Source: Anaerocolumna sedimenticola (GTDB taxonomy: Bacteria; Bacillota; Clostridia; Lachnospirales; Lachnospiraceae). Taken from it: DNA of 64,000 nt. Positions 1 through 64,000 of the stretch are shown here, one piece after another; within the stretch, counting starts at the first letter, position 1, and each line of letters begins with the position of its first letter. A program made the position numbers and the translations under genes. The notes beneath the pieces were generated by a model that was not told the DNA's origin, searched no databases, and saw only the letters and a program-made list of their open reading frames with translations. The stretch spans positions 3,241,501 to 3,305,500 of the forward strand of contig NZ_CP048000.1 of the NCBI RefSeq assembly GCF_009931695.1, given 5' to 3'.

Positions 1-2
1 AG

Positions 3-152
3 ACAAGCTCTATAATAGATATGAATATCTTCCGCAGTGTTCATAATGTTAATCTGGATACCATGATAGGGTATCAGAAAAAACAGGTATTTCATAGTTT
101 TTTAGACGATTACGATACGGATATCAGCAGTGTGAATTCGGAAAATGAGTAG
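3..152 (+). CDS. C-terminal end of an unidentified protein (partial)
   Basis: An open frame enters from the left edge and stops at TAG 150-152, giving about 49 residues that begin TSSIIDMNIFRSVHN and end SVNSENE. I do not recognise the family. The acidic tail (DDYDTDISS) is typical of a soluble C-terminus. The frame lies about 95 bp upstream of queA on the same strand, so it could be the preceding gene of the same cluster. Only the 3' end is visible, so no function is assigned. Confidence 0.45.
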   Translation, partial: TSSIIDMNIFRSVHNVNLDTMIGYQKKQVFHSFLDDYDTDISSVNSENE

Positions 153-246
153 AATAAGAAGAATAGAATAAAAAGAATAGTATAAAACAACCTTTATGCA
201 ATAAAGGTTTTAGTACGTTTCAACGTAGACGAAGTAGGAGAATCAT

Positions 247-1305
247 ATGACAAAACAAGATTTTTATTTTGATTTACCGGAAGAATTAATAGCTCAGGAC
301 CCGCTTCCTGACCGGTCCAGTTCACGGCTGTTAGTACTTAATAAAGATACCGGTGAAACAGAGCATAAAATATTTAAGGATATTATTGATTATTTAAAGC
401 CGGGAGATTGCCTGGTGATTAATAATACGAAAGTAATTCCTGCCAGATTAATCGGTGAAAAAGAAGGGACCGGTGCGAAAGTTGAGATCCTGCTTCTTAA
501 ACGGCAGGAAAATGATATCTGGGAAGCTTTGGTTAAACCAGGTAAAAAGGCTAAGGTAGGTACTAAGATCAGTTTTGGTAATGGTTTACTAACCTGCGAA
601 GTTATTAAAATCGTAGATGAGGGGAACCGGTTAGTTCAGTTTTATTATGAGGGAATCTTTGAAGAGATTCTGGATCAATTAGGACAAATGCCGCTTCCGC
701 CTTATATAACCCATCAGTTAGAGGATAAAAACCGGTATCAGACCGTGTATGCAAAGTATGAAGGATCGGCCGCAGCACCCACCGCAGGTTTGCATTTTAC
801 GACGGAATTATTGAAATGTATTGCAGAGAAAGGGATTATCATAGCCAATGTTACCCTTCATGTGGGTCTGGGAACTTTCCGACCCGTTAAAGAAGAGAAT
901 ATCTTAGAACACCATATGCATTCGGAGTTCTATATTATTGAACCGGAAGAGGCGGAAAAAATTAATAATGCCAAGAAAAACGGCGGAAGAATCATATGTG
1001 TTGGAACTACCAGCTGCAGAACCGTAGAATCCGCAGCAGATGAACAGGGGTTTGTAAAAGCAGGAAGCGGGGATACGGAGATTTTTATTTATCCCGGATA
1101 CCAGTTTAAGGTGCTGAATGCCTTAATTACTAACTTCCATTTACCGGAGTCCACATTGATTATGTTAGTATCAGCCTTAGCAGGCAGGGAAAATGTTCTA
1201 AAGGCTTATGAACTGGCGGTAAAAGAACGGTACCGTTTTTTTAGTTTCGGGGATGCCATGTTTGTGACAAACAATCTAAAAGTTACAAATATTAACAATA
1301 ATTGA
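247..1305 (+). CDS. queA: S-adenosylmethionine:tRNA ribosyltransferase-isomerase
   Basis: QueA transfers and isomerises the ribosyl group of SAM onto 7-aminomethyl-7-deazaguanine in tRNA, forming epoxyqueuosine at the wobble position of GUN anticodons. The 352-residue length is normal. Family blocks are visible: the N-terminal [20 protein letters not shown], the [14 protein letters not shown] block near residues 172-185, and the C-terminal [22 protein letters not shown] 247 has an AGGAG site about 8 bp upstream. The gene ends at a strong hairpin terminator. Identification is secure; no defects are seen. Confidence 0.96.
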
Positions 1306-1353
1306 GTGAGGTAAAATCTCAGTAATACTGTAAAAATGAAAAAGAGATAGATG

Positions 1354-1391
1354 AAAGCCCGGAGAACATAAGGTTCTAAGGGCTTTTTTTA
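1354..1391 (+). terminator. Rho-independent terminator after queA
   Basis: AAAGCCC at 1354-1360 pairs with GGGCTTT, with an inner AGAAC/GTTCT stem around an ATAA loop, followed by a run of T. It lies about 50 bp downstream of the queA stop. Confidence 0.85.
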
Positions 1392-1399
1392 TCACTTCT

Positions 1400-1439
1400 G
1401 AAAAACTGAGAAAAACTGTGAAAAACTGTGAAAAACTGT
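1400..1439 (+). repeat. Four tandem copies of a 10-bp AT-rich unit
   Basis: The unit GAAAAACTGW is repeated with exact 10-bp spacing immediately after the queA terminator. One copy ends AG instead of TG. No coding frame uses it. Confidence 0.8.
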
Positions 1440-1603
1440 AGGGAAAACTTGGATTTAGTTAAACATAGAATTAGCGTAATTGACATTTAAATATTGGTAG
1501 CTGGTAATTAAAATCATATTAATTTTAGCTTATCCCCTATAACACTTATTATATTAGTTATTGTAATAAAAATATTATATAACATAAAAAGCATTAAATA
1601 TTT

Positions 1604-1632
1604 AAATATTTGGCTTCAATACTCATATATAA
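1604..1632 (+). promoter_or_regulatory. Candidate sporulation (sigma-E-like) promoter of the LysM-GH18 gene
   Basis: AAATATT at 1604-1610 is followed after 13 bp by CATATATAA at 1624-1632. This resembles the mother-cell sigma-E pattern (KMATATT then CATACAHT), and it lies about 30 bp before the start codon. It is a weak match in very AT-rich DNA, supported mainly by the spore-coat type of gene downstream. Confidence 0.3.
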
Positions 1633-1658
1633 TAATAATTATAAATTTTGGAGATTTT

Positions 1659-2945
1659 ATGGATATATATGTAGTTCAACAAGATGATAATATATCTAAA
1701 ATCGCTGCAAGATATGGAATTACAATAGAGCGAATAGTAAAAGATAATGGATTGGAATATCCTTTTAATTTAGCCATAGGGCAAGCTTTAATAATTACTT
1801 TTCCTAAGCAATCTCATATTGTACAAGAAGGAGACACAGTACAAAGTATTGCAGATTCTTATAATGTAACAATCATGCAAATATTAAGGAATAACCCATA
1901 TCTGACCATCAGGGAACCTTTAATAGGTGAAACGCTGGTTATAAGTTATTATACGAGCGGGAGTATAGCGACCAATGGATTTTCTTTTCCTTATATACGG
2001 ATAGAAACATTAGTTCAAACTTTACCCAATTTGACTTATCTATCCATTTTTAATTATACAGTTGCGGAGGGAGGGCAAATAATATCTTATTATGATGATT
2101 CAGAGATAATTAGAACTTCAAAGGATTATGGTGTTATCCCACTCATGTTGTTAACCACATTAACACCTCAAGGAGTACCTAATATAGAGATAGCATTTAA
2201 TATATTGCTAAATGAGGAATATCAAGAGAGACTTATAAATGAATTTATTGATATTATGAAACAACAAGGTTATCAAGGAATTAATATTGTTTTTAATTTT
2301 ATAAACGAAAACAATCAATCTCTTTATCAGAATTTTGTACAAAAAATATCAAATAGATTGCAACAAGAAAATTTCTTATTCTTTATAACTATTAATTACA
2401 ATGTACAGATAATTGATAATAAAATATCTGTCGAACAAGTAAATTTTTCGATATTAAGTAATTATGTTAATGGGATAATTTTCTTAAATATTATATGGGG
2501 TGCAAATGTTAATCCTCCTGCACCTGTCAGTAACATTAATTATTTAAGAGAGTTAATGAATCATGTAATCTTTAGCACACCAAATAAAAAAGTTTCTATT
2601 GGTATGCCAATATTAGGTTATGATTGGCAGCTGCCATTTATACCAAACGTAACCAAAGCTAATTCGCTTACCATGGAATCTGCCATTAATTTAGCATATG
2701 ATACTGGTTCAATAATTCAATTTGATGAAGACTCACAGACACCATATTTTTATTATAATGATTTTTCATTTGGCTATCCATATCAACATATTGTTTGGTT
2801 TATAGATGCGAGAAGTATACATGTTTTAAATCAATTAATTGATGAACATGGCCTTAGTGGAAGTGGTATATGGAATATAATGATTTATAATCAACAATTA
2901 TGGACACTTATTTGTGCAAGTTATGATGTTGTTAAATTAATTTAA
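1659..2945 (+). CDS. LysM-GH18 domain protein, spore cortex-lytic type, probably inactive
   Basis: Two LysM peptidoglycan-binding repeats (residues about 2-48 and 52-98) precede a glycosyl hydrolase 18 barrel (about 108-428), the layout of spore SleL/YaaH N-acetylglucosaminidases. There is no signal peptide, as in those spore proteins. In active members the catalytic strand reads like DGxNIDFE; here residues 205-213 read YQGINIVFN. The catalytic glutamate is thus asparagine and the preceding aspartate is valine. I infer a structural or glycan-binding protein of the spore coat or cortex rather than an enzyme. GGAG precedes ATG 1659. The gene is markedly more AT-rich than its neighbours. Confidence 0.8.
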   Translation: MDIYVVQQDDNISKIAARYGITIERIVKDNGLEYPFNLAIGQALIITFPKQSHIVQEGDTVQSIADSYNVTIMQILRNNPYLTIREPLIGETLVISYYTSGSIATNGFSFPYIRIETLVQTLPNLTYLSIFNYTVAEGGQIISYYDDSEIIRTSKDYGVIPLMLLTTLTPQGVPNIEIAFNILLNEEYQERLINEFIDIMKQQGYQGINIVFNFINENNQSLYQNFVQKISNRLQQENFLFFITINYNVQIIDNKISVEQVNFSILSNYVNGIIFLNIIWGANVNPPAPVSNINYLRELMNHVIFSTPNKKVSIGMPILGYDWQLPFIPNVTKANSLTMESAINLAYDTGSIIQFDEDSQTPYFYYNDFSFGYPYQHIVWFIDARSIHVLNQLIDEHGLSGSGIWNIMIYNQQLWTLICASYDVVKLI

Positions 2946-3000
2946 CAGTTAAATATTTAGTAAGTATTATCTTTATATTAAACAAATAAAAGGCGAAAAT

Positions 3001-3036
3001 AACTACCGGCTATCAAATTCAGTTGGTAGTTTTTTG
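3001..3036 (+). terminator. Terminator after the LysM-GH18 gene
   Basis: AACTACC at 3001-3007 pairs with GGTAGTT at 3025-3031, followed by a T run. It lies about 55 bp after the stop codon. Confidence 0.75.
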
Positions 3037-3108
3037 TACCCACAATTAGAAATCAGATGACATAGGAGAACACTTTTAAGATACCCAGGGAGTAAACAGC
3101 ATTTTAAA

Positions 3109-3131
3109 AGGCCCACCTGGTTGATGGGCCT
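3109..3131. other. Perfect 7-bp inverted repeat in a gene-poor stretch
   Basis: AGGCCCA and TGGGCCT flank a 9-base loop. No T run follows, so it is not a clear terminator. It belongs to a region of about 900 bp (2946-3850) that holds only hairpins, a tRNA-like fragment and a broken small reading frame. Confidence 0.5.
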
Positions 3132-3289
3132 ACGAAATCTAATATTGAATTAATTGCAAGAGCTGATACGGCAATATTTTAATAATTGTCTACATAATTC
3201 ACTAAAATCGCAAAAAGGGCTTCAGGAGTCTTTGGATTCATGGGGTAGTAAACAGACAGGTGTAGATTCATAAAGTGTTGATTATAAGT

Positions 3290-3321
3290 ATGCTAACGCT
3301 CTCCCACTGAGCTATATCCCC
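3290..3321 (-). pseudogene. tRNA 5'-half remnant
   Basis: Read on the minus strand from 3321, the sequence begins GGGGATATAGCTCAGTGGGA and continues GAGCG. This is a canonical 7-base acceptor strand, TA, and a complete D arm, as at the start of tRNA-Ala type genes. Past about 3290 the anticodon arm, T arm and 3' acceptor strand can no longer be formed. I read it as the decayed 5' half of a tRNA gene. Confidence 0.5.
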
Positions 3322-3387
3322 GATACTATCGCTTATAGCACGGAATAAGACTTAGTACAAGAATTATAAGCGGACAAATAGAGGAGG

Positions 3388-3411
3388 GGCCAGCAGGTTA
3401 TCCTACTGGCC
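3388..3411. other. Hairpin of about 10 bp without a T tract
   Basis: GGCCAGCAGG, loop TTAT, CCTACTGGCC: a near-perfect stem with one mismatch. Further on, 3439-3456 contains a second hairpin (CAAGGTT/AACCTTG). They may be remnants of a structured element; no function is assigned. Confidence 0.5.
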
Positions 3412-3548
3412 GATTTATGAAAAAGAAATTTATGTCAACAAGGTTGGGGAACCTTGATTTATGCTATGAACTTAGTATACCGTTCATATGTGTCCTGGAT
3501 ATGAAAGGTTATTGAAAAGTTTGTGAACATTGGAGGAAGATATGAGCA

Positions 3549-3738
3549 ATGACGAATTTAAAATTTTACGCTGAGCAGTTAAGTAATATAAGATTTACAG
3601 ATCAGCAATTATCAATGGCCTTGAAAATACATAACGAAAATCCAGAGGTACATTTGCTCGACCGATGAATTAAATGAAATGATTATTAGATTAAGAACAG
3701 AAATAATAAGAATAACTAATAAAGATACAATAAGGTAA
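3549..3738 (+). pseudogene. Small hypothetical protein, interrupted reading frame
   Basis: ATG 3549 opens a 39-codon frame (MTNLKFYAEQLSNIRFTDQQ..., stop at 3666-3668) behind a GGAGG-like site near 3532. From about 3660 the next frame continues with a plausible sequence (STDELNEMIIRLRTEIIRIT...) to TAA 3736-3738. Read together they would give a charged, helical protein of about 62 residues with one frame change at the junction. The junction is not a homopolymer, unlike the other broken genes here. I do not recognise it; it could be a decayed gene or chance. Confidence 0.3.
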
Positions 3739-3743
3739 AGTTG

Positions 3744-3808
3744 AAAGGCCGTCTCAAAATAACCTTAACAATACTTGTTAAAGCAATTTTAAGAGAGCCC
3801 TTAGCATA
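3744..3808 (-). terminator. Probable terminator of the aroF-tyrA-aroA operon
   Basis: An imperfect long stem joins GGCCGTCTCAAAAT with ATTTTAAGAGAGCCC across a loop that itself contains TTAACAATACTTGTTAA. It sits about 45 bp downstream of the aroA stop. The T run is weak, so the call is tentative. Confidence 0.45.
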
Positions 3809-3850
3809 AAAAAGTACTGCGTATTGATAAAGGTTATCGCAAATTTAAAA

Positions 3851-5139
3851 TTACCGTATTAACCTCTTCAAGTCCGAATAAAATTCCGGATAAGAGATAT
3901 TAACACACTCAGCACCAAGTATTTCAGTGTCACCATCAGCAGCCAATGCAGCGATAGCAAAGGACATGGCTATTCGATGATCTAATTTACTGTCTATAAC
4001 AGCTCCTTTTAACGGGCTGCCGCCCTCAATTATCATGCCGTCCTCTGTGGGAGTTACAGTTACGCCCATTAGGGACAAGTTATGCACCATTACATCAATA
4101 CGGTTGGATTCTTTCACTTTAAGTTCTGCTGCGTCTTTGATTATAGTTTTACCTTTTGCAAAGCAAGCCATTACAGCAATCACAGGTAATTCATCAATTA
4201 ATGTCGGGATTAAGGCACCTCCGATTTCAGTTCCCGTTAATTCGCTGTGGCGAACCAGAATATCTGCAACAGCCTCTGTGTCCGCATTTCGTATATTTTC
4301 TATTTTAATATCGGCACCCATCATTTGACAAACTTTAATAATACCATCCCTGGTTGGATTGATACCTACATTTTTAACCAATATTTCGGAACCGGGTATT
4401 AAAAGGCCGGCCGCTATAAAATAAGCGGCGGAAGAGATGTCACCGGGAACTGTAATTTTTTCGGCATGTAAGTCAGGTTCCGGTTTTATAACCACCGTAT
4501 TACCTTGATTCTCTATATCCGCACCCAACAATCGTAACATTAATTCTGTGTGATTTCTGGACACATATGGTTCCGTTACGGAAGTAGGACCATCTCCGTA
4601 TAAACCGGCAAGTAAAACTGCGGATTTCACCTGGGCAGATGCCACCGGTGACTGGTAGGAGATGCCATGAAGCGGTGTTTGTCTGCCTAGGATTTCTAAA
4701 GGTGCACAGCCGTTTCCGTTTATGCTTTTTATATCTGCACCCATCATTGCTAATGGTGTGATTACTCTGCCCATGGGGCGTTTTTTAATAGAATCATCAC
4801 CGGTCATAGTTATAGAAAATGACTGACCGCTAAGGATACCCGACATCAGCCGCATGGTAGTACCGCTGTTACCAACATCCAGGATACCGGAGGGGTGTTT
4901 TAATCCATGAAGACCTTTGCCATGTACCAGAACTTTATTACTTAAAGGATCGTTTTCTATAGCAATTCCCATGTTTCTAAAGCATCCGATCGTAGACAGG
5001 CAGTCGGCCCCTGCAAAAAATGAGTGATCTCCGTGGTTCCTTCTGCTAAAGCACCGAACATGACGGCACGGTGGGAAATGGATTTATCTCCGGGAACTGT
5101 TATCTCACCTTTTAAAGCGTTTACTTTTTGTAATATCAT
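3851..5139 (-). CDS. aroA: 3-phosphoshikimate 1-carboxyvinyltransferase (EPSP synthase), frameshifted in this sequence
   Basis: EPSP synthase joins shikimate-3-phosphate and PEP in the sixth step of the shikimate pathway. The 5' part (4957-5139) carries the start and the [10 protein letters not shown] substrate loop; the 3' part (3851-4972) carries [12 protein letters not shown] and the KVKESNRI block. They are split at the CCCC run near 5006-5012 (plus strand). One added base turns the broken frame into the continuous [17 protein letters not shown] and gives a normal protein of about 428 residues. I treat the break as a base-calling error. It is the last gene of a minus-strand operon with tyrA and aroF. 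Confidence 0.9.
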
Positions 5140-5218
5140 TGTTAAAACTCCAATCTTACTGAATCAATATAGGGTAATACGTACAGCTGTAGAACGAACA
5201 TTCAGGGTGAATATGCGT

Positions 5219-6328
5219 TTACCTTTCGTATACAGTATAACGGTATTTTTTTAATAATTCAACTGCTAGTACGGAAGCTTCCTCCTCGTAAAATTCTATT
5301 CTGAGTACGCCTTGCTCAAATTCCCTGTTATGAATTATTCCGATATTTTTAATACTGATCCGGTTTGTGGCAAGTAATGTTGCGATGGTAGCGATTGCTC
5401 CGGCTTCATCGATAATATCCAGATAAATCTCAAATACTTTTTTCATCATACCGATGGATTTATTTGGAATGGAGTCCCTGTATTCGCTGGCCGTATCAAA
5501 GAAACGGTAGATATAATCTTCATCCTTTCGTTCCAGAGCATTTCGCATGTCCTGTAAGCAGGCTATATATTGATTTAATACATTACTTATACTTTCCGTA
5601 TTGGTTAAACATATATTTTGCCACATAACAGGGGAGGAAGACGCAATTCTTGTAATATCTTTGAAACCGCCGGCTGCCAGCGTGCGCATTTTTTCAGCTG
5701 TGTCATCCGATTCCTTAACCAGATTCACCAGACCGGAGGCTATAATATGAGGCACATGGCTGATAGCTGCGGTTATATTATCATGTTCTTTTGGCTCCAA
5801 AATCAAAGGAATCGCACCGATTTCACTAACAATTTCATATAGTTTATGAAGTTTATCCTGCGGGGTTTTCTCCGTAGGAGTCAAAATGTAATATGCATTT
5901 TCCAGCAGCTTACTGTGAGAATTTTGATAACCTGTTTTCTCCGAACCGGCCATAGGATGTCCGCCGATAAACTGGTGTTCCAGTCCTAATTCTGAAACTG
6001 TTTTATGTATATTCCCTTTCACACTTCCAACATCCGTCACAATGCAGTCTGGTTTTATCATGTTTTTCAAATTAGTCAGATAAGTAATATTGGATAATAC
6101 CGGAGCACATAGGAATATAATATCGCAGGTGGGAAACCTGTCATTCAGATCATATGTGATATGGTCCAGAACCTTATCATCCAATGCTTCCTTTAGGCCG
6201 TTTCCTAATTTATTTATATTATAATTAAATGCAATTAAAGTATTGCCTGGATTTATTTCTTTTAATGCGCGGGCAATGGAACCGCCGATCAAACCAAAGC
6301 CAATAAAACCAACAATTGAATCATTCAT
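5219..6328 (-). CDS. tyrA: Prephenate dehydrogenase with C-terminal ACT domain
   Basis: It oxidatively decarboxylates prephenate to 4-hydroxyphenylpyruvate with NAD+, the committed step to tyrosine. The NAD-binding [15 protein letters not shown] is at residues 7-21 and the helical dehydrogenase domain follows ([26 protein letters not shown]). Residues about 290-369 form an ACT domain ([19 protein letters not shown]), which in this family binds tyrosine for feedback control. ATG 6328 has an AGGAG site. It sits between aroF (16 bp away) and aroA, so the operon makes chorismate-pathway intermediates and commits them to tyrosine. Confidence 0.95.
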
Positions 6329-6344
6329 AATTTTCTCCTGAGGG

Positions 6345-7358
6345 TTAGAATTTTTTACCCATTAATTCAGCTAACGGTCTTAGTTCCGAACACAATTCAT
6401 TCAGCTGAGGGAATGTTAGAGATTGAGGACCATCGGATAAGGCAATTGCCGGATTGGGATGAGCTTCAATCATCAGCCCGTCCGCACCAACAGCAACAGC
6501 ACATTTGGCTAAGGGTTTTACATATTTCCTTACACCGGTTGCATGGCTTGGATCAACAATAATCGGTAAGTGGCTTTTCTCTTTTATAACAGGAACCGCA
6601 CTGATATCCAAAGTATTTCTGGTTGCCGTTTCAAAGGTGCGGATCCCGCGTTCACATAATACTACATTAGGATTTCCTTCCGCAATAATATATTCGGATG
6701 CATTTAACCATTCATCAATGGTTGCTGACAAGCCTCTCTTTAACAATACGGGAAGCCCGGTTTTTCCTGCTTCTTTTAATAAGTAGAAATTCTGCATGTT
6801 TCTTGCGCCAATCTGAAGCATATCAACATATTTCACAGCTGCTTCGATAGCGGCTAAACTGGTTACTTCACATACAACTGCCAGACCGGTTTCTTCTCTG
6901 GCTTCTTTCATAAATTTTAAACCTTCTTCCTCTAATCCCTGAAAAGCATAAGGGGAAGTTCTTGGTTTATAAGCACCGCCCCGTAGAATCTGAGCACCGG
7001 CTTTTTTTATTGCCCGGGCGGTTTCTAATAATTGTTCTCTGCTTTCAACTGCACAGGGACCGGACATAATAATAAATTCATCACCGCCGATAGAAGTATT
7101 ACCTACTTTAATAACAGAGGGTTCCGGGTGAAATTTCTTATTTGCTAATTTATAGCTTTCTGTTACAGGAACAATTTTATCAACATCATCCGCTATTTCC
7201 AGATTCTGATCCTGGAGTTTACTTTTATCCCCTACAACCCCTATGATAGTTACCTCTTTTCCATTGGATATGTGGGCGGTAAGTCCTTTCCCCTCAATTA
7301 TTTCAATAATATTCTGAATGGATTCTTTTTTAGCATTTGGTTTCATTACAATAATCAT
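6345..7358 (-). CDS. aroF: 3-deoxy-7-phosphoheptulonate synthase (DAHP synthase, AroA-I-beta type)
   Basis: It condenses PEP and erythrose-4-phosphate, the first step of aromatic amino acid synthesis. An N-terminal ferredoxin-like regulatory domain of about 70 residues (MIIVMKPNAKKESIQNIIEI) precedes the barrel. The barrel has GPCAVESREQ, KPRTSPYAFQGLEEEG and the terminal DPSHATG motif. The 337-residue length is typical of the type found in Thermotoga and Bacillus. First gene of the operon; a strong sigma-A-like promoter lies about 90 bp upstream. No T-box or leader peptide is visible in the short leader. Confidence 0.95.
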   Translation of the reverse strand: MIIVMKPNAKKESIQNIIEIIEGKGLTAHISNGKEVTIIGVVGDKSKLQDQNLEIADDVDKIVPVTESYKLANKKFHPEPSVIKVGNTSIGGDEFIIMSGPCAVESREQLLETARAIKKAGAQILRGGAYKPRTSPYAFQGLEEEGLKFMKEAREETGLAVVCEVTSLAAIEAAVKYVDMLQIGARNMQNFYLLKEAGKTGLPVLLKRGLSATIDEWLNASEYIIAEGNPNVVLCERGIRTFETATRNTLDISAVPVIKEKSHLPIIVDPSHATGVRKYVKPLAKCAVAVGADGLMIEAHPNPAIALSDGPQSLTFPQLNELCSELRPLAELMGKKF

Positions 7359-7445
7359 GTCTATACCTAAACCTTTCTTGTCATTCTAATCTTATTATTC
7401 TCATTTTTTATGATAAGAGACTATTAATTTTTATTTTCTGTTTTT

Positions 7446-7474
7446 ATTTTACAACAAACCAATAGGGATGTCAA
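7446..7474 (-). promoter_or_regulatory. Sigma-A promoter of the aroF operon
   Basis: On the minus strand TTGACA (7474-7469) and TAAAAT (7451-7446) are separated by exactly 17 bp, about 90 bp upstream of the aroF start. Confidence 0.8.
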
Positions 7475-7654
7475 TACTGTAAAACATTAAAGTGTAACAG
7501 TTTAAAGTGTTACGGTTTAAAGCGTAAATACAGAAAAAAATGTCTGATAAAGTAATTAAATATAGAAATATGAGAAATAAGAAGAATTATTTGAAAATAA
7601 TGTCCTGCGTTTTACTATTTTATATAAATATATTTGTTAAACTGGTATAAAATA

Positions 7655-7683
7655 GTTGTAAAATCTGACAACTTTTAGTAAAA
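7655..7683 (+). promoter_or_regulatory. Candidate promoter of the EF-G-like gene
   Basis: TTGTAA, 17 bp, then TAAAAT precede the gene by roughly 100 bp. The transcript would begin just before a 7-bp hairpin (ATGGGTA/TACCCAT, 7691-7720). Confidence 0.5.
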
Positions 7684-7690
7684 TATAGAC

Positions 7691-7720
7691 ATGGGTACCT
7701 GATCTGGTATGAATACCCAT
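7691..7720 (+). other. Hairpin in the 5' leader of the EF-G-like gene
   Basis: ATGGGTA (7691-7697) and TACCCAT (7714-7720) form a perfect stem about 60 bp before the start codon. There is no T tract. It may affect mRNA stability or translation. Confidence 0.5.
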
Positions 7721-7779
7721 ATTTTACTTAAAATCAGTAATAGGATATACAAAAATATTATGTAATGGAGGAAAAAAGG

Positions 7780-9869
7780 ATGAATGTTTACACTTCAGAA
7801 AAGATTCGAAATGTTGTATTGTTAGGCCACGGTGGCTGTGGCAAGACGACTTTAGTCGAAGCCATGGCCTACACAACTGGAATAACAAAGCGTCAAGGTA
7901 AGATTGAAGAGGGTAATACCATCAGTGATTATGATAAGGAAGAAGTGAAACGTCTTTTTTCTATCAGCACCACAGTGGTACCTGTAATTTGGGAGGATAC
8001 CAAGATCAATATTTTGGATACTCCTGGTTATTTTGATTTTGTTGGGGAAGCAGAAGAAGCATTAAATGCTGCGGATGCGGCGATAATAGTAATTTCTGCG
8101 AAAGCGGGTGTCGAAGTAGGAACCATGAGGGCATGGGATTTTTGTGAAAAGTATAACCTGCCGAGAATGTTTTTTGTAACGGATATGGATGATGATAATG
8201 CAAGTTATCGTCAGGTAGTGGAAGATTTAACTGAAATTTACGGTAAAAAATTGCACCGTTTCATATACCAATAAGAGAAAATGAAAAATTTGTCGGATTT
8301 GTTAATGTAGTAAAGATGGCCGGAAGAAGATTTACTTCTATGGGAAATTATGAGGAATGCCCGATTCCGGATTACTCCATGGAGAATCTAACCAGATTTC
8401 GTGAAACTCTGCTGGATGCAGTCGCTGAGACCAGTGAAGAATTAATGGAAAAATATTTTGCAGGAGAAGAATTTACACAGGAGGAGATTTCTCTTGCACT
8501 TCGAAATAATGTAATAGATGGCACCGTTGTTCCGGTTTTAATGGGTTCCGGTTTAAATGCACAGGGAGCGACTATGCTTTTGCAGGCAATCGAGAAATAT
8601 TTCCCTGCTCCGGGCAAACAGGAGATAGCAGGAACCAATGTAAAAACCAAAGAAATATTTAAGGCGGACTATAATGATAAACTTCCCATGACTGCAAAAG
8701 TTTTTAAAACCATTGCAGATCCGTTTATCGGTAAATTTTCACTTATTAAAGTCTGTTCCGGTGTCTTAAAATCCGATTCTTCAATCTATAATGCCGACAA
8801 AGATACGGAAGAAAAAATTTCCCGTCTTTATGTATTAAGAGGAAAGGAACAAATTGAAGTAAATGAACTTCATGCGGGTGATATTGGAGCAATCGGTAAA
8901 TTATCCGATACGACAACGGGTGATACCTTATCAACCAAAGCGGTTCCGGTAGTATTTGAACGGCAGGAAATGCCGAAACCATATACCTATCAGCGTTTTA
9001 AGACTAAGAATAAAGGTGACGATGATAAGGTATCCCAGGCATTAGCGAAAATTATGGATGAAGACCTTACTGTAAAAGTTGTAAATGATAAAGAAAACAG
9101 ACAGACATTATTATATGGTATCGGTGACCAGCAGTTAGAAGTTGTGGTAAGTAAGTTACAGACCAAATACAAGGTCGATATTGATATTATGAAACCCAGA
9201 GTACCTTTCCGTGAAACACTTCGTAAAAAAGTCAGAGTTCAGGGTAAATACAAGAAACAATCCGGCGGACATGGCCAGTATGGAGATGTACACATTGAAT
9301 TTGAGCCTTCCGGTAATATGGAACAGTCTTATGAATTTGCTGAAAAGATATTCGGTGGTTCTGTTCCTAAGAATTATTTCCCGGCTGTGGAAAAGGGAAT
9401 TGCCGAATGTGTTTTAAAAGGGCCGGTAGCAGGTTATCCGGTAGTAGGGTTAAAAGCTACCTTGGTGGATGGTTCTTATCATCCCGTAGATTCATCGGAA
9501 ATGGCTTTTAAGATGGCAACCATTCAGGCGTTTAAACAAGGTTTTATGGAAGCTTCACCCGTTCTGTTAGAACCAATTGCTTCCTTAAGGGTAGTTGTAC
9601 CGGATAAGTTTACAGGGGATATCATGGGTGACTTAAATAAACGAAGAGGCAGAGTATTAGGAATGAATCCGCTTCACGGCGGCAAACAGGAAATTCTGGC
9701 TGACATACCTTTATCTGAATTGTACGGATACTCTACCGATCTTCGTTCCATGACCGGAGGGGCCGGAGATTTCTCCTATGAATTTAACCGTTATGAGCAG
9801 GCACCGTCTGATATCCAGCAAAAAGTAATTGAAGATAATGAAAAAGAGCTGATGGCAAGCGGTGAGTAA
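7780..9869 (+). CDS. Elongation factor G-like translational GTPase, frameshifted in this sequence
   Basis: This is an EF-G family paralogue. The G domain has P-loop GHGGCGKTT and DTPGY, followed by EF-G domains II to V (GGHGQYGDVHIEF, PVVGLKATLVDGSYH). The G4 motif, normally NKxD, reads TDMD. The 5' part ends early at 8274 because the A run near 8244-8249 has six bases. With seven, the frame reads GKKIAPFHIPIRENEKFVG and joins the 3' part (from 8316) as one protein of about 697 residues. The upstream ATG 7765 overlaps the GGAGG site, so ATG 7780 is the likely start. It is more likely an accessory EF-G-like factor than the ribosomal str-operon EF-G. Confidence 0.85.
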
Positions 9870-9906
9870 AGATTATATTTAATGGATGTTAATTAAATTG
9901 GTTTAA

Positions 9907-9950
9907 AAGAATGGATTTGTGTCAGCTTATTGATACAAGTCCATTCTTTA
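9907..9950 (+). terminator. Terminator after the EF-G-like gene
   Basis: AAGAATGGA at 9907-9915 pairs with TCCATTCTT, with an inner TTGTGTCA/TGATACAA stem, and ends in TTTAT. Confidence 0.8.
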
Positions 9951-10094
9951 TCTATTCATAAAAACCATACCTATGTCAAAAAGTTGTTCTGACTATAATT
10001 ATCTAAGTTAAAATTCTATAATTTGAAATCAAAGATAGATAATTTGTATATTTTGTCAATTGATAATTATTGTATATCTTATATACTTATTATT

Positions 10095-10110
10095 AAAAAG
10101 GTATATAATT
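10095..10110 (+). promoter_or_regulatory. Candidate -10 region of the C39-like gene
   Basis: AAAAAGGTATATAATT contains TATAAT (10104-10109), about 120 bp before the start. No good -35 is present. The identical 16-mer occurs at 40323-40338 before the LacI-family gene. Confidence 0.4.
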
Positions 10111-10227
10111 CCAAATTATAAAAAAAGTGGAAATAGATTATTGAATATATGGTAATTTTAAAAGAACATGGTAAGAAATAAAGGTATTAGAAATATAATA
10201 GAATATAAAATAAAAGGAGAAAAATTT

Positions 10228-11460
10228 ATGAAGAGACGAATATTAAGTTTTTTTATTTGTTTAATTTTGATTAATGTTTCTTTTTTTGCATCAAATCATG
10301 TAAAAGCGGTAAAAGCATCAGAAACCATTATATCTGCTGAAAATGCAAAAAAACTAGCGATTGCCCAGGTTAATTCGGATAAACTATCTAATAAGGAATC
10401 CTTTAAGGACAATATACATATAAGTAAAATGGATAGTTTATTCGATCTGGATGGTATTATAAGTGCATATCTTTTTCAATTTGAAGATCCTGACAAGACT
10501 CCATCCGGATATATGATTGTTGGAGCATCTCGAGATCATCTGCCAATTATAGAGTATGCCTATGAAGGAAGCTGCTTTTTGGAAAGGGCTAAACAGTTTA
10601 TTGTGAAGAATGAATACCTTACTGAATCCTCAATAAATTATTATTATACAGGAGGATTAGATTATTATATTGGTAAAAATAAGGACAGTTATATTTATAG
10701 AGTTTCAGCCAATGGAATAGACAAAATTAAAAGATCGGAAATAAATTCATCTGAAATTGCTGAATTTAATAACTCAGGCAAAGATGAAGTAAATTTAATG
10801 TGGAACAACTTAGAGAATAATGTAAAAGAAAATAATATCAACAATAATTTAAATGATAATATCGTTTTCAAGGAGGGTAAATATAAATCAGCATACACAG
10901 CAGTAAATTCCTTAACCGTTAAAGATAATGCCAGTGTATCATATACCACAATATATGATCAAAAAATGGTTTATACTCAGCTAAGTGGTGCAGTATGCGG
11001 GTTTAATCTGCTAAAATATTGGAATAAGCAAGATAGCAAGTATTATCGTTTAATACAAAATTTAAATTATGTTTTTTATGATTTATATGATGACATGTGC
11101 ATAGCTGAAAATACAACGACTTATCCTGAAGATTATAGGAATGTTATGGAAGAGTATTTTAAAGATCATGCAGATGGTTACAGTTCTTCCGCTTATTATA
11201 GCTTTAATGTAAGTTGGGATAGAATAACAGATGAAATAAATAGTAATTATCCGGTTAGTGTAATATTTAAGGGAAATGATTTAATAATTAGTCAGTATGT
11301 TTTAGGAGTTGGATACAAGGAATATACAAATGGTACAAATAATTACCGGTATATCTTGATTGCTGATGGATTAGAAAACAAAGCTACCCGTTATGTTAAT
11401 TATTATACTGAATATAAAACAGGAGGCGGAGTTGGGGCAATTCGTTTAAGACCTTATTAA
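10228..11460 (+). CDS. Secreted C39-like papain-fold protein, probably catalytically inactive
   Basis: ATG 10228 follows an AAAAGGAG site and opens a signal peptide (MKRRILSFFICLILI...); an upstream in-frame ATG (10168) lacks a ribosome site. Residues about 35-165 resemble the propeptide-like domain of secreted clostridial C39/C10 cysteine peptidases. An Asn-rich linker (180-212) leads to the peptidase-like domain. Where active members read CGPTAxxNLLKYW, this one reads SGAVCGFNLLKYW (253-265), so serine replaces the nucleophile. The His motif HYVLGVGY is QYVLGVGY (356). Both catalytic residues are lost, which suggests a binding or decoy role. Monocistronic; the upstream 350 bp is AT-rich and otherwise empty. 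Confidence 0.65.
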   Translation: MKRRILSFFICLILINVSFFASNHVKAVKASETIISAENAKKLAIAQVNSDKLSNKESFKDNIHISKMDSLFDLDGIISAYLFQFEDPDKTPSGYMIVGASRDHLPIIEYAYEGSCFLERAKQFIVKNEYLTESSINYYYTGGLDYYIGKNKDSYIYRVSANGIDKIKRSEINSSEIAEFNNSGKDEVNLMWNNLENNVKENNINNNLNDNIVFKEGKYKSAYTAVNSLTVKDNASVSYTTIYDQKMVYTQLSGAVCGFNLLKYWNKQDSKYYRLIQNLNYVFYDLYDDMCIAENTTTYPEDYRNVMEEYFKDHADGYSSSAYYSFNVSWDRITDEINSNYPVSVIFKGNDLIISQYVLGVGYKEYTNGTNNYRYILIADGLENKATRYVNYYTEYKTGGGVGAIRLRPY

Positions 11461-11676
11461 TTTAAAATTTATGGTCCTATCTAAGAGATATAAATCTATT
11501 TATCCTCAGGCTAATTTTACGCAGATTGGTAAATGTTTATATTACATAAATAAACTATCGACTATTTCCTGAAGTTCGGTTATACTAGATAGATGTGACA
11601 ATAAATAGGCCTTGTCTGAAAGGAGAAAGGGCTGCCGCGGAAGATACTGTGAAACGGCATCCCTATATCAATAGAT

Positions 11677-13800
11677 ATGATAAAAGATTTTTTACCTGTT
11701 TCCAGAGAAGATATGGAAAAAAGGGGATGGGACCAATGTGATTTTGTTTATGTTATCGGGGATGCTTATGTGGATCACCATTCCTTTGGACCGGCAATCA
11801 TAAGCAGAGTTTTGGAAAGCCATGGATATAAGGTTGGAATTATTTCACAGCCTGACTGGAAAAACAGTGACAGTATCACCAGTCTTGGAACTCCAAGACT
11901 TGGTTTTTTAGTCAGCGGCGGTAATATGGATACCATGGTTAACCATTACACGGTTGCTAAGAAAAGAAGAGCCCAGGACGCTTATTCTCCCGGAGGAGTA
12001 ATGGGGAAAAGACCGGACCGGGCTACTATTGTATATTGTAATTTAATACGCAAGGTATATAAAAACAAACCGATTATAATCGGCGGGATTGAAGCCAGCT
12101 TAAGACGACTGGGACACTATGATTACTGGAGTGATACGGTGAAACGCTCCATACTTCTGGATTCACAGGCAGATCTGATTTCTTATGGTATGGGTGAGCA
12201 CTCCATAGTTGAGATTGCGGATGCTCTGAACAGCGGTATCGACATAAAGGATATCACCTTTATTGACGGAACTGTTTATAAGGCAAAAGAACTATCTTCT
12301 GTCTATGATGCCATTACTTTGCCAAGCTTTCAGAATATAGCAGGGGATAAGAGAAAATTTGCGGAAAGCTTCTATATTCAGTATTCTAATACGGATCCTT
12401 ATTCCGGAAAACGGTTAATAGAACCATATAAGGAAAATGAATACGTAATTCAGAATCCACCCGCCAAACCACTTACCCAGGCAGAAATGGACCGGGTATA
12501 TTCCCTTCCATTTATGAGGGATTATCATCCCTCTTATATTCCTTTAGGCGGAATTCCTGCCATTGAAGAATTAAAATTCAGTCTGACCAGTAACAGAGGA
12601 TGTTTTGGCGGATGTAATTTTTGTGCCTTAACTTTTCACCAAGGCAGGATTATACAGACCAGAAGCCATGAATCCATTGTGGCAGAGGCAAATCACTTAA
12701 TCTGGGATAAGGACTTTAAAGGCTATATCAATGATGTTGGAGGGCCGACTGCAAACTTCAGACATGTTGCCTGTGAGAAACAGAATACGAAAGGCGCCTG
12801 CATAAATAAACAATGTTTATTTCCAACTCCATGTAAAAATCTGAAGATCGATCACAGTGATTATCTTTCTTTACTAAGAAAATTACGCAGTTTGCCAAAT
12901 GTTAAAAAAGTATTTGTCCGTTCCGGAATTCGGTTTGATTATCTGATTAATGATAAAGATAATGCATTTATGAGTGAACTCTGTGAACACCATATTAGTG
13001 GACAGTTAAAGGTGGCTCCGGAGCATATCAGCGACAGAGTATTAGATATGATGGGAAAACCCAAAGATTCTGTTTATGAGGAATTTTTAAGAAGATATAA
13101 AAAGACGAATGAAAGATTAGGTAAAAACCAATTCGTAGTACCCTACCTTATGTCTTCTCATCCGGGTTCTACCCTAAAAGAAGCAGTAGCCCTTGCGGAA
13201 TATTTAAGGGATTTGGGATATATGCCGGAACAGGTTCAGGATTTTTATCCTACTCCCTCCACGATATCTACCTGTATGTATTACACCGGACTGGATCCAA
13301 GGACCATGCAGGTTGTATATGTTCCGAAAACGCCTCATGAGAAAGCCATGCAGAGGGCTCTGATCCAATACCGCAATCCTAAGAATTATGATCTGGTGGT
13401 AGAAGCCCTGACATTGGCACACCGTACGGATTTAATCGGATTTGATAAAAAATGTTTAATCCGTCCAAAAACAAAGGGAAACCGCTATGATAATAAAAGT
13501 GGTAAAACCCGGGAGGGTAAGCGTAAGAAATCTGATCAGTACGGAGATAGACATGGCAGTTCAGAAAATGTGTCTGAAAGGTCAGGGAAAAGTAAAAACA
13601 AACTTAATAGTTATAGTTCAAAAAGTAATCCCAAGGGGAACGGTGTATTACCGGATCAAAAGAGAAACGATAAGACCGGAACAGTAAGGGGCAGAAGTAA
13701 CGAACAAACCCCCATGGTTAAGAATACAGTTAATAAAAGAAATAAAAACAATGGGACCGGTAGAACTAACCGGCATAAAAGGGTAACGGCAAAGCGTTAA
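11677..13800 (+). CDS. YgiQ family radical SAM protein (UPF0313)
   Basis: A 707-residue member of the YgiQ family, conserved but of unknown substrate. An N-terminal Rossmann/B12-binding-like segment ([22 protein letters not shown]) precedes the radical-SAM [4Fe-4S] motif CFGGCNFC, an additional cysteine cluster ([12 protein letters not shown]) and the C-terminal YgiQ domain. Residues about 590-707 are a Lys/Arg/Asn/Gly-rich low-complexity tail, probably disordered or RNA-binding. The start matches the family start, but the nearest AAAGGAG site is about 50 bp upstream, behind a small TGCCG/CGGCA hairpin. Translation initiation is therefore unusual or weak. Confidence 0.9.
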
Positions 13801-14048
13801 TCAAAGTAACAGATGTAACAGTATAATAACTTAGCAACATATTTATTTAAGGGATATTGTCAGTAGATAAACTATGAATAGTTTACGGAGAGTACGTTAT
13901 TACCTCTTCTCATTCATAAAGATTGTCTATTTAACAATAACCCCTGAATTTTTATTTAAGTAAAGGTTAAGTTTGTATTTGTAAATTTTCATTCCTAACT
14001 TAAGCAAACACCTGAACATAAGAAATTTACCCAGTGTAAAATTGAGGT

Positions 14049-14759
14049 TTATACACAGGCATCAACAAATGCTTTAAAGATACGAAAGGCATCATCCTCG
14101 GTTTTAAATAAATGTTCCGGATGCCATTGTACACCAAGAAAGAATTTATGTTCCGGCAGATATACAGCTTCAACTAAGGAATCAGGAGAAACTCCGGATG
14201 TAACAAGGGAGGGAGCAAGATCTTTAATTGCCTGATGGTGAAAGCTGTTAACTCTGATGGAATCTTTACCTAAAATTGTGTGGAGTTTGGTACCTTTTGT
14301 GATATATACACTGTGAGTCAGGACGGAATTACCGGACTGCTGGGAATGGGATAAAGACAGGTCAGAAGAGAACTGGGCAGGTACATCCTGATATAAAGTA
14401 CCTCCTAAGAATACATTAAGTACCTGTATTCCCCTGCATATTCCAAGAATGGGCTTATCAGATTCCATTGCAATCTGGAATAAAAATTCTTCCATTTTAT
14501 CTCTTTCGGGAACAACAACACCGCATTGTTTTATGGTTTCTTCACCGAATCGAAAAGGATCGATATCAGGACCGCCGGTAAATAAAAATCCATCACAAAC
14601 AGAAGCAGCAGCTTCTAATTCATACTTTTCAACCTGTAATGGCAGTAAGATAGGAATACCTCCGGCTGCCCGTATGGCTTCCAGATAATTTGGACCTATC
14701 CATACCCTGTTTTTATCGTAATCATATTGTGGAGTTAATCCTATAATTGGTATTCTCAT
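14049..14759 (-). CDS. Gamma-glutamyl-gamma-aminobutyrate hydrolase-type glutamine amidotransferase (peptidase C26)
   Basis: A 236-residue class I glutamine amidotransferase-like hydrolase of the PuuD type, cleaving gamma-glutamyl amides. The nucleophile elbow GICRGIQVLNVFLGGTLYQD and the His-Glu motif GVQWHPEHL give an intact Cys-His-Glu triad. The FTGGPDIDP block is typical. It is preceded by an aldose epimerase gene 15 bp upstream on the same strand, likely cotranscribed. The true substrate cannot be told from sequence; no polyamine genes are nearby. Confidence 0.88.
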   Translation of the reverse strand: MRIPIIGLTPQYDYDKNRVWIGPNYLEAIRAAGGIPILLPLQVEKYELEAAASVCDGFLFTGGPDIDPFRFGEETIKQCGVVVPERDKMEEFLFQIAMESDKPILGICRGIQVLNVFLGGTLYQDVPAQFSSDLSLSHSQQSGNSVLTHSVYITKGTKLHTILGKDSIRVNSFHHQAIKDLAPSLVTSGVSPDSLVEAVYLPEHKFFLGVQWHPEHLFKTEDDAFRIFKAFVDACV

Positions 14760-14774
14760 GGAATCACACCCTTT

Positions 14775-15665
14775 CTAAATTATATCTATAGTATATGATG
14801 TTTTGAATTCTTTGCCAGCCTTTATATGATTTCCCCATTCTCTGTCTTCTAAACTACCGTCAAAATCATTGCTGTCACAGCGCCCATACCATGGTTCAAT
14901 ACAGACAAAGGGCGCATTCTTCCCGGCAGGAGACCATAGTCCGAATAAAGGTGCATCAAAGTGAACTGTTACATAGGGATTTTTCTTTGAATCTGCTAAA
15001 GAAACCGTATGGGCTTGGTTATTTTCTATAATTAGGGCATCCTCATCAAATAAATGGGGATTAATATTCAGAAATCCATTCTCTGTTTCCAGAACGGCCT
15101 GCTCCTCAAATGGTTTCTTCACGACCAGTCCATTATCATTTATAAGCAGATAATGGATAGTATCTTTATTATCAAAAGAAATATAACAATCACTTTGGTT
15201 TTCCATATCTTTTAAAGGACATAGAAAGGCCGGGTGTGCTCCTATGGAAAAATACATATCCGAAGTCCCGTTATTGATAACGTTCCACAGGACAGTTATT
15301 TGCCTGCCGGTTAAACGGTAACCGATTTCCAAAATAAAATCAAATGGAAAGACTTTTTTGGTTTCATCAGTAGCATTAAGTTGAAACCAGATTTCAGAAT
15401 CAGAACTACTCATCAAACCAAACTCCATATCTCTTGCAAATCCATGCTGGGGTAAAGAATATTCTTTCCTGTTATAATGATAGCGGTGATTTTTTAAGCT
15501 TCCCACAATGGGAAAAAGTATCGGTGAATGACGTTTCCAGTAAGCAGGATCACCGTTCCATAAATAATCGGTGTCCGTTTTTAAATCGGTTATCCTTGTC
15601 AATTCTGCCCCCAAGCTGTTAACCGATAATACAAGTTCCTTATTTTTCAGTTCATAATCAGACAT
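14775..15665 (-). CDS. Aldose 1-epimerase family protein
   Basis: A 296-residue galactose mutarotase-like beta-sandwich protein of the LacX/YeaD group, presumed to interconvert sugar anomers. Recognisable blocks are LGAELTRITD, HGFARDMEFGL, SIGAHPAFLCPL and the C-terminal CIEPWYGRCD. The family active-site His pair (QHGFARD, GAHPAF) is present. ATG 15665 has AGGAGG 8 bp upstream. An in-frame extension to 15785 has no ribosome site and is rejected. Likely cotranscribed with the downstream amidotransferase. Confidence 0.88.
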   Translation of the reverse strand: MSDYELKNKELVLSVNSLGAELTRITDLKTDTDYLWNGDPAYWKRHSPILFPIVGSLKNHRYHYNRKEYSLPQHGFARDMEFGLMSSSDSEIWFQLNATDETKKVFPFDFILEIGYRLTGRQITVLWNVINNGTSDMYFSIGAHPAFLCPLKDMENQSDCYISFDNKDTIHYLLINDNGLVVKKPFEEQAVLETENGFLNINPHLFDEDALIIENNQAHTVSLADSKKNPYVTVHFDAPLFGLWSPAGKNAPFVCIEPWYGRCDSNDFDGSLEDREWGNHIKAGKEFKTSYTIDII

Positions 15666-15879
15666 AATTTCCTCCTGCTTTCCCTTCTTTACAAAACCTA
15701 ATATTTGTAGATTTTTCGAGAAGTATCCCGTATATTTTATTAAATAATTACGCATATTGTAACACGGGATAAATATATTTTCCATCCCTGTTTCATATAA
15801 GTAAAACTAAATTACCAAAGGGGATCCTTGTTAGTAGTTATCATTTACAAATATGTAAAGACTCATTCCATGGTTACTC

Positions 15880-15909
15880 TTGCCAAATTAAAATAGCTTC
15901 TGCTATAAT
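15880..15909 (+). promoter_or_regulatory. Promoter of yqeG-aroK-aroQ
   Basis: TTGCCA (15880-15885), 18 bp, TATAAT (15904-15909) with a TGC just before the -10 box, 40 bp before the yqeG start. Confidence 0.75.
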
Positions 15910-15948
15910 GGTAGACATAAGATAATAAGATTACAGTTGGAGGTAGGA

Positions 15949-16476
15949 ATGTTCCAAGAATTTTATCCAGATGAATGTGCGGATTCAGCCTATGATATAC
16001 ATTACGAAGCACTCTATCAACAAGGTTATCGGGGGCTGCTTTTTGATATAGACAATACCTTAGTGGAACATGGCGCTGATGCAGATGCAAGATCAATAAA
16101 ACTTATAAACAAATTAAAGAAAATAGGTTTTAATATCTGTTTGATTTCCAATAATAGTGAAGAAAGAGTAAAGCGCTTTAATAAAGATATAAAGGTTAAA
16201 TATATATACAATGCCCATAAGCCTTCTGTCAAAAATTATATGAAAGCTATGCAGTTAATGAAAACAAATCAATCGAATACCGTATTTATCGGTGATCAGC
16301 TGTTTACAGATGTGTATGGTGCAAAACGTGCAGGTATCAAAAGTTATTTTGTTAAACCCATCGGACCTGAAAAAGAAATCCAGATTATATTAAAACGTTA
16401 TTTAGAACGTATTGTTTTATATTTCTACAGAAAAAAATACCGTTATAAACAAGTAATGGGAAATAAAAAAAGATAA
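15949..16476 (+). CDS. yqeG: YqeG family HAD-type phosphatase
   Basis: A 175-residue HAD superfamily protein of subfamily IIIA. The nucleophile motif is LLFDIDNTLVEHG, motif II is LISNNS, the conserved Lys is in NAHKPS, and motif IV is FIGDQLFTDVYGAKRAG. In Bacillus, YqeG is a conserved phosphatase of the yqeGHI cluster. ATG 15949 is chosen because GGAGG overlaps an upstream in-frame TTG (15937). It heads a cluster with shikimate kinase and dehydroquinase, an arrangement common in clostridia. Confidence 0.92.
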   Translation: MFQEFYPDECADSAYDIHYEALYQQGYRGLLFDIDNTLVEHGADADARSIKLINKLKKIGFNICLISNNSEERVKRFNKDIKVKYIYNAHKPSVKNYMKAMQLMKTNQSNTVFIGDQLFTDVYGAKRAGIKSYFVKPIGPEKEIQIILKRYLERIVLYFYRKKYRYKQVMGNKKR

Positions 16477-16516
16477 CCGGTGTTTAATATTTACTTAAGA
16501 GAGAAATGGGGAATAT

Positions 16517-17029
16517 ATGAATAATCTAATTTTAATCGGATTTATGGGATGTGGGAAAACCAGTGTAGGTTTTCAGTTGGCTAAGCGGCTAAATTTTAAT
16601 TTCTGTGATACCGATCAGATAATTGAAGAGAAAGTTAAGGATACCATCAATCATATATTTGAAATAAAAGGGGAAGAGTATTTTCGAAAATTAGAAACCG
16701 AAACTATCAAAGGATTAATCGGGAAGCTGAATAATACCGTATTGTCTGTTGGAGGAGGACTTCCCATACAAACCGGAAATGAAAGATTAATACGGGAACT
16801 GGGGTGCGTAGTTTATTTGAAAACATCCAAGGATACCATTATGCAACGTTTGTCCGGTGATACGACCAGACCTTTACTGGCGGGAGATCAGGACAAAAGA
16901 ATTGAAAAACTTCTAAGCTTTCGGGCACCGATATACGAAGCAGCAGCCCATCTGATTGTTACTACGGATGGAAGACTGATTCACGATATTATAGATGAAA
17001 TTATTAATAGAACAGGAGTATTATTATGA
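16517..17029 (+). CDS. aroK: Shikimate kinase
   Basis: It phosphorylates shikimate at the 3-hydroxyl with ATP. The 170-residue protein has P-loop GFMGCGKTS (8-16), the shikimate-binding DTDQIIE, the GEEYFRKLE block, GGGLPI, and the lid Arg in DTTRPLL. The stop overlaps the start of aroQ by 4 bp, so the two are translationally coupled. Together with the aroF-tyrA-aroA operon elsewhere in the window, most of the shikimate pathway is represented. Confidence 0.95.
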   Translation: MNNLILIGFMGCGKTSVGFQLAKRLNFNFCDTDQIIEEKVKDTINHIFEIKGEEYFRKLETETIKGLIGKLNNTVLSVGGGLPIQTGNERLIRELGCVVYLKTSKDTIMQRLSGDTTRPLLAGDQDKRIEKLLSFRAPIYEAAAHLIVTTDGRLIHDIIDEIINRTGVLL

Positions 17030-17460
17030 AATTGTTAGTAATCAACGGACCTAATCTCAATTTTTTGGGTATCCGTGAAAAAGAGGTTTATGGTAATCAG
17101 GATTATCAATATTTATTATCTTTAATTAGCGAGAAAGCGAAAAAAGAGAATATTATGATTGATACTTTTCAAAGTAACGGGGAAGGACAAATAATTGACC
17201 GTATTCAGGAAGCATATTTTGACGGAACCCAGGGAATTATTATAAATCCCGGTGCGTTTACCCACTATAGTTACGCAATCAGGGATGCTTTGGCTTCCAT
17301 GGACATGCCCAAAATAGAAGTACATATTTCGAATGTCCATAAGAGAGAGGAATTCAGGAATGTGTCAGTAACAGCTCCCGTATGTACCGGACAGGTAGTT
17401 GGATTAGGGTTGAACGGTTACATTCTGGCAGTGGACGCCATGTTAAACATGTTGCAATAA
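17026..17460 (+). CDS. aroQ: Type II 3-dehydroquinate dehydratase
   Basis: It dehydrates 3-dehydroquinate to 3-dehydroshikimate. The 144-residue dodecameric-type enzyme shows NGPNLNFLGIREKEVYG, with the active-site Tyr loop, INPGAFTHYSYAIRDAL and EVHISNVHKREEFR with the catalytic His. ATG overlaps the aroK stop (ATGA). Confidence 0.96.
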   Translation: MKLLVINGPNLNFLGIREKEVYGNQDYQYLLSLISEKAKKENIMIDTFQSNGEGQIIDRIQEAYFDGTQGIIINPGAFTHYSYAIRDALASMDMPKIEVHISNVHKREEFRNVSVTAPVCTGQVVGLGLNGYILAVDAMLNMLQ

Positions 17461-17603
17461 ATGGAATAAAACTTAATGACAGTTGGTGATTTCTAACAGT
17501 TTAAGTTCGTATATATTTTTTCAATTTAATAAAAAATAGTTGAAAAAACTTGTCAGATAAGATAAACTATAGAGTAGTTAATTTAAGGAGGAAAATATCA
17601 TAT

Positions 17604-18161
17604 ATGGTATCAGCAGGCGATTTTAGAAATGGCTTAACAATCGAATTAGACAATAATATATATCAGGTTATAGAATTCCAACATGTAAAACCTGGTAAAG
17701 GTGCAGCTTTCGTTAGAACAAAATTAAGAAATATTAAGAGTGGTGGTGTGGTTGAAAGAACTTTCAGACCTACTGAAAAATGTCCGCAGGCTCATATAGA
17801 ACGTTCCGATATGCAATATTTATATAAAGACGGTGATTTATATAACTTTATGGATGTAAATACTTATGATCAATTTGCTTTAAATGAAAGTGCAATTGGT
17901 GACTCTTTAGAATTCGTTAAAGAAAATGAGATGGTTAAAATGCTTTCTCATAACGGACAGGTATTTGCAATTGAACCACCTTTGTTTGTTGAGTTAGTTA
18001 TAACTGATACAGAACCAGGCTTTAAAGGCGATACCGCACAAGGTGCAACAAAACCTGCTACAGTTGAAACCGGTGCTACCGTTTATGTTCCTTTATTTGT
18101 AGAACAAGGGGACAAGATCAGTATCGATACCAGAACTGGTGAATACTTAAAGAGAGTGTAG
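17604..18161 (+). CDS. efp: Translation elongation factor P
   Basis: EF-P binds between ribosomal P and E sites and relieves stalling at polyproline. At 185 residues it has the usual three beta-barrel domains. The first contains [13 protein letters not shown] with the apex lysine at position 32 that is modified in many bacteria; the C-terminus [11 protein letters not shown] is canonical. ATG 17604 has AAGGAGG (17585-17591). A longer in-frame start at 17550 has no ribosome site. It follows aroQ, a common clostridial order, and ends in a strong terminator. Confidence 0.97.
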
Positions 18162-18180
18162 AGAGATATCAAGAATTTTA

Positions 18181-18237
18181 TATGGCGCAATTCGTGGAGA
18201 ATCAAAATTTTCCATGGGTTGCGCTATTTATTTTTAT
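18181..18237 (+). terminator. Terminator after efp
   Basis: ATGGCGCAA and TTGCGCTAT form the outer stem and GTGGAGAA/TTTTCCATG the inner stem, followed by TTTATTTTTAT. Confidence 0.85.
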
Positions 18238-18361
18238 TATCAACAATTATTAAGAGTGTATTGGGAATAGTATTGATTTAAGATACCTAAAAGTAATATA
18301 ATGAATTAAAGGTTTCAAATAATAAAATTTAAAAAAATGTATTCTAAGAAAAGAGGCTATT

Positions 18362-19588
18362 ATGAAAAGTGTTGTTGAAAGATTTTTAAAGTATGTTAAA
18401 TTTGATACCCAGTCTTTAGAAGATATGGAAGCAGTACCCAGTACAGAGAAGCAAAAGAAACTGGCGGTTGCATTAGCGGAAGAGTTAAAAGAGATTGGTG
18501 CTAAAAATGTAAGAACGGATGAGCATGGTTATGTTTATGGAACGATTCCGGCAACCAGTAACAAGAAATTGCCTGTACTTGGTTTTATAGCTCATATGGA
18601 TACTTCCAATGCGATCAGCGGTAAAGATGTAAAACCAAGAATTATTGAAAATTATGACGGTAAGGATATCGTTTTAAACGAAGAATTAAAAATAATCATG
18701 GAAACTTCACAATATCCCGCAATGGAAAAATATGCGGGCCAGGATTTAATCGTTACGGACGGAACCACATTATTAGGAGCCGATGATAAAGCAGGTATAG
18801 CCGAAATTATGTTTATGGCAGAGACTTTATTAACCCATCCTGAGATAGAACATGGAACGATCCAGATTGGCTTTACACCGGACGAAGAAGTTGGACGTGG
18901 AGTTGACTTTTTTGATGTAGAGGGCTTTGGTGCTGATTTTGCCTACACCATAGACGGCGGAGAATTAGGTGAGATTGAATATGAGAACTTTAATGCTGCA
19001 GCGGCAAAACTAATAATTCAGGGTACCAGTATCCATCCGGGTTCCGCAAAAGGTAAAATGATAAATGCTTTATTGCTGGCTATGGAATTCCAGACTATGC
19101 TGCCGGTTGAGCAAAACCCTATGTTTACTGAAAATTATGAGGGATTTTTTATGTTATCATCCTTAGAGGGTTCTGTGGATTCAGCCAAAGCAAGTTATAT
19201 TATCCGTGATCATGATAAAGTGAAATTCGAAGAAAAAAAAGCAAGATTTCAGAAAATTGCCGATTATCTGAATGATAAGTATGGTGACGGAACTGTTAAG
19301 GCGGTCTTAAAAGATTCTTACTATAATATGAAAGAAATGATAGAACCTCATATCCATTTAATCGATAATGCCAGAAAAGCAATGGAGGAACTTGGGGTAA
19401 CCCCCATCGTAGTCCCAATCCGCGGCGGTACGGATGGTGCCAGATTATCCTATATGAATCTGCCATGCCCGAATCTTTGTACAGGCGGTAATAATTTCCA
19501 TGGCAGATATGAATATATCTCCATCCAATCCATGGAAAAGGTTACGGAAATATTATTAAAGATTATTGCATTGTATTCCAATCAATAA
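18362..19588 (+). CDS. pepT: Peptidase T (tripeptide aminopeptidase)
   Basis: A cytoplasmic zinc M20B aminopeptidase that releases N-terminal residues from tripeptides. At 408 residues it is normal size. The metal and catalytic motifs are visible: [44 protein letters not shown] and [11 protein letters not shown]. It stands alone, with a hairpin-rich 180-bp gap before ilvD. Confidence 0.95.
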
Positions 19589-19650
19589 TCTGTAAAATCA
19601 CCTTAAATATAAAAATTGATTGATTTTTTATCAGAAATAAGTTATTATAT

Positions 19651-19719
19651 ACAGAAACCCGAAATTTTATACATTATAAATGTATAAAATTCGGTCTGAT
19701 TCTGTATGTTACAGCAGAC
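19651..19719 (+). promoter_or_regulatory. Competing hairpins upstream of ilvD
   Basis: Hairpin A has outer arms ACAGAA (19651-19656)/TTCTGT (19700-19705) and an inner stem of about 15 bp starting CCGAAATTTTATACAT. Hairpin B pairs GTCTG (19694-19698) with CAGAC (19715-19719), plus CTGT/ACAG around ATGTT. A's outer 3' arm overlaps B's 5' arm, so the two exclude each other. There is no T tract. This could be an attenuation-like leader or a pepT 3' end. Confidence 0.45.
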
Positions 19720-19765
19720 TGAATCATAGGTAAAATTCAATTTTATAGAAAAGGTGGTTATGAAT

Positions 19766-21436
19766 ATGAATAGTGATGCAGTTAAATCAGGAATGCAGCA
19801 AGCTCCTCATAGATCGCTGTTTAATGCCCTGGGACTAACAAAAGAGGAACTCCGTAAACCAATGATAGGTATTGTAAGTTCCTATAATGAGATAGTCCCG
19901 GGCCATATGAATTTGGATAAAATCGTTGAAGCTGTTAAACTAGGTGTAGCTATGGCAGGAGGAACGCCCATTGTATTTCCGGCTATTGCAGTATGCGATG
20001 GAATAGCCATGGGACATACCGGGATGAAGTATTCTCTTGTAACGAGGGATCTGATTGCCGATTCCACGGAAGCAATGGCTATGGCACATGCATTTGATGC
20101 CCTTGTTATGGTACCTAATTGTGATAAAAATGTGCCTGGGCTTTTAATGGCTGCAGCGCGTATTAACATACCCACAATGTTTGTGAGCGGCGGACCTATG
20201 TTAGCGGGAAGAGTACACAGAGAAAAGACCAGCCTTTCCAGTATGTTTGAAGCAGTCGGTGCTTACAGTGCCGGAAATATGAGTGAAGAAGAAGTAGAAG
20301 AATATGCATGCAAGACCTGTCCGACTGCCGGTTCCTGTTCCGGAATGTATACCGCCAACAGTATGAACTGTCTGACAGAAGCATTAGGTATGGGGTTACA
20401 GGGAAATGGTACAATACCGGCCGTATATTCCGAGAGAATCCGTTTGGCAAAACATGCCGGCATGAAAATCATGGAATTATATGAAAAGAATATCAGACCA
20501 AGAGATATCATGACAGAAAAAGCATTTTTAAATGCTTTAACCGTAGATATGGCGTTAGGATGTTCAACCAACAGTATGCTTCATTTGCCAGCCATTGCAT
20601 TTGAAGCAGGAATTGAATTAAATGTTGATATAGCAAATGAAATCAGTGCAAAGACACCGAACCTGTGCCATCTGGCTCCTGCAGGCCATGCATATATGGA
20701 AGATTTAAATGAAGCCGGCGGTGTTTATGCCGTAATGAATGAATTAAATAAAAAGAATTTATTATACACAGATCTAATAACCGCCACGGGTAAAACCGTT
20801 GGTGAAAACATAGAAGGCTGTATTAACCGTAATACGGAAGTCATAAGACCTATTGATCACCCATATAGTGAAACAGGCGGTATCGCAATACTAAAGGGTA
20901 ATCTGGCACCGGATTCAGCTGTTGTAAAACGTTCTGCCGTTGCACCTGAGATGATGAAACATGAGGGCCCTGCAAGAGTATTTGACTGTGAGGATGATGC
21001 TATTGTAGCTATTAAGGGCGGTAAGATTGTACCTGGTGATGTTGTGGTAATCCGTTATGAAGGACCAAAAGGAGGTCCCGGCATGAGAGAGATGCTAAAT
21101 CCTACCTCCGCAATAATGGGAATGGGACTTGGCTCCTCCGTAGCACTCATTACCGACGGACGTTTCTCAGGAGCATCCCGCGGCGCTTCTATCGGCCATG
21201 TATCTCCGGAAGCTGCCGTAGGAGGAAATATTGCTCTGGTAGAGGAAGGCGATATCATCCAGATAGACATTAATGCCAATACCTTAAATATCATGATTTC
21301 AGAGGAAGAATTAGAAACCAGACGTGCAAACTGGAAACCGAGGGAACCAAAGATTACAACCGGTTATCTGGCAAGATATGCCGCTATGGTAACAAGCGGG
21401 AATCGGGGAGCAATCCTTGAGATACCTAAAAAATAA
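19766..21436 (+). CDS. ilvD: Dihydroxy-acid dehydratase
   Basis: It converts 2,3-dihydroxy-isovalerate and -methylvalerate to the branched 2-keto acids, using an Fe-S cluster. The cluster cysteines appear in [20 protein letters not shown] and [19 protein letters not shown]; the C-terminal [19 protein letters not shown] is canonical. At about 556 residues it is normal. The site AAGGTGG (19751-19757) favours ATG 19766 over in-frame ATG 19760 and GTG 19754. ilvB follows 57 bp later, so the pair forms a branched-chain amino acid operon. Confidence 0.96.
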
Positions 21437-21493
21437 ACCCCAGTGACTGAATAGTCACAAATAGACAAGGATTTTCTATGAAAGAGGTGCAAA

Positions 21494-23176
21494 ATGCAGT
21501 TAACAGGTTCACAGATATTAGTTGAATGTTTAAAAGAGCAGGGGGTGGATACCATATTTGGGTATCCGGGAGGTTCTGTTTTAAATATATATGATGAATT
21601 ATACCGGCATCAGGATGAAATACGCCATATCTTAACCTCACATGAACAGGGAGCTTCCCATGCCGCTGACGGTTACGCCCGTTCAACCGGTAAAGTAGGT
21701 GTTTGTCTGGCAACCAGCGGTCCGGGAGCTACGAATCTGGTTACAGGTATAGCGACTGCCTATATGGATTCCGTACCTATGGTTGCAATTACAGGTAATG
21801 TTACGGTAAATTTACTTGGTAAAGATAGTTTTCAGGAGGTGGATATTGCCGGAATAACCATGCCTATTACGAAACATAACTTTATTGTTAAGGATGTAAA
21901 TAAATTAGCGGATACCTTGCGTAGAGCATTTAAAATCGCTCAAACAGGAAGACCGGGACCGGTTTTGGTGGATATCGCAAAGGATGTGACTGCGAATAAA
22001 GCAGAATACATGAAAGAGGAGATCCCACCGATAGAACGGATAAAGGATACTATAACGGAAGAAGATATTAACACTGCATTAGCTATGATTAAAGAGGCTA
22101 AAAAACCTATGATTTTTGTCGGCGGCGGTGCTGTTATATCCGATGCGGATCAAGAATTAAAAGAATTTGTTTATAAAGTGGATGCTCCGGTAACGGACAC
22201 CTTAATGGGTAAAGGAGCATTCAGCGGCGAAGATCCTTATTATACCGGTATGCTTGGAATGCATGGTACAAAAACGGCAAATTTAAGTGTAACGCAATGT
22301 GACCTTTTAATAACCATAGGGGCCAGATTCAGTGACCGTGTTACCGGAAATGCCCAAAAATTTGCCAAAAATGCAAAAATTCTTCAGATTGATATTGATC
22401 CGGTTGAAATCAATAAAAATGTAATTGTCAGTCACTGTATCATAGGTGATGTGAAAGAAGTCTTAAAGATATTAAATGATAAAATTGAACAGCATGATAA
22501 CAAGGAATGGGTTAATCAAGTCATGGAGATGAAAAAGCAATTTCCTTTAAAATATCATCCTGAAGTATTAACCGGTCCTTATATCTTGGAAAAATTATAT
22601 GAGATAACCGGTGGAGATGCCATTATTACCACGGAAGTGGGACAGCATCAGATGTGGTCTGCACAATATTTTAAATATAAGAAACCAAGGACATTTATAA
22701 CCTCCGGAGGTCTTGGAACCATGGGTTACGGATTAGGAGCCTGTATTGGAGCCAAGGTCGGAAATCCTGATAAAATAGTAGTGAACATTGCAGGCGACGG
22801 CTGTTTTCGAATGAATATGAATGAGATTGCAACAGCAGCCCGTTATCATATTCCAATTATTCAAATCGTATTTAATAATCATGTATTAGGTATGGTAAGG
22901 CAATGGCAGTCGTTATTTTATGGGCAGAGATATTCTCATACAACCTTAAATGACAGTGTGGATTTTGTAAAACTTGCGGAAGCAATGGGAGCAAAAGCTT
23001 ATCGTATCACTAAGAAAGAAGAAGCAGAAGAAATAATTAAGGAGGCTATTTCTTTAAATGTTCCTGTTGTTCTGGATTGCCAGATTGCCAGTGATGATAA
23101 AGTATGGCCAATGGTTGCACCGGGAGCGGCGATAGAAGAAGTATTTACGGAAGAAGATTTACAGGCGAAAAAATAA
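21494..23176 (+). CDS. ilvB: Acetolactate synthase, large (catalytic) subunit
   Basis: A thiamine-diphosphate enzyme that condenses two pyruvates, or pyruvate plus 2-ketobutyrate. The 560 residues include the catalytic Glu in SHEQGASHAADGYAR, the FAD/activator domain, and the TPP motif GDGCFRMNMNEIATAAR...NN. It belongs to the biosynthetic group by similarity to IlvB. No regulatory subunit gene (ilvN) follows: the next 225 bp hold only the serC promoter. The small subunit must be elsewhere or absent. Confidence 0.95.
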   Translation: MQLTGSQILVECLKEQGVDTIFGYPGGSVLNIYDELYRHQDEIRHILTSHEQGASHAADGYARSTGKVGVCLATSGPGATNLVTGIATAYMDSVPMVAITGNVTVNLLGKDSFQEVDIAGITMPITKHNFIVKDVNKLADTLRRAFKIAQTGRPGPVLVDIAKDVTANKAEYMKEEIPPIERIKDTITEEDINTALAMIKEAKKPMIFVGGGAVISDADQELKEFVYKVDAPVTDTLMGKGAFSGEDPYYTGMLGMHGTKTANLSVTQCDLLITIGARFSDRVTGNAQKFAKNAKILQIDIDPVEINKNVIVSHCIIGDVKEVLKILNDKIEQHDNKEWVNQVMEMKKQFPLKYHPEVLTGPYILEKLYEITGGDAIITTEVGQHQMWSAQYFKYKKPRTFITSGGLGTMGYGLGACIGAKVGNPDKIVVNIAGDGCFRMNMNEIATAARYHIPIIQIVFNNHVLGMVRQWQSLFYGQRYSHTTLNDSVDFVKLAEAMGAKAYRITKKEEAEEIIKEAISLNVPVVLDCQIASDDKVWPMVAPGAAIEEVFTEEDLQAKK

Positions 23177-23243
23177 TACCGGGTTTAAAACATAAGTGAA
23201 TTCATCTTAAGTTCAAAGAAGAACAGAGTTTTGTAATATTATA

Positions 23244-23272
23244 TTGACTAAAATTTAACTAAGTTTTATAAT
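23244..23272 (+). promoter_or_regulatory. Promoter of serC-serA
   Basis: TTGACT (23244-23249), 17 bp, TATAAT (23267-23272), about 130 bp before serC. No T-box motif is visible in the leader. Confidence 0.75.
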
Positions 23273-23401
23273 GTAGTAGATTAAAGTGGTCAAGTGGCAA
23301 ATAGGAAAGAGAATAGAAATGAGCATTATGGCATCATATCTTAAAGTCGTGATCCAGTTATAACTAATAATTATGTTTATATATTAAAGGAGGATTTACA
23401 A

Positions 23402-24487
23402 GTGGGAAGAGTTTATAATTTTTCAGCAGGTCCGGCTGTTTTACCCGAGGAAGTACTTAAGGAAGCAGCAGCAGAGATGTTAGATTACAATGGTACCGGA
23501 ATGTCAGTTATGGAGATGAGCCACAGATCCAAAGCTTATGAGACCATAATAAAGGAAGCCGAACAGGATTTAAGAGATTTAATGAACATACCGGACAATT
23601 ATAAGGTATTATTTTTACAGGGCGGAGCTTCTCAGCAATTTGCCATGATACCGATGAATCTGATGAAAAACAAAGTAGCAGATTATATTATTACAGGACA
23701 ATGGGCAAAAAAAGCTTATCAGGAAGCACAAATATATGGTAAAGCAAACGCGGTTGCATCATCTGCTGATAAGACATTCTCCTACATACCTGATTGCTCT
23801 GATCTCCCAATCAGTGAAGATGCTGATTATGTTTATATTTGCGAAAATAATACCATCTACGGAACTAAATTCAAAAAACTCCCTAATACAAAAGGCAAAA
23901 CTTTAGTTGCAGACGTATCCTCCTGTTTTCTTTCCGAACCGGTTGATGTTACCAAATACGGAGTTATTTACGGCGGTGTTCAAAAGAATGTCGGACCAGC
24001 CGGTGTGGTTATCGTAATTATCCGTGAGGATTTAATTACAGAAGATACCTTGCCCGGAACACCTACCATGTTAAAATATAAAATACATGCGGATAACGAA
24101 TCCTTATATAATACACCACCTGCTTATGGTATATACATTTGCGGTAAGGTGTTTAAATGGCTGAAGAAATTGGGTGGGTTAGAAGCGATGAAAGTCATTA
24201 ATGAAAAGAAAGCAGCAGTCCTTTATGACTTCCTGGATCAAAGCAAGTTATTTAAGGGAACAGTAGTAAAAGAAGACCGTTCCTTAATGAATGTACCTTT
24301 TGTTACCGGCAATGAAGAATTAGATGCTAAATTCGTAAAAGAAGCTAAAGCAGCCGGATTTGAGAATTTAAAAGGCCATAGAACCGTTGGTGGTATGAGA
24401 GCAAGTATTTATAACGCAATGCCAATGGAGGGTGTTGAAAAATTAGTAGAATTCATGAAAAAATTCGAAGAAGAAAACACTAAATGA
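23402..24487 (+). CDS. serC: Phosphoserine aminotransferase
   Basis: A PLP enzyme converting 3-phosphohydroxypyruvate and glutamate to O-phosphoserine. The 361 residues begin with the classical YNFSAGPAVLP and include GGASQQFAMIPMNL, the PLP lysine in GGVQKNVGPAG, and the C-terminal GGMRASIYNAMP. The start is GTG at 23402, behind AAGGAGG. serA lies 27 bp downstream. Confidence 0.96.
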   Translation: MGRVYNFSAGPAVLPEEVLKEAAAEMLDYNGTGMSVMEMSHRSKAYETIIKEAEQDLRDLMNIPDNYKVLFLQGGASQQFAMIPMNLMKNKVADYIITGQWAKKAYQEAQIYGKANAVASSADKTFSYIPDCSDLPISEDADYVYICENNTIYGTKFKKLPNTKGKTLVADVSSCFLSEPVDVTKYGVIYGGVQKNVGPAGVVIVIIREDLITEDTLPGTPTMLKYKIHADNESLYNTPPAYGIYICGKVFKWLKKLGGLEAMKVINEKKAAVLYDFLDQSKLFKGTVVKEDRSLMNVPFVTGNEELDAKFVKEAKAAGFENLKGHRTVGGMRASIYNAMPMEGVEKLVEFMKKFEEENTK

Positions 24488-24514
24488 TATTAAATAAATA
24501 AAAGGAGAACTATT

Positions 24515-25675
24515 ATGGTTAAATATAATTGCTTGAATCCCATTGCACCGATTGGTCTGGAATTGTTTACTGAAAGCTATGAAAAAGTAGATAACATTGA
24601 AGAAGCTGATTCCCTACTGGTAAGAAGTGCATCCATGCTGGATATGGAACTGCCGGATAATTTAAAAGCCATCGCAAGAGCCGGAGCAGGTGTGAATAAT
24701 ATACCGGTTGATAAATGCGCAGAAAAAGGTATAGTTGTATTTAATACTCCAGGGGCTAATGCCAATGGTGTTAAAGAATTAGTTATTGCAGGTCTTATGC
24801 TGGCTTCCCGTAATATTGTAGGCGGTATTAACTGGGTTCAGACTGTTAAAGATGATGAAAATATTGCAAAATTAGTTGAAAAAGGAAAGTCTAAATTTGC
24901 AGGAAAAGAAATCGAAGGTAAAAAATTAGGTGTTATCGGCCTTGGTGCCATCGGTGTTTTGGTAGCCAATGCAGCAAAACGCCTGGGGATGGAAGTTTAT
25001 GGTTGTGATCCGTACATATCAGTTAAGCATGCGTGGAACTTATCAAGAGATATAATATATGTAAAAACAAAGGAAGAAATTTACCGTACCTGCGATTATA
25101 TTACCGTACATGTTCCACTTTTGGATGATACCAAAAAAATGATTAATAAAGATACCATTGCTCTGATGAAAGATGGTGTAATTGTACTTAACTTTGCAAG
25201 GGATCTGTTGGTAAATGATGATGATATGGCTGAAGCTTTAAAGTCTGGTAAAGTTGCTGCTTACGTGACAGATTTTCCAAATGCAAAAACTGCAAATATG
25301 GAGGGCGCAATTGCTATTCCTCATCTGGGAGCCTCCACAGAAGAATCTGAAGATAATTGTGCTGTCATGGCAGTGAAAGAAATCATGGAATACATGGAGA
25401 ACGGTACCATTAAAAATTCCGTTAATTATCCGGATTGTGATGCAGGTGTATGTGTTTCCGGAAAACGTATTACCATATGCCACAAAAATATACCAAACAT
25501 GTTAACCCAGTTTACCGGTTTGTTTTCCGTTGAAAATATTAACATTTCCAATCTGATTAACAAGAGTAAAGGGGATTTCGCTTATACCGTACTTGATATA
25601 GAGGGTGACGTATCCGAATCCACCGCGCAGAAGTTAAATTCCATTAATGGAGTATTGAAGGTAAGAATACTGTAA
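24515..25675 (+). CDS. serA: D-3-phosphoglycerate dehydrogenase
   Basis: It oxidises 3-phosphoglycerate to 3-phosphohydroxypyruvate, entering serine synthesis. The 386 residues contain the Rossmann motif GVIGLGAIGVLVANAAKRLG, the catalytic His in AIPHLGASTEES, and a C-terminal ACT domain (NMLTQFTGLFSVENINISNL), which implies serine feedback control. Cotranscribed with serC. Confidence 0.95.
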   Translation: MVKYNCLNPIAPIGLELFTESYEKVDNIEEADSLLVRSASMLDMELPDNLKAIARAGAGVNNIPVDKCAEKGIVVFNTPGANANGVKELVIAGLMLASRNIVGGINWVQTVKDDENIAKLVEKGKSKFAGKEIEGKKLGVIGLGAIGVLVANAAKRLGMEVYGCDPYISVKHAWNLSRDIIYVKTKEEIYRTCDYITVHVPLLDDTKKMINKDTIALMKDGVIVLNFARDLLVNDDDMAEALKSGKVAAYVTDFPNAKTANMEGAIAIPHLGASTEESEDNCAVMAVKEIMEYMENGTIKNSVNYPDCDAGVCVSGKRITICHKNIPNMLTQFTGLFSVENINISNLINKSKGDFAYTVLDIEGDVSESTAQKLNSINGVLKVRIL

Positions 25676-25728
25676 AGGTATTAAAGATAAAAATACTGTA
25701 ATAGATGGAAAGAAAATTAATTACAACA

Positions 25729-25797
25729 AGGGCTGTTACAAAATTCAAAATCTATCTTACCGGGTGAGAATATAATGAATTTTGTAACAGCCCTATT
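25729..25797 (+). terminator. Long-stem terminator after serA
   Basis: AGGGCTGTTACAAAATTCA and its exact complement form a 19-bp stem around a loop of about 28 nt, followed by ATTCTTGTATTTT. This is the best example of a stem family (GGGCTGTnnCAAAAT) that recurs after other genes here. Confidence 0.85.
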
Positions 25798-25951
25798 CTT
25801 GTATTTTCCTTAAAATAATCTTACATTTTATACCATTAAATGAAGAGCTGGTAATGAGATACAGACTTGCTTTTTATTGGGAATGAATTATAATGGGTGT
25901 ATAAGTTTGCAGCAAACAAACAGTATAATTACAATCAGGAGGATTTGCTTC

Positions 25952-27193
25952 ATGGCAGATGTGAAACCATTTCAGTGTATCAGACCGAAAAGGGAAGTTG
26001 CGGGGAGAATAGCTGCCCTGCCTTATGACGTATATAACAGGGAAGAAGCAAAAAAAGAAATACAAAGAGAACCTTTGTCATTTCTTCGTATAGACCGGGC
26101 TGAAACACAGTTCGAAAACAGCGTGGACACTTATGATAATAGAGTTTATGAGATGGCGGGAAATCTGCTGGAAGGAATGATAACAGACGGTTTATTCGTT
26201 ACGGAAACCAAAGAATGTTATTACATCTATGAGCTGATTATGAACGGACGATCACAAACCGGTTTGGTGGCTTGCGCCTCGATAGATGATTACTTACATA
26301 ATGTTATTAAGAAACATGAAAATACCAGAGAGGAGAAAGAACTGGACCGGATACGCCATGTTGATACCTGCAATGCACAAACCGGGCCGATTTTCCTGGC
26401 TTACCGTTCCCGTGAGGAAATAAATCAGATAATTGATGAAGTAAAACAAGGGGAAGCTTTATATGACTTTCAATCAACGGATGGTATTATTCATCATGTA
26501 TGGGTGATAACGGAAGAAGATAAGGTAAGGGAAATCCGTAATGCGTTTGATGGTGTTGGGAGTATCTATATCGCTGACGGTCACCACAGGGCTGCATCTG
26601 CAGTTAAAGTAGGTTTAAAAAGAAGAGAAGCTAATCCGGGGTGTAATGGCAGGGAAGAATTTAATTATTTCTTATCCGTATTATTTCCCGAAGACCAGCT
26701 GATGATAATGCCCTATAACAGGGTAATTAAAGATCTGAATGGAAATAAGTTAAGTGAATTTATAGAAAAAGTGAAAGCGTATTTTGAGGTATCGCTCCTC
26801 GGAGAACATCCTTATGCACCGGAAGAAAAGGGATGTTTTGGTATGTATATTGGCGGATGCTGGTATAAACTTACTGCTCATGAGAATATTAGAAATAATG
26901 CAGATCCGGTGGAGGTTTTAGACGTATCCATACTGCAGAATTATATCTTATGTAATATTCTTGGCATTAAGGATCCCCGTACTGATAAAAGGATTGATTT
27001 CATCGGAGGTATCCGGGGTCTTAGTGAATTGGAAAAAAGGGTCAATACTGATATGAAAATTGCTTTTTCCATGTATCCTACCAGCATAACGGAATTATTT
27101 GCAGTATCCGATGCAGGTAAATTAATGCCGCCCAAATCAACCTGGTTTGAACCTAAATTAAGGAGCGGTTTATTTATACATAAACTCGGTTAA
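25952..27193 (+). CDS. DUF1015 family protein
   Basis: A 413-residue member of the DUF1015 (SerA-associated) family of unknown function. It begins with the family N-terminus VKPFQCIRPKREVAGRIAALPYDVYN. Conserved blocks include LRIDRAE, HENTREEKELDRIRH and IADGHHRAASA. ATG 25952 has AGGAGG upstream; an in-frame extension to 25877 is rejected. Members often sit beside serA/serC as here, so a link to serine or its phosphate intermediates is a context inference only. Confidence 0.85.
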   Translation: MADVKPFQCIRPKREVAGRIAALPYDVYNREEAKKEIQREPLSFLRIDRAETQFENSVDTYDNRVYEMAGNLLEGMITDGLFVTETKECYYIYELIMNGRSQTGLVACASIDDYLHNVIKKHENTREEKELDRIRHVDTCNAQTGPIFLAYRSREEINQIIDEVKQGEALYDFQSTDGIIHHVWVITEEDKVREIRNAFDGVGSIYIADGHHRAASAVKVGLKRREANPGCNGREEFNYFLSVLFPEDQLMIMPYNRVIKDLNGNKLSEFIEKVKAYFEVSLLGEHPYAPEEKGCFGMYIGGCWYKLTAHENIRNNADPVEVLDVSILQNYILCNILGIKDPRTDKRIDFIGGIRGLSELEKRVNTDMKIAFSMYPTSITELFAVSDAGKLMPPKSTWFEPKLRSGLFIHKLG

Positions 27194-27229
27194 AGTCAGC
27201 TGTACCGGCTTTTGATCTAATCAATAAGA

Positions 27230-27562
27230 CTAAAATATAAATTGAACCAGTAGCATATAAATAACGGTTCCCACTCCGATACTTAAAAAAGTATTATTTT
27301 TCCATAAATGCAGAATCATAATAACTGCAATAGAAATAATCTCCGGTAAGCCATGGGAGGCTTTGGTAAAAGAAACGTCTTTTAAACAATAGACCACCAG
27401 CATACTGATGATAGTATATGGTAATACTTTTCCTAAATAGGTAACATATTTTGGCGTTTCTTTATTCTCGGGAAAAAGTAGAAAAGGCAGGACCCTGATA
27501 AACATTGTAGTTAAGCTGATTATACCAAAAAATATAATAGATTCACCTGTTGTAAACGGCAT
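27230..27562 (-). CDS. azlD: AzlD family branched-chain amino acid transport protein
   Basis: A 110-residue membrane protein with about three hydrophobic helices, the small partner of AzlC in branched-chain amino acid export. Helix segments such as SIIFFGIISLTTMFIRVLPF and TIISMLVVYCL are clear. Its ATG overlaps the azlC stop by one base, so the two are translationally coupled. Confidence 0.88.
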   Translation of the reverse strand: MPFTTGESIIFFGIISLTTMFIRVLPFLLFPENKETPKYVTYLGKVLPYTIISMLVVYCLKDVSFTKASHGLPEIISIAVIMILHLWKNNTFLSIGVGTVIYMLLVQFIF

Positions 27563-28257
27563 TATTTATTCCTCGATTCTATTTTATTTTGAAAAATGGT
27601 TACGGAAAGTAATATAACAATCATTGAGGGTATTATAAAATTCGCTGAACCAAATAGGATACGGCATATTACGGAAGCACTTAACCCTATCAGAACAGGC
27701 ATGTGATTTGGGGCTGATTTCCACTGGTTTATAAATATAACAACAAAAAGTGCGGTAAGTACAAAATCAATTCCCTTTGTATTAAAGTGGAGAAAACTGC
27801 CTAATATACTGCCTAAAATGGAACCGCTTACCCAGTATATCTGATTAAGCAAAGTAATAAAAAATAGAAACCACCCTTTATCTACACCGTCCGGTGGCTG
27901 CGTCGAACACAATATGGAAAAAGTTTCATCGGTCAGACCTAAAATAAGATAGGGCTTTTTCTTCCCGATACCCTGAAACTTGGAAAGCATTGAAATACCA
28001 TAAAATAAATGTCTTGCATTAACCATTAAAGTCATAAAACAGGCATATAAAGGATGAAATCCCGCAGCTAAAAGGCTTACGGAAACGAATTGCATGGATC
28101 CAGCATATATAAAAATACTTGTAAGCGCTGCCCAAAGATAAGAGTAACCTTTGCTGTTTAATAAGATTCCATAAGCTGTTCCAAGTATAATATATCCCGT
28201 AAATACAGGAATCGTTAAGGGAAATGCAGCCCTCAAAGCTTTTATTTTTGTATTCAT
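27562..28257 (-). CDS. azlC: AzlC family ABC-independent branched-chain amino acid exporter subunit
   Basis: A 231-residue multi-span membrane protein of the AzlC/YgaZ family. Typical segments are AAFPLTIPVFTGYIILGTAYG, IYAGSMQFVSVSLLAAG and the NARHLFYGISML loop, followed by GLTDETFS. AzlCD-type pairs export leucine, valine or isoleucine analogues. An AAGGAG site precedes ATG 28257. Its position near ilvDB and the ser genes fits amino acid homeostasis. Confidence 0.9.
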   Translation of the reverse strand: MNTKIKALRAAFPLTIPVFTGYIILGTAYGILLNSKGYSYLWAALTSIFIYAGSMQFVSVSLLAAGFHPLYACFMTLMVNARHLFYGISMLSKFQGIGKKKPYLILGLTDETFSILCSTQPPDGVDKGWFLFFITLLNQIYWVSGSILGSILGSFLHFNTKGIDFVLTALFVVIFINQWKSAPNHMPVLIGLSASVICRILFGSANFIIPSMIVILLSVTIFQNKIESRNK

Positions 28258-28651
28258 TGTTTTACTCCTTATGTATAATTATAAATACTTATATCGAATC
28301 GTTATTTTTCTTTTATGATAAGTTCTAACAAAAGATTTTGGATAGAATGGCATTGTTTCTAGCTATATCAAGGGTTTAAGAGACCAAATATAATAGTTAA
28401 TAATAATATAAAACTTATGTTTAGGCAATAACAAATCGGTATAAATTAAAATTTATTAAAGAAATCTAATTTATATGTGATAGGTAAGAAACCAAATATA
28501 ACTGCCTTTACCGGAAATGTAACATTGATATAAGTTTTTAACAATCATTACAGTAATTTCAAATAAATATAAAATTTAGAAATTAAATGGAACTAAACCA
28601 AATTTTACATCGTCTAATGTATGAATGTAAATAGAAAAAGGAGGAATTTAT
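28258..28651. other. AT-rich intergenic region, no gene
   Basis: About 390 bp between the divergent azlC and SLH genes. It carries the promoters of both by necessity, but I can identify no convincing -35/-10 pair, riboswitch or terminator. A short motif ACCAAATATAA occurs twice (about 28383 and 28492). Confidence 0.5.
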
Positions 28652-30910
28652 ATGTTTAGAAAAAAATTAGTACCCTTGTTTATTGCAGGATGTATGCTTA
28701 CGTCCAGTTTACCGTCAATGGTATATGCGGCAGCAGAAAGTGACATCAGCACTGCCACCGCAGATATTCCGGTTACTGAGGCTGCGGTTGCAGTCGATAA
28801 GACGTCACAGGAACCTGCTGCGGGTGATCTTGAACGTATTATTACGGTTATAAAATCTAAGATTACAATACCTGAGGAGTTAACGCAATTTGATTATAAT
28901 TTTAGCACGGACAATTATTATGGATCGGCCATATGGAATTTAAACTGGTATGCAAAAGAGGATAACGGACGTATATTCGTTTCCTGCGACCAGAGCGGCA
29001 ATATATTAAGTTTTTCTTCTTATGACGGCAATTCCAATAATTACGTACCTAAATTTTATAAGTCTGAATTAAAAAATGCTGCAAGTGAGTTTATAAAAAA
29101 AGTGACTCCCGACATAGCAGGAAAAATAGAGTATGTTGGAGTGACTGCATACGGAACTTACAGCGGGCAGTATAATTATCAGTTTCAGCGTGTGGAAAAC
29201 GGTATACCGATGCCGGATAATACGGTAACCGTTGGTGTAAATTATCAGACCGGCAGCGTTACTTCATTTAATTCCAACTGGTTATATAATGTTAAAATTC
29301 CATCAGCGGAAACTAAAATTACAAAGAATGAAGCTGCCGAGAAAATAGGTAAAACCGTGACCATGAAATTATCCTATCAGAATGCATATATAACGGATAA
29401 GAATGGTGACACCAAGATTAAGGCTTTCTTAGTATATTCTCCGGATAATGCCTATACCGCCGTAGATGCAAAAACCGGTGAAGTATATACGACTCAGAAT
29501 GAATGGGTTCAGGCAACGGATTCTGCGGCAAGCTCAGAGAAAGCGGCAGGAGACAAGGGTGATAACGGTAATTTATCCAAAGAAGAAGTAACCAAAGTTG
29601 ACGAGATGAAAGGTCTGATTACGAAGGAAGCTGCAATCAAAGCGGTTACGGAAAATAAAAGCTTATTATTGGATGATACTTTAAAATCCATATCTGCATC
29701 CCTTTATAAACAGGATGGTTTCTACCGCGGCAGCGGAGAATCCAAATATATATGGAATATCAGTTTATCTGATCCCAGAGAAGGTAAGGATGCCGGTTCG
29801 GATACGTACCGGGCATATGCCTATGCAACAGTTGATGCAGTTACCGGTAAGTTAGTATCTTTTCAGGCAAGTGTGAAAGACTATTATAATATGAGTAAGC
29901 AGGAATGGGAATCTGTTAAAGTAAAATATACGAAAGAACAAGGTAAGTCAATTCTGGAAGACTTCTTAAAAGTCCAGATTCCGGAGAAATTTAAAAATTC
30001 AAAATTAACTGATAATAAAGAATCTTATATAATTGCATACAAAGACGGAAAAGAAGTTTACGGCGGTTACTATTATAACTATAATAGAGTAAATGCAGAG
30101 GTTGAATATCCGTATAACAGTATATACGGAGCTGTTGACGGGGTAACCGGCAAAATTTATTCTTATTCCTATTATTGGGATGATAATGTAACTTTCGAAT
30201 CACCTAAAAATATTATCAATGAGGAAAAAGCATTTGATGCATATATAGGAGATAAAGGTTATCATCTTGTATACGAAATCAATAATATTCATACCATTTA
30301 TAACAGCGGTGCAAAGGAAATTATTAAAACGGACGCCTACTCTGTGGATAATGAAGTGCGGCTGGTATACAGAACGGACATTTCTCCAAATTATATATCT
30401 CCTTTTACCGGAAAACAATTAAATTATGACGGAGAAGAATATGTAGATCCGGATAAGATGTTTGATTACAGTGATATTAATGATAACGCTTCCAGCCGTA
30501 ATATAAGGCTTTTGGCTGAAATCGGTATCGGATTTAAAGGCGGTGAATTTCAACCGGATAAATCCATCACAGGGAAAGAATTAACAGAATTTTTAAATGA
30601 GGCAGGTATTTATTACAATAATAATAAATACAATCTGAAAAATGACAATTCAGCCATAACAAGGCTTACAGCAGCTAAATTCAGTATCCAGATATTAGGA
30701 TATGAAAGTGTTGCAAAATTAAAGGGTATTTATAGTACTGATTTTAAAGATATAAGTGAAATCTCCGATGCGAACCTCGGTTATGCTGCATTAGCTCAGG
30801 GGTTAAATTTAGTTACAAGCAACAAAGATGGTGAGTTTAGACCAAATGATAAACTAACACGTGCGGAAGCTGCCGATATGTTAATTAGTATGTTAGATGT
30901 GGAAGAATAA
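28652..30910 (+). CDS. Secreted YcdB/YcdC-PepSY-like repeat protein with C-terminal SLH domains
   Basis: A 752-residue exported protein. A signal peptide (MFRKKLVPLFIAGCMLTSS...VYAAAE) is followed by two similar tracts rich in the YcdB/YcdC (PepSY-like) pattern. These have short PepSY-like stretches such as YTAVDAKTGEVYTTQ, ATVDAVTGKLVSF and GAVDGVTGKIYSY. Residues about 605-752 contain SLH-type motifs (GFKGGEFQPDKSITGKELTE, DGEFRPNDKLTRAEAADML), which anchor proteins to secondary wall polymers. Its function is unknown; a surface role in protease inhibition or processing is only suggested by the PepSY resemblance. AAGGAGG precedes the ATG. Confidence 0.82.
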   Translation: MFRKKLVPLFIAGCMLTSSLPSMVYAAAESDISTATADIPVTEAAVAVDKTSQEPAAGDLERIITVIKSKITIPEELTQFDYNFSTDNYYGSAIWNLNWYAKEDNGRIFVSCDQSGNILSFSSYDGNSNNYVPKFYKSELKNAASEFIKKVTPDIAGKIEYVGVTAYGTYSGQYNYQFQRVENGIPMPDNTVTVGVNYQTGSVTSFNSNWLYNVKIPSAETKITKNEAAEKIGKTVTMKLSYQNAYITDKNGDTKIKAFLVYSPDNAYTAVDAKTGEVYTTQNEWVQATDSAASSEKAAGDKGDNGNLSKEEVTKVDEMKGLITKEAAIKAVTENKSLLLDDTLKSISASLYKQDGFYRGSGESKYIWNISLSDPREGKDAGSDTYRAYAYATVDAVTGKLVSFQASVKDYYNMSKQEWESVKVKYTKEQGKSILEDFLKVQIPEKFKNSKLTDNKESYIIAYKDGKEVYGGYYYNYNRVNAEVEYPYNSIYGAVDGVTGKIYSYSYYWDDNVTFESPKNIINEEKAFDAYIGDKGYHLVYEINNIHTIYNSGAKEIIKTDAYSVDNEVRLVYRTDISPNYISPFTGKQLNYDGEEYVDPDKMFDYSDINDNASSRNIRLLAEIGIGFKGGEFQPDKSITGKELTEFLNEAGIYYNNNKYNLKNDNSAITRLTAAKFSIQILGYESVAKLKGIYSTDFKDISEISDANLGYAALAQGLNLVTSNKDGEFRPNDKLTRAEAADMLISMLDVEE

Positions 30911-30927
30911 TTATATTTAGCAGGAAC

Positions 30928-31005
30928 GGGGCTGTGGCAAAATAATCTGATTTACTCTAATAAAAGGATTTAGGGTTTAAAGGATATTTTGCCACAGCTC
31001 TATTC
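30928..31005 (+). terminator. Long-stem terminator after the SLH protein gene
   Basis: GGGCTGTGGCAAAATA pairs with TATTTTGCCACAGCTC across a loop of about 40 nt, followed by TATTC. It has the same stem design as 25729-25794. Confidence 0.75.
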
Positions 31006-31147
31006 TGGTTTAAATAATAACCAGGAACATACCGCTAATGCCAGAAAAAGTATATCCTTATTAAAATAATTTAGATAATTTTCACTTTTGTATACAGCAA
31101 AAATGTGGTAAAATAAAGGCAAGCTATATAATACTTTAGGAGGCAGC

Positions 31148-32080
31148 ATGAAAGACGTTATATTTTTGGAACCAATATTTAAAGAAATGATTTGGGGCGG
31201 TAATCGGTTAAAAACCGATTTCGGTTACGATATACCAAGTGACAGTACGGGAGAATGCTGGGCAGTCAGTGCACATACCAATGGTGACTGTACCGTAAAA
31301 AACGGGGAATATAAAGGTGAAAAATTAAGCAGCTTATGGAAAAATCACAGGGAATTATTCGGAGGAATAAAAGGTAATACCTTTCCTCTGCTTATTAAAA
31401 TAATTGATGCCAAAACTGATCTAAGTATACAGGTACACCCGGATGATGAATATGCAAATAAATATGAGAATGGATCCTTAGGTAAAACAGAATGCTGGTA
31501 CATCCTTGATTGTGATAAAGACGGTAAAATAGTGGTGGGACATAATGCAAAAGATAAAGAAGAATTAAAAACTATGATAGCCGACCGCAGATGGAATGAG
31601 TTAATCCGTGTATTGCCGATAAAGAAAGGAGATTTTTTTCAGATAGAACCAGGAACAGTACATGCAATAAAAGGTGGTACCGTTATTTTAGAAACCCAGC
31701 AGAACAGTGATATTACCTATCGTTTATATGATTACGACAGATTATCCGGCGGAAGTTTAAGAGAACTTCATATTGATAAAAGTATTGACGTAATCAAATG
31801 TCCTCATAAGGATGTAAATACGGACAGAAAGAAGATAAACTTAGAACAGGCAGAGGTAGAAGAATTAGTAACCTGTGAGTTCTATTCCGTAAGAAAAATA
31901 TCTGTTTTTGGAAAACAGGTATTGAAACAACCCGAGCTTTTTACTATTCTTAGTGTTATTGACGGAGAGGGAGCAATCGACGGCATTAAGTTAGAAAAAG
32001 GCGATCACTTTATATTACCAAACGGTTATGGGGATTATAGCTTAGAGGGTAATTTGCAGCTTATTACATCACATATTTAG
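31148..32080 (+). CDS. manA: Class I mannose-6-phosphate isomerase
   Basis: A zinc cupin enzyme interconverting mannose-6-phosphate and fructose-6-phosphate, of the short Firmicute type (310 residues). Zinc-binding blocks are visible: IQVHPDDEYA, KTECWYILD and EPGTVHAIKGGTVILETQQNSDITYRLYD. An AGGAGG site precedes ATG 31148. Monocistronic by appearance; it may serve mannan breakdown or cell-wall sugar supply. Confidence 0.93.
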   Translation: MKDVIFLEPIFKEMIWGGNRLKTDFGYDIPSDSTGECWAVSAHTNGDCTVKNGEYKGEKLSSLWKNHRELFGGIKGNTFPLLIKIIDAKTDLSIQVHPDDEYANKYENGSLGKTECWYILDCDKDGKIVVGHNAKDKEELKTMIADRRWNELIRVLPIKKGDFFQIEPGTVHAIKGGTVILETQQNSDITYRLYDYDRLSGGSLRELHIDKSIDVIKCPHKDVNTDRKKINLEQAEVEELVTCEFYSVRKISVFGKQVLKQPELFTILSVIDGEGAIDGIKLEKGDHFILPNGYGDYSLEGNLQLITSHI

Positions 32081-32090
32081 CATTGCACAT

Positions 32091-32227
32091 AAGTCCCCCC
32101 TCTTCTTTGCAAGACATAAGCGGTGGGTTTGGGACTTACTTGTTTCAGAGTTTAAGCTCCGACTGAAATGCCTGCCTGGCAGGTATAAGGATAGAGCCAG
32201 GTAGCAGAGCGGCTTGTGAAGATCCGC
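32091..32227 (+). ncRNA. Candidate structured leader between manA and yesL
   Basis: Four consecutive hairpins can be drawn: AAGTCCC/GGGACTT (32091-32137), TTTCAG/CTGAAA (32143-32168), CCTGGC/GCCAGG (32175-32201) and GCGG/CCGC (32209-32227). The GC content is well above that of nearby intergenic DNA. No reading frame fits, and none matches a riboswitch consensus I know. The first hairpin may instead be the manA terminator. Confidence 0.35.
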
Positions 32228-32257
32228 CTAGACTTATAGATAAAAAGGAGATTTCAA

Positions 32258-32908
32258 ATGGGTAATTTTTTTAACATGGACAATGGTTTTTTTACAGCCT
32301 TGGGCAAATTTGTAGATTTAATCATAATTAGTTTGGTTTGGCTGATTTTATGCATTCCGGTTATTACCATAGGACCTGCGACAACATCCTTATATTACGC
32401 TGTTGTTAAAGTAATACGAAGAGAGAGGGGTTATCTGGTACGTGAATTTTTCCATTCTTTTAAAACCAATTTTAAAACAGGACTTGTCGCAGGAGTTATT
32501 TTAACTATATTATTTATTGTTCTGGCATTTGACCGCAGATTTGCAACGACTATGACCGGAAAACAGAGTTTTATTTTGCTAAGTGTATTTAATGCCATGA
32601 TTTTTCTTCTCATTTGTGTGGCACTGTATATTTTTCCGCTTCTCTCCAGATTTACAATGGGAATCAGACAGTTATTTAAAACTGCTGTTTTTATGGCTAT
32701 GAAGCATTTGCCTACGACTATTCTGTTAATCATAATTTTTGCTGCCATTAGTTTGGGAACTTATATTATGCCTATAGCGATACTGATAACACCGGCGTTA
32801 TGTATTCTTCTTATGTCTTTCCTATTAGAAAGAGTATTTAAAAAATATATGCCTGAAAAATCCGATGAAGCAGAAAGTTCTGGCAGGGATGAATGGTATT
32901 TAGAATAA
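32258..32908 (+). CDS. yesL: YesL family membrane protein (DUF624)
   Basis: A 216-residue integral membrane protein. The N-terminal family signature is present (FFNMDNGFFTALGKFVDLIIISLVWLI, then CIPVITIGPATTSLYY), followed by about four more hydrophobic helices and a charged C-terminal tail. DUF624 genes usually sit in carbohydrate-uptake loci with YesM/YesN; their function is unknown. Here it lies 64 bp before glgB. A AAAGGAG site precedes the ATG. Confidence 0.9.
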   Translation: MGNFFNMDNGFFTALGKFVDLIIISLVWLILCIPVITIGPATTSLYYAVVKVIRRERGYLVREFFHSFKTNFKTGLVAGVILTILFIVLAFDRRFATTMTGKQSFILLSVFNAMIFLLICVALYIFPLLSRFTMGIRQLFKTAVFMAMKHLPTTILLIIIFAAISLGTYIMPIAILITPALCILLMSFLLERVFKKYMPEKSDEAESSGRDEWYLE

Positions 32909-32972
32909 TGTTATTATTCAGCCATACGGATGAATGGTTAACAAAATAATCATAGTTTAGGAGGACTTGTAT

Positions 32973-35192
32973 ATGGAAGAGTTGCTTTATGATTTATTAG
33001 ACTGGACGGAAGCCAGTAAAATTATTTACTCGGAACATGATAATCCACATAGTCTTTTGGGTGCCCATGTTACAGAAAAAGGAATTCTTATTAATGCATT
33101 TATTCCTACCGCTGTTCATATTGATGTAAAAATAACCGGTTCGGGGCAGGTCTATCCTATGATTTGCAAGGATAAGGATGGATTTTTTTCTGTAATAGTA
33201 ACAGGGAATAAAGTGATTCCATATACCTTGTTTGTTACTTACAATAATAATTCCACAGAGGAAATCAGGGATCCGTATTCTTTTGATCCTGTGATTGATC
33301 CTATGGATTTAACCCGTTTTGCAGGCGGGATTCACTATAATATTTATGATAAATTAGGTGCTCACATGATGGAAGTAGACGGTGTAAACGGAATTTTATT
33401 TGCCGTATGGGCACCAAATGCTGTCCGTGTCAGTGTCGTCGGTAATTTTAATAATTGGGACGGCAGACGGCATACGATGAGAAGATTATATGATTCCGGT
33501 ATATTTGAACTGTTTATACCGAATCTTAGGCCTGGTGAAATCTATAAATATGAGATAAAAATCAAAGGCGGCTTAATCGTTTTAAAAGCGGATCCTTATG
33601 CCAACCAGACTGAGTTAAGACCTAACAATGCCTCTATCGTCTGTAATCTGAATGAATATGAATGGCAGGATGGTAATTGGATTCAGGAAAGGGCGGAAAA
33701 GCAATATGAGTCGGAACCAATGAGTGTATATGAGGTACATTTAGGTTCCTGGAAAAAACCTCCTGTGGATGAGGGCAGAGAATTTTATAATTACAGAGAA
33801 CTGGCACCGATGCTTGCCGGATATGTAAAGGATATGGGTTATACCCATATAGAATTAATGCCTGTTATGGAGCATCCTTTTGATGGGTCATGGGGTTATC
33901 AGGTTACCGGTTATTATGCACCGACGGCAAGATATGGCACACCTTCTGATTTTATGTATTTTATGGACTTTATGCACAGGCAGGGTATTGGTGTAATATT
34001 AGACTGGGTTCCCGCACATTTCCCAAGAGACACTTTTGGATTGGCTAATTTTGACGGTACCTGCCTTTATGAACACAAAGATCCCAGGCAGGGTTCACAT
34101 CCGCATTGGGGAACTTTAATATATAATTATGGAAGACCCCAGGTTTCCAATTTTTTAATTGCCAATGCCTTATTCTGGATTGAAAAGTACCATGCGGACG
34201 GTATCCGGATGGATGCAGTTGCTTCCATGCTTTATCTGGATTATGGTAAAAAAGCAGGACAATGGGTCGCTAATATTTATGGCGGAAATGAGAATCTGGA
34301 AGCTATGGAGTTATTAAAACACCTGAATTCCATATTTAGAAAGAGAAAAGACGGATCCTTAATTATTGCAGAAGAATCTACTGCATGGCCGAAAGTTACC
34401 GGAGATGTTAAAGCGGGTGGACTGGGATTTGATTTAAAATGGAATTTAGGCTGGATGAACGATTTTACTAATTATATGAAATGCGATCCGTTGTTCCGCA
34501 AAGGAAGGCACGGAGAGCTTACTTTCAGTATGATTTATGCCTATAGTGAGAAATTTATGCTGGTTCTTTCCCATGATGAAGTTGTACACGGAAAAGGCTC
34601 CATGATTAATAAAATGCCTGGCAGTATAGAACAGAAATTTGCGAACCTGCGGGTTGCTTATGGTTTTATGATGAGCCATCCCGGTAAAAAATTATTATTT
34701 ATGGGTCAGGATTTCGCACAATATGCTGAATGGAATGAAGCGAAAAGTCTGGATTGGGATTTGTTAAATGAAGACCAAAACTGCAAATTAAACCGTTATG
34801 TAAGAGACTGGAACAAGCTGTACCGTTCCTATCCTGCATTTTATCAATTGGATTATGATGAGAACGGATTTGAATGGATCAGCTGTATGGATGCTGACCA
34901 TAGCATTATTGTATTTATCAGAAAAACCTCAATAATTGAAGAAACTATGCTGGTTGTTTGTAACTTTACGCCGGTTGTATATAAAAACTTTTTAATCGGA
35001 GTTCCTTTTACCGGTAAATATAAAGAAATTTTTAATAGTGATAAAACAATTTACGGGGGAAGCGGCAATATGAATCCCAGACAGAAACAATCACGGAAAG
35101 TGGAATCAGACGGCAGGGACCAATCAATCAGTCTTACCGTACCTCCATTAGGGATAGCTGTATTTACCTGTACCCCTGTAATAACAAACTAA
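32973..35192 (+). CDS. glgB: 1,4-alpha-glucan branching enzyme
   Basis: A GH13 enzyme that introduces alpha-1,6 branches into glycogen. N-terminal CBM48-type domains (VWAPNAVRVSVVGNFNNWDG) precede the barrel with DWVPAHFP, the nucleophile Asp in DGIRMDAVASMLYLDYG, the acid Glu in IIAEESTAWP and LSHDEVVHGKGS; a C-terminal beta domain ends the protein. About 739 residues. AGGAGG lies directly before ATG 32973; an in-frame TTG at 32967 overlaps that site's spacer and is rejected. No other glycogen gene is adjacent. Confidence 0.96.
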   Translation: MEELLYDLLDWTEASKIIYSEHDNPHSLLGAHVTEKGILINAFIPTAVHIDVKITGSGQVYPMICKDKDGFFSVIVTGNKVIPYTLFVTYNNNSTEEIRDPYSFDPVIDPMDLTRFAGGIHYNIYDKLGAHMMEVDGVNGILFAVWAPNAVRVSVVGNFNNWDGRRHTMRRLYDSGIFELFIPNLRPGEIYKYEIKIKGGLIVLKADPYANQTELRPNNASIVCNLNEYEWQDGNWIQERAEKQYESEPMSVYEVHLGSWKKPPVDEGREFYNYRELAPMLAGYVKDMGYTHIELMPVMEHPFDGSWGYQVTGYYAPTARYGTPSDFMYFMDFMHRQGIGVILDWVPAHFPRDTFGLANFDGTCLYEHKDPRQGSHPHWGTLIYNYGRPQVSNFLIANALFWIEKYHADGIRMDAVASMLYLDYGKKAGQWVANIYGGNENLEAMELLKHLNSIFRKRKDGSLIIAEESTAWPKVTGDVKAGGLGFDLKWNLGWMNDFTNYMKCDPLFRKGRHGELTFSMIYAYSEKFMLVLSHDEVVHGKGSMINKMPGSIEQKFANLRVAYGFMMSHPGKKLLFMGQDFAQYAEWNEAKSLDWDLLNEDQNCKLNRYVRDWNKLYRSYPAFYQLDYDENGFEWISCMDADHSIIVFIRKTSIIEETMLVVCNFTPVVYKNFLIGVPFTGKYKEIFNSDKTIYGGSGNMNPRQKQSRKVESDGRDQSISLTVPPLGIAVFTCTPVITN

Positions 35193-35216
35193 TAACATGT
35201 TTTGAAAGGATTAAGT

Positions 35217-36113
35217 ATGGAATTATTTATAAATCGCTGTTTATCCATATTAGACACAGGCACAAATAATAATAATTATAACAGTATCCTGGGAGATTTT
35301 ATTGATAATGGGTTAAAAGGTTTCCTTAATGAAGGCTTAGATTTTATCAAACGATTGCTGTTTGCTGTTATAATATTAGTTATCGGTAAAAAATTAATCC
35401 ACTATTTTACCGGTTTATTAGCTAAATACTTTAACCGTACAAAAATGGAAATCAGTGTCTCCGGCTTTTTATTGGCAATGATTCGGGCGGTATTGTATAT
35501 TGTACTTGCAGCATTTATAATAATACAGGTAATCGGTATAGCGAGTGCTCCGATAATAGCAATACTCGGTTCAGCAGGCCTCAGTATTGGATTAGCCTTG
35601 CAGGGAAGCCTGTCAAATTTTGCCGGAGGAGTCCTGATATTGCTTCTAAAGCCTTTCCGGGTTGGTGACTATATCATAACAGGCGGAAATGAAGGTACGG
35701 TTACGGCAATTGATATATTTTATACCAGGTTATTAACCGTGGATAACAGACTTTTAGTTATGCCGAATGGTTCTTTATCAAACGCTAATATTATCAATGT
35801 AACTTATGAATCCAAACGCAGACTTGATATCTCAGTTCTGATTGATTATTCGGAGAATATTAAAAAAGTCAAAGACATTTTAATAGAAATTGCAGAAAAT
35901 CATGAGCTTGTTTTGAAAGATCAGGATATATCGGTGTTTGTTAACAGCTTTGATCCCAGTGCAATTAATATCGGAATCAGAGTCTGGGTTTTGAAAGAAA
36001 ATTATTGGACTCTAAAATGTGAGTTATTGGAATTAATAAAAAATCAATTTGATAAAAATAAAATTACCATTCCTTTTGATCAATTAGATGTAAATATAAG
36101 AAATAATCCTTAA
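35217..36113 (+). CDS. Small-conductance mechanosensitive channel (MscS family)
   Basis: A roughly 298-residue channel that releases solutes on hypo-osmotic shock. Two hydrophobic helices are followed by the conserved pore helix (SAGLSIGLALQGSLSNFAGGV, then LLLKPFRVGDYI). The cytoplasmic vestibule domain has TRLLTVDNRLLVMPNGSLSNANIIN. ATG 35217 is chosen because the AAAGGA site overlaps an upstream in-frame TTG (35202). It begins 24 bp after glgB and may be cotranscribed. Confidence 0.92.
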   Translation: MELFINRCLSILDTGTNNNNYNSILGDFIDNGLKGFLNEGLDFIKRLLFAVIILVIGKKLIHYFTGLLAKYFNRTKMEISVSGFLLAMIRAVLYIVLAAFIIIQVIGIASAPIIAILGSAGLSIGLALQGSLSNFAGGVLILLLKPFRVGDYIITGGNEGTVTAIDIFYTRLLTVDNRLLVMPNGSLSNANIINVTYESKRRLDISVLIDYSENIKKVKDILIEIAENHELVLKDQDISVFVNSFDPSAINIGIRVWVLKENYWTLKCELLELIKNQFDKNKITIPFDQLDVNIRNNP

Positions 36114-36343
36114 TATACCTTTTATTTTAAATTTACTCTTGTTGACAACTTTAATAATGAGGAAGAAAAGCGAGTTCACTACAGTGATTGAATACGATTT
36201 TATGTATTTTGATGAAAAAATAGGTTCTTTTTTATTAAATTCCGTATGAATTAACATTTTGTAAGAAAAATTCATTTTTTTAAAAAAAAAGCTTTCCTTT
36301 TTCATAAAAAAGTGGTATTTTATCTTTAGACGAAATAATCGTT

Positions 36344-36387
36344 AGAGCAATGGTGTTCTCAAATGTCTTTTTTGAGAACACTTTTTT
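36344..36387 (+). promoter_or_regulatory. Candidate ANTAR-type antiterminator hairpin overlapping a terminator, upstream of glnN
   Basis: AGAGC (36344-36348), hexaloop AATGGT, GTTCT (36355-36359) matches the ANTAR-bound hairpin, whose hexaloop has A at position 1 and G at 4. Its 3' arm lies inside the 5' arm of a strong terminator (GTGTTCTCAAA 36353-36363 / TTTGAGAACAC 36371-36381, then six T). The two structures are mutually exclusive. A preceding small hairpin (ACGA/TCGT, about 36330-36342) would be the first ANTAR stem, though its loop lacks the G. The terminator itself is near certain; the ANTAR role is inferred. Confidence 0.6.
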
Positions 36388-36476
36388 ATTATACAATTAT
36401 TGGAAAGTCCGGTTTTTGTATAACTTAAATAATTATGATAATATAAAATATATAATGAATGGAAGGAGCTTTTATT

Positions 36477-38582
36477 ATGGCAGAAAAATTAACAGAAATC
36501 TTTGGAATTGATGTATTTGATGAAACAACCATGATTGAACGTTTACCAAAAAAGACTTATGCCGCATTAAAGAAAACAATCCAGAATGGAGAGGATCTAG
36601 ATCCCGCTGTAGCTGATGTTGTTGCTAATGCAATGAAAGATTGGGCAATTGAAAGAGGTGCGACGCACTTTACCCATTGGTTCCAGCCAATGACCGGCAT
36701 AACCGCAGAAAAACATGATTCTTTTATCAGCCCTGCTTCCGGCGGTAAAATTTTAATGGAATTTTCCGGTAAAGAATTAATTAAAGGTGAACCGGATGCA
36801 TCTTCATTTCCTTCCGGCGGATTAAGAGCAACGTTTGAAGCCAGAGGTTATACAGCTTGGGATTGTACTTCTCCGGCATTTTTAAGAGAAGACGCTGCTG
36901 GTGTTACCTTATGTATTCCTACAGCATTCTGCTCCTATACAGGAGAAGCTCTGGATAAGAAAACTCCTTTATTACGTTCAATGGAAGCAATCAGTGACCA
37001 GGCTGTACGTATATTAAAATTATTCGGACATGACAATGTTAAATCCGTATCCTGCTCCGTAGGACCTGAACAGGAATATTTCTTAGTAGATAAAGCAAAA
37101 TACTTAAAAAGAGAAGACTTGATTTTCAGCGGGCGTACTTTATTTGGTGCTATGCCTCCAAAAGGCCAGGAAATGGAAGATCACTATTTCGGATGCCTGA
37201 AAGAAAGAATTTCTGCTTTCATGAAAGAAGTAAATGAAGAATGCTGGAAACTTGGAATCTTGGCTAAAACACAACATAACGAAGTTGCTCCTGCCCAGCA
37301 CGAATTAGCTCCTATCTATGCAACTGCTAATATTGCTACCGATCATAACCAATTAGTAATGGAAGTTATGAAAAAAGTTGCTAACCGTCATGGTTTAGCT
37401 TGTTTACTTCATGAAAAACCTTTTGCAGGTGTGAATGGTTCCGGTAAACATGACAACTGGTCAATGGTTACTGATACCGGCAAAAACCTTCTTGATCCGG
37501 GAAAAACACCTCATGAGAATGTGCAATTCCTGTTATTTTTAGCAGCCGTATTAAAAGCTGTTGATGATCATGCAGATCTTCTTCGTCTGTCTGCTTCTAA
37601 TCCTGGTAATGATCACAGATTAGGTGCTAATGAAGCTCCTCCTGCTATTATTTCCGTGTTCCTGGGTGATCAGTTAGCAGATGTATTAACTCAGTTAATT
37701 GAAACCGGTGAAGCTACCAGCAGTAAACAAGGTGGTAAATTAAATGTCGGTGTTCATACAATTCCTGAATTCAGAAAAGATGCAACAGACAGAAATCGTA
37801 CATCACCATTTGCATTTACCGGTAATAAATTCGAATTTAGAATGGTTGGTTCCTCTATGTCCATAGCTGGACCAAATACTACTTTAAATACAATAGTTGC
37901 AGATGTATTATCAGATTTTGCAGACGAATTAGAAAAAGCTGATAACTTTGATGTAGCAGTTCATGACTTAATTAAGAAAACTGTTACCGAACATCAAAGA
38001 ATCGTATTCAACGGAAACGGTTACTCAGATGAATGGGTAGCAGAAGCGGAAAAGAGAGGCTTACCAAATATCAAATCCATGGTGGAAGCAATCCCTTGTA
38101 TGGTTACTGATAAAGCAGTAAAAATATTCAGCAAACACAAAGTATTCTCAGAAGTTGAGCTTCATTCCCGTGCCGAAATTGAATATGAAGCATATTCTAA
38201 GACCATAAATATTGAAGCTAAGACCATGATTGAAATGGCTAACAAGCTTTATATTCCAGCTGTAATTAAATTTGCTTCCAGTTTAGCAGCATCCATTAAT
38301 TCAATAAAATCTGCTGTTCCGGATGCAGATGTAAGTGTACAGGAAAGTTTATTAAAAGAAACTTCTTCCCTTTTAGCAAATGCTAAAACTGCAGTAAGTG
38401 CTCTTACCTCCTATGTAGCTGCGGCTGCTGAAAAAGAAGGTGCTGAACAGGCATTATATTTTAGAAAAGTTGTATTCCCTGCTATGTCAAGTCTTAGAAC
38501 ACCGATTGATGAACTTGAGTTAATCGTAGATAAAGAATTATGGCCAGTTCCAACTTATGGTGATTTATTATTTGAAGTATAA
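36477..38582 (+). CDS. glnN: Glutamine synthetase type III
   Basis: It makes glutamine from glutamate, ammonia and ATP. The roughly 701-residue length marks type III (GlnN), large compared with type I. Recognisable blocks are [33 protein letters not shown], the [19 protein letters not shown] metal region and [24 protein letters not shown] precedes ATG 36477; an upstream in-frame ATG (36459) is rejected. The leader terminator with ANTAR-like hairpin suggests nitrogen-responsive antitermination. Confidence 0.96.
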
Positions 38583-38597
38583 TTTAACCAGCAAGAA

Positions 38598-38632
38598 AGG
38601 GGCTGTCGCACTAAATGCGGCACCCTTTTTCA
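38598..38632 (+). terminator. Terminator after glnN
   Basis: GGGGCTGTCGCA pairs imperfectly with TGCGGCACCC around a TAAA loop, followed by TTTTT. Confidence 0.8.
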
Positions 38633-38930
38633 TTTCCGCGAAAGCAAAGTGAGAATTAGCAAGCTTGCTTGCAATAATTCGAACGCGCACGCGAACCGAA
38701 GAAACTCGCAAAGCGTATTTCTTCCGGTTAGAGATGTTTATCACATTTAGGGTATCAAAATAGCGTGTGATTATTATCCAACAGAGACACGTTCTCACTC
38801 GGCTGCCAAACATAGCGGTACATAAGTACCGATGGCGGCAAACGGTCTTTTAGTGGATTAATAATCACACGTTATTCTTTACAAATCTACGTGATAAGCA
38901 TTCAAGATTTCTGAGGCGCCGTCCTACTTT
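38632..38930. repeat. Large imperfect palindromic element with a dispersed 34-bp end
   Basis: Arms of about 50 bp (38731-38780 and 38854-38907) are inverted repeats, including TAGCGTGTGATTATTATCCA against its near complement. A central hairpin CGGTAC-ATAA-GTACCG lies at 38816-38831. The first 34 bp (38632-38665, beginning ATTTCCGCGAAAGCAAAGTG) recur exactly at 41477-41510, again right after a terminator. No coding capacity. It looks like a MITE-type or structured repeat. Confidence 0.6.
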
Positions 38931-38932
38931 TT

Positions 38933-39220
38933 CGAAAACAAAACAAATCCCAAGCTTCGAAAAGTAAGGGTTTTATGGTAAAATATTTGTATGGGATTAC
39001 AAAATAATTTACTTAAAAATTATACTTCATTTCAACAATTTTTCACAAAAGCGAGCTAAAGATATTTCAATTGAGCAGAACATAATTAGCTCTGCACAAA
39101 AAAGAATAAGTTGTGACAGAGACAAAAATAATATAACTGGACATTTATGCTAATATGTTGGATAATTATGTCGTTAGTATAGCTAAAAAGAGGTAGATGC
39201 CTATAATGCTGTATTACTGA
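38933..39220. other. Gene-less stretch before the TruA-like gene
   Basis: An AT-rich tract of about 290 bp. A 22-codon frame at 38991-39059 (MGLQNNLLKNYTSFQQ...) has no ribosome site I can defend. It could be a fragment of a degraded gene or chance. Confidence 0.4.
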
Positions 39221-39244
39221 ATGAATCTATTTAAAGGAGTAATT

Positions 39245-39991
39245 ATGCGTAATATAAAATTAGTATTGGAATATGATGGATCCCGTTATGACGGCTGGCA
39301 GAAACAGGCTGGTAATCTTAAAAGCATTACCATACAGGACAAGTTAGAAAGCGTATTATCTAAAATGGAAAACGAACCTGTAACTGTAATCGGAGCATTA
39401 AGGACAGAGGCAGGTGTTCACGCATATGCACAAATAGCAAATTTTACAACAAATTCAGATATGAAGTTATATGAAATCAAACATTATCTTAACCGGTTTC
39501 TGCCCAGGGATATTGCTGTGCTGGAGGTAGCGGAAGTGCCAGAGCGGTTTCAGAGCAGTTTTAATGCAAAGGCATTTCGTTATGAATATAAGATATCTAT
39601 GGGAGAAGTACCGTCTGTTTTTGAACGTAAATATAACTATTACAGCTTTCATAAACTGGATGTTTTAAAAATGAAACAGGGCGCCGCTCATTTAATTGGA
39701 AAACATGATTTTAAAGCATTTTCTGATAACAAACGAATGAAAAAATCAACGGAAAGAACCATTAACCAAATTGATGTTTACTCAGATATTAATGAAGTGG
39801 TCATTACTATTGAAGCAGATGACTTTTGGCCTAACATGGCAAGAATAATTATTGGAACATTGATTGAAATAGGAGAGGGTACCAGAGAACCTGAATCTAT
39901 GAAAGAAATTCTGGAAAGCGGTAAAAGGGAAATGGCAGGAATGACTGCAGAAGCCAGAGGATTATTTTTACAGGAAGTGATTTTTTACTAA
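39245..39991 (+). CDS. TruA-like tRNA pseudouridine synthase paralogue with altered active site
   Basis: A 248-residue TruA-family protein. TruA makes pseudouridine at positions 38-40 of tRNA, using an invariant Asp in GRTDAGVHA. Here the motif reads ALRTEAGVHAYAQ, so the catalytic Asp is Glu and the preceding Gly is Leu. The rest of the fold is conserved (YDGSRYDGWQKQ, RFQSSFNAKAFRYEY, FWPNMARIIIGTLIEIGEG). An AAAGGAG site precedes ATG 39245; an in-frame ATG at 39221 is rejected. It may be inactive or altered in specificity; a canonical truA presumably exists elsewhere. Confidence 0.85.
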   Translation: MRNIKLVLEYDGSRYDGWQKQAGNLKSITIQDKLESVLSKMENEPVTVIGALRTEAGVHAYAQIANFTTNSDMKLYEIKHYLNRFLPRDIAVLEVAEVPERFQSSFNAKAFRYEYKISMGEVPSVFERKYNYYSFHKLDVLKMKQGAAHLIGKHDFKAFSDNKRMKKSTERTINQIDVYSDINEVVITIEADDFWPNMARIIIGTLIEIGEGTREPESMKEILESGKREMAGMTAEARGLFLQEVIFY

Positions 39992-40308
39992 GGGTTAACT
40001 TAGATTAAATCATGATTTTGCAAGTAGCTTTGCAATTATTTATATAAAATTAGTAATGGTTAATAACACTTATAACATGAATTTACCTAAATTAATTGCA
40101 TATTTTTATACCGGCTTAAATCATTATATTAAAATTAAAAAGATTATTTGGGAAATATATTATAAAATTACTAAAAAAAGGAAATTGATTAAACCAATAA
40201 TGATATTATGATTAAATTTAAACTGATCTAAATTTTAGTAAGCTAATTTATATTAATTCAATGTTAAATTTAACTGGTAATTTAGTTTAAAATTAGGTTA
40301 TTATTTTA

Positions 40309-40337
40309 TTGCTATATAGAATAAAAAGGTATATAAT
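40309..40337 (+). promoter_or_regulatory. Promoter of the LacI-family gene
   Basis: TTGCTA (40309-40314), 17 bp, TATAAT (40332-40337), 30 bp before the start. The rest of the gap 39992-40308 is very AT-rich and shows nothing else. Confidence 0.7.
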
Positions 40338-40367
40338 TTTCATAGATAAGATTTGGGGAGGATATCT

Positions 40368-41429
40368 ATGAAAAATGTAACAATGAAAGATATTGCTGAT
40401 AAACTTAATATAAGTACTGTAACCGTATCAAAAGCACTTTCTGATAAGGATGGAGTAAGTAATGAGCTGAGAGATAAAATTAAAAGTATTGCGGAGGAGA
40501 TGGGGTATCGTTATAATTCTCTGGCAAAAGGAATGAAAGAGGGAAAGAGTTATAATATAGGCATACTCATAGCTGACCGTTTTATCCGGGATGATGGAGA
40601 TGCATTTTATCTTAAAATGTATCAGGGTGTTGTAAAGGCTTTATCAAAAGTTAACTATTACGGTATTATGGAAATTATCTCATCAGATTCCGAGAAAAAA
40701 GTGGTATTGCCTAATATTCTTTCCGATAATAAAGTGGATGGAATCATTATTTTGGGGCAAATAAGCTTTAATTATGTGAATCTTGTCAAGAATACTGCAA
40801 TACCTTTAGTGCTTTTAGATTTTTATGATGAACTTCTGGATGTTGATTCTATAATCAGCGATAGCTTTTATGGCTCTTATAAAATTACAAATTATTTAAT
40901 AGCTCAAGGCCACAGAGAAATTGGATTTGTAGGTAATATTTTTTCAACAAGCAGTATTCTGGACCGGTATCTGGGTTATTATAAAGCATTAATATCCAAT
41001 GGATTTGCTGTGAGAGAAGATTGGATACTTAACGATCGAAGTGAAGAAGGCGAATATATAGACTTTAAGCTTCCGGATCAGATGCCAACGGCTTTTGTAT
41101 GTAATAACGATGGGGTTGCTTATTTGTTTATGAACAAATTAAAAAAGCTGGGTTACAATGTACCTTCTGAAATATCCGTAGTAGGATTTGATAATGATAT
41201 AGTTGCCAGTATCTCAATTCCCAAGTTAACAACAGTAGAGGTGGATATAGAAACGATGACAGAAACTGCAGTTGATGTGGTTATACAAAAAATTAACGGG
41301 GACAAACTAACAATTGGAAGAAAAGTAATTACCGGGAAGTTAATACTTCGTGATTCTGTTGCTAAGTTGGAACGCAAAACTGATAAATTGGACCATAAGA
41401 TAAAAGAAGGATTAAAACAATATATCTGA
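40368..41429 (+). CDS. LacI family transcriptional regulator
   Basis: A roughly 353-residue repressor-type protein. The N-terminal helix-turn-helix and hinge helix (MKDIADKLNISTVTVSKALSD) are followed by a periplasmic-binding-protein-like sensor domain (GRDxx-type effector fold; IGILIADRFI, GIIILGQISF, AFVCNNDGVAYLFMNKL). ATG 40368 follows GGGGAGG; an in-frame TTG (40353) overlaps that site. No sugar genes are immediately adjacent, so the regulon cannot be inferred. It ends at a strong terminator. Confidence 0.93.
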   Translation: MKNVTMKDIADKLNISTVTVSKALSDKDGVSNELRDKIKSIAEEMGYRYNSLAKGMKEGKSYNIGILIADRFIRDDGDAFYLKMYQGVVKALSKVNYYGIMEIISSDSEKKVVLPNILSDNKVDGIIILGQISFNYVNLVKNTAIPLVLLDFYDELLDVDSIISDSFYGSYKITNYLIAQGHREIGFVGNIFSTSSILDRYLGYYKALISNGFAVREDWILNDRSEEGEYIDFKLPDQMPTAFVCNNDGVAYLFMNKLKKLGYNVPSEISVVGFDNDIVASISIPKLTTVEVDIETMTETAVDVVIQKINGDKLTIGRKVITGKLILRDSVAKLERKTDKLDHKIKEGLKQYI

Positions 41430-41435
41430 TAGAAA

Positions 41436-41477
41436 GAGGCATTCACAAAACTAAGATTTTTGAGAATGCCTCTTTTA
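41436..41477 (+). terminator. Terminator after the LacI-family gene
   Basis: GAGGCATTC-CAAAA pairs with TTTTG-GAATGCCTC, followed by TTTTATTT. It is directly followed by the second copy of a 34-bp dispersed repeat. Confidence 0.85.
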
Positions 41478-41510
41478 TTTCCGCGAAAGCAAAGTGAGAA
41501 TTAGCAAGCT
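41477..41510. repeat. Second copy of the 34-bp dispersed repeat
   Basis: Identical over 34 bp to 38632-38665 (begins ATTTCCGCGAAAGCAAAGTG, ends TTAGCAAGCT). The rest of the large palindromic element is missing here, so this is a truncated copy. Confidence 0.85.
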
Positions 41511-41554
41511 AATATGTCTTTTTGCATAATTCTTTTAACATTTATCGTTTACTA

Positions 41555-42058
41555 TTATTCTTTTTCGAAAATTTTCGCAATTTCTGATATATAAAGATAG
41601 TGATAGTCTTTATCCGGGTAATTGATTCCAGGTAACTCGGTATCAATGAAGCTTTTTTCATCATATTGTTGCATAAACAGTTTTTTACAGAATAACACTG
41701 TCTTGGCTTCTGCAAAGTAAGGAATCTTGTCCTCATGAAGTACCGTTAAACCGGATTTTAATATCTTATCTTCATCTCTGCCGGAAACGGAACCTAAATA
41801 ACCTAAAACTTTGTGATAACTTTCATCATAAAAGCTTAGTGAAAACGAATCTGCTGCATCAATAAATTCTTTTGTGTAACGCTGGGGACGGATTACTATA
41901 AATGCTACATTTTTACCCCACATGATACCAAATCCACCCCAGGAAGCTGTCATTGTATTTACTTTACCTTCTTTTTCTGCTGTAATTAACATCCACTCCT
42001 GGCCTAGCATATGAAAAGGATTCCCTTGCAGCTGTACAGGTGAAATTTCTTTAAACAT
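41555..42058 (-). CDS. Flavin reductase family protein
   Basis: A 167-residue FMN-binding split-barrel protein of the flavin reductase-like group common in anaerobes. The motif LITAEKEGKVNTMTASWGGFG and the VIRPQRYTKEFIDAADSFSLSF block are typical of the FMN-binding fold. ATG 42058 has AAGGAG; an in-frame extension to 42181 runs through promoter-like AT-rich DNA and is rejected. No partner gene; the physiological acceptor is unknown. Confidence 0.88.
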   Translation of the reverse strand: MFKEISPVQLQGNPFHMLGQEWMLITAEKEGKVNTMTASWGGFGIMWGKNVAFIVIRPQRYTKEFIDAADSFSLSFYDESYHKVLGYLGSVSGRDEDKILKSGLTVLHEDKIPYFAEAKTVLFCKKLFMQQYDEKSFIDTELPGINYPDKDYHYLYISEIAKIFEKE

Positions 42059-42119
42059 AGTATTCAACTCCTTCCTAATCTTAATAAAAACAAGTTGCAA
42101 TATCCGACTTTTTAAATTA

Positions 42120-42161
42120 TTATAGCTGGCTTTATATTTATTATAGCTGACTTTATAAATA
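42120..42161. repeat. Tandem 21-bp duplication upstream of the flavin reductase gene
   Basis: Two 21-bp units, each TTATAGCTGrCTTTATAwwTA, are adjacent, about 60 bp upstream of the start, in the presumed promoter. They could be a paired regulator site. Confidence 0.6.
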
Positions 42162-42273
42162 TATAACTTTATAACGAACAAAAAATTTGGAAAAGATTTA
42201 CCTCTAAAGTAAGATATTACTTATATTATAATACTATGTTATTCCCAGAAGCAAGTAAATTAGTTGCAGAATA

Positions 42274-42350
42274 AAGGGAAGTCAAAAGTTATCTTTTACC
42301 AAAATCAGATAAAAATCTAATGTTTGGAGGATATCATTTTGACTTCCCTT
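42274..42350 (-). terminator. Long-stem terminator of glmS
   Basis: AAGGGAAGTCAAAA (42274-42287) pairs exactly with TTTTGACTTCCCTT (42337-42350) across a loop of about 50 nt. Read on the minus strand it is followed by TATTCTGC. It lies 60 bp beyond the glmS stop. Confidence 0.7.
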
Positions 42351-42410
42351 ACTATTTCTCTAGAACAAAATTTTCAATAATAAACACCGGTTTTTATATT
42401 TAATAAAAAT

Positions 42411-44233
42411 CTATTCTACAGTCACGGATTTAGCTAAGTTGCGAGGTTGATCTACATTTAATCCGCGATGTACAGAGGTGTAATAAGCCAGTAACTGCAA
42501 TACAACAGCGGTCGTAAAGGGCGCCATATTATCTGATAACTTAGGTAAAGCGATATGATAATCGTAAATTGAGGAATCTACTTCGGAATCCCCATTGGTT
42601 ATTAATATAACCAAAGCTTCTCTTGCACGGACTTCACGGATATTGGAAATCATCTTATTATATACATTGGACTGAGTTGCCAATGCGATTACCGGTATAC
42701 CCTCCGTAACAAGGGAGAGAGTGCCGTGTTTTAATTCTCCGGCGGCATAAGCTTCCGAATGGATATAGCTGATTTCCTTTAATTTTATAGAACCCTCACA
42801 GGAAAGAGCATAATCAAGTCCTCGGCCTATAAAGAATAAATCTTCCTTTTCTGCAAGGGTTTCGCAGATCTTATTTATATCATCTGCCAAAGTCAGGGTT
42901 TTTTCAACTGCCGGAATAACCGATTGCAGTTCCTCAATTTGTCTCATACAATCCGTTTCCGATATCGTACCTTTTATTAGTGCAAAATGGTATGCGACTA
43001 GATACAGGCAGGATAATTGGGCAGTGTAAGCTTTTGTACTTGCAACGGCGATTTCCGGTCCGGCATGGGTATATAATACATAATCACTTTCTCTTGCGAT
43101 GGAAGAACCTTTAACATTAACGATAGATAAAGTTTTAGCCTGATGCTTATTGGCAAGTCTTAACGCTGCTAAGGTATCGGCAGTTTCTCCGGATTGGGAA
43201 ATGGTAATAAGCAATGTATTTTTATCAATAATCGGATCCTGGTAGCGGAATTCTGAAGCTATTTCAACAGTAACCGGTATTCTAAGCAGTTTTTCCATCA
43301 TTACTTTACCGACTAAACCCGCATGCATAGCCGTACCGCATGCGGCGATTACAATTCGGTTAACATTATCAAATACCTGATCCGGAATTTCATCCGTAGA
43401 AAAGTCAGGAAGCTGTTTGTTTTTAATACGGGGTACGATGGTAGAGCGGAGTGACTCAGGCTGTTCATGGATTTCTTTTAACATAAAATGCGGATACCCC
43501 CTTTCCTGGCTGCGGTCATATCCCAATTGACATGAAGCATTTTAGGGGTAATTACGGTATCATTTAAATCCATAACGGTTATATTATCCTTTGTTAAGCG
43601 TGCAATATGCATTTCCGGCAATACAAAATAGTCCTTGGAATAACTAATTAATGCAACCATATCAGATGCAATAACGGAACCTTCTTTTGCATGGCAGGCA
43701 ACCAAAGGACTTCCGTTACGCAAACAATAGATTACCTCCGGTTCGTCAGCAAACAAGATGCAAAAAGCGTAGGCACCGTCCAGGCGTTTAATGGCTTCTT
43801 TTATGGCAGCAACGGCATCTCCGTCATATAAACTATCGATTAGCATAGCAGCGATTTCCGTATCGGTCTGTGATACGGGATGTTTCCCTAAAACAGCAAG
43901 TTCTAACTCTAATTCATGATAATTTTCAATGATACCATTATGAATTAAAGTAACACGGCCAAAAGTATGAGGATGGGAGTTAGTATCTGATACACCCCCA
44001 TGAGTAGCCCAACGGGTATGACCAATTCCACAGGAACTATTCATATCAGTGGCATAGGTTACCTTATCACGCAGGGAGGATACTTTTCCGGTTGTTTTAA
44101 TTGTCCGGATACTGCTATTATGAAAGAATGCAATTCCTGCGCTGTCATACCCACGGTATTCCAATGCAGTAAGCCCATCCAAAAGCACATTTTTAGCCTC
44201 TAAATATCCTGTAAAACCAATAATTCCACACAT
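42411..44233 (-). CDS. glmS: Glutamine-fructose-6-phosphate aminotransferase, frameshifted in this sequence
   Basis: GlmS makes glucosamine-6-phosphate from fructose-6-phosphate and glutamine, the first step to UDP-GlcNAc. The N-terminal part (MCGIIGFTGYL..., to about 43478) is the class II glutaminase with nucleophile Cys2. The C-terminal part (42411-43526) holds two SIS sugar-isomerase domains (SQSGETADTLAALR, KLKEISYIHSEAYAAGELKHG). They are split at a C run near 43496-43500; one added base gives ARKGGYPHFMLKEI and a protein of about 607 residues. ATG 44233 follows AAGGAG and places Cys second. Controlled by the upstream ribozyme. Confidence 0.93.
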
Positions 44234-44504
44234 AAAATAATCTCCTTCCTTATTTTCGCATAACAATAAGCCGAATGAGGATATAATTTTAAGCAGGGAA
44301 AATAACAGTTCCTAAAGATTCCGGGACTGTCTATCAGCGTGTAAATTATATTGTTCATTCAGTTAAAGTATTACGAAAGAGCAAACCGATTTACGGTTCA
44401 AATTTAGTTTTCAATGTTCAGTTTTCTATAACAACTTTCGATCAGAATTCACAGTAATACTAAGCTTCAATATATATTGAAGTCAGGGCAGTACCTAATT
44501 CTTT

Positions 44505-44769
44505 TCCTGGTTATGCCGTTTTTGTATTCCGGTTACCCGGAGTTTTTTCGACATATCACACATCCAAGTATGTGAGAGAGCATCCGCCGAATAGTTCGAT
44601 GACTCTCTTCCTCGTTAACCTCTAAATAACAGGGAGTATCCTTTACTCCGAAGAGTGGTTTTTACTCCGAAGAGTGGTGTTTACTCTGAAGAGTGGTTTT
44701 TACTCTGAAGAGTGATTTTTACTCTGAAGAGTGATTTTTACTCTTTACCCAATAGAGGTGCATGGCGCT
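44505..44769 (-). ncRNA. glmS ribozyme with expanded P1 loop
   Basis: On the minus strand the self-cleavage core TTA/GCGCC lies at 44770-44764, with cleavage expected between the complements of 44769 and 44768. P1 is ACCTCTA (44759-44753) with TAGAGGT (44624-44618). The conserved core AACGAGGA...GAGAGTCATCGAAC, TTCGGCGGATGCTCTCTC, the P3 hairpin CACAT/ATGTG and the P4 region (ACTCCGGGTAACCGGA, AACGGCAT) follow in the right order. The family senses glucosamine-6-phosphate and cleaves the glmS mRNA. The P1 loop is 128 nt and contains a tandem hairpin array. Confidence 0.88.
44645..44743 (-). repeat. Tandem array of five 19-nt mini-hairpin units inside the ribozyme P1 loop
   Basis: ACTC-yGAA-GAGT starts at 44645, 44664, 44683, 44702 and 44721, exactly 19 bp apart, with a partial sixth at 44740. 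In the RNA each is a 4-bp stem with a UUCA (three units) or UUCG (two units) tetraloop, joined by 7-nt A-rich linkers. Confidence 0.9.
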
Positions 44770-44986
44770 AATTTAAACATTTCTGTTAGACAGATCTTGG
44801 GTTGATCTAATTGACGGGTTTATAAGTATCACAAAATCAATATATGTATTAACACTCCTTCCTGTTACAAATATAAAATTGTTCAGTAACTATGATTTCT
44901 GCGATGGTGTCATGGTAACATGAAAATGAGAAAAAGTCAATGTATCAGGCGGTAGAATTGTATTATTTAGAATACTATTATAAGCA

Positions 44987-45026
44987 AATAAGGACGTAAA
45001 TTAAATTAAATAGCGTCCTTATTTTT
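44987..45026 (+). terminator. Hairpin terminator between glmS and rhaB
   Basis: AATAAGGACG pairs with CGTCCTTATT around an AT-rich loop, followed by TTTTT on the plus strand. Read leftwards the complement also ends in AT-rich DNA. No gene reads into it from the left on the plus strand, so it may insulate rhaB or form part of its leader. Confidence 0.6.
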
Positions 45027-45060
45027 TAAAATAATTTCGGTATAATATAACTTAACGGAT

Positions 45061-45155
45061 GATGCTTTTTATCTTTCGAAAAAAAGGTGCTGGCTTTGTA
45101 CCGAGCATCCAATTAAAGGAACATGATTTCGTTCCAATAATATAAAAGCACTGAC
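45061..45155 (+). promoter_or_regulatory. Hairpin-containing leader of rhaB
   Basis: TATAAT at about 45041 could be a -10 box, with a poor -35. The leader can form GGATGatGCT/AGCATCC and GGAAC/GTTCC hairpins before a AGGAAGTGAGG ribosome site. No known riboswitch is recognised. Confidence 0.35.
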
Positions 45156-45193
45156 TTATGGGAGATGTGTATTTAGAGGAAGTGAGGATTTAT

Positions 45194-46611
45194 ATGCAGA
45201 AATACTATTTAGCAGTAGATATTGGTGCATCAAGCGGCAGACACATTTTAGGCTGCCTTACAGATGACAAAATTACCTTGGAAGAAGTTTACCGTTTTGA
45301 AAATGGTATGGTAAAAAAAGACGGAAATTTGTGCTGGGAACTGGACAGACTTTTTGAAGAAATCAAAAATGGTTTGAAAAAATGTAAAGAGATTGGTAAA
45401 ATTCCGACCAGCATGGGTATTGATACCTGGGCGGTGGATTTTGTATTACTGGATTCCAAGGATCAGATTCTTGGTAATACGGTAGGGTACCGTGACAGAA
45501 GAACTACAGGTATGGACACTTTAGTTTATAATAAGATTGCCGAAGATGAATTATATAACAGGACAGGTATACAGAAACAGATCTTTAATACCATATATCA
45601 ATTAATGGCAGTTAAAACACAAAATCCCGATCACATGGAAAAAGCAGAGAGCTTCTTAATGGTACCGGATTATTTTAATTATTTATTAACCGGGAATAAA
45701 CGGAATGAATATACCAATGCAACAACGACTCAACTTGTGAGTCCGGTAACGAAAGACTGGGATGATGAATTAATAAATCAACTGGGATTTAACAGAAAGA
45801 TGTTCTGTGAGATTTCTCTCCCTAAAACCGTGGTGGGTAAATTCTCAGATCAGGTAAAGGAAGAAGTCGGATTTGACTGTGAGGTAATTCTGCCGGCTAC
45901 TCACGATACTGGATCTGCCGTATTATCCGTTCCGGCTAATGATGATGATTACTTCTATATCAGTTCAGGAACCTGGTCATTAATGGGTATTGAAAGAACG
46001 GAGGCAGATTGCAGCCAGGTAAGCAAAATGGCAAACTTTACTAATGAAGGCGGATATGATTATCGTTTCCGTTATCTTAAAAATATCATGGGATTATGGA
46101 TGATACAGTCTGTCAGACATGAATTAAACGATGCTTATTCCTTTGCAAAGTTATGTGAACTGGCAATGGAAGCAGACGATTTTACATCCAGAGTTGATGT
46201 AAATGCAGACTGCTTCCTATCTCCGGATAATATGACAGAAGCAATAAAGAAGTATTGCAGGGATACCAATCAGAAAGAGCCTGCTACGGTGGGAGAGCTT
46301 GCTGCCTGTATCTATCATAGTTTAGCCAAAAGTTACGCGGATACTGTGGATGAAATTGAAAAGATAACCGGAAGAACATATTCCAGAATTCATATCGTAG
46401 GCGGCGGATCCAACGCGGATTATTTAAATGAACTGACTGCAAACTATACAAAAAAGCCGTATATGCCGGCCCAACAGAGGCAACGGCGATTGGTAACATA
46501 CTAGCGCAAATGTTGAAAGCAGATGAATACAAAACTTTAGAGGATGCAAGAACAGGTGTATTCAATTCTTTCCCAATTAAAGAATTTAAAGGCTATTGCG
46601 AAACTATATAG
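45194..46611 (+). CDS. rhaB: L-rhamnulokinase, frameshifted in this sequence and with a replaced C-terminus
   Basis: A FGGY-family kinase phosphorylating L-rhamnulose to rhamnulose-1-phosphate. The N-terminal ATPase motif YYLAVDIGASSGRHILG, SMGIDTWAVDFVLLD, SSGTWSLMGIE and IVGGGSNADYLNELTA fit RhaB. The frame stops early at 46504 because the A run near 46449-46454 has six bases. With seven it reads KKAVYAGPTEATAIGNILAQML and runs on to 46611. The last six residues (GYCETI) come from an inserted element at 46591-46738; the ancestral end was FPIKEFK plus TAA. ATG 45194 is chosen over 45158 because of its ribosome site. Confidence 0.92.
46576..46590 (+). repeat. Left flanking direct repeat of the MITE-like element
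   Basis: ATTAAAGAATTTAAA, identical to 46739-46753. This copy lies in the rhaB coding frame (IKEFK). Confidence 0.85.
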
Positions 46612-46738
46612 TTTTCTGAATATACCATACAATTAATACGAATTTCATAGCTTCAGTTACCTTTCAGGCAAGATTCAGCTCTGAAATTGTATTATTTGCA
46701 TGGTATATAGATGCAATAAGCTAGTTTCGCAATTGCCT
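46591..46738. mobile_element. MITE-like 148-bp palindromic insertion between rhaB and rhaA
   Basis: Terminal inverted repeats GGCTATTGCGAAACTA / TAGTTTCGCAATTGCC (one mismatch) bound a body that folds into one near-perfect hairpin (ATACCAT/ATGGTAT, TAATAC/GTATTA, ATTTCA/TGAAAT, AGCT/AGCT). It is flanked by 15-bp direct repeats. No reading frame. Removing it with one repeat restores rhaB ...KEFK-TAA and places an AAAAAGGAG site 8 bp before rhaA. Confidence 0.8.
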
Positions 46739-46753
46739 ATTAAAGAATTTAAA
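46739..46753 (+). repeat. Right flanking direct repeat of the MITE-like element
   Basis: ATTAAAGAATTTAAA, followed directly by TAA, the presumed original rhaB stop codon. Confidence 0.85.
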
Positions 46754-46772
46754 TAAAAAGGAGAATAAAACA

Positions 46773-48026
46773 ATGACAACAAAACAAAGATATGAATCAG
46801 CAAGAGAAATCTATAAAAATATCGGTGTGGATACCGATGAAGTGTTAAACCGTTTAAAAAATGTGGCTATCTCCATGCACTGCTGGCAAGGGGATGACGT
46901 GGCAGGTTTTGAAGGCGACGGACAGTTATCCGGCGGTATCCAGGCTACCGGTAATTATCCGGGTAAAGCCAGAAACCCGGAAGAATTAATGGCAGATATT
47001 GATAAAGCACTTAGTCTTATTCCAGGTACACATAGAATTAACCTTCATGCTAATTATGCAATCTTTGCACCTGGTGAAGAAGTAGATCGTGACAAATTAG
47101 AACCGAAGCATTTTACAAAATGGGTAGAATTTGCAAAAGCAAGAGGTCTTGGTTTGGATTTTAATCCTACTTATTTTTCTCATCCAAAGGCTGACGGATT
47201 AACTTTGTCCAGCGAAGATGAGTCCATCAGAAAATTCTGGATAAACCACGGAAAAGCATGCCTTAGAATTTCCGAATATTTCGCAAAAGAATTAAACAAA
47301 CCTTGTTTAATGAACATCTGGATTCCGGACGGATTTAAAGATATTCCGGCTGACCGTATGAGTCCAAGAGCCAGATTAAAAGATTCCTTAGATCAGATCT
47401 TATCTATTGGTTATGATAGAAACCTTGTAAATGTTGCAGTTGAATCCAAAGTATTTGGTATCGGTGTGGAAGCATGCACAGTCGGTTCCCACGAATTCTA
47501 CATGAATTATGCGGCAAAGAATAACATTCTCTGCTTATTAGATAACGGACATTATCATCCAACGGAAGTGGTTTCCGATAAAATACCATCCATGCTTCTT
47601 TTCTCAGACAAACTTGCCCTTCATGTTACAAGACCGATCAGATGGGATAGTGACCATGTGGTTTTATTTGATGATGAATTAAAAGAAATTGCAAAAGAAA
47701 TCGTAAGATGTGATGCCCTTGACAGAGTATTAATCGGATTAGATTACTTTGACGCAAGTATTAACCGAGTATCTGCCTGGGTAGTGGGTATGAGAAATAT
47801 GCAGAAAGCTCTTTTATATGCAATGCTTTCTCCAAGCAAAAAACTTGCAGATTTACAGAATGGCAGAAATTATACGGAACTTATGATGTTCCAGGAAGAA
47901 CTTAAATTCTATCCTTTTGGCGATGTATGGAATTATTTCTGCGAATTAAATCATGTTCCTGAAAAAGAAGATTGGTTTAAGACCATAAAAGAATATGAAT
48001 CAGATATTTTAGCTAAGAGAAGCTAA
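46773..48026 (+). CDS. rhaA: L-rhamnose isomerase
   Basis: It isomerises L-rhamnose to L-rhamnulose, with Mn2+ in a TIM barrel. The 417 residues include [60 protein letters not shown] and the [11 protein letters not shown] metal region, all typical of RhaA. It follows rhaB in the same operon with the inserted element between them, and ends at a good terminator. Confidence 0.97.
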
Positions 48027-48036
48027 TAAAATAAAA

Positions 48037-48089
48037 CAGCCTGACATAAGAAGTATCTCTGGGATATCTTTTATGCCAGGCTGTTTTTA
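48037..48089 (+). terminator. Terminator after rhaA
   Basis: ACAGCCTGnCATAA pairs with TTATGCCAGGCTGT, with an inner TATC/GATA stem, followed by TTTTTA. Confidence 0.85.
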
Positions 48090-48127
48090 ACAATATAAAA
48101 GCAAATCTAAATTCCTGTTAATAAGAT

Positions 48128-48175
48128 AAAACAAATATAAAATAGAACAAATATAAAATAAAACAAATATAAAAA
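48128..48175. repeat. Three tandem 16-bp units before the yesM stop
   Basis: Units of the form AAAACAAATATAAAAT (with single changes) repeat at 48128, 48144 and 48160, ending 2 bp before the minus-strand stop codon of the sensor kinase. Confidence 0.8.
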
Positions 48176-48177
48176 AA

Positions 48178-50004
48178 TTAAGTCGCATCCGGAGTAGAAT
48201 TTATTTCTGCCGGAATTCTGATTTCAACTTCTGTATATTCTCCCTCTTTACTCCGGTAAAACAATCCAAACTGTGTATCATAAAATAACTGCAGTCTGTT
48301 ATGAGTATTTAAGATTCCAACACCGCTTCCGGTGGAACTTTTCGTTTGCCCGGAGAGTAACTGGTTAATTTTCTCCTGGGATATACCGACACCATCATCT
48401 GAGATGAGAAAAACCAGAGTGTCTTCTTCCATCCAGCCGGTAATAACAATATTACCTTCTTTGGATTCCTTGCAGAAGATACCATGTTGAATGGCATTTT
48501 CCACAACGGGTTGAAAAATAATTTTAGGAATGGTATAGTCCAGCATATTATCCGGTATATCTACGGTAAAATGAATCTTATTATCATAGCGCATATTTTG
48601 CAGCTGTATATAGAGTGATACATGTTCTAGTTCTTCTTCAATAGTTACTACGATATTTCCTTTACGCAAGGTCATTTTATAAAACTTTGACAGCGCCTGT
48701 ACTGCGGTTGAAACGTCTTCGTTTAATCCTTTTTTGGACAGCCAGTTTATCATATCCAGGGTATTATATAAAAAATGAGGATTAATCTGGGCCTGGAGTG
48801 CCTTAAATTCAGCGGTTCGAAGTTCACTGGCGGATCTTAACTGCTCCTCGGAAAGATTATTGATTTCACTGACCATATAATTATAGGTTTCAATTAAATC
48901 CCCGATTTCATCCCGTTCCAAGGGAGCATCTAATGGGGTGGGTTTATTGATTTTAACCGATTTCATCTGGTTGATAACGGTCGAAATTCTTCGGACAATG
49001 GAATTGGATAATAAAAGGGAAACGATACAGGCAAAAGCCAGAACGAGAATATATGCAACTAAAAATTCCATGATTAAAGATTTATTTTCTGACCATATAC
49101 TGTTAATTGGTATTACCGATATCATATACCAATTAGCACCGTTTATTTCCTGATAGGAGATATAACAACGGTCGGATGAAAAAGTTTTAATTTCAAACTG
49201 ATTGGTATCCGGTACCAGGGGAGGTATTTCATTGTAATAAACCAGATATTTACCTACCAGATTATTACTGGAGGAGGAAACAATTGCATCTCTTTCATTT
49301 ACAATATATTTTGCACTTCCCGGAAGCGTTGTATATTCCCGTAACATGGAATTTAGATAAGTCTTATTAAAATAAACAGCTACATAAGCAATTTCTGAGT
49401 TATCTTTTCCGCTTATCTTTCGGGTAAATGAAATCAGACCTGAATTTTGTTTTTCTTTGGTGGTCAGATATAGGGTAGGACAGAGCAGCTGCCTTGCTTT
49501 TGTACTGGAAAAGATACCGTGCCAGTAAGAGTTTTGGATCTCGCTAACTGGATTTAGAATACCGTTACTGGCCAGTTCTTCATCACTGAAATAATCCTGA
49601 TAGGCTGGACTTAAATAAATTTTAATATCCGTAATCGTTACACCGTCGATCATGGCATCCACAGTCTGGAGAAAGGAATAAATCCTGGAATAACGTTTAT
49701 CATCGGGATTTGGAAGGGAACGATTGGAAATAAGTTCGGTAAAGGTTTCGTCTTTTACAATTTCACTTGATATATTTCGTATATCTTCCACCGTATTTTC
49801 GATATTTCTTACCGTTTCCCTTGACAGGCTTAATTCCGTATCCTTTGTATTAGAAACAATAATATTAAAGAGCTGGCTGTAAAATAGGGCGGTAATAATT
49901 AAGATCGGAGCAAGAATCAGGATAAGATGTGAAATTAATAGTTTATTTTTTAATTTCATATCATAGGAATAATAAGCGATAAGGTTTTTTATTAATTTAA
50001 TCAT
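48178..50004 (-). CDS. YesM-type sensor histidine kinase
   Basis: A 608-residue membrane kinase of the Lyt/YesM class. An N-terminal helix (about 20-40), a large extracellular sensor region (about 45-295) and a second helix (about 305-328) are followed by HAMP (IVRRISTVINQMKSVKI). The His_kinase box QAQINPHFLYNTLDMINWL and the ATPase with N box VENAIQHGI and G boxes SDDGVGI, GSGVGILNTHNRL come last. Its start overlaps the stop of the response regulator (ATGA), so it is the second gene of a two-gene operon. Divergence from the rhamnose importer operon suggests it senses rhamnose or its oligomers. Confidence 0.92.
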   Translation of the reverse strand: MIKLIKNLIAYYSYDMKLKNKLLISHLILILAPILIITALFYSQLFNIIVSNTKDTELSLSRETVRNIENTVEDIRNISSEIVKDETFTELISNRSLPNPDDKRYSRIYSFLQTVDAMIDGVTITDIKIYLSPAYQDYFSDEELASNGILNPVSEIQNSYWHGIFSSTKARQLLCPTLYLTTKEKQNSGLISFTRKISGKDNSEIAYVAVYFNKTYLNSMLREYTTLPGSAKYIVNERDAIVSSSSNNLVGKYLVYYNEIPPLVPDTNQFEIKTFSSDRCYISYQEINGANWYMISVIPINSIWSENKSLIMEFLVAYILVLAFACIVSLLLSNSIVRRISTVINQMKSVKINKPTPLDAPLERDEIGDLIETYNYMVSEINNLSEEQLRSASELRTAEFKALQAQINPHFLYNTLDMINWLSKKGLNEDVSTAVQALSKFYKMTLRKGNIVVTIEEELEHVSLYIQLQNMRYDNKIHFTVDIPDNMLDYTIPKIIFQPVVENAIQHGIFCKESKEGNIVITGWMEEDTLVFLISDDGVGISQEKINQLLSGQTKSSTGSGVGILNTHNRLQLFYDTQFGLFYRSKEGEYTEVEIRIPAEINSTPDAT

Positions 50005-51557
50005 TTTCCAAACCGCTCCCTGTACTCCGATGGTGACAAATCAACTATTTTCTTAAACGCTTTACCAAAATAATTACTGTCACTGTAACCTACTTTAGCT
50101 GATATATCCGTGATTTTAATTCTGGAATCCATAAGCATATTTTTTGCTTTATCAATACGGTATTCCGTAAGGTATTGGTTTAATGTTTTACCCGTTTCAT
50201 TTTTAAATAAAGTACATACATAAGAAGAAGACAGGTAGACATGTTCGCTGATATCCTTTACGGATAAGGTTTCGTTCTGATAATTTTTACTTATAAATTC
50301 CTTGATGGCATAGATAGTGGCATTATCTTTCGTATGTTCCTGGAGATAGGAAAACAGCAGATTTATTTTATCCAGTAATAATTGATGGAGTTCTATTAAA
50401 TTATAATTTCTGGTTACGTATTCAAGCACAGCCCAGGAATCTTCTTCAAAAAAAGCCGGTACATGAAGGTTTGAGGCCGTCTGGATCAAAGCATTAAATA
50501 ATTTGTAATAGAGATCCTTGACCTGATTCGGCAGGACATGCTGGTTTTCTTTGTAATTCTGAAAGATAGCGGTAACCACCTTGGTGATTTCTTCCCGGTT
50601 ATGTTGGGTTAAGGCATCCAGATACTCGTTGAAAATAGAATGATCTGAAACCGGTGTTTTTGGAGGGGCTGCCTCCGGTACTATGATACTGTTATAATCA
50701 TAAAAAAAGGAACTTTGCAGTAAAACTACAGCTGAATTATAGGATTCAAACACATTTTTAATACCTTTAACAGTTTTGCCAACCGCAATAAAATACTGGT
50801 ATGATTTATTAAGGTAAGAAGAAATTGACAGGCAAGTATTACGGATTCCGTAATCAATTGCTTTATTTGCAGAAAACAGGTGCAAGATTAAATACTCGTC
50901 ATTTTTAACTGCAAGGATATAATTCATATGAAACCGGGTAACAATTTCATCAATAGTATAATATAATTCATTCATATCCTGTTCGGAAATACTGGAAACA
51001 GCAGTTTTTAATGTTATAATTACGGTTGTAAAATCAGTAGCAGGTTTAATGGTGTAACCTAATTCTTCAAATTGCCTTATATAATCTGTTTGATTTTCTT
51101 TCGCCAACGGGTAAATAATCTGTAATGCTAATTTGTTTTGCGAATACTTATTGTGATACTCCGTCTTAATCTGGTTTTTGACATGATTAAATTGCTCCTC
51201 CATAGCCAGTTTGATAGAGTCTTCTAATTCGGCAGCATCAATTGGTTTTTCCACGTAACTGATTACTTTTAATTTAATAGCTTCTTTTAAATATTCCTTA
51301 TCGGAGTAACCGCTCATAAAAATAATACTGGAATTTGGTAATATTTTTTGAAGCTCTTTTGCCATCTCTATCCCATTCATTCTGGGCATTCGGACATCAC
51401 TTAATATAATATCCGGTTTATGGATTTTACTCAGTTCAATGCCGTTATATCCGTCATCCGCTTCGTAAATTTCATCAATTCCAAGTTTTTTCCAATCTAA
51501 ATTAGAGATGATACCTTCTCTTGTCAGTTTTTCATCATCTGCTATTAATACTTTCAT
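50001..51557 (-). CDS. YesN-type response regulator with AraC helix-turn-helix
   Basis: A 518-residue regulator. The N-terminal receiver has the phospho-acceptor Asp in IILSDVRMPRMNG (about residue 55), acidic ADDEK and the conserved Lys in VEKPID. A central region of unknown role (about 130-410) is followed by a C-terminal AraC DNA-binding domain with two helix-turn-helix motifs (LSVKDISEHVYLSSSYVC and ITDISAKVGYSDSNYFGKAFKK). It is divergent from the rhamnose ABC operon across a 423-bp gap and is its probable activator. Confidence 0.93.
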   Translation of the reverse strand: MKVLIADDEKLTREGIISNLDWKKLGIDEIYEADDGYNGIELSKIHKPDIILSDVRMPRMNGIEMAKELQKILPNSSIIFMSGYSDKEYLKEAIKLKVISYVEKPIDAAELEDSIKLAMEEQFNHVKNQIKTEYHNKYSQNKLALQIIYPLAKENQTDYIRQFEELGYTIKPATDFTTVIITLKTAVSSISEQDMNELYYTIDEIVTRFHMNYILAVKNDEYLILHLFSANKAIDYGIRNTCLSISSYLNKSYQYFIAVGKTVKGIKNVFESYNSAVVLLQSSFFYDYNSIIVPEAAPPKTPVSDHSIFNEYLDALTQHNREEITKVVTAIFQNYKENQHVLPNQVKDLYYKLFNALIQTASNLHVPAFFEEDSWAVLEYVTRNYNLIELHQLLLDKINLLFSYLQEHTKDNATIYAIKEFISKNYQNETLSVKDISEHVYLSSSYVCTLFKNETGKTLNQYLTEYRIDKAKNMLMDSRIKITDISAKVGYSDSNYFGKAFKKIVDLSPSEYRERFGK

Positions 51558-51757
51558 GTAAACTCCTATTATTATCTCAAGTCATTCTTAAGATTTTTTC
51601 TAATTAAAAATAATTGAATGGTTAAAGAAAAAGGTTTTGCTGGTTAAGATTATTTTGTCCCTTTATTCCGGATTCATTTATTTTAACAAAGAAATATATA
51701 AAATGCAATTAGTATCATTTTCTGCAAATATGAATGCAAAACAGATGAAAACCGCTC

Positions 51758-51803
51758 AAAATCAATAAAAACTCTTGGAAAAAATAACAAAAATCAATAA
51801 AAA
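51758..51803. promoter_or_regulatory. Paired direct repeat, candidate YesN operator
   Basis: AAAATCAATAAAAA occurs at 51758-51771 and 51790-51803, spaced 32 bp (about three helical turns), within the divergent gap between yesN and the importer genes. AraC-type regulators commonly bind paired direct repeats, so this is a plausible operator. Confidence 0.4.
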
Positions 51804-51877
51804 ACAAAAAAATAACAGTAAAAAAATACCCAACATCAAAGAATATTACGATAGGATTTAGGGGGGACGGATGCTAT

Positions 51878-51883
51878 TATAAT
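51878..51883 (+). promoter_or_regulatory. -10 box of the rhamnose importer operon
   Basis: TATAAT about 98 bp before the ATPase gene, without a recognisable -35 box, consistent with activator-dependent transcription. A further hairpin-like AAGC-rich stretch follows at 51903-51925. Confidence 0.45.
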
Positions 51884-51980
51884 ACTATACTAATTAGCGC
51901 ATAAGCGTAAAAAAAGCTTATTATAAGTTTTGGAAAGCAGTGGCTGAAGGCGCTGCCAGAAAGAATGGAAGGAGAAAAAC

Positions 51981-53489
51981 ATGTCTGATTATGTTCTTGA
52001 ACTAAAAGGAATAACCAAAATATTTCCGGGTATTAAGGCTTTAGATAATGTGCACTTTCAGTTAAAAAAAGGTGAGATTCATGCTTTAATGGGTGAAAAC
52101 GGAGCAGGAAAATCAACTTTTATTAAAGTAATTACAGGGGTGCATAAAGCTGAGGAAGGCAGCATGTTCCTGGATGGGAAAGAAGTCAATTTTAAAAATC
52201 CTAAGGAAGCCCAGGCAGCAGGTATAGCGGCTATTTATCAGCATGTAACAGCGTATCCTCACTTAACCGTAACGGAAAACATTTTTATGGGGCATGAAAA
52301 GGTACAAAAAGGAACCGGCAGAATTCTTTGGAATCAGATGCATGCGGAAGCAAATGAATTGTTAAGACAGTTAAGTGCTGATTTTGATGCCACCACAGAA
52401 ATGGGTACTTTAAGTGTTGCACAGCAGCAAATGGTTGAAATAGCAAAGGCGTTATCCATGAAAGCAAGAATTATCATAATGGATGAACCCACTGCAGCTT
52501 TAACGAAAAGAGAAAGTGAAGAGCTATATAAAATAGCAGAAAAATTAAAGGATGACGGAGCCTCTATCATCTTCATATCTCACAGATTTGAAGATATGTA
52601 CCGACTGGCGACCAGGGTTACCGTATTCAGGGATTCCAAATATATCGGAAGCTATGATGTAAATGGAATAACCAATGAAGACTTAATTGTTGCCATGGTT
52701 GGCCGTGAAATTACTCAGCTTTTCCCGAAACCGGAAATAAAAATAGGGGAAGAAGTTTTAAAAGTTGAGAATTTAAGCCGTGCCGGTTATTTTAAGGATG
52801 TTACTTTTCATGTTAAAAAAGGTGAAATCCTGGGTCTTACCGGTCTGGTAGGTGCCGGACGTACGGAAGTATGTGAAACGATATTTGGCGTTGAACAAAA
52901 AGAAGCAGGAAGAATTTACTTTAACGGCAAAGAAGTGCAGATTAAAGGGCCGTTACAAGCAATGAATCTGGGTATCGGATACTTGCCGGAAGACAGGCAG
53001 AAACAAGGTCTGATATTAGACTGGGGTATCGGACAGAATATAACTTTACCTATAATAGATAAGATGACCAAATACGGAATTATGAATGAGAAAAAAGAAA
53101 GAGAACTAGGAAAATCCCTGGCTGAAAAGGTTGACACGAAAGCTGTTACTATCTTTGACAAGGCAAGTTCTTTATCCGGTGGTAACCAACAGAAAGTGGT
53201 TGTTGCTAAATTACTTGCTCTGGATTTAAAAGTTTTGATTCTGGATGAACCGACAAAGGGTGTGGATGTCGGTGCAAAGGCAGCTATTTATGAAATTATG
53301 GGTGAATTAGCGAAACAAGGTTACGCAATTATTATGGTCTCCTCTGAAATGCCTGAAATTCTTGGTATGTGTGACAGAATCGTGGTAATGTGTGATGGCC
53401 GGGTAACCGGTGAACTTACACGTGAAGAAGCAACACAGGAAGCTATACTGGAGTTAGGTATGGCAAAGACTGTTCATAGTAAAGGGTAA
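51981..53489 (+). CDS. Sugar ABC transporter ATPase (rhamnose-type, RbsA family)
   Basis: A 502-residue protein with two fused ABC domains. The first has Walker A GENGAGKST, signature LSVAQQQ and Walker B IIIMDEPT. The second has the degenerate GLVGAGRTE loop typical of monosaccharide CUT2 importers, signature LSGGNQQK and Walker B LILDEPTKGVD. It energises import by the two permeases that follow. The rhamnose specificity is inferred from neighbouring rhaBA, rhaM and the aldolase. AAGGAG precedes the ATG. Confidence 0.93.
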   Translation: MSDYVLELKGITKIFPGIKALDNVHFQLKKGEIHALMGENGAGKSTFIKVITGVHKAEEGSMFLDGKEVNFKNPKEAQAAGIAAIYQHVTAYPHLTVTENIFMGHEKVQKGTGRILWNQMHAEANELLRQLSADFDATTEMGTLSVAQQQMVEIAKALSMKARIIIMDEPTAALTKRESEELYKIAEKLKDDGASIIFISHRFEDMYRLATRVTVFRDSKYIGSYDVNGITNEDLIVAMVGREITQLFPKPEIKIGEEVLKVENLSRAGYFKDVTFHVKKGEILGLTGLVGAGRTEVCETIFGVEQKEAGRIYFNGKEVQIKGPLQAMNLGIGYLPEDRQKQGLILDWGIGQNITLPIIDKMTKYGIMNEKKERELGKSLAEKVDTKAVTIFDKASSLSGGNQQKVVVAKLLALDLKVLILDEPTKGVDVGAKAAIYEIMGELAKQGYAIIMVSSEMPEILGMCDRIVVMCDGRVTGELTREEATQEAILELGMAKTVHSKG

Positions 53490-53504
53490 GTGAGGTGACA
53501 GGGA

Positions 53505-54500
53505 ATGGATAAGAAAAAATTTAACTTAAAAAAAATTACCGGGACACGTGAAATGAGCTTGGTTATCATTTTAATTGTTCTCAGTATATTCATACAAGCC
53601 AGAAACAATACCTTTATGTCAATAACAAACATCAATGACTTAGTAACCAATGCCGTAATGATGGGTATTTTAGCAGTAGGTATGATGTGTGTATTGCTAA
53701 TTGGCGGAATTGATATTTCCATTGGTTCCACCATAGCATTTTCCGGTATGTCGGTGGCATTGCTCTTAAGAGCACATCCGGAAATTCCTACTTTCATATC
53801 CTTTATCCTGGGAATTGTGGTAGGAACATTATGCGGATTACTGGTAGGACTTATCATTACCAAGGGTAAGGTTATCCCTATTATTGCAACACTGGGTCTA
53901 ATGAATGTTTACCGTGGTGCGACTTATCTGATAGCAAATAATCAATGGGTAGCTGCATACCAGCTTCCGGAGGGCTTAAAATCATTTGCAACCGGCAGTG
54001 TATTAGGGATTAATAACATGATTCTTGTTGCAGTTTTTATCTACATTGTTTTTGCATACTTTATTAAGTTTACAAGAACCGGAAGAAAGATCTATGCGGT
54101 AGGAAGCAATGCGGAAGCAGCAGAAATCAGCGGTATTAATATTGACAGGATTAAAATTTTAGTATATTCCATCATGGGTGGTTTATCCGGTTTGGTAAGT
54201 ATACTTTGGTTATCAAAATATGCATCAGCCCAAGGTGATGCGGCAACCGGCCTTGAAATTGACATTATTGCGGCCTGCGTTATCGGCGGTGTTAGCTTAA
54301 ACGGCGGTAAAGGAACGGTATTAGGGGTAATATTAGGTACTGTTACATTAGGTATTTTAAATAATGCACTTCCATTAATTAATATATCTCCTTTCTGGCA
54401 GGATGCAATCAAAGGGTTGGTTATTATTTTAGCTATTATAATAAATACAACATCACAAAGATCCATTGACAGAAAGAATCTGAAAAGGAGGGAACTTTAA
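53505..54500 (+). CDS. Sugar ABC transporter permease 1 (rhamnose-type)
   Basis: A 331-residue CUT2 permease with about eight to ten hydrophobic helices and the conserved cytoplasmic loop GRKIYAVGSNAEAAEISGI that contacts the ATPase; GGVSLNGGKGT is the usual late motif. It begins 15 bp after the ATPase gene, with the next permease 2 bp away, so it is in the importer operon and probably pairs with that permease as a heterodimer. Confidence 0.93.
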   Translation: MDKKKFNLKKITGTREMSLVIILIVLSIFIQARNNTFMSITNINDLVTNAVMMGILAVGMMCVLLIGGIDISIGSTIAFSGMSVALLLRAHPEIPTFISFILGIVVGTLCGLLVGLIITKGKVIPIIATLGLMNVYRGATYLIANNQWVAAYQLPEGLKSFATGSVLGINNMILVAVFIYIVFAYFIKFTRTGRKIYAVGSNAEAAEISGINIDRIKILVYSIMGGLSGLVSILWLSKYASAQGDAATGLEIDIIAACVIGGVSLNGGKGTVLGVILGTVTLGILNNALPLINISPFWQDAIKGLVIILAIIINTTSQRSIDRKNLKRREL

Positions 54501-54502
54501 TT

Positions 54503-55504
54503 ATGGGTAAGACAAAAAGAGTAATCAGTGCAGAAAAGAAGTTTTCCCTGAAAAAATTTTTTCTTCAGTGGGAGTGGTTTTTAGTACTGCTGTTTATTGG
54601 AATTAATATTATGAATTCCAATCTGTCACCATATTATATGAATGCGGACGGGCTGTTAAATGCAACATCATCCTTTTTGGAAAAAGCTTTCTTAGCTTTA
54701 CCTATGGCATTTGTATTAATACTTGGAGAAATTGATATTTCAGTAGGTTCAACCGTCGCATTATCTTCCGTAGTTATGGCAGTTTCCTATAACAACCTGG
54801 GTGTTCCCATGGGAGTCGCAGTATTAATCTGTTTATTAACAGGAACAATATGCGGATTTATCAATGGTTTTATATTAACCAAATACAAAGAACTGGCACC
54901 TATGATTGTTACCTTAGGTACTCAGATATTATACAGGGGTATTGCCACTATGATTTTAAAAGATCAGGCATCCGGTAATTTCCCAACCTGGTTTTCCGAT
55001 ATTTATTGGGGATCCGTTGGAAGTATTCCTTATATGTTAATTACCTTTATTGTATTAGCAGTTATTTTTGGAGTAATTTTACACAAAACTACATTCGGAA
55101 GAAGAGTTTTTGCTATCGGAAGTAACCGTGTAACCAGTCTTTACTCCGGTATTCAGGTAGACAGAATCCGGTTGATCATTTATACCTTAACCGGTACAAT
55201 GGCAGCGATAACCGCAATTTTCTTAACTTCCAGAATGGGAAGTACAAGACCTAATATCGCTATGGCATATGAAATGGATGCAATCGCCATGGTAGTACTT
55301 GGCGGTATCTCAACAAGCGGTGGTAAGGGAAGATTTATCGGAGCAATTATATCCATATTTATCATTGGTTTCTTAAGATATGGATTAGGATTAATAAATG
55401 TAAGTTCCCAGGTTATGTTAATCATTATCGGTTGTCTTTTAATTGGAGCGGTAATGATACCTAAATTAAATCTTGGAAAATTATTTAAGAAGAAAGCAGC
55501 TTAA
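54503..55504 (+). CDS. Sugar ABC transporter permease 2 (rhamnose-type)
   Basis: A 333-residue second CUT2 permease, similar to the preceding one. Its loop is GRRVFAIGSNRVTSLYSGIQ, with GGISTSGGKGRFIGA near the C-terminus. The N-terminus has a longer basic cytoplasmic extension (KTKRVISAEKKFSLKKF). It is translated from a site overlapping the end of permease 1. Confidence 0.93.
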   Translation: MGKTKRVISAEKKFSLKKFFLQWEWFLVLLFIGINIMNSNLSPYYMNADGLLNATSSFLEKAFLALPMAFVLILGEIDISVGSTVALSSVVMAVSYNNLGVPMGVAVLICLLTGTICGFINGFILTKYKELAPMIVTLGTQILYRGIATMILKDQASGNFPTWFSDIYWGSVGSIPYMLITFIVLAVIFGVILHKTTFGRRVFAIGSNRVTSLYSGIQVDRIRLIIYTLTGTMAAITAIFLTSRMGSTRPNIAMAYEMDAIAMVVLGGISTSGGKGRFIGAIISIFIIGFLRYGLGLINVSSQVMLIIIGCLLIGAVMIPKLNLGKLFKKKAA

Positions 55505-55605
55505 GATCTTACGCTTTGAAAGTAGAAGACTTACTAGTAAGATTAATTAATTAGTTACAAATAGCGAAAGCTATTAATGTATAAAAATATCTTAGGAGGT
55601 TTATT

Positions 55606-56691
55606 ATGAAAAAATTTAAAAAAGTACTCTCTATGGCACTTATACTTTCCATGTCTTTAAGCTTATTGGCAGCTTGTGGAAAGAAAGCACCGGAGGCAAC
55701 CCAGACCCAGGACGGCGGCACAAATACGGAAGCACCCGCAGCAAGCGATTCCGTAGCAGGAAAGAACTTTGCAATTTTAGTAAAGAGCGCTGGAAATCCT
55801 TACAATGAAAAAGAAAGCGCCGGTTTTAAAGAAGTTATTGAAGCAGCCGGAGCAAATGCAATTATTAAAGCACCGGAATCAGCAACCGCTGAAGCACAGA
55901 TTACCATGATCAATGAATTAATTGCTCAGAAAGTAGATTCCATAGCAATTGCAGGTAATGATTTTGACGCACTTCAACCGGCTCTTAAAAAAGCTATGGA
56001 GGAAGGAATTAAAGTATTATCCTTAGATGCATCTGTTAACAAAGACAGCCGTATGGTTCATATTAATCAGGCGGACAGTGAGAAAATCGGCCGTACATTA
56101 ATTCAGGCTACAAAAGAAATGGTAAAAGGAGAAGGACAGATTGCCATTCTTAGTGCTACCAGCCAGGCTGCTAACCAGAATACCTGGATTGAATGGATGA
56201 AAAAAGAATTAGAAGAAGGAGACTATAAAGGTCTTGAGTTAGTTAAAATTGCTTACGGTGATGATGAATTCCAGAAATCCGTAGACGAAACGGAAGCTTT
56301 GCTGAAAAACTATCCTGATCTGAAAGCAATTATCGCTCCAACAACGGTTGGTATCATGGCAGCTGCAAAAGTTGTTACTGATAAAGGTTTAATCGGTAAA
56401 GTTGCAGTTACAGGTCTTGGTCTTCCAAGTGAAATGGCTGAATACATTGCAAATGGTTCCTGTCCTTGGATGTACTTATGGAATCCTATTGATGTAGGTG
56501 GTTTAGCAGCTTATGCATCCATCTCACTTGTTAAAGGTGAAATTACAGGAGCTGCCGGTGACAAATTCGAAGCAGGTACGCTTGGTTCTTATGAAGTTAT
56601 TTCCGCAGCAGATGGTGGTACAGAAGTACTTTTAGGTGCTCCGTTTAAATTTGACCCTGAAAACATCGACGAATGGAAATCAGTTTACTAA
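55606..56691 (+). CDS. Sugar ABC transporter substrate-binding lipoprotein (rhamnose-type)
   Basis: A 361-residue periplasmic-binding-type lipoprotein. The signal peptide ends in lipobox LAAC (MKKFKKVLSMALILSMSLSLLAAC), followed by a Thr/Glu/Ala-rich linker and the type I binding fold (FAILVKSAGNPYNEKESAGF, DSIAIAGNDFDAL). It is related to RhaS-type and RbsB-type binding proteins. AGGAGG before ATG 55606. The stop codon lies within a tandem 19-bp duplication. A long-stem terminator follows. Confidence 0.92.
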   Translation: MKKFKKVLSMALILSMSLSLLAACGKKAPEATQTQDGGTNTEAPAASDSVAGKNFAILVKSAGNPYNEKESAGFKEVIEAAGANAIIKAPESATAEAQITMINELIAQKVDSIAIAGNDFDALQPALKKAMEEGIKVLSLDASVNKDSRMVHINQADSEKIGRTLIQATKEMVKGEGQIAILSATSQAANQNTWIEWMKKELEEGDYKGLELVKIAYGDDEFQKSVDETEALLKNYPDLKAIIAPTTVGIMAAAKVVTDKGLIGKVAVTGLGLPSEMAEYIANGSCPWMYLWNPIDVGGLAAYASISLVKGEITGAAGDKFEAGTLGSYEVISAADGGTEVLLGAPFKFDPENIDEWKSVY

Positions 56692-56727
56692 AATAAAATC
56701 AGATTACTAAAATAAAATCAGTTTACT
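56680..56727. repeat. Tandem 19-bp duplication covering the end of the binding-protein gene
   Basis: TCAGwTTACTAAAATAAAA occurs at 56680 and 56699, with a partial third copy from 56718. The first copy includes the last codons and the stop of the gene. Confidence 0.85.
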
Positions 56728-56777
56728 TATGCAACATCAAAATACAAAATTTTTGATTTTGCATATAAAATGAAATC

Positions 56778-56880
56778 AGGGCTGATGCAAAATAAAAGTT
56801 TATTTGACTTGTGAATGGGCATTCCGAATTACTTACCTCGCAGGTACTATAGTCTTGAATTTTGCATTAGTCCTTTTTGT
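56778..56880 (+). terminator. Long-stem terminator after the importer operon
   Basis: AGGGCTGATGCAAAAT pairs with ATTTTGCATTAGTCCT, with a loop of about 70 nt, followed by TTTTTG. It separates the importer genes from rhaM. Confidence 0.7.
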
Positions 56881-56940
56881 ATAAAAGATATTTAACATAA
56901 GAAACCCGCTGCAGGGTGTCATATTAAGGAGGATTTAACT

Positions 56941-57267
56941 ATGGAAAAAAGTAATAAATATGCTTGGACTTGGAAAGTAAAAGAAGAATGTTTAGAGGAA
57001 TATGTGAAGATGCATTTGGACCCATGGCCTGAAATCATGGAAGAACATACAAAAGCGGGATATCGTAATTATTCTATTTTCCAAAACGGGAACCAGTTTT
57101 TTTATTGTTTTGAGTGCGATGATGTTGAAGCTGCCAATGCCTATATAGCAAAAAGTGAAGCTTGTAACCGATGGAATGCCATTACCTCAAAGATGGTAGA
57201 AGGTTCTTTTGATTTTAATGAAAAAGAACCAATTAAATTCATGAATGAGGTATTTTACCTGAAATAA
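56941..57267 (+). CDS. rhaM: L-rhamnose mutarotase
   Basis: RhaM interconverts alpha and beta anomers of L-rhamnose so that imported sugar suits the isomerase. It is 108 residues, with [41 protein letters not shown], in which the catalytic His and the WPEI block are typical. AGGAGG precedes ATG 56941. A chemoreceptor gene follows immediately, suggesting cotranscription. Confidence 0.93.
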
Positions 57268-57314
57268 GAATAATGGATACAAATATCCATGATGCAGCCG
57301 GAGGATTAATAAGG

Positions 57315-59030
57315 ATGAAACAAAAGAGAAGAAAGCAGAACAAACAAAAAGCAGTGGCTGATTCGATTAAGATTAAACTTGGAAGGTCATTAAGGTTAAC
57401 AGGTGCTGTCAGTGCATTTTCAATTATTATGGCAATCGTATTTTTACTTAGTATATCGGGAGATGTAAAATCGTTTCGTGACAGTGCATTTTCAGCATCC
57501 GATTATGCCTGGCGGGCACGTCAGGCTTTGCTGCTAATTGAATCAAATTTATTAAAGGCAGCAGCGGATTCATCCGGCGAGAAAACCGGTGGTTACTTAG
57601 CTGCGGCCAATACCGCCTCTAATGATTTAATCAGTACCGTAACCGTATTGGCTAAATTAAAAGTGGCAACCAAAGAGGATATGAACCGTATTAATGATTT
57701 AACCATGGAGATGTCTGCTGTAAAGACGAATATGATGGCCAAAGCATCTCTTAATACGGAGGATGGTTATGGGAAAGTAAAAGAACTCCTGATGAATGAT
57801 TTTATGAAACCAGCAGATGAAACCGGATTGATACTGGAAAAGATTTCTGAAAGGGCAGCACAGTCAGCCGATCATTTTGTGTTTTGGTCAAGTATGAAAT
57901 CCTATGCCAGCCTTGGGATTCTGTTTCTTTTCTTTGGTTTGACTGTGATTATCTTAATCAGAACTTCAAAATCTATAATAAATAGAATCACAGCTCCCAT
58001 TGATACAATTAAAAATGCTTTACTGGAAGTATCAGGAGGCAATTTGGATATAGAATTAAATTATGAGTCAAAAGATGAATTTGGTACTTTGGCGGATTCC
58101 ATCCGGGAAACAATAACAGAATTAAAAAAATACATTGATAATATCCGTGAGGTTCTTAAAAATATATCAGAGAAGGATATGAGAAACGGTATTGAGATTG
58201 AATATAAGGGCAGCTTTTACCCCTTAAAAGTATCTGTAAATTATATTGTAGAATTTTTAAATGAGATAATAGGGAAGATGAAAGAAATGTCCTTACAGGT
58301 ATCGGATGGGGCAGCGAGAATGGAACAGTCGTCCGTTCGGTTAGCGAATGATGCAAATGACCAGTCCGGCTCTGTAGAGGAATTAGCGGCCACAATACAG
58401 GAAATATCAGAAGCGGTGCATATAAATGCAGCTCACGCACAACACGTTAACCGATTTTTTGATGATTCGATTAACGAAATAAATAAAGGCAACGACTATA
58501 TGCGGGAAATGCTTTTATCCATGGAGCAAATTACGGAACAATCAAACCAGGTATCGGAAATTGTTCAGATGATTGATGAAATTTCCACCCAGACAGATCT
58601 GTTATCATTGAATGCATCCATAGAGGCGGCAAGGGCAGGAGCTTTTGGAAGAGGGTTTGCCGTTGTGGCAGATGAAATCGGAAAGTTGGCGAAAGGCAGT
58701 GCGGAAGCTGCGAGAAGGTCAACGGAGCTGATTCATAAAACCCTGGAAGCGGTTGAGTCAGGTTCCGAACTAACTAACAGGACCGCAAATGTTTTTGAAA
58801 AAATTGTAAAAGATTCTGAAGAAATGAGAAAATTGGTTGACGGGATCGATAAGGCTTGTTCCAAACAGTCGGTAACTTTGGAAGAAATTCTGAAAGCAGT
58901 ACATCAGATTGCGGAAATAACAGAATCAAATTCTGCAGCGGCAGGGGAGAGTGCTGCCTTAAGTAATGAGTTATTAAAAGGAACAAAAACCCTGGATTCC
59001 ATGCTTTCCGAATATAAGGTTGGATTGTAA
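57315..59030 (+). CDS. Methyl-accepting chemotaxis protein
   Basis: A 571-residue receptor. A basic N-terminal tail, a first transmembrane helix ([13 protein letters not shown]), a four-helix-type extracellular domain (about 60-200) and a second helix ([17 protein letters not shown]) lead to HAMP ([26 protein letters not shown]). The cytoplasmic signalling hairpin reads [37 protein letters not shown] 57315 lies 10 bp after GGAGG; 57273 is also in frame but lacks a site. Position just after rhaM suggests a rhamnose or rhamnose-oligomer receptor. Confidence 0.9.
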
Positions 59031-59082
59031 ATTATAAACAAATAAAATAACAACAAAAACAACAAAAAACATAATATAACAG

Positions 59083-59111
59083 TTGACTTAAACACAAATA
59101 AATGATACAAT
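59083..59111 (+). promoter_or_regulatory. Promoter of the microcompartment operon
   Basis: TTGACT (59083-59088), 17 bp, TACAAT (59106-59111), 53 bp before the aldolase gene. It is bracketed by A/C-rich tracts AACAACAAAAACAACAAAAA (about 59050-59069) and CAAACAAAAAACCAACAAAA (59121-59140). These could be operator sites and resemble the AACAAAAATCAATAAAAAAC tract before the importer operon. Confidence 0.7.
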
Positions 59112-59163
59112 ACAGTTAAACAAACAAAAAACCAACAAAAACCACACATAAAGGAGATATCTT

Positions 59164-59961
59164 ATGACATCTGAATACGAAATCAAGAAAGAAATTTGCG
59201 AAATAGGCAGAAGAATTTATAACAAAGGTATGGTAGCAGCTAATGATGGTAACATTTCCGTTAAATTAAACGACAATGAATTCTTATGTACCCCTACCGG
59301 TGTAAGCAAAGGTTTCATGACTCCTGATTATATCTGTAAAGTTGATAAAGAAGGAAAAGTAATTCAGGCTAACGGTAATTTTAAACCCTCTTCCGAAATT
59401 AAGATGCATATGCGTGTATATAAAGAAAGACCGGATGTTGTTTCCGTTGTTCATGCACATCCTATGTATGCAACAGGATTTGCGATTGCAGGTATTCCTT
59501 TAACACAACCAATCATGCCGGAAGCAGTTATTTCCCTTGGATGTGTTCCTATTGCAGAATATGGCACACCTTCTACAGAAGAGATACCTGATGCAGTATC
59601 AAAATATCTTCCATATTATGATGCCGTATTATTAGAAAACCATGGAGCACTTACTTATGCAGATTCTTTATTAGCTGCATACCACAAGATGGAATCCGTA
59701 GAATTCTATGCTCAGTTATTATTCATTGCAAAACAAATCGGCGGACCAAAGGAATTATCCGATGCACAGGTACAAAGATTATATGAAATCCGCAGACAGT
59801 TCGGTATGACAGGTAAACATCCCGCAGATCTGTGCCAGAACAAAAAAGATGGTAAAGCAAGCTGCTACGGATGCAACGGCAAAGGACATCAGGGTGCGGA
59901 TGCGAATGAATTAGTCTCTGAAATCACAAAAAGAGTAATTGAACAATTAGGCTTAAAATAA
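59164..59961 (+). CDS. Class II aldolase, L-rhamnulose/L-fuculose-phosphate type, with C-terminal encapsulation peptide
   Basis: It cleaves rhamnulose-1-phosphate (or fuculose-1-phosphate) to DHAP and L-lactaldehyde, using zinc. The 265 residues include the Glu in PSSEIKMHM (78), His ligands in VVHAHP (97, 99) and ENHG (160). An extra C-terminal segment has Cys224, Cys234, Cys237 and His242, then the amphipathic tail DANELVSEITKRVIEQLGLK, which resembles BMC encapsulation peptides. Such tails target cargo into microcompartments in related clostridial loci. First gene of the BMC operon; AAGGAG precedes ATG 59164. Confidence 0.9.
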   Translation: MTSEYEIKKEICEIGRRIYNKGMVAANDGNISVKLNDNEFLCTPTGVSKGFMTPDYICKVDKEGKVIQANGNFKPSSEIKMHMRVYKERPDVVSVVHAHPMYATGFAIAGIPLTQPIMPEAVISLGCVPIAEYGTPSTEEIPDAVSKYLPYYDAVLLENHGALTYADSLLAAYHKMESVEFYAQLLFIAKQIGGPKELSDAQVQRLYEIRRQFGMTGKHPADLCQNKKDGKASCYGCNGKGHQGADANELVSEITKRVIEQLGLK

Positions 59962-60004
59962 GGTGACTATTCAGCCAAAGATAATCATTCTATAGAAAAG
60001 AGGA

Positions 60005-60658
60005 ATGATGATGCCTGTAAACAAAGAAAATGAGAAATCAAATCTTTCGGATCTTTATGAAGATTTAAATAGATTAGCGGGATCTATCGATCAAATTTTA
60101 GAGAAATCAAATCAGACAGAATTAAATAGTAATCTCAAGCTAATGAAACATAACGTACAAAAAGCTCAGATGCAAATGGTTGAATCAATCGTAAAAAATG
60201 TCGTAGGCGAATATATACCAACCCAAAAGGAAGAGATAAAAAAAGATATCAGTTTGGGACAGGCTGTTGCTTTAATCGGCGAAATCGAGAAAAAGGCAAA
60301 TGATATGGGAATGAAAGTTGTAATTGCTGTATATAACACTGCAGCCCGCCCGGTTGCCATCCACTGTATGGATGATTCCTATATCGCCAGTTTTGATGTT
60401 GCGGAAAATAAAGCGTATACATCGGCAGCTTTAAAAATGTCCACCGCAGTGTTGAAAAATCTTAGTCAGCCCGGACAGGAATTATACGGAATTCAAAACA
60501 CAAACGGGGGTAAGATTGTAATCTTCGGAGGCGGCGAACCGTTAATCTATCAAGGGAAACTGATCGGTGCCCTGGGAGTCAGCGGCGGTACGGAAGAAGA
60601 GGATCGGGATCTGGCAGCATTTGGCAGAAACAAATTAGAGGAGGTTATGGCGTGGTAA
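60005..60658 (+). CDS. HbpS/GlcG (PduO C-terminal-like) family protein
   Basis: A 217-residue protein. The C-terminal half (about 85-217; ISLGQAVALIGEIEKKANDMGMKVVIAVYNTAARPVAIH, GGGEPLIYQGKLIGALGVSGGTEEEDRDLAAFG) is the HbpS/GlcG/PduO-C fold, often linked to haem or cobalamin binding. The N-terminal half is a charged, probably helical extension. Three adjacent ATG codons precede; 60011 is best spaced from the site but 60005 is kept. It overlaps the aldehyde dehydrogenase start. Members recur in microcompartment loci; the exact role is unknown. Confidence 0.82.
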   Translation: MMMPVNKENEKSNLSDLYEDLNRLAGSIDQILEKSNQTELNSNLKLMKHNVQKAQMQMVESIVKNVVGEYIPTQKEEIKKDISLGQAVALIGEIEKKANDMGMKVVIAVYNTAARPVAIHCMDDSYIASFDVAENKAYTSAALKMSTAVLKNLSQPGQELYGIQNTNGGKIVIFGGGEPLIYQGKLIGALGVSGGTEEEDRDLAAFGRNKLEEVMAW

Positions 60659-62045
60659 ATGAGGCACAACTTCAAGACATTGTAAAGAAAGTATTACTTC
60701 AGCTGCAACCTGGGACAGGTAATAGCGGTGACAGTACAAAATTATCCGGTGTCTTTGAAGATATGAATGAAGCAATTAATGCTTCCAAAAAAGCGCAGGC
60801 AGTGATGCAGAAATTATCCATGGACTGCAGAGAAAAAATAATAAGCAATATTCGTAAGAAAACCATAGAGAATGCTGAAATAATGGCAAAAATGGGTGTA
60901 GAAGAAACCGGTATGGGCAATGTGGGACATAAAATTTTAAAACACCAGTTACTGGCAGAAAAAACACCCGGTACAGAAGATATCACAACTACAGCCTGGT
61001 CGGGAGACAGAGGACTTACCCTGATTGAAATGGGACCTTTTGGAGTTATCGGTGCAATTACACCATGTACCAACCCAAGTGAGACAATACTTTGCAACAG
61101 TATTGGAATGATTGCCGGAGGCAATACGGTAGTATTTAATCCTCATCCGGCAGCGATCAAAGTTTCAAACTTTGCAGTAAATCTGGTAAATGAGGCGTCC
61201 ATAGAAGTAGGCGGTCCTGCCAATGTTGCAGTATCCGTAACAAAACCAACAATGGCAACCAGTGATATCATGTTAAAACATAAGGATATTCATCTTATTG
61301 TTGCAACCGGCGGTCCCGGAGTTGTTACTACGGTACTTTCCTCCGGAAAGCGCGGTATCGGAGCAGGAGCAGGAAATCCCCCCGTGCTGGTGGATGAAAC
61401 AGCCGATATCAAAAAGCGGCAATGGATATAGTAAATGGCTGTACCTTTGATAACAACCTGCCTTGTATCGCTGAAAAAGAAATTGTTGCTGTAAATCAAA
61501 TCGTAGATGAGTTAAAACACTATCTTTTGGAAAATGACTGTTATGAAATATCCAAAGAGGAACAGGATAAATTAACCGCAGTTGTATTAAAAGATAATAA
61601 ATTAAATAGAAAATGTGTAGGTAAAGATGCCCGTACTTTACTTTCCATGATTGGTATTAATGCTCCGGACAATATAAGATGTATTATCTTTGAAGGAGAA
61701 AAAGAACATCCTCTGATTGCGGAAGAATTAATGATGCCGATCCTTGGTATCGTAAGAGCAAAAGATATTGATGATGCAATTGAAAAAGCAGTATGGTTAG
61801 AACATGGAAACCGTCATTCCGCTCACATGCATTCCAAGAATGTCGACAATATCACCCGTTTCGGTAAAGCAATCGATACGGCAATCTTTGTTAAGAATGC
61901 ACCTTCTTATGCCGCATTAGGTTTTGGTGGTGAGGGTTATTGTACCTTTACGATTGCAAGCAGAACCGGTGAGGGTCTGACATCAGCCCGTACCTTTACA
62001 AAACAAAGACGCTGCGTTATGTCTGACAGCCTTTGCATCAGGTAA
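60652..62045 (+). CDS. CoA-acylating aldehyde dehydrogenase (PduP type) with N-terminal encapsulation peptide, frameshifted here
   Basis: It oxidises a C3 aldehyde to acyl-CoA inside the microcompartment. The GTG start (60652) follows GAGGAGG. Residues 1-20 (MVNEAQLQDIVKKVLLQLQP) form the amphipathic encapsulation helix. NAD and substrate motifs include ITPCTNPSETI. The frame stops at 61431 because the A run near 61411-61415 has five bases. With six it reads DIKKAAMDIVNGCTFDNNLPCIAEKEI, with the catalytic Cys in NNLPCIAEKE, and continues to 62045 (about 464 residues). I treat the break as a base-calling error. Confidence 0.92.
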
Positions 62046-62072
62046 TGGAATTTGAAAAATGGAGGATTTGTT

Positions 62073-63281
62073 ATGGATGTAAATTCAACAAAAATAGAAG
62101 AAATCGTGAAACAGGTTCTGCAGGAAATGACCAGTGCACCTGCTGCTAAACAACCGGCAGCTTCTGCCAATGGAGCTATCCCTAAGACCAGCAGGGCAGC
62201 ATTACTTTATAAATTGGAACAGTTTGAAATAAAAGAATATCCTATTCCGGAGCTTGGCGATGATGATATTCTTGTAAAAGTAGAAGGCTGCGGTATCTGC
62301 GGTACGGATGCCCATGAATTCAAAAGAGATCCCTTTAGTTTAATACCGGTTGTTTTAGGACATGAGGGTACCGGTGAAGTTGTTAAAATGGGTAAAAACG
62401 TGAAAAAAGACAGTGCAGGAAAACCTCTTAATGTAGGAGATAAAGTTGTTTCCTGTATGATCTTTAAAGATAATCCCGATATTACCATGTTTGACTTAAA
62501 TAAACAAAATGTAGGCGGAGCGGATGTTTACGGACTGCTTCCGGATGACGATACACATCTTAACGGATGGTTTGCTGATTACATTGTAATCCGCGGTGGT
62601 TCCACCATATTTAATGTAAGTGATCTGGACTTAGATTCCAGAATCTTAATTGAACCCTGCGCAGTATTAATCCATGCAGTGGAAAGAGCGAAAACCACCG
62701 GAATATTAAGATTTAACAGCAGAGTCGTAGTACAAGGCTGCGGACCGATCGGACTTATCTGTATCGCTGTTCTTCGTACCATGGGTATCGAAAATATCGT
62801 AGCAGTTGACGGCGAACAGAAGAGACTGGATTTTGCAAAGCAAATGGGCGCAGATACCTCTGTAAACTTTAAAGATTATAAAGGAATCGAAGCATTAGCG
62901 AAAGGCGTGGAAGATGCATTCGGCGGACATTTGGCAGATTTTGCTTTCCAATGTACGGGTTCTCCGGTTGGACATGCCAATATCTATAAATTTATCCGTA
63001 ACGGCGGGGGTCTTTGTGAACTTGGTTTCTTTATCAACGGCGGAGATGCTACCATTAATCCTCACTTTGATATTTGCGCAAAAGAAATTACAACGGTTGG
63101 TTCCTGGGTATATACCTTAAGAGATTATGCTACCACCTTTGATTTCTTAAAGAGGGCAAAAGGAATTGGGCTTCCTATAGAAAAATTAATTACCCACAAA
63201 TATCCTTTAAGCCAGATTAATGAAGGTTTTGCTACAAATCTTAAAATGGAAGGCTTAAAGATTGCTGTTATAAATGAATAG
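62073..63281 (+). CDS. Zinc-type medium-chain alcohol dehydrogenase with N-terminal encapsulation peptide
   Basis: A 402-residue MDR dehydrogenase that would regenerate NAD+ by reducing the aldehyde (to propanol or propanediol). Residues 4-20 (NSTKIEEIVKQVLQEMT) are a BMC-type targeting helix, joined by an Ala/Pro linker to the enzyme. Catalytic zinc ligands are Cys76 (GICGTDAHEF) and His97/Glu98 (GHEG). The usual four-Cys structural zinc lobe is missing. The NAD motif is GCGPIG (about 230). ATG 62073 follows GGAGG; an in-frame TTG at 62052 is rejected. Microcompartment loci more often use iron-type dehydrogenases, so the zinc-type cargo is notable. Confidence 0.88.
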   Translation: MDVNSTKIEEIVKQVLQEMTSAPAAKQPAASANGAIPKTSRAALLYKLEQFEIKEYPIPELGDDDILVKVEGCGICGTDAHEFKRDPFSLIPVVLGHEGTGEVVKMGKNVKKDSAGKPLNVGDKVVSCMIFKDNPDITMFDLNKQNVGGADVYGLLPDDDTHLNGWFADYIVIRGGSTIFNVSDLDLDSRILIEPCAVLIHAVERAKTTGILRFNSRVVVQGCGPIGLICIAVLRTMGIENIVAVDGEQKRLDFAKQMGADTSVNFKDYKGIEALAKGVEDAFGGHLADFAFQCTGSPVGHANIYKFIRNGGGLCELGFFINGGDATINPHFDICAKEITTVGSWVYTLRDYATTFDFLKRAKGIGLPIEKLITHKYPLSQINEGFATNLKMEGLKIAVINE

Positions 63282-63300
63282 GTAAGAAAGGCGTAGATGT

Positions 63301-63615
63301 ATGGTTAATGCTGTTGGAATGATAGAAGTGTTCGGTCTTGTAGCTGCTTTTGTTGCAGGAGATGCAGGCTGTAAAGCAGCGAATGTCACGATTGAGACTT
63401 TCGATCGAAATAAACCTGCGAATGCAGACAGCCTTCCGGTCCCTTTAATAGTTATGGTAAAGTTTCGTGGAAGCGTAGAGGATGTAAGGGCAGCAGTTGA
63501 AGCAGCAGAAGCTGCTGCAAACAAAGTATCCGGAGTTATTACAAAACATGTTATTGCCAACCCGGAAAAGGATACGGAGAAGATGCTTGCTTTAAACGGA
63601 CTTGATAAAAACTAA
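63301..63615 (+). CDS. BMC-H bacterial microcompartment shell protein
   Basis: A 104-residue single-BMC-domain protein that would assemble as hexamers. It begins NAVGMIEVFGLVAAFVAGDAGCKAANV and has the mixed beta core VPLIVMVKFRGSVEDVRAAVEAAEAAANKV, ending HVIANPEKDTEKML. It lies 19 bp after the alcohol dehydrogenase and encodes part of the shell around these enzymes. Confidence 0.93.
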   Translation: MVNAVGMIEVFGLVAAFVAGDAGCKAANVTIETFDRNKPANADSLPVPLIVMVKFRGSVEDVRAAVEAAEAAANKVSGVITKHVIANPEKDTEKMLALNGLDKN

Positions 63616-63731
63616 GAAGTTCTAAAGTTAATAAATATTAAAAAGTAATAAACATTCAAAAGTAATAGACATTCTGTTTCACATAAATTATGATAAAACT
63701 TTAAAACGTAATCAATCAGGAGGATAATAAA

Positions 63732-64000
63732 ATGGCACAAGAAGCTTTAGGTATGGTAGAAACCAGAGGATTAACAGCCGCTATTGAAGCAGCAGATGCA
63801 ATGGTTAAAGCAGCAGAAGTAGTATTAGTAGGAACAGAAAAAATCGGTTCCGGACTTGTAACAGTTTTAGTACGGGGTGATGTCGGCGCTGTAAAAGCAG
63901 CTACGGAAGTAGGAGCAGCAGCAGCTACAAGACTTGGAGAATTAGTTGCAGTTCATGTAATCCCAAGACCACATACAGATGTAGAAAAAATTCTTCCGAA
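63732..64000 (+). CDS. BMC-H shell protein (PduA/EutM type), cut by the window end
   Basis: The visible 89 residues are a canonical BMC-H domain: [20 protein letters not shown], then [33 protein letters not shown], ending [21 protein letters not shown] precedes ATG 63732. The domain is nearly complete, so only the last few residues are missing. It is closer to the PduA/EutM consensus than the preceding shell protein, so the shell has at least two hexamer types. Confidence 0.95.

Follow-up and report, generated by a model that had tools for sequence, protein, structure and literature searches.

MITEs and a partner insertion sequence group of Lachnospiraceae that probably insert at a fixed offset from Shine-Dalgarno motifs

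To our knowledge, the bacterial transposons that reach many sites do so through loose targets or through structures such as terminators. Tn7 has its recognition site beside the insertion point, at a fixed offset and orientation, and leaves the gene intact, and it uses one chromosomal site and several proteins; mobile cassettes of the IS4/IS231 type make duplications of 10-12 bp. MITEs linked to the IS1182 family are already known: MITEPye1 of Paracoccus yeei is flanked by 4-bp repeats (PMC11578231), ISMac2-related MITEs have duplications of 4 or 0 bp (PMC3852290) and IS1272, a Staphylococcus member of the IS1182 family, is described as replacing stem-loops (PMC5678879). No report of insertion anchored on a Shine-Dalgarno (SD) motif was recognised in the literature searched (largely openly accessible papers), and the target rule set out below was not found described there. 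The locus that led to it lies in a 64-kb stretch of the Anaerocolumna sedimenticola genome (64,000 nt of contig NZ_CP048000.1), which is called the window here; all positions are positions in it.

The insert between rhaB and rhaA

An earlier note on the window had described a MITE-like insertion with identical 15-bp direct repeats between rhaB (rhamnulokinase, 45158-46504 as assembled, + strand) and rhaA (L-rhamnose isomerase, 46773-48026, + strand), both genes being named by reading. The literal repeats are present (ATTAAAGAATTTAAA, at 46576-46590 and, after a gap of 148 bp, at 46739-46753), but once the TAGG...CCTA end consensus of the other copies is applied the target duplication is TTAAAGAATTTAA, of 12-13 bp, its left copy at 46577-46589 falling inside the literal repeat 46576-46590 and its right copy at 46740-46752, and the remaining matches up to 15 bp are read as coincidence. 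The gap thus holds a MITE of about 150 bp (46590-46739, AGGC...GCCTA) with inverted ends and a target duplication, in which the first T of the usual TAGG end is missing; in a decayed copy in the relative G007 the left junction reads GAATTTAATAG. The ends GGCTATTGCGAAACTA and GGCAATTGCGAAACTA are inverted repeats with one mismatch, and the terminal inverted repeats occupy 46590-46606 (AGGCTATTGCGAAACTA, + strand) and 46722-46738 (- strand, AGGCAATTGCGAAACTA being the sequence of the reverse strand). The folded MITE strand has a predicted energy of -54 kcal/mol (z -8.3, with 0 of 200 shuffles as good), in agreement with the long RNA hairpin that had been placed between rhaB and rhaA. The 60-nt hairpin arms are just 73% complementary, so the description “near-perfect” is true of the MITE ends and untrue of the body.

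By its insertion at rhaBA the MITE has separated rhaB from the rhaA ribosome site by a hairpin and has given the rhaB frame a new stop. The rhaA SD sequence (AAAAGGAG, 46756-46763, + strand), the inferred target landmark, begins 18 nt past the CCT border of the element and the ATG lies 35 nt past it. As assembled, the rhaB ORF has a frameshift at the poly-A run 46450-46455 and stops at 46504; the frame is open at that position in five relatives (G007, G010, G001, G008 and G012), and the frameshift could reflect either a mutation or faulty assembly. The tail GYCETI, which was said to have been added to rhamnulokinase, is indeed a new end of the original rhaB frame, closed by a TAG within the MITE (46609-46611, + strand), but owing to the frameshift it is absent from the ORF encoded in the window, and this protein extension may possibly not be produced in the source strain.

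RhaA is present in 10 of the 15 genomes of the genus (own genome included), and the rhaB-rhaA junction was examined in eight of the nine relatives, G004 being fragmentary there. In the closest relative, G007 (95% RhaA identity), a decayed version of this insert occupies the identical site, and rhaB has an in-frame tail KEFNRNCKTI-stop. In G010 (93% RhaA identity) the site is empty and rhaB ends exactly in IKEFK-stop, bearing out the proposed reconstruction of the empty site as KEFK-TAA, and the sites of G001 and G008 are empty too (rhaB ending in IKKFNR-stop and IKKFKA-stop respectively). No insert of this kind was visible at the junction in the more distant G012, G014, G011 and G009. The simplest reading would be a single insertion in the common ancestor of the source genome (G000) and G007. 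By eye, the rhaB-rhaA spacer of G010 instead holds serial A-rich units like AAAAAGAATTATCAAAAAGT.

The stable hairpin between the two genes would also suit a conserved, non-mobile regulatory leader (attenuator) of rhaA, and a leader conserved in all relatives had been foreseen as the competing outcome, but the empty sites of G010, G001 and G008 refute it, with the insert decayed in G007 and hundreds of termini elsewhere in the genome also speaking against it. The only Rfam match in 46300-47000 was below its cut-off and inside rhaA, and the reading as an RNA element was dropped on this result and on the empty sites, leaving the attenuator with practically no chance of being correct.

A high-copy MITE family and the insertion sequences that share its ends

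Further copies of the 148-bp sequence, without any of which the earlier note would have given up the insertion, are abundant in the own 5.50-Mb genome: all 40 candidates scored (of 219) matched at 86-100% identity, and the MITE terminus, allowing at most one mismatch, occurs 278 times compared to 3 for a reversed control pattern, showing that the insertion belongs to a real, high-copy family. The terminus search took in 145 genomes, own included. Among the 14 same-genus relatives nine had 2 to 94 terminus matches (those with 2 or 3 being marginal), one had a single one-mismatch match and four had none, while two other genera had 61 and 41. MITE bodies diverge more than the ends, as a 151-bp query matched five of eight termini-rich genomes and found nothing in the other three (G008, G024 and G030), and no plasmid in a plasmid collection was matched by the MITE.

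From 75 loci of the own genome 71 elements were cut out, of which 63 were 142-151 bp long, five were 50-74 bp and three were 240-415 bp (possibly with mispaired ends). As is characteristic of MITEs, these are short sequences with terminal inverted repeats and without a transposase ORF, and their numerous copies are scattered over unrelated places and flanked by target duplications. A clear duplication was seen in 33 of the 71 (38 being without one), compared to 5 of 2000 mismatched flank pairs, and its commonest aligned length was 12 (16 of 33). Even shorter elements with the same ends (60-74 bp) were noticed at the own-genome loci L067, L219, L230 and L235.

Insertion sequences (ISs) of about 1.75 kb (range about 1.62-1.81 kb) with MITE-matching ends occur in Lachnospiraceae, and the transposase with matching ends that had been called for was found in three other genera (G041, G060 and G021) and in G024. 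In the first three of these genomes, MITE-type termini adjoin pieces of one transposase and the ISs were recognised via the termini; that of G024 was recognised via the protein, its transposase copy spanning two overlapping frames. The IS ends are TAGGCGTTTGCGAAACGCC (left) and TAGGTAATTGCGAAAC (right). The MITE termini equal the right end, both MITE ends being right-like, and the similarity of MITE and IS is mostly confined to the ends (the best alignments span 19-29 nt, apart from a single one that reaches 48 nt at 77%). The consensus of the IS left end has two small near-palindromes (GGCGTTTGCGAAACGCC and CCGCATAAATACGG) and then a T-rich run, an arrangement which is terminator-like and might shield the transposase from outside transcription.

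A search with the transposase protein matched 8 of 20 chosen genomes, some of them weakly. In the own genome there is an N-terminal transposase relic (59% identity over 90 residues) and the C-terminal part found no match. This result and the sparse similarity outside the ends speak against mobilisation of the own MITE copies in trans by an IS of this group, a role that we infer from the shared ends. A scan of species genomes gave 138 transposase relatives, and among the best 80, which were kept, the titles were mostly of Lachnospiraceae and further Clostridia, besides one MAG titled Bacteroidales and one titled Bacillus; 58 of 397 sampled genomes of the family had a transposase match, distant matches included. 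One plasmid record labels this transposase “hypothetical protein”. The single DDE_Tnp_1 IS of the own genome was rejected as a partner (in a test for an IS4/IS231-type cassette, confined to the own genome) because its ends are unrelated. Terminus pairs 2.2, 9.8 and 10.4 kb apart were rejected since they enclose ordinary genes and seem to be the termini of distinct short elements, the enclosed genes being flagellar, transport and glutamate-synthase genes by reading of the translations. Casposon, IS1202 and IS231 origins, raised by the duplication length, were dropped once the transposase was found.

For the IS set, 114 loci (some giving the same place twice) yielded 78 elements with paired ends, from which 8 cut or masked elements and 8 duplicates were excluded to leave 62. 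An ORF of at least 450 aa was found in 51 of the 62, and a clear duplication in 38 (24 being without one) compared to 3 of 2000 controls; strict lengths were 9 (1 case), 10 (5), 11 (17), 12 (9) and 13 (3), with a mode of 11, and three duplications were not measurable by the strict-length convention. Five IS copies of Mediterraneibacter massiliensis, at five places, differ by 0-4 of 1728 bp, and near-identical copies at different places suggest that this IS probably moved recently.

The transposase is about 485 aa long, and the four intact proteins all score above cut-off for DUF772 and below cut-off for DDE_Tnp_1, which was exceeded in one partial protein. Their best NCBIfam match is IS1182 (NF033551), at 53-72 bits, which does not reach the curated cut-off of 270. 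D147, D284 and E423 are invariant in six transposases and are taken by us to be candidate DDE residues. The partner would thus be a DUF772/DDE transposase that is distantly IS1182-like. A conserved Cys cluster (C329 to C387, L117 numbering) is a candidate for the putative reading head for the target motif; an AlphaFold2 model from six sequences had a pLDDT of 37.7 and was left out of interpretation.

The Shine-Dalgarno motif at the target sites

One fixed set of SD motifs was used, scored where the motif starts 13-24 nt outside the element end. By this measure the motif was present at 56 of 71 own MITEs (15 without) and 56 of 61 ISs (5 without), and also at 20 of 24 same-genus MITEs (4 without), a set fetched after the rule had been noted (30 loci giving 26 elements, 24 of them with enough flank; some of these insertions are possibly shared by descent). 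At other distances it was found 0-3 times per 6-nt bin, and at the same distance on the opposite strand at most once. Of the 61 ISs, 51 had the motif on the side of the left (transposase-start) end and 5 on that of the right end. The core of the motif is placed more tightly, beginning about 18-19 nt out (s.d. 1.9), than the start codon (s.d. 2.3 and 2.8). For the distance from the border to an SD-preceded start codon, 49 of the 71 MITEs gave 26-37 nt and 39 of the 62 ISs gave 24-36 nt. The interval 38-60 nt was empty in both sets, and the first such start was at 69-133 nt in five MITE and five IS cases. The complement of the 16S rRNA 3' end also contains the motif, and a check of the examined elements turned up no insertion beside that end.

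Taken together, the insertion position is fixed relative to an SD motif that starts about 17-20 nt outside the element, in ISs on the side of the left end. We propose, with a probability of about 0.8, that this Lachnospiraceae IS group and its MITEs insert in this way by a reading of the motif as DNA. In this model the motif, of which GAAAGGAG is the best form, would be recognised in double-stranded DNA by the transposase, and the left end would be joined on the 5' side of the motif with a staggered cut at a fixed offset, so that the AT-rich stretch between cut and motif would be duplicated. The ribosome-binding site and the gene would be left intact by such an insertion, and most insertions would therefore be tolerated.

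Random insertion, with selection retaining the copies that fall in harmless gaps just before genes, would agree with the placing of the 32 own copies for which long flanks were available, of which 29 are not within an ORF of at least 100 aa (many being about 30 nt from one), and selection may well act. As the sole cause it is very unlikely, as positions 38-60 nt away should be equally tolerable and yet are empty, and it leaves unexplained the bias to the left end (51 versus 5), the enrichment of GAAAGGAG and the absence of the pattern in canonical IS1182 elements, both of which are described below.

The exact 8-mer GAAAGGAG was found at 34 of 56 IS target sites compared to 3 of 75 SD sites of host genes from these loci (Fisher P 2.6e-13). 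For the own MITEs the figures are 20 of 56 sites compared to 0 of 31 genes of the window (P 3.8e-5). Same-genus MITE sites show the exact 8-mer less strongly (4 of 21), though the general motif holds there. No ORF of 20 codons was seen at normal spacing from 14 of 51 left-end motif sites, where decayed genes are possible. It could be argued that what is targeted is the machinery of translation or transcription (a 30S complex, a paused polymerase or an R-loop at the leader) and not a DNA motif, given that most targets coincide with gene starts and that the SD and start positions are both tight. We consider this unlikely, because GAAAGGAG is over-represented relative to the ordinary SD sites of neighbouring genes and because of the 14 sites without an ORF, and from these counts we infer that the transposase reads the motif as DNA rather than as a translation signal. 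The window contains the 8-mer three times, never ahead of a start codon followed by 60 open codons; a reading of DNA alone would require some other cause, for example selection inside genes, to make insertions at non-start copies of this kind rarer.

In the ISs themselves (L082-L161) the ribosome site of the transposase, about 120 nt from the left end, is often GAAAGGAG as well: in 22 of 51 the 8-mer lies no more than 26 nt from the called ORF start, and 40 of the 62 ISs contain it once. This may point to self-recognition or autoregulation. In the own genome a MITE and the IS relic (L028, 1427-1513, and L075, 1264-1352) follow leaders that are 89% identical and sit at the same position behind them, which might suggest that one duplicated target was struck twice.

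A second IS group has a transposase with 26% identity over 141 aa to the first, which scores 61 bits against the NCBIfam IS1182 model, and has different ends (...CTCGGAAT). From 43 loci 15 distinct elements with both ends were obtained, and in 12 of these 15 the motif starts 15-18 nt from the TCTCGG block of the left end, while none has it at the right end; eight of the 15 are those in which the pattern was first seen, and among the seven others six have it. In canonical IS1182 elements, which score above the cut-off, the motif was found 7-24 nt out in 2 of 18, this set being drawn from 30 loci of a phylum-wide sample (8 dropped for ends too weak and 4 for lack of an ORF) with automatically found inverted ends, some of them weak. 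It is thus likely, though less firmly held than the rule for the first group, that at least two deeply divergent IS1182-like groups use the SD sequence, read as DNA, as a dispersed address, inserting at a constant distance of 15-20 nt with the transposase-start end towards the motif. Many gene leaders would then serve as safe sites, and the MITEs of one group would in this way have come to occupy some 100 sites in one genome, a figure extrapolated from the 56 of 71 examined and the 278 termini.

Comparison with known systems

If true, an SD address would explain how a high copy number is reached while genes are spared, and it predicts a systematic rewriting of 5' leaders in Lachnospiraceae. 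End and target rules are gained for annotating these ISs, and the system might be developed into a means of placing cargo ahead of ribosome sites in the genomes of gut bacteria. The suspicion that the mobilising system is unfamiliar was right as regards the target rule and the duplications, which are mostly of 10-13 bp, but ISs with matching ends do exist and are distantly IS1182-like.

The MITEs of the IS1182 family resemble those described here in being intergenic, with IS-like ends and hairpins, and the partner transposase here has DUF772 and IS1182 as its best NCBIfam match, but the duplications, mostly of 10-13 bp, differ from those of MITEPye1 (4 bp) and of the ISMac2 MITEs (4 or 0 bp). 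The partner IS itself stands apart from the IS1182 family in its score (53-72 bits against a cut-off of 270) and in its SD-anchored targets (56 of 61 compared to 2 of 18 canonical elements). IS1272 likewise has a structured target within the wider IS1182 family, but it is described as replacing stem-loops, whereas here an AT-rich stretch, mostly of 10-13 bp, beside an SD motif is duplicated. As in the site selection of Tn7, the recognised site would lie beside the insertion point, at a fixed offset and orientation, and the gene would be spared; unlike Tn7, the address would be a short motif present at many places and read, as far as seen, by a single transposase.
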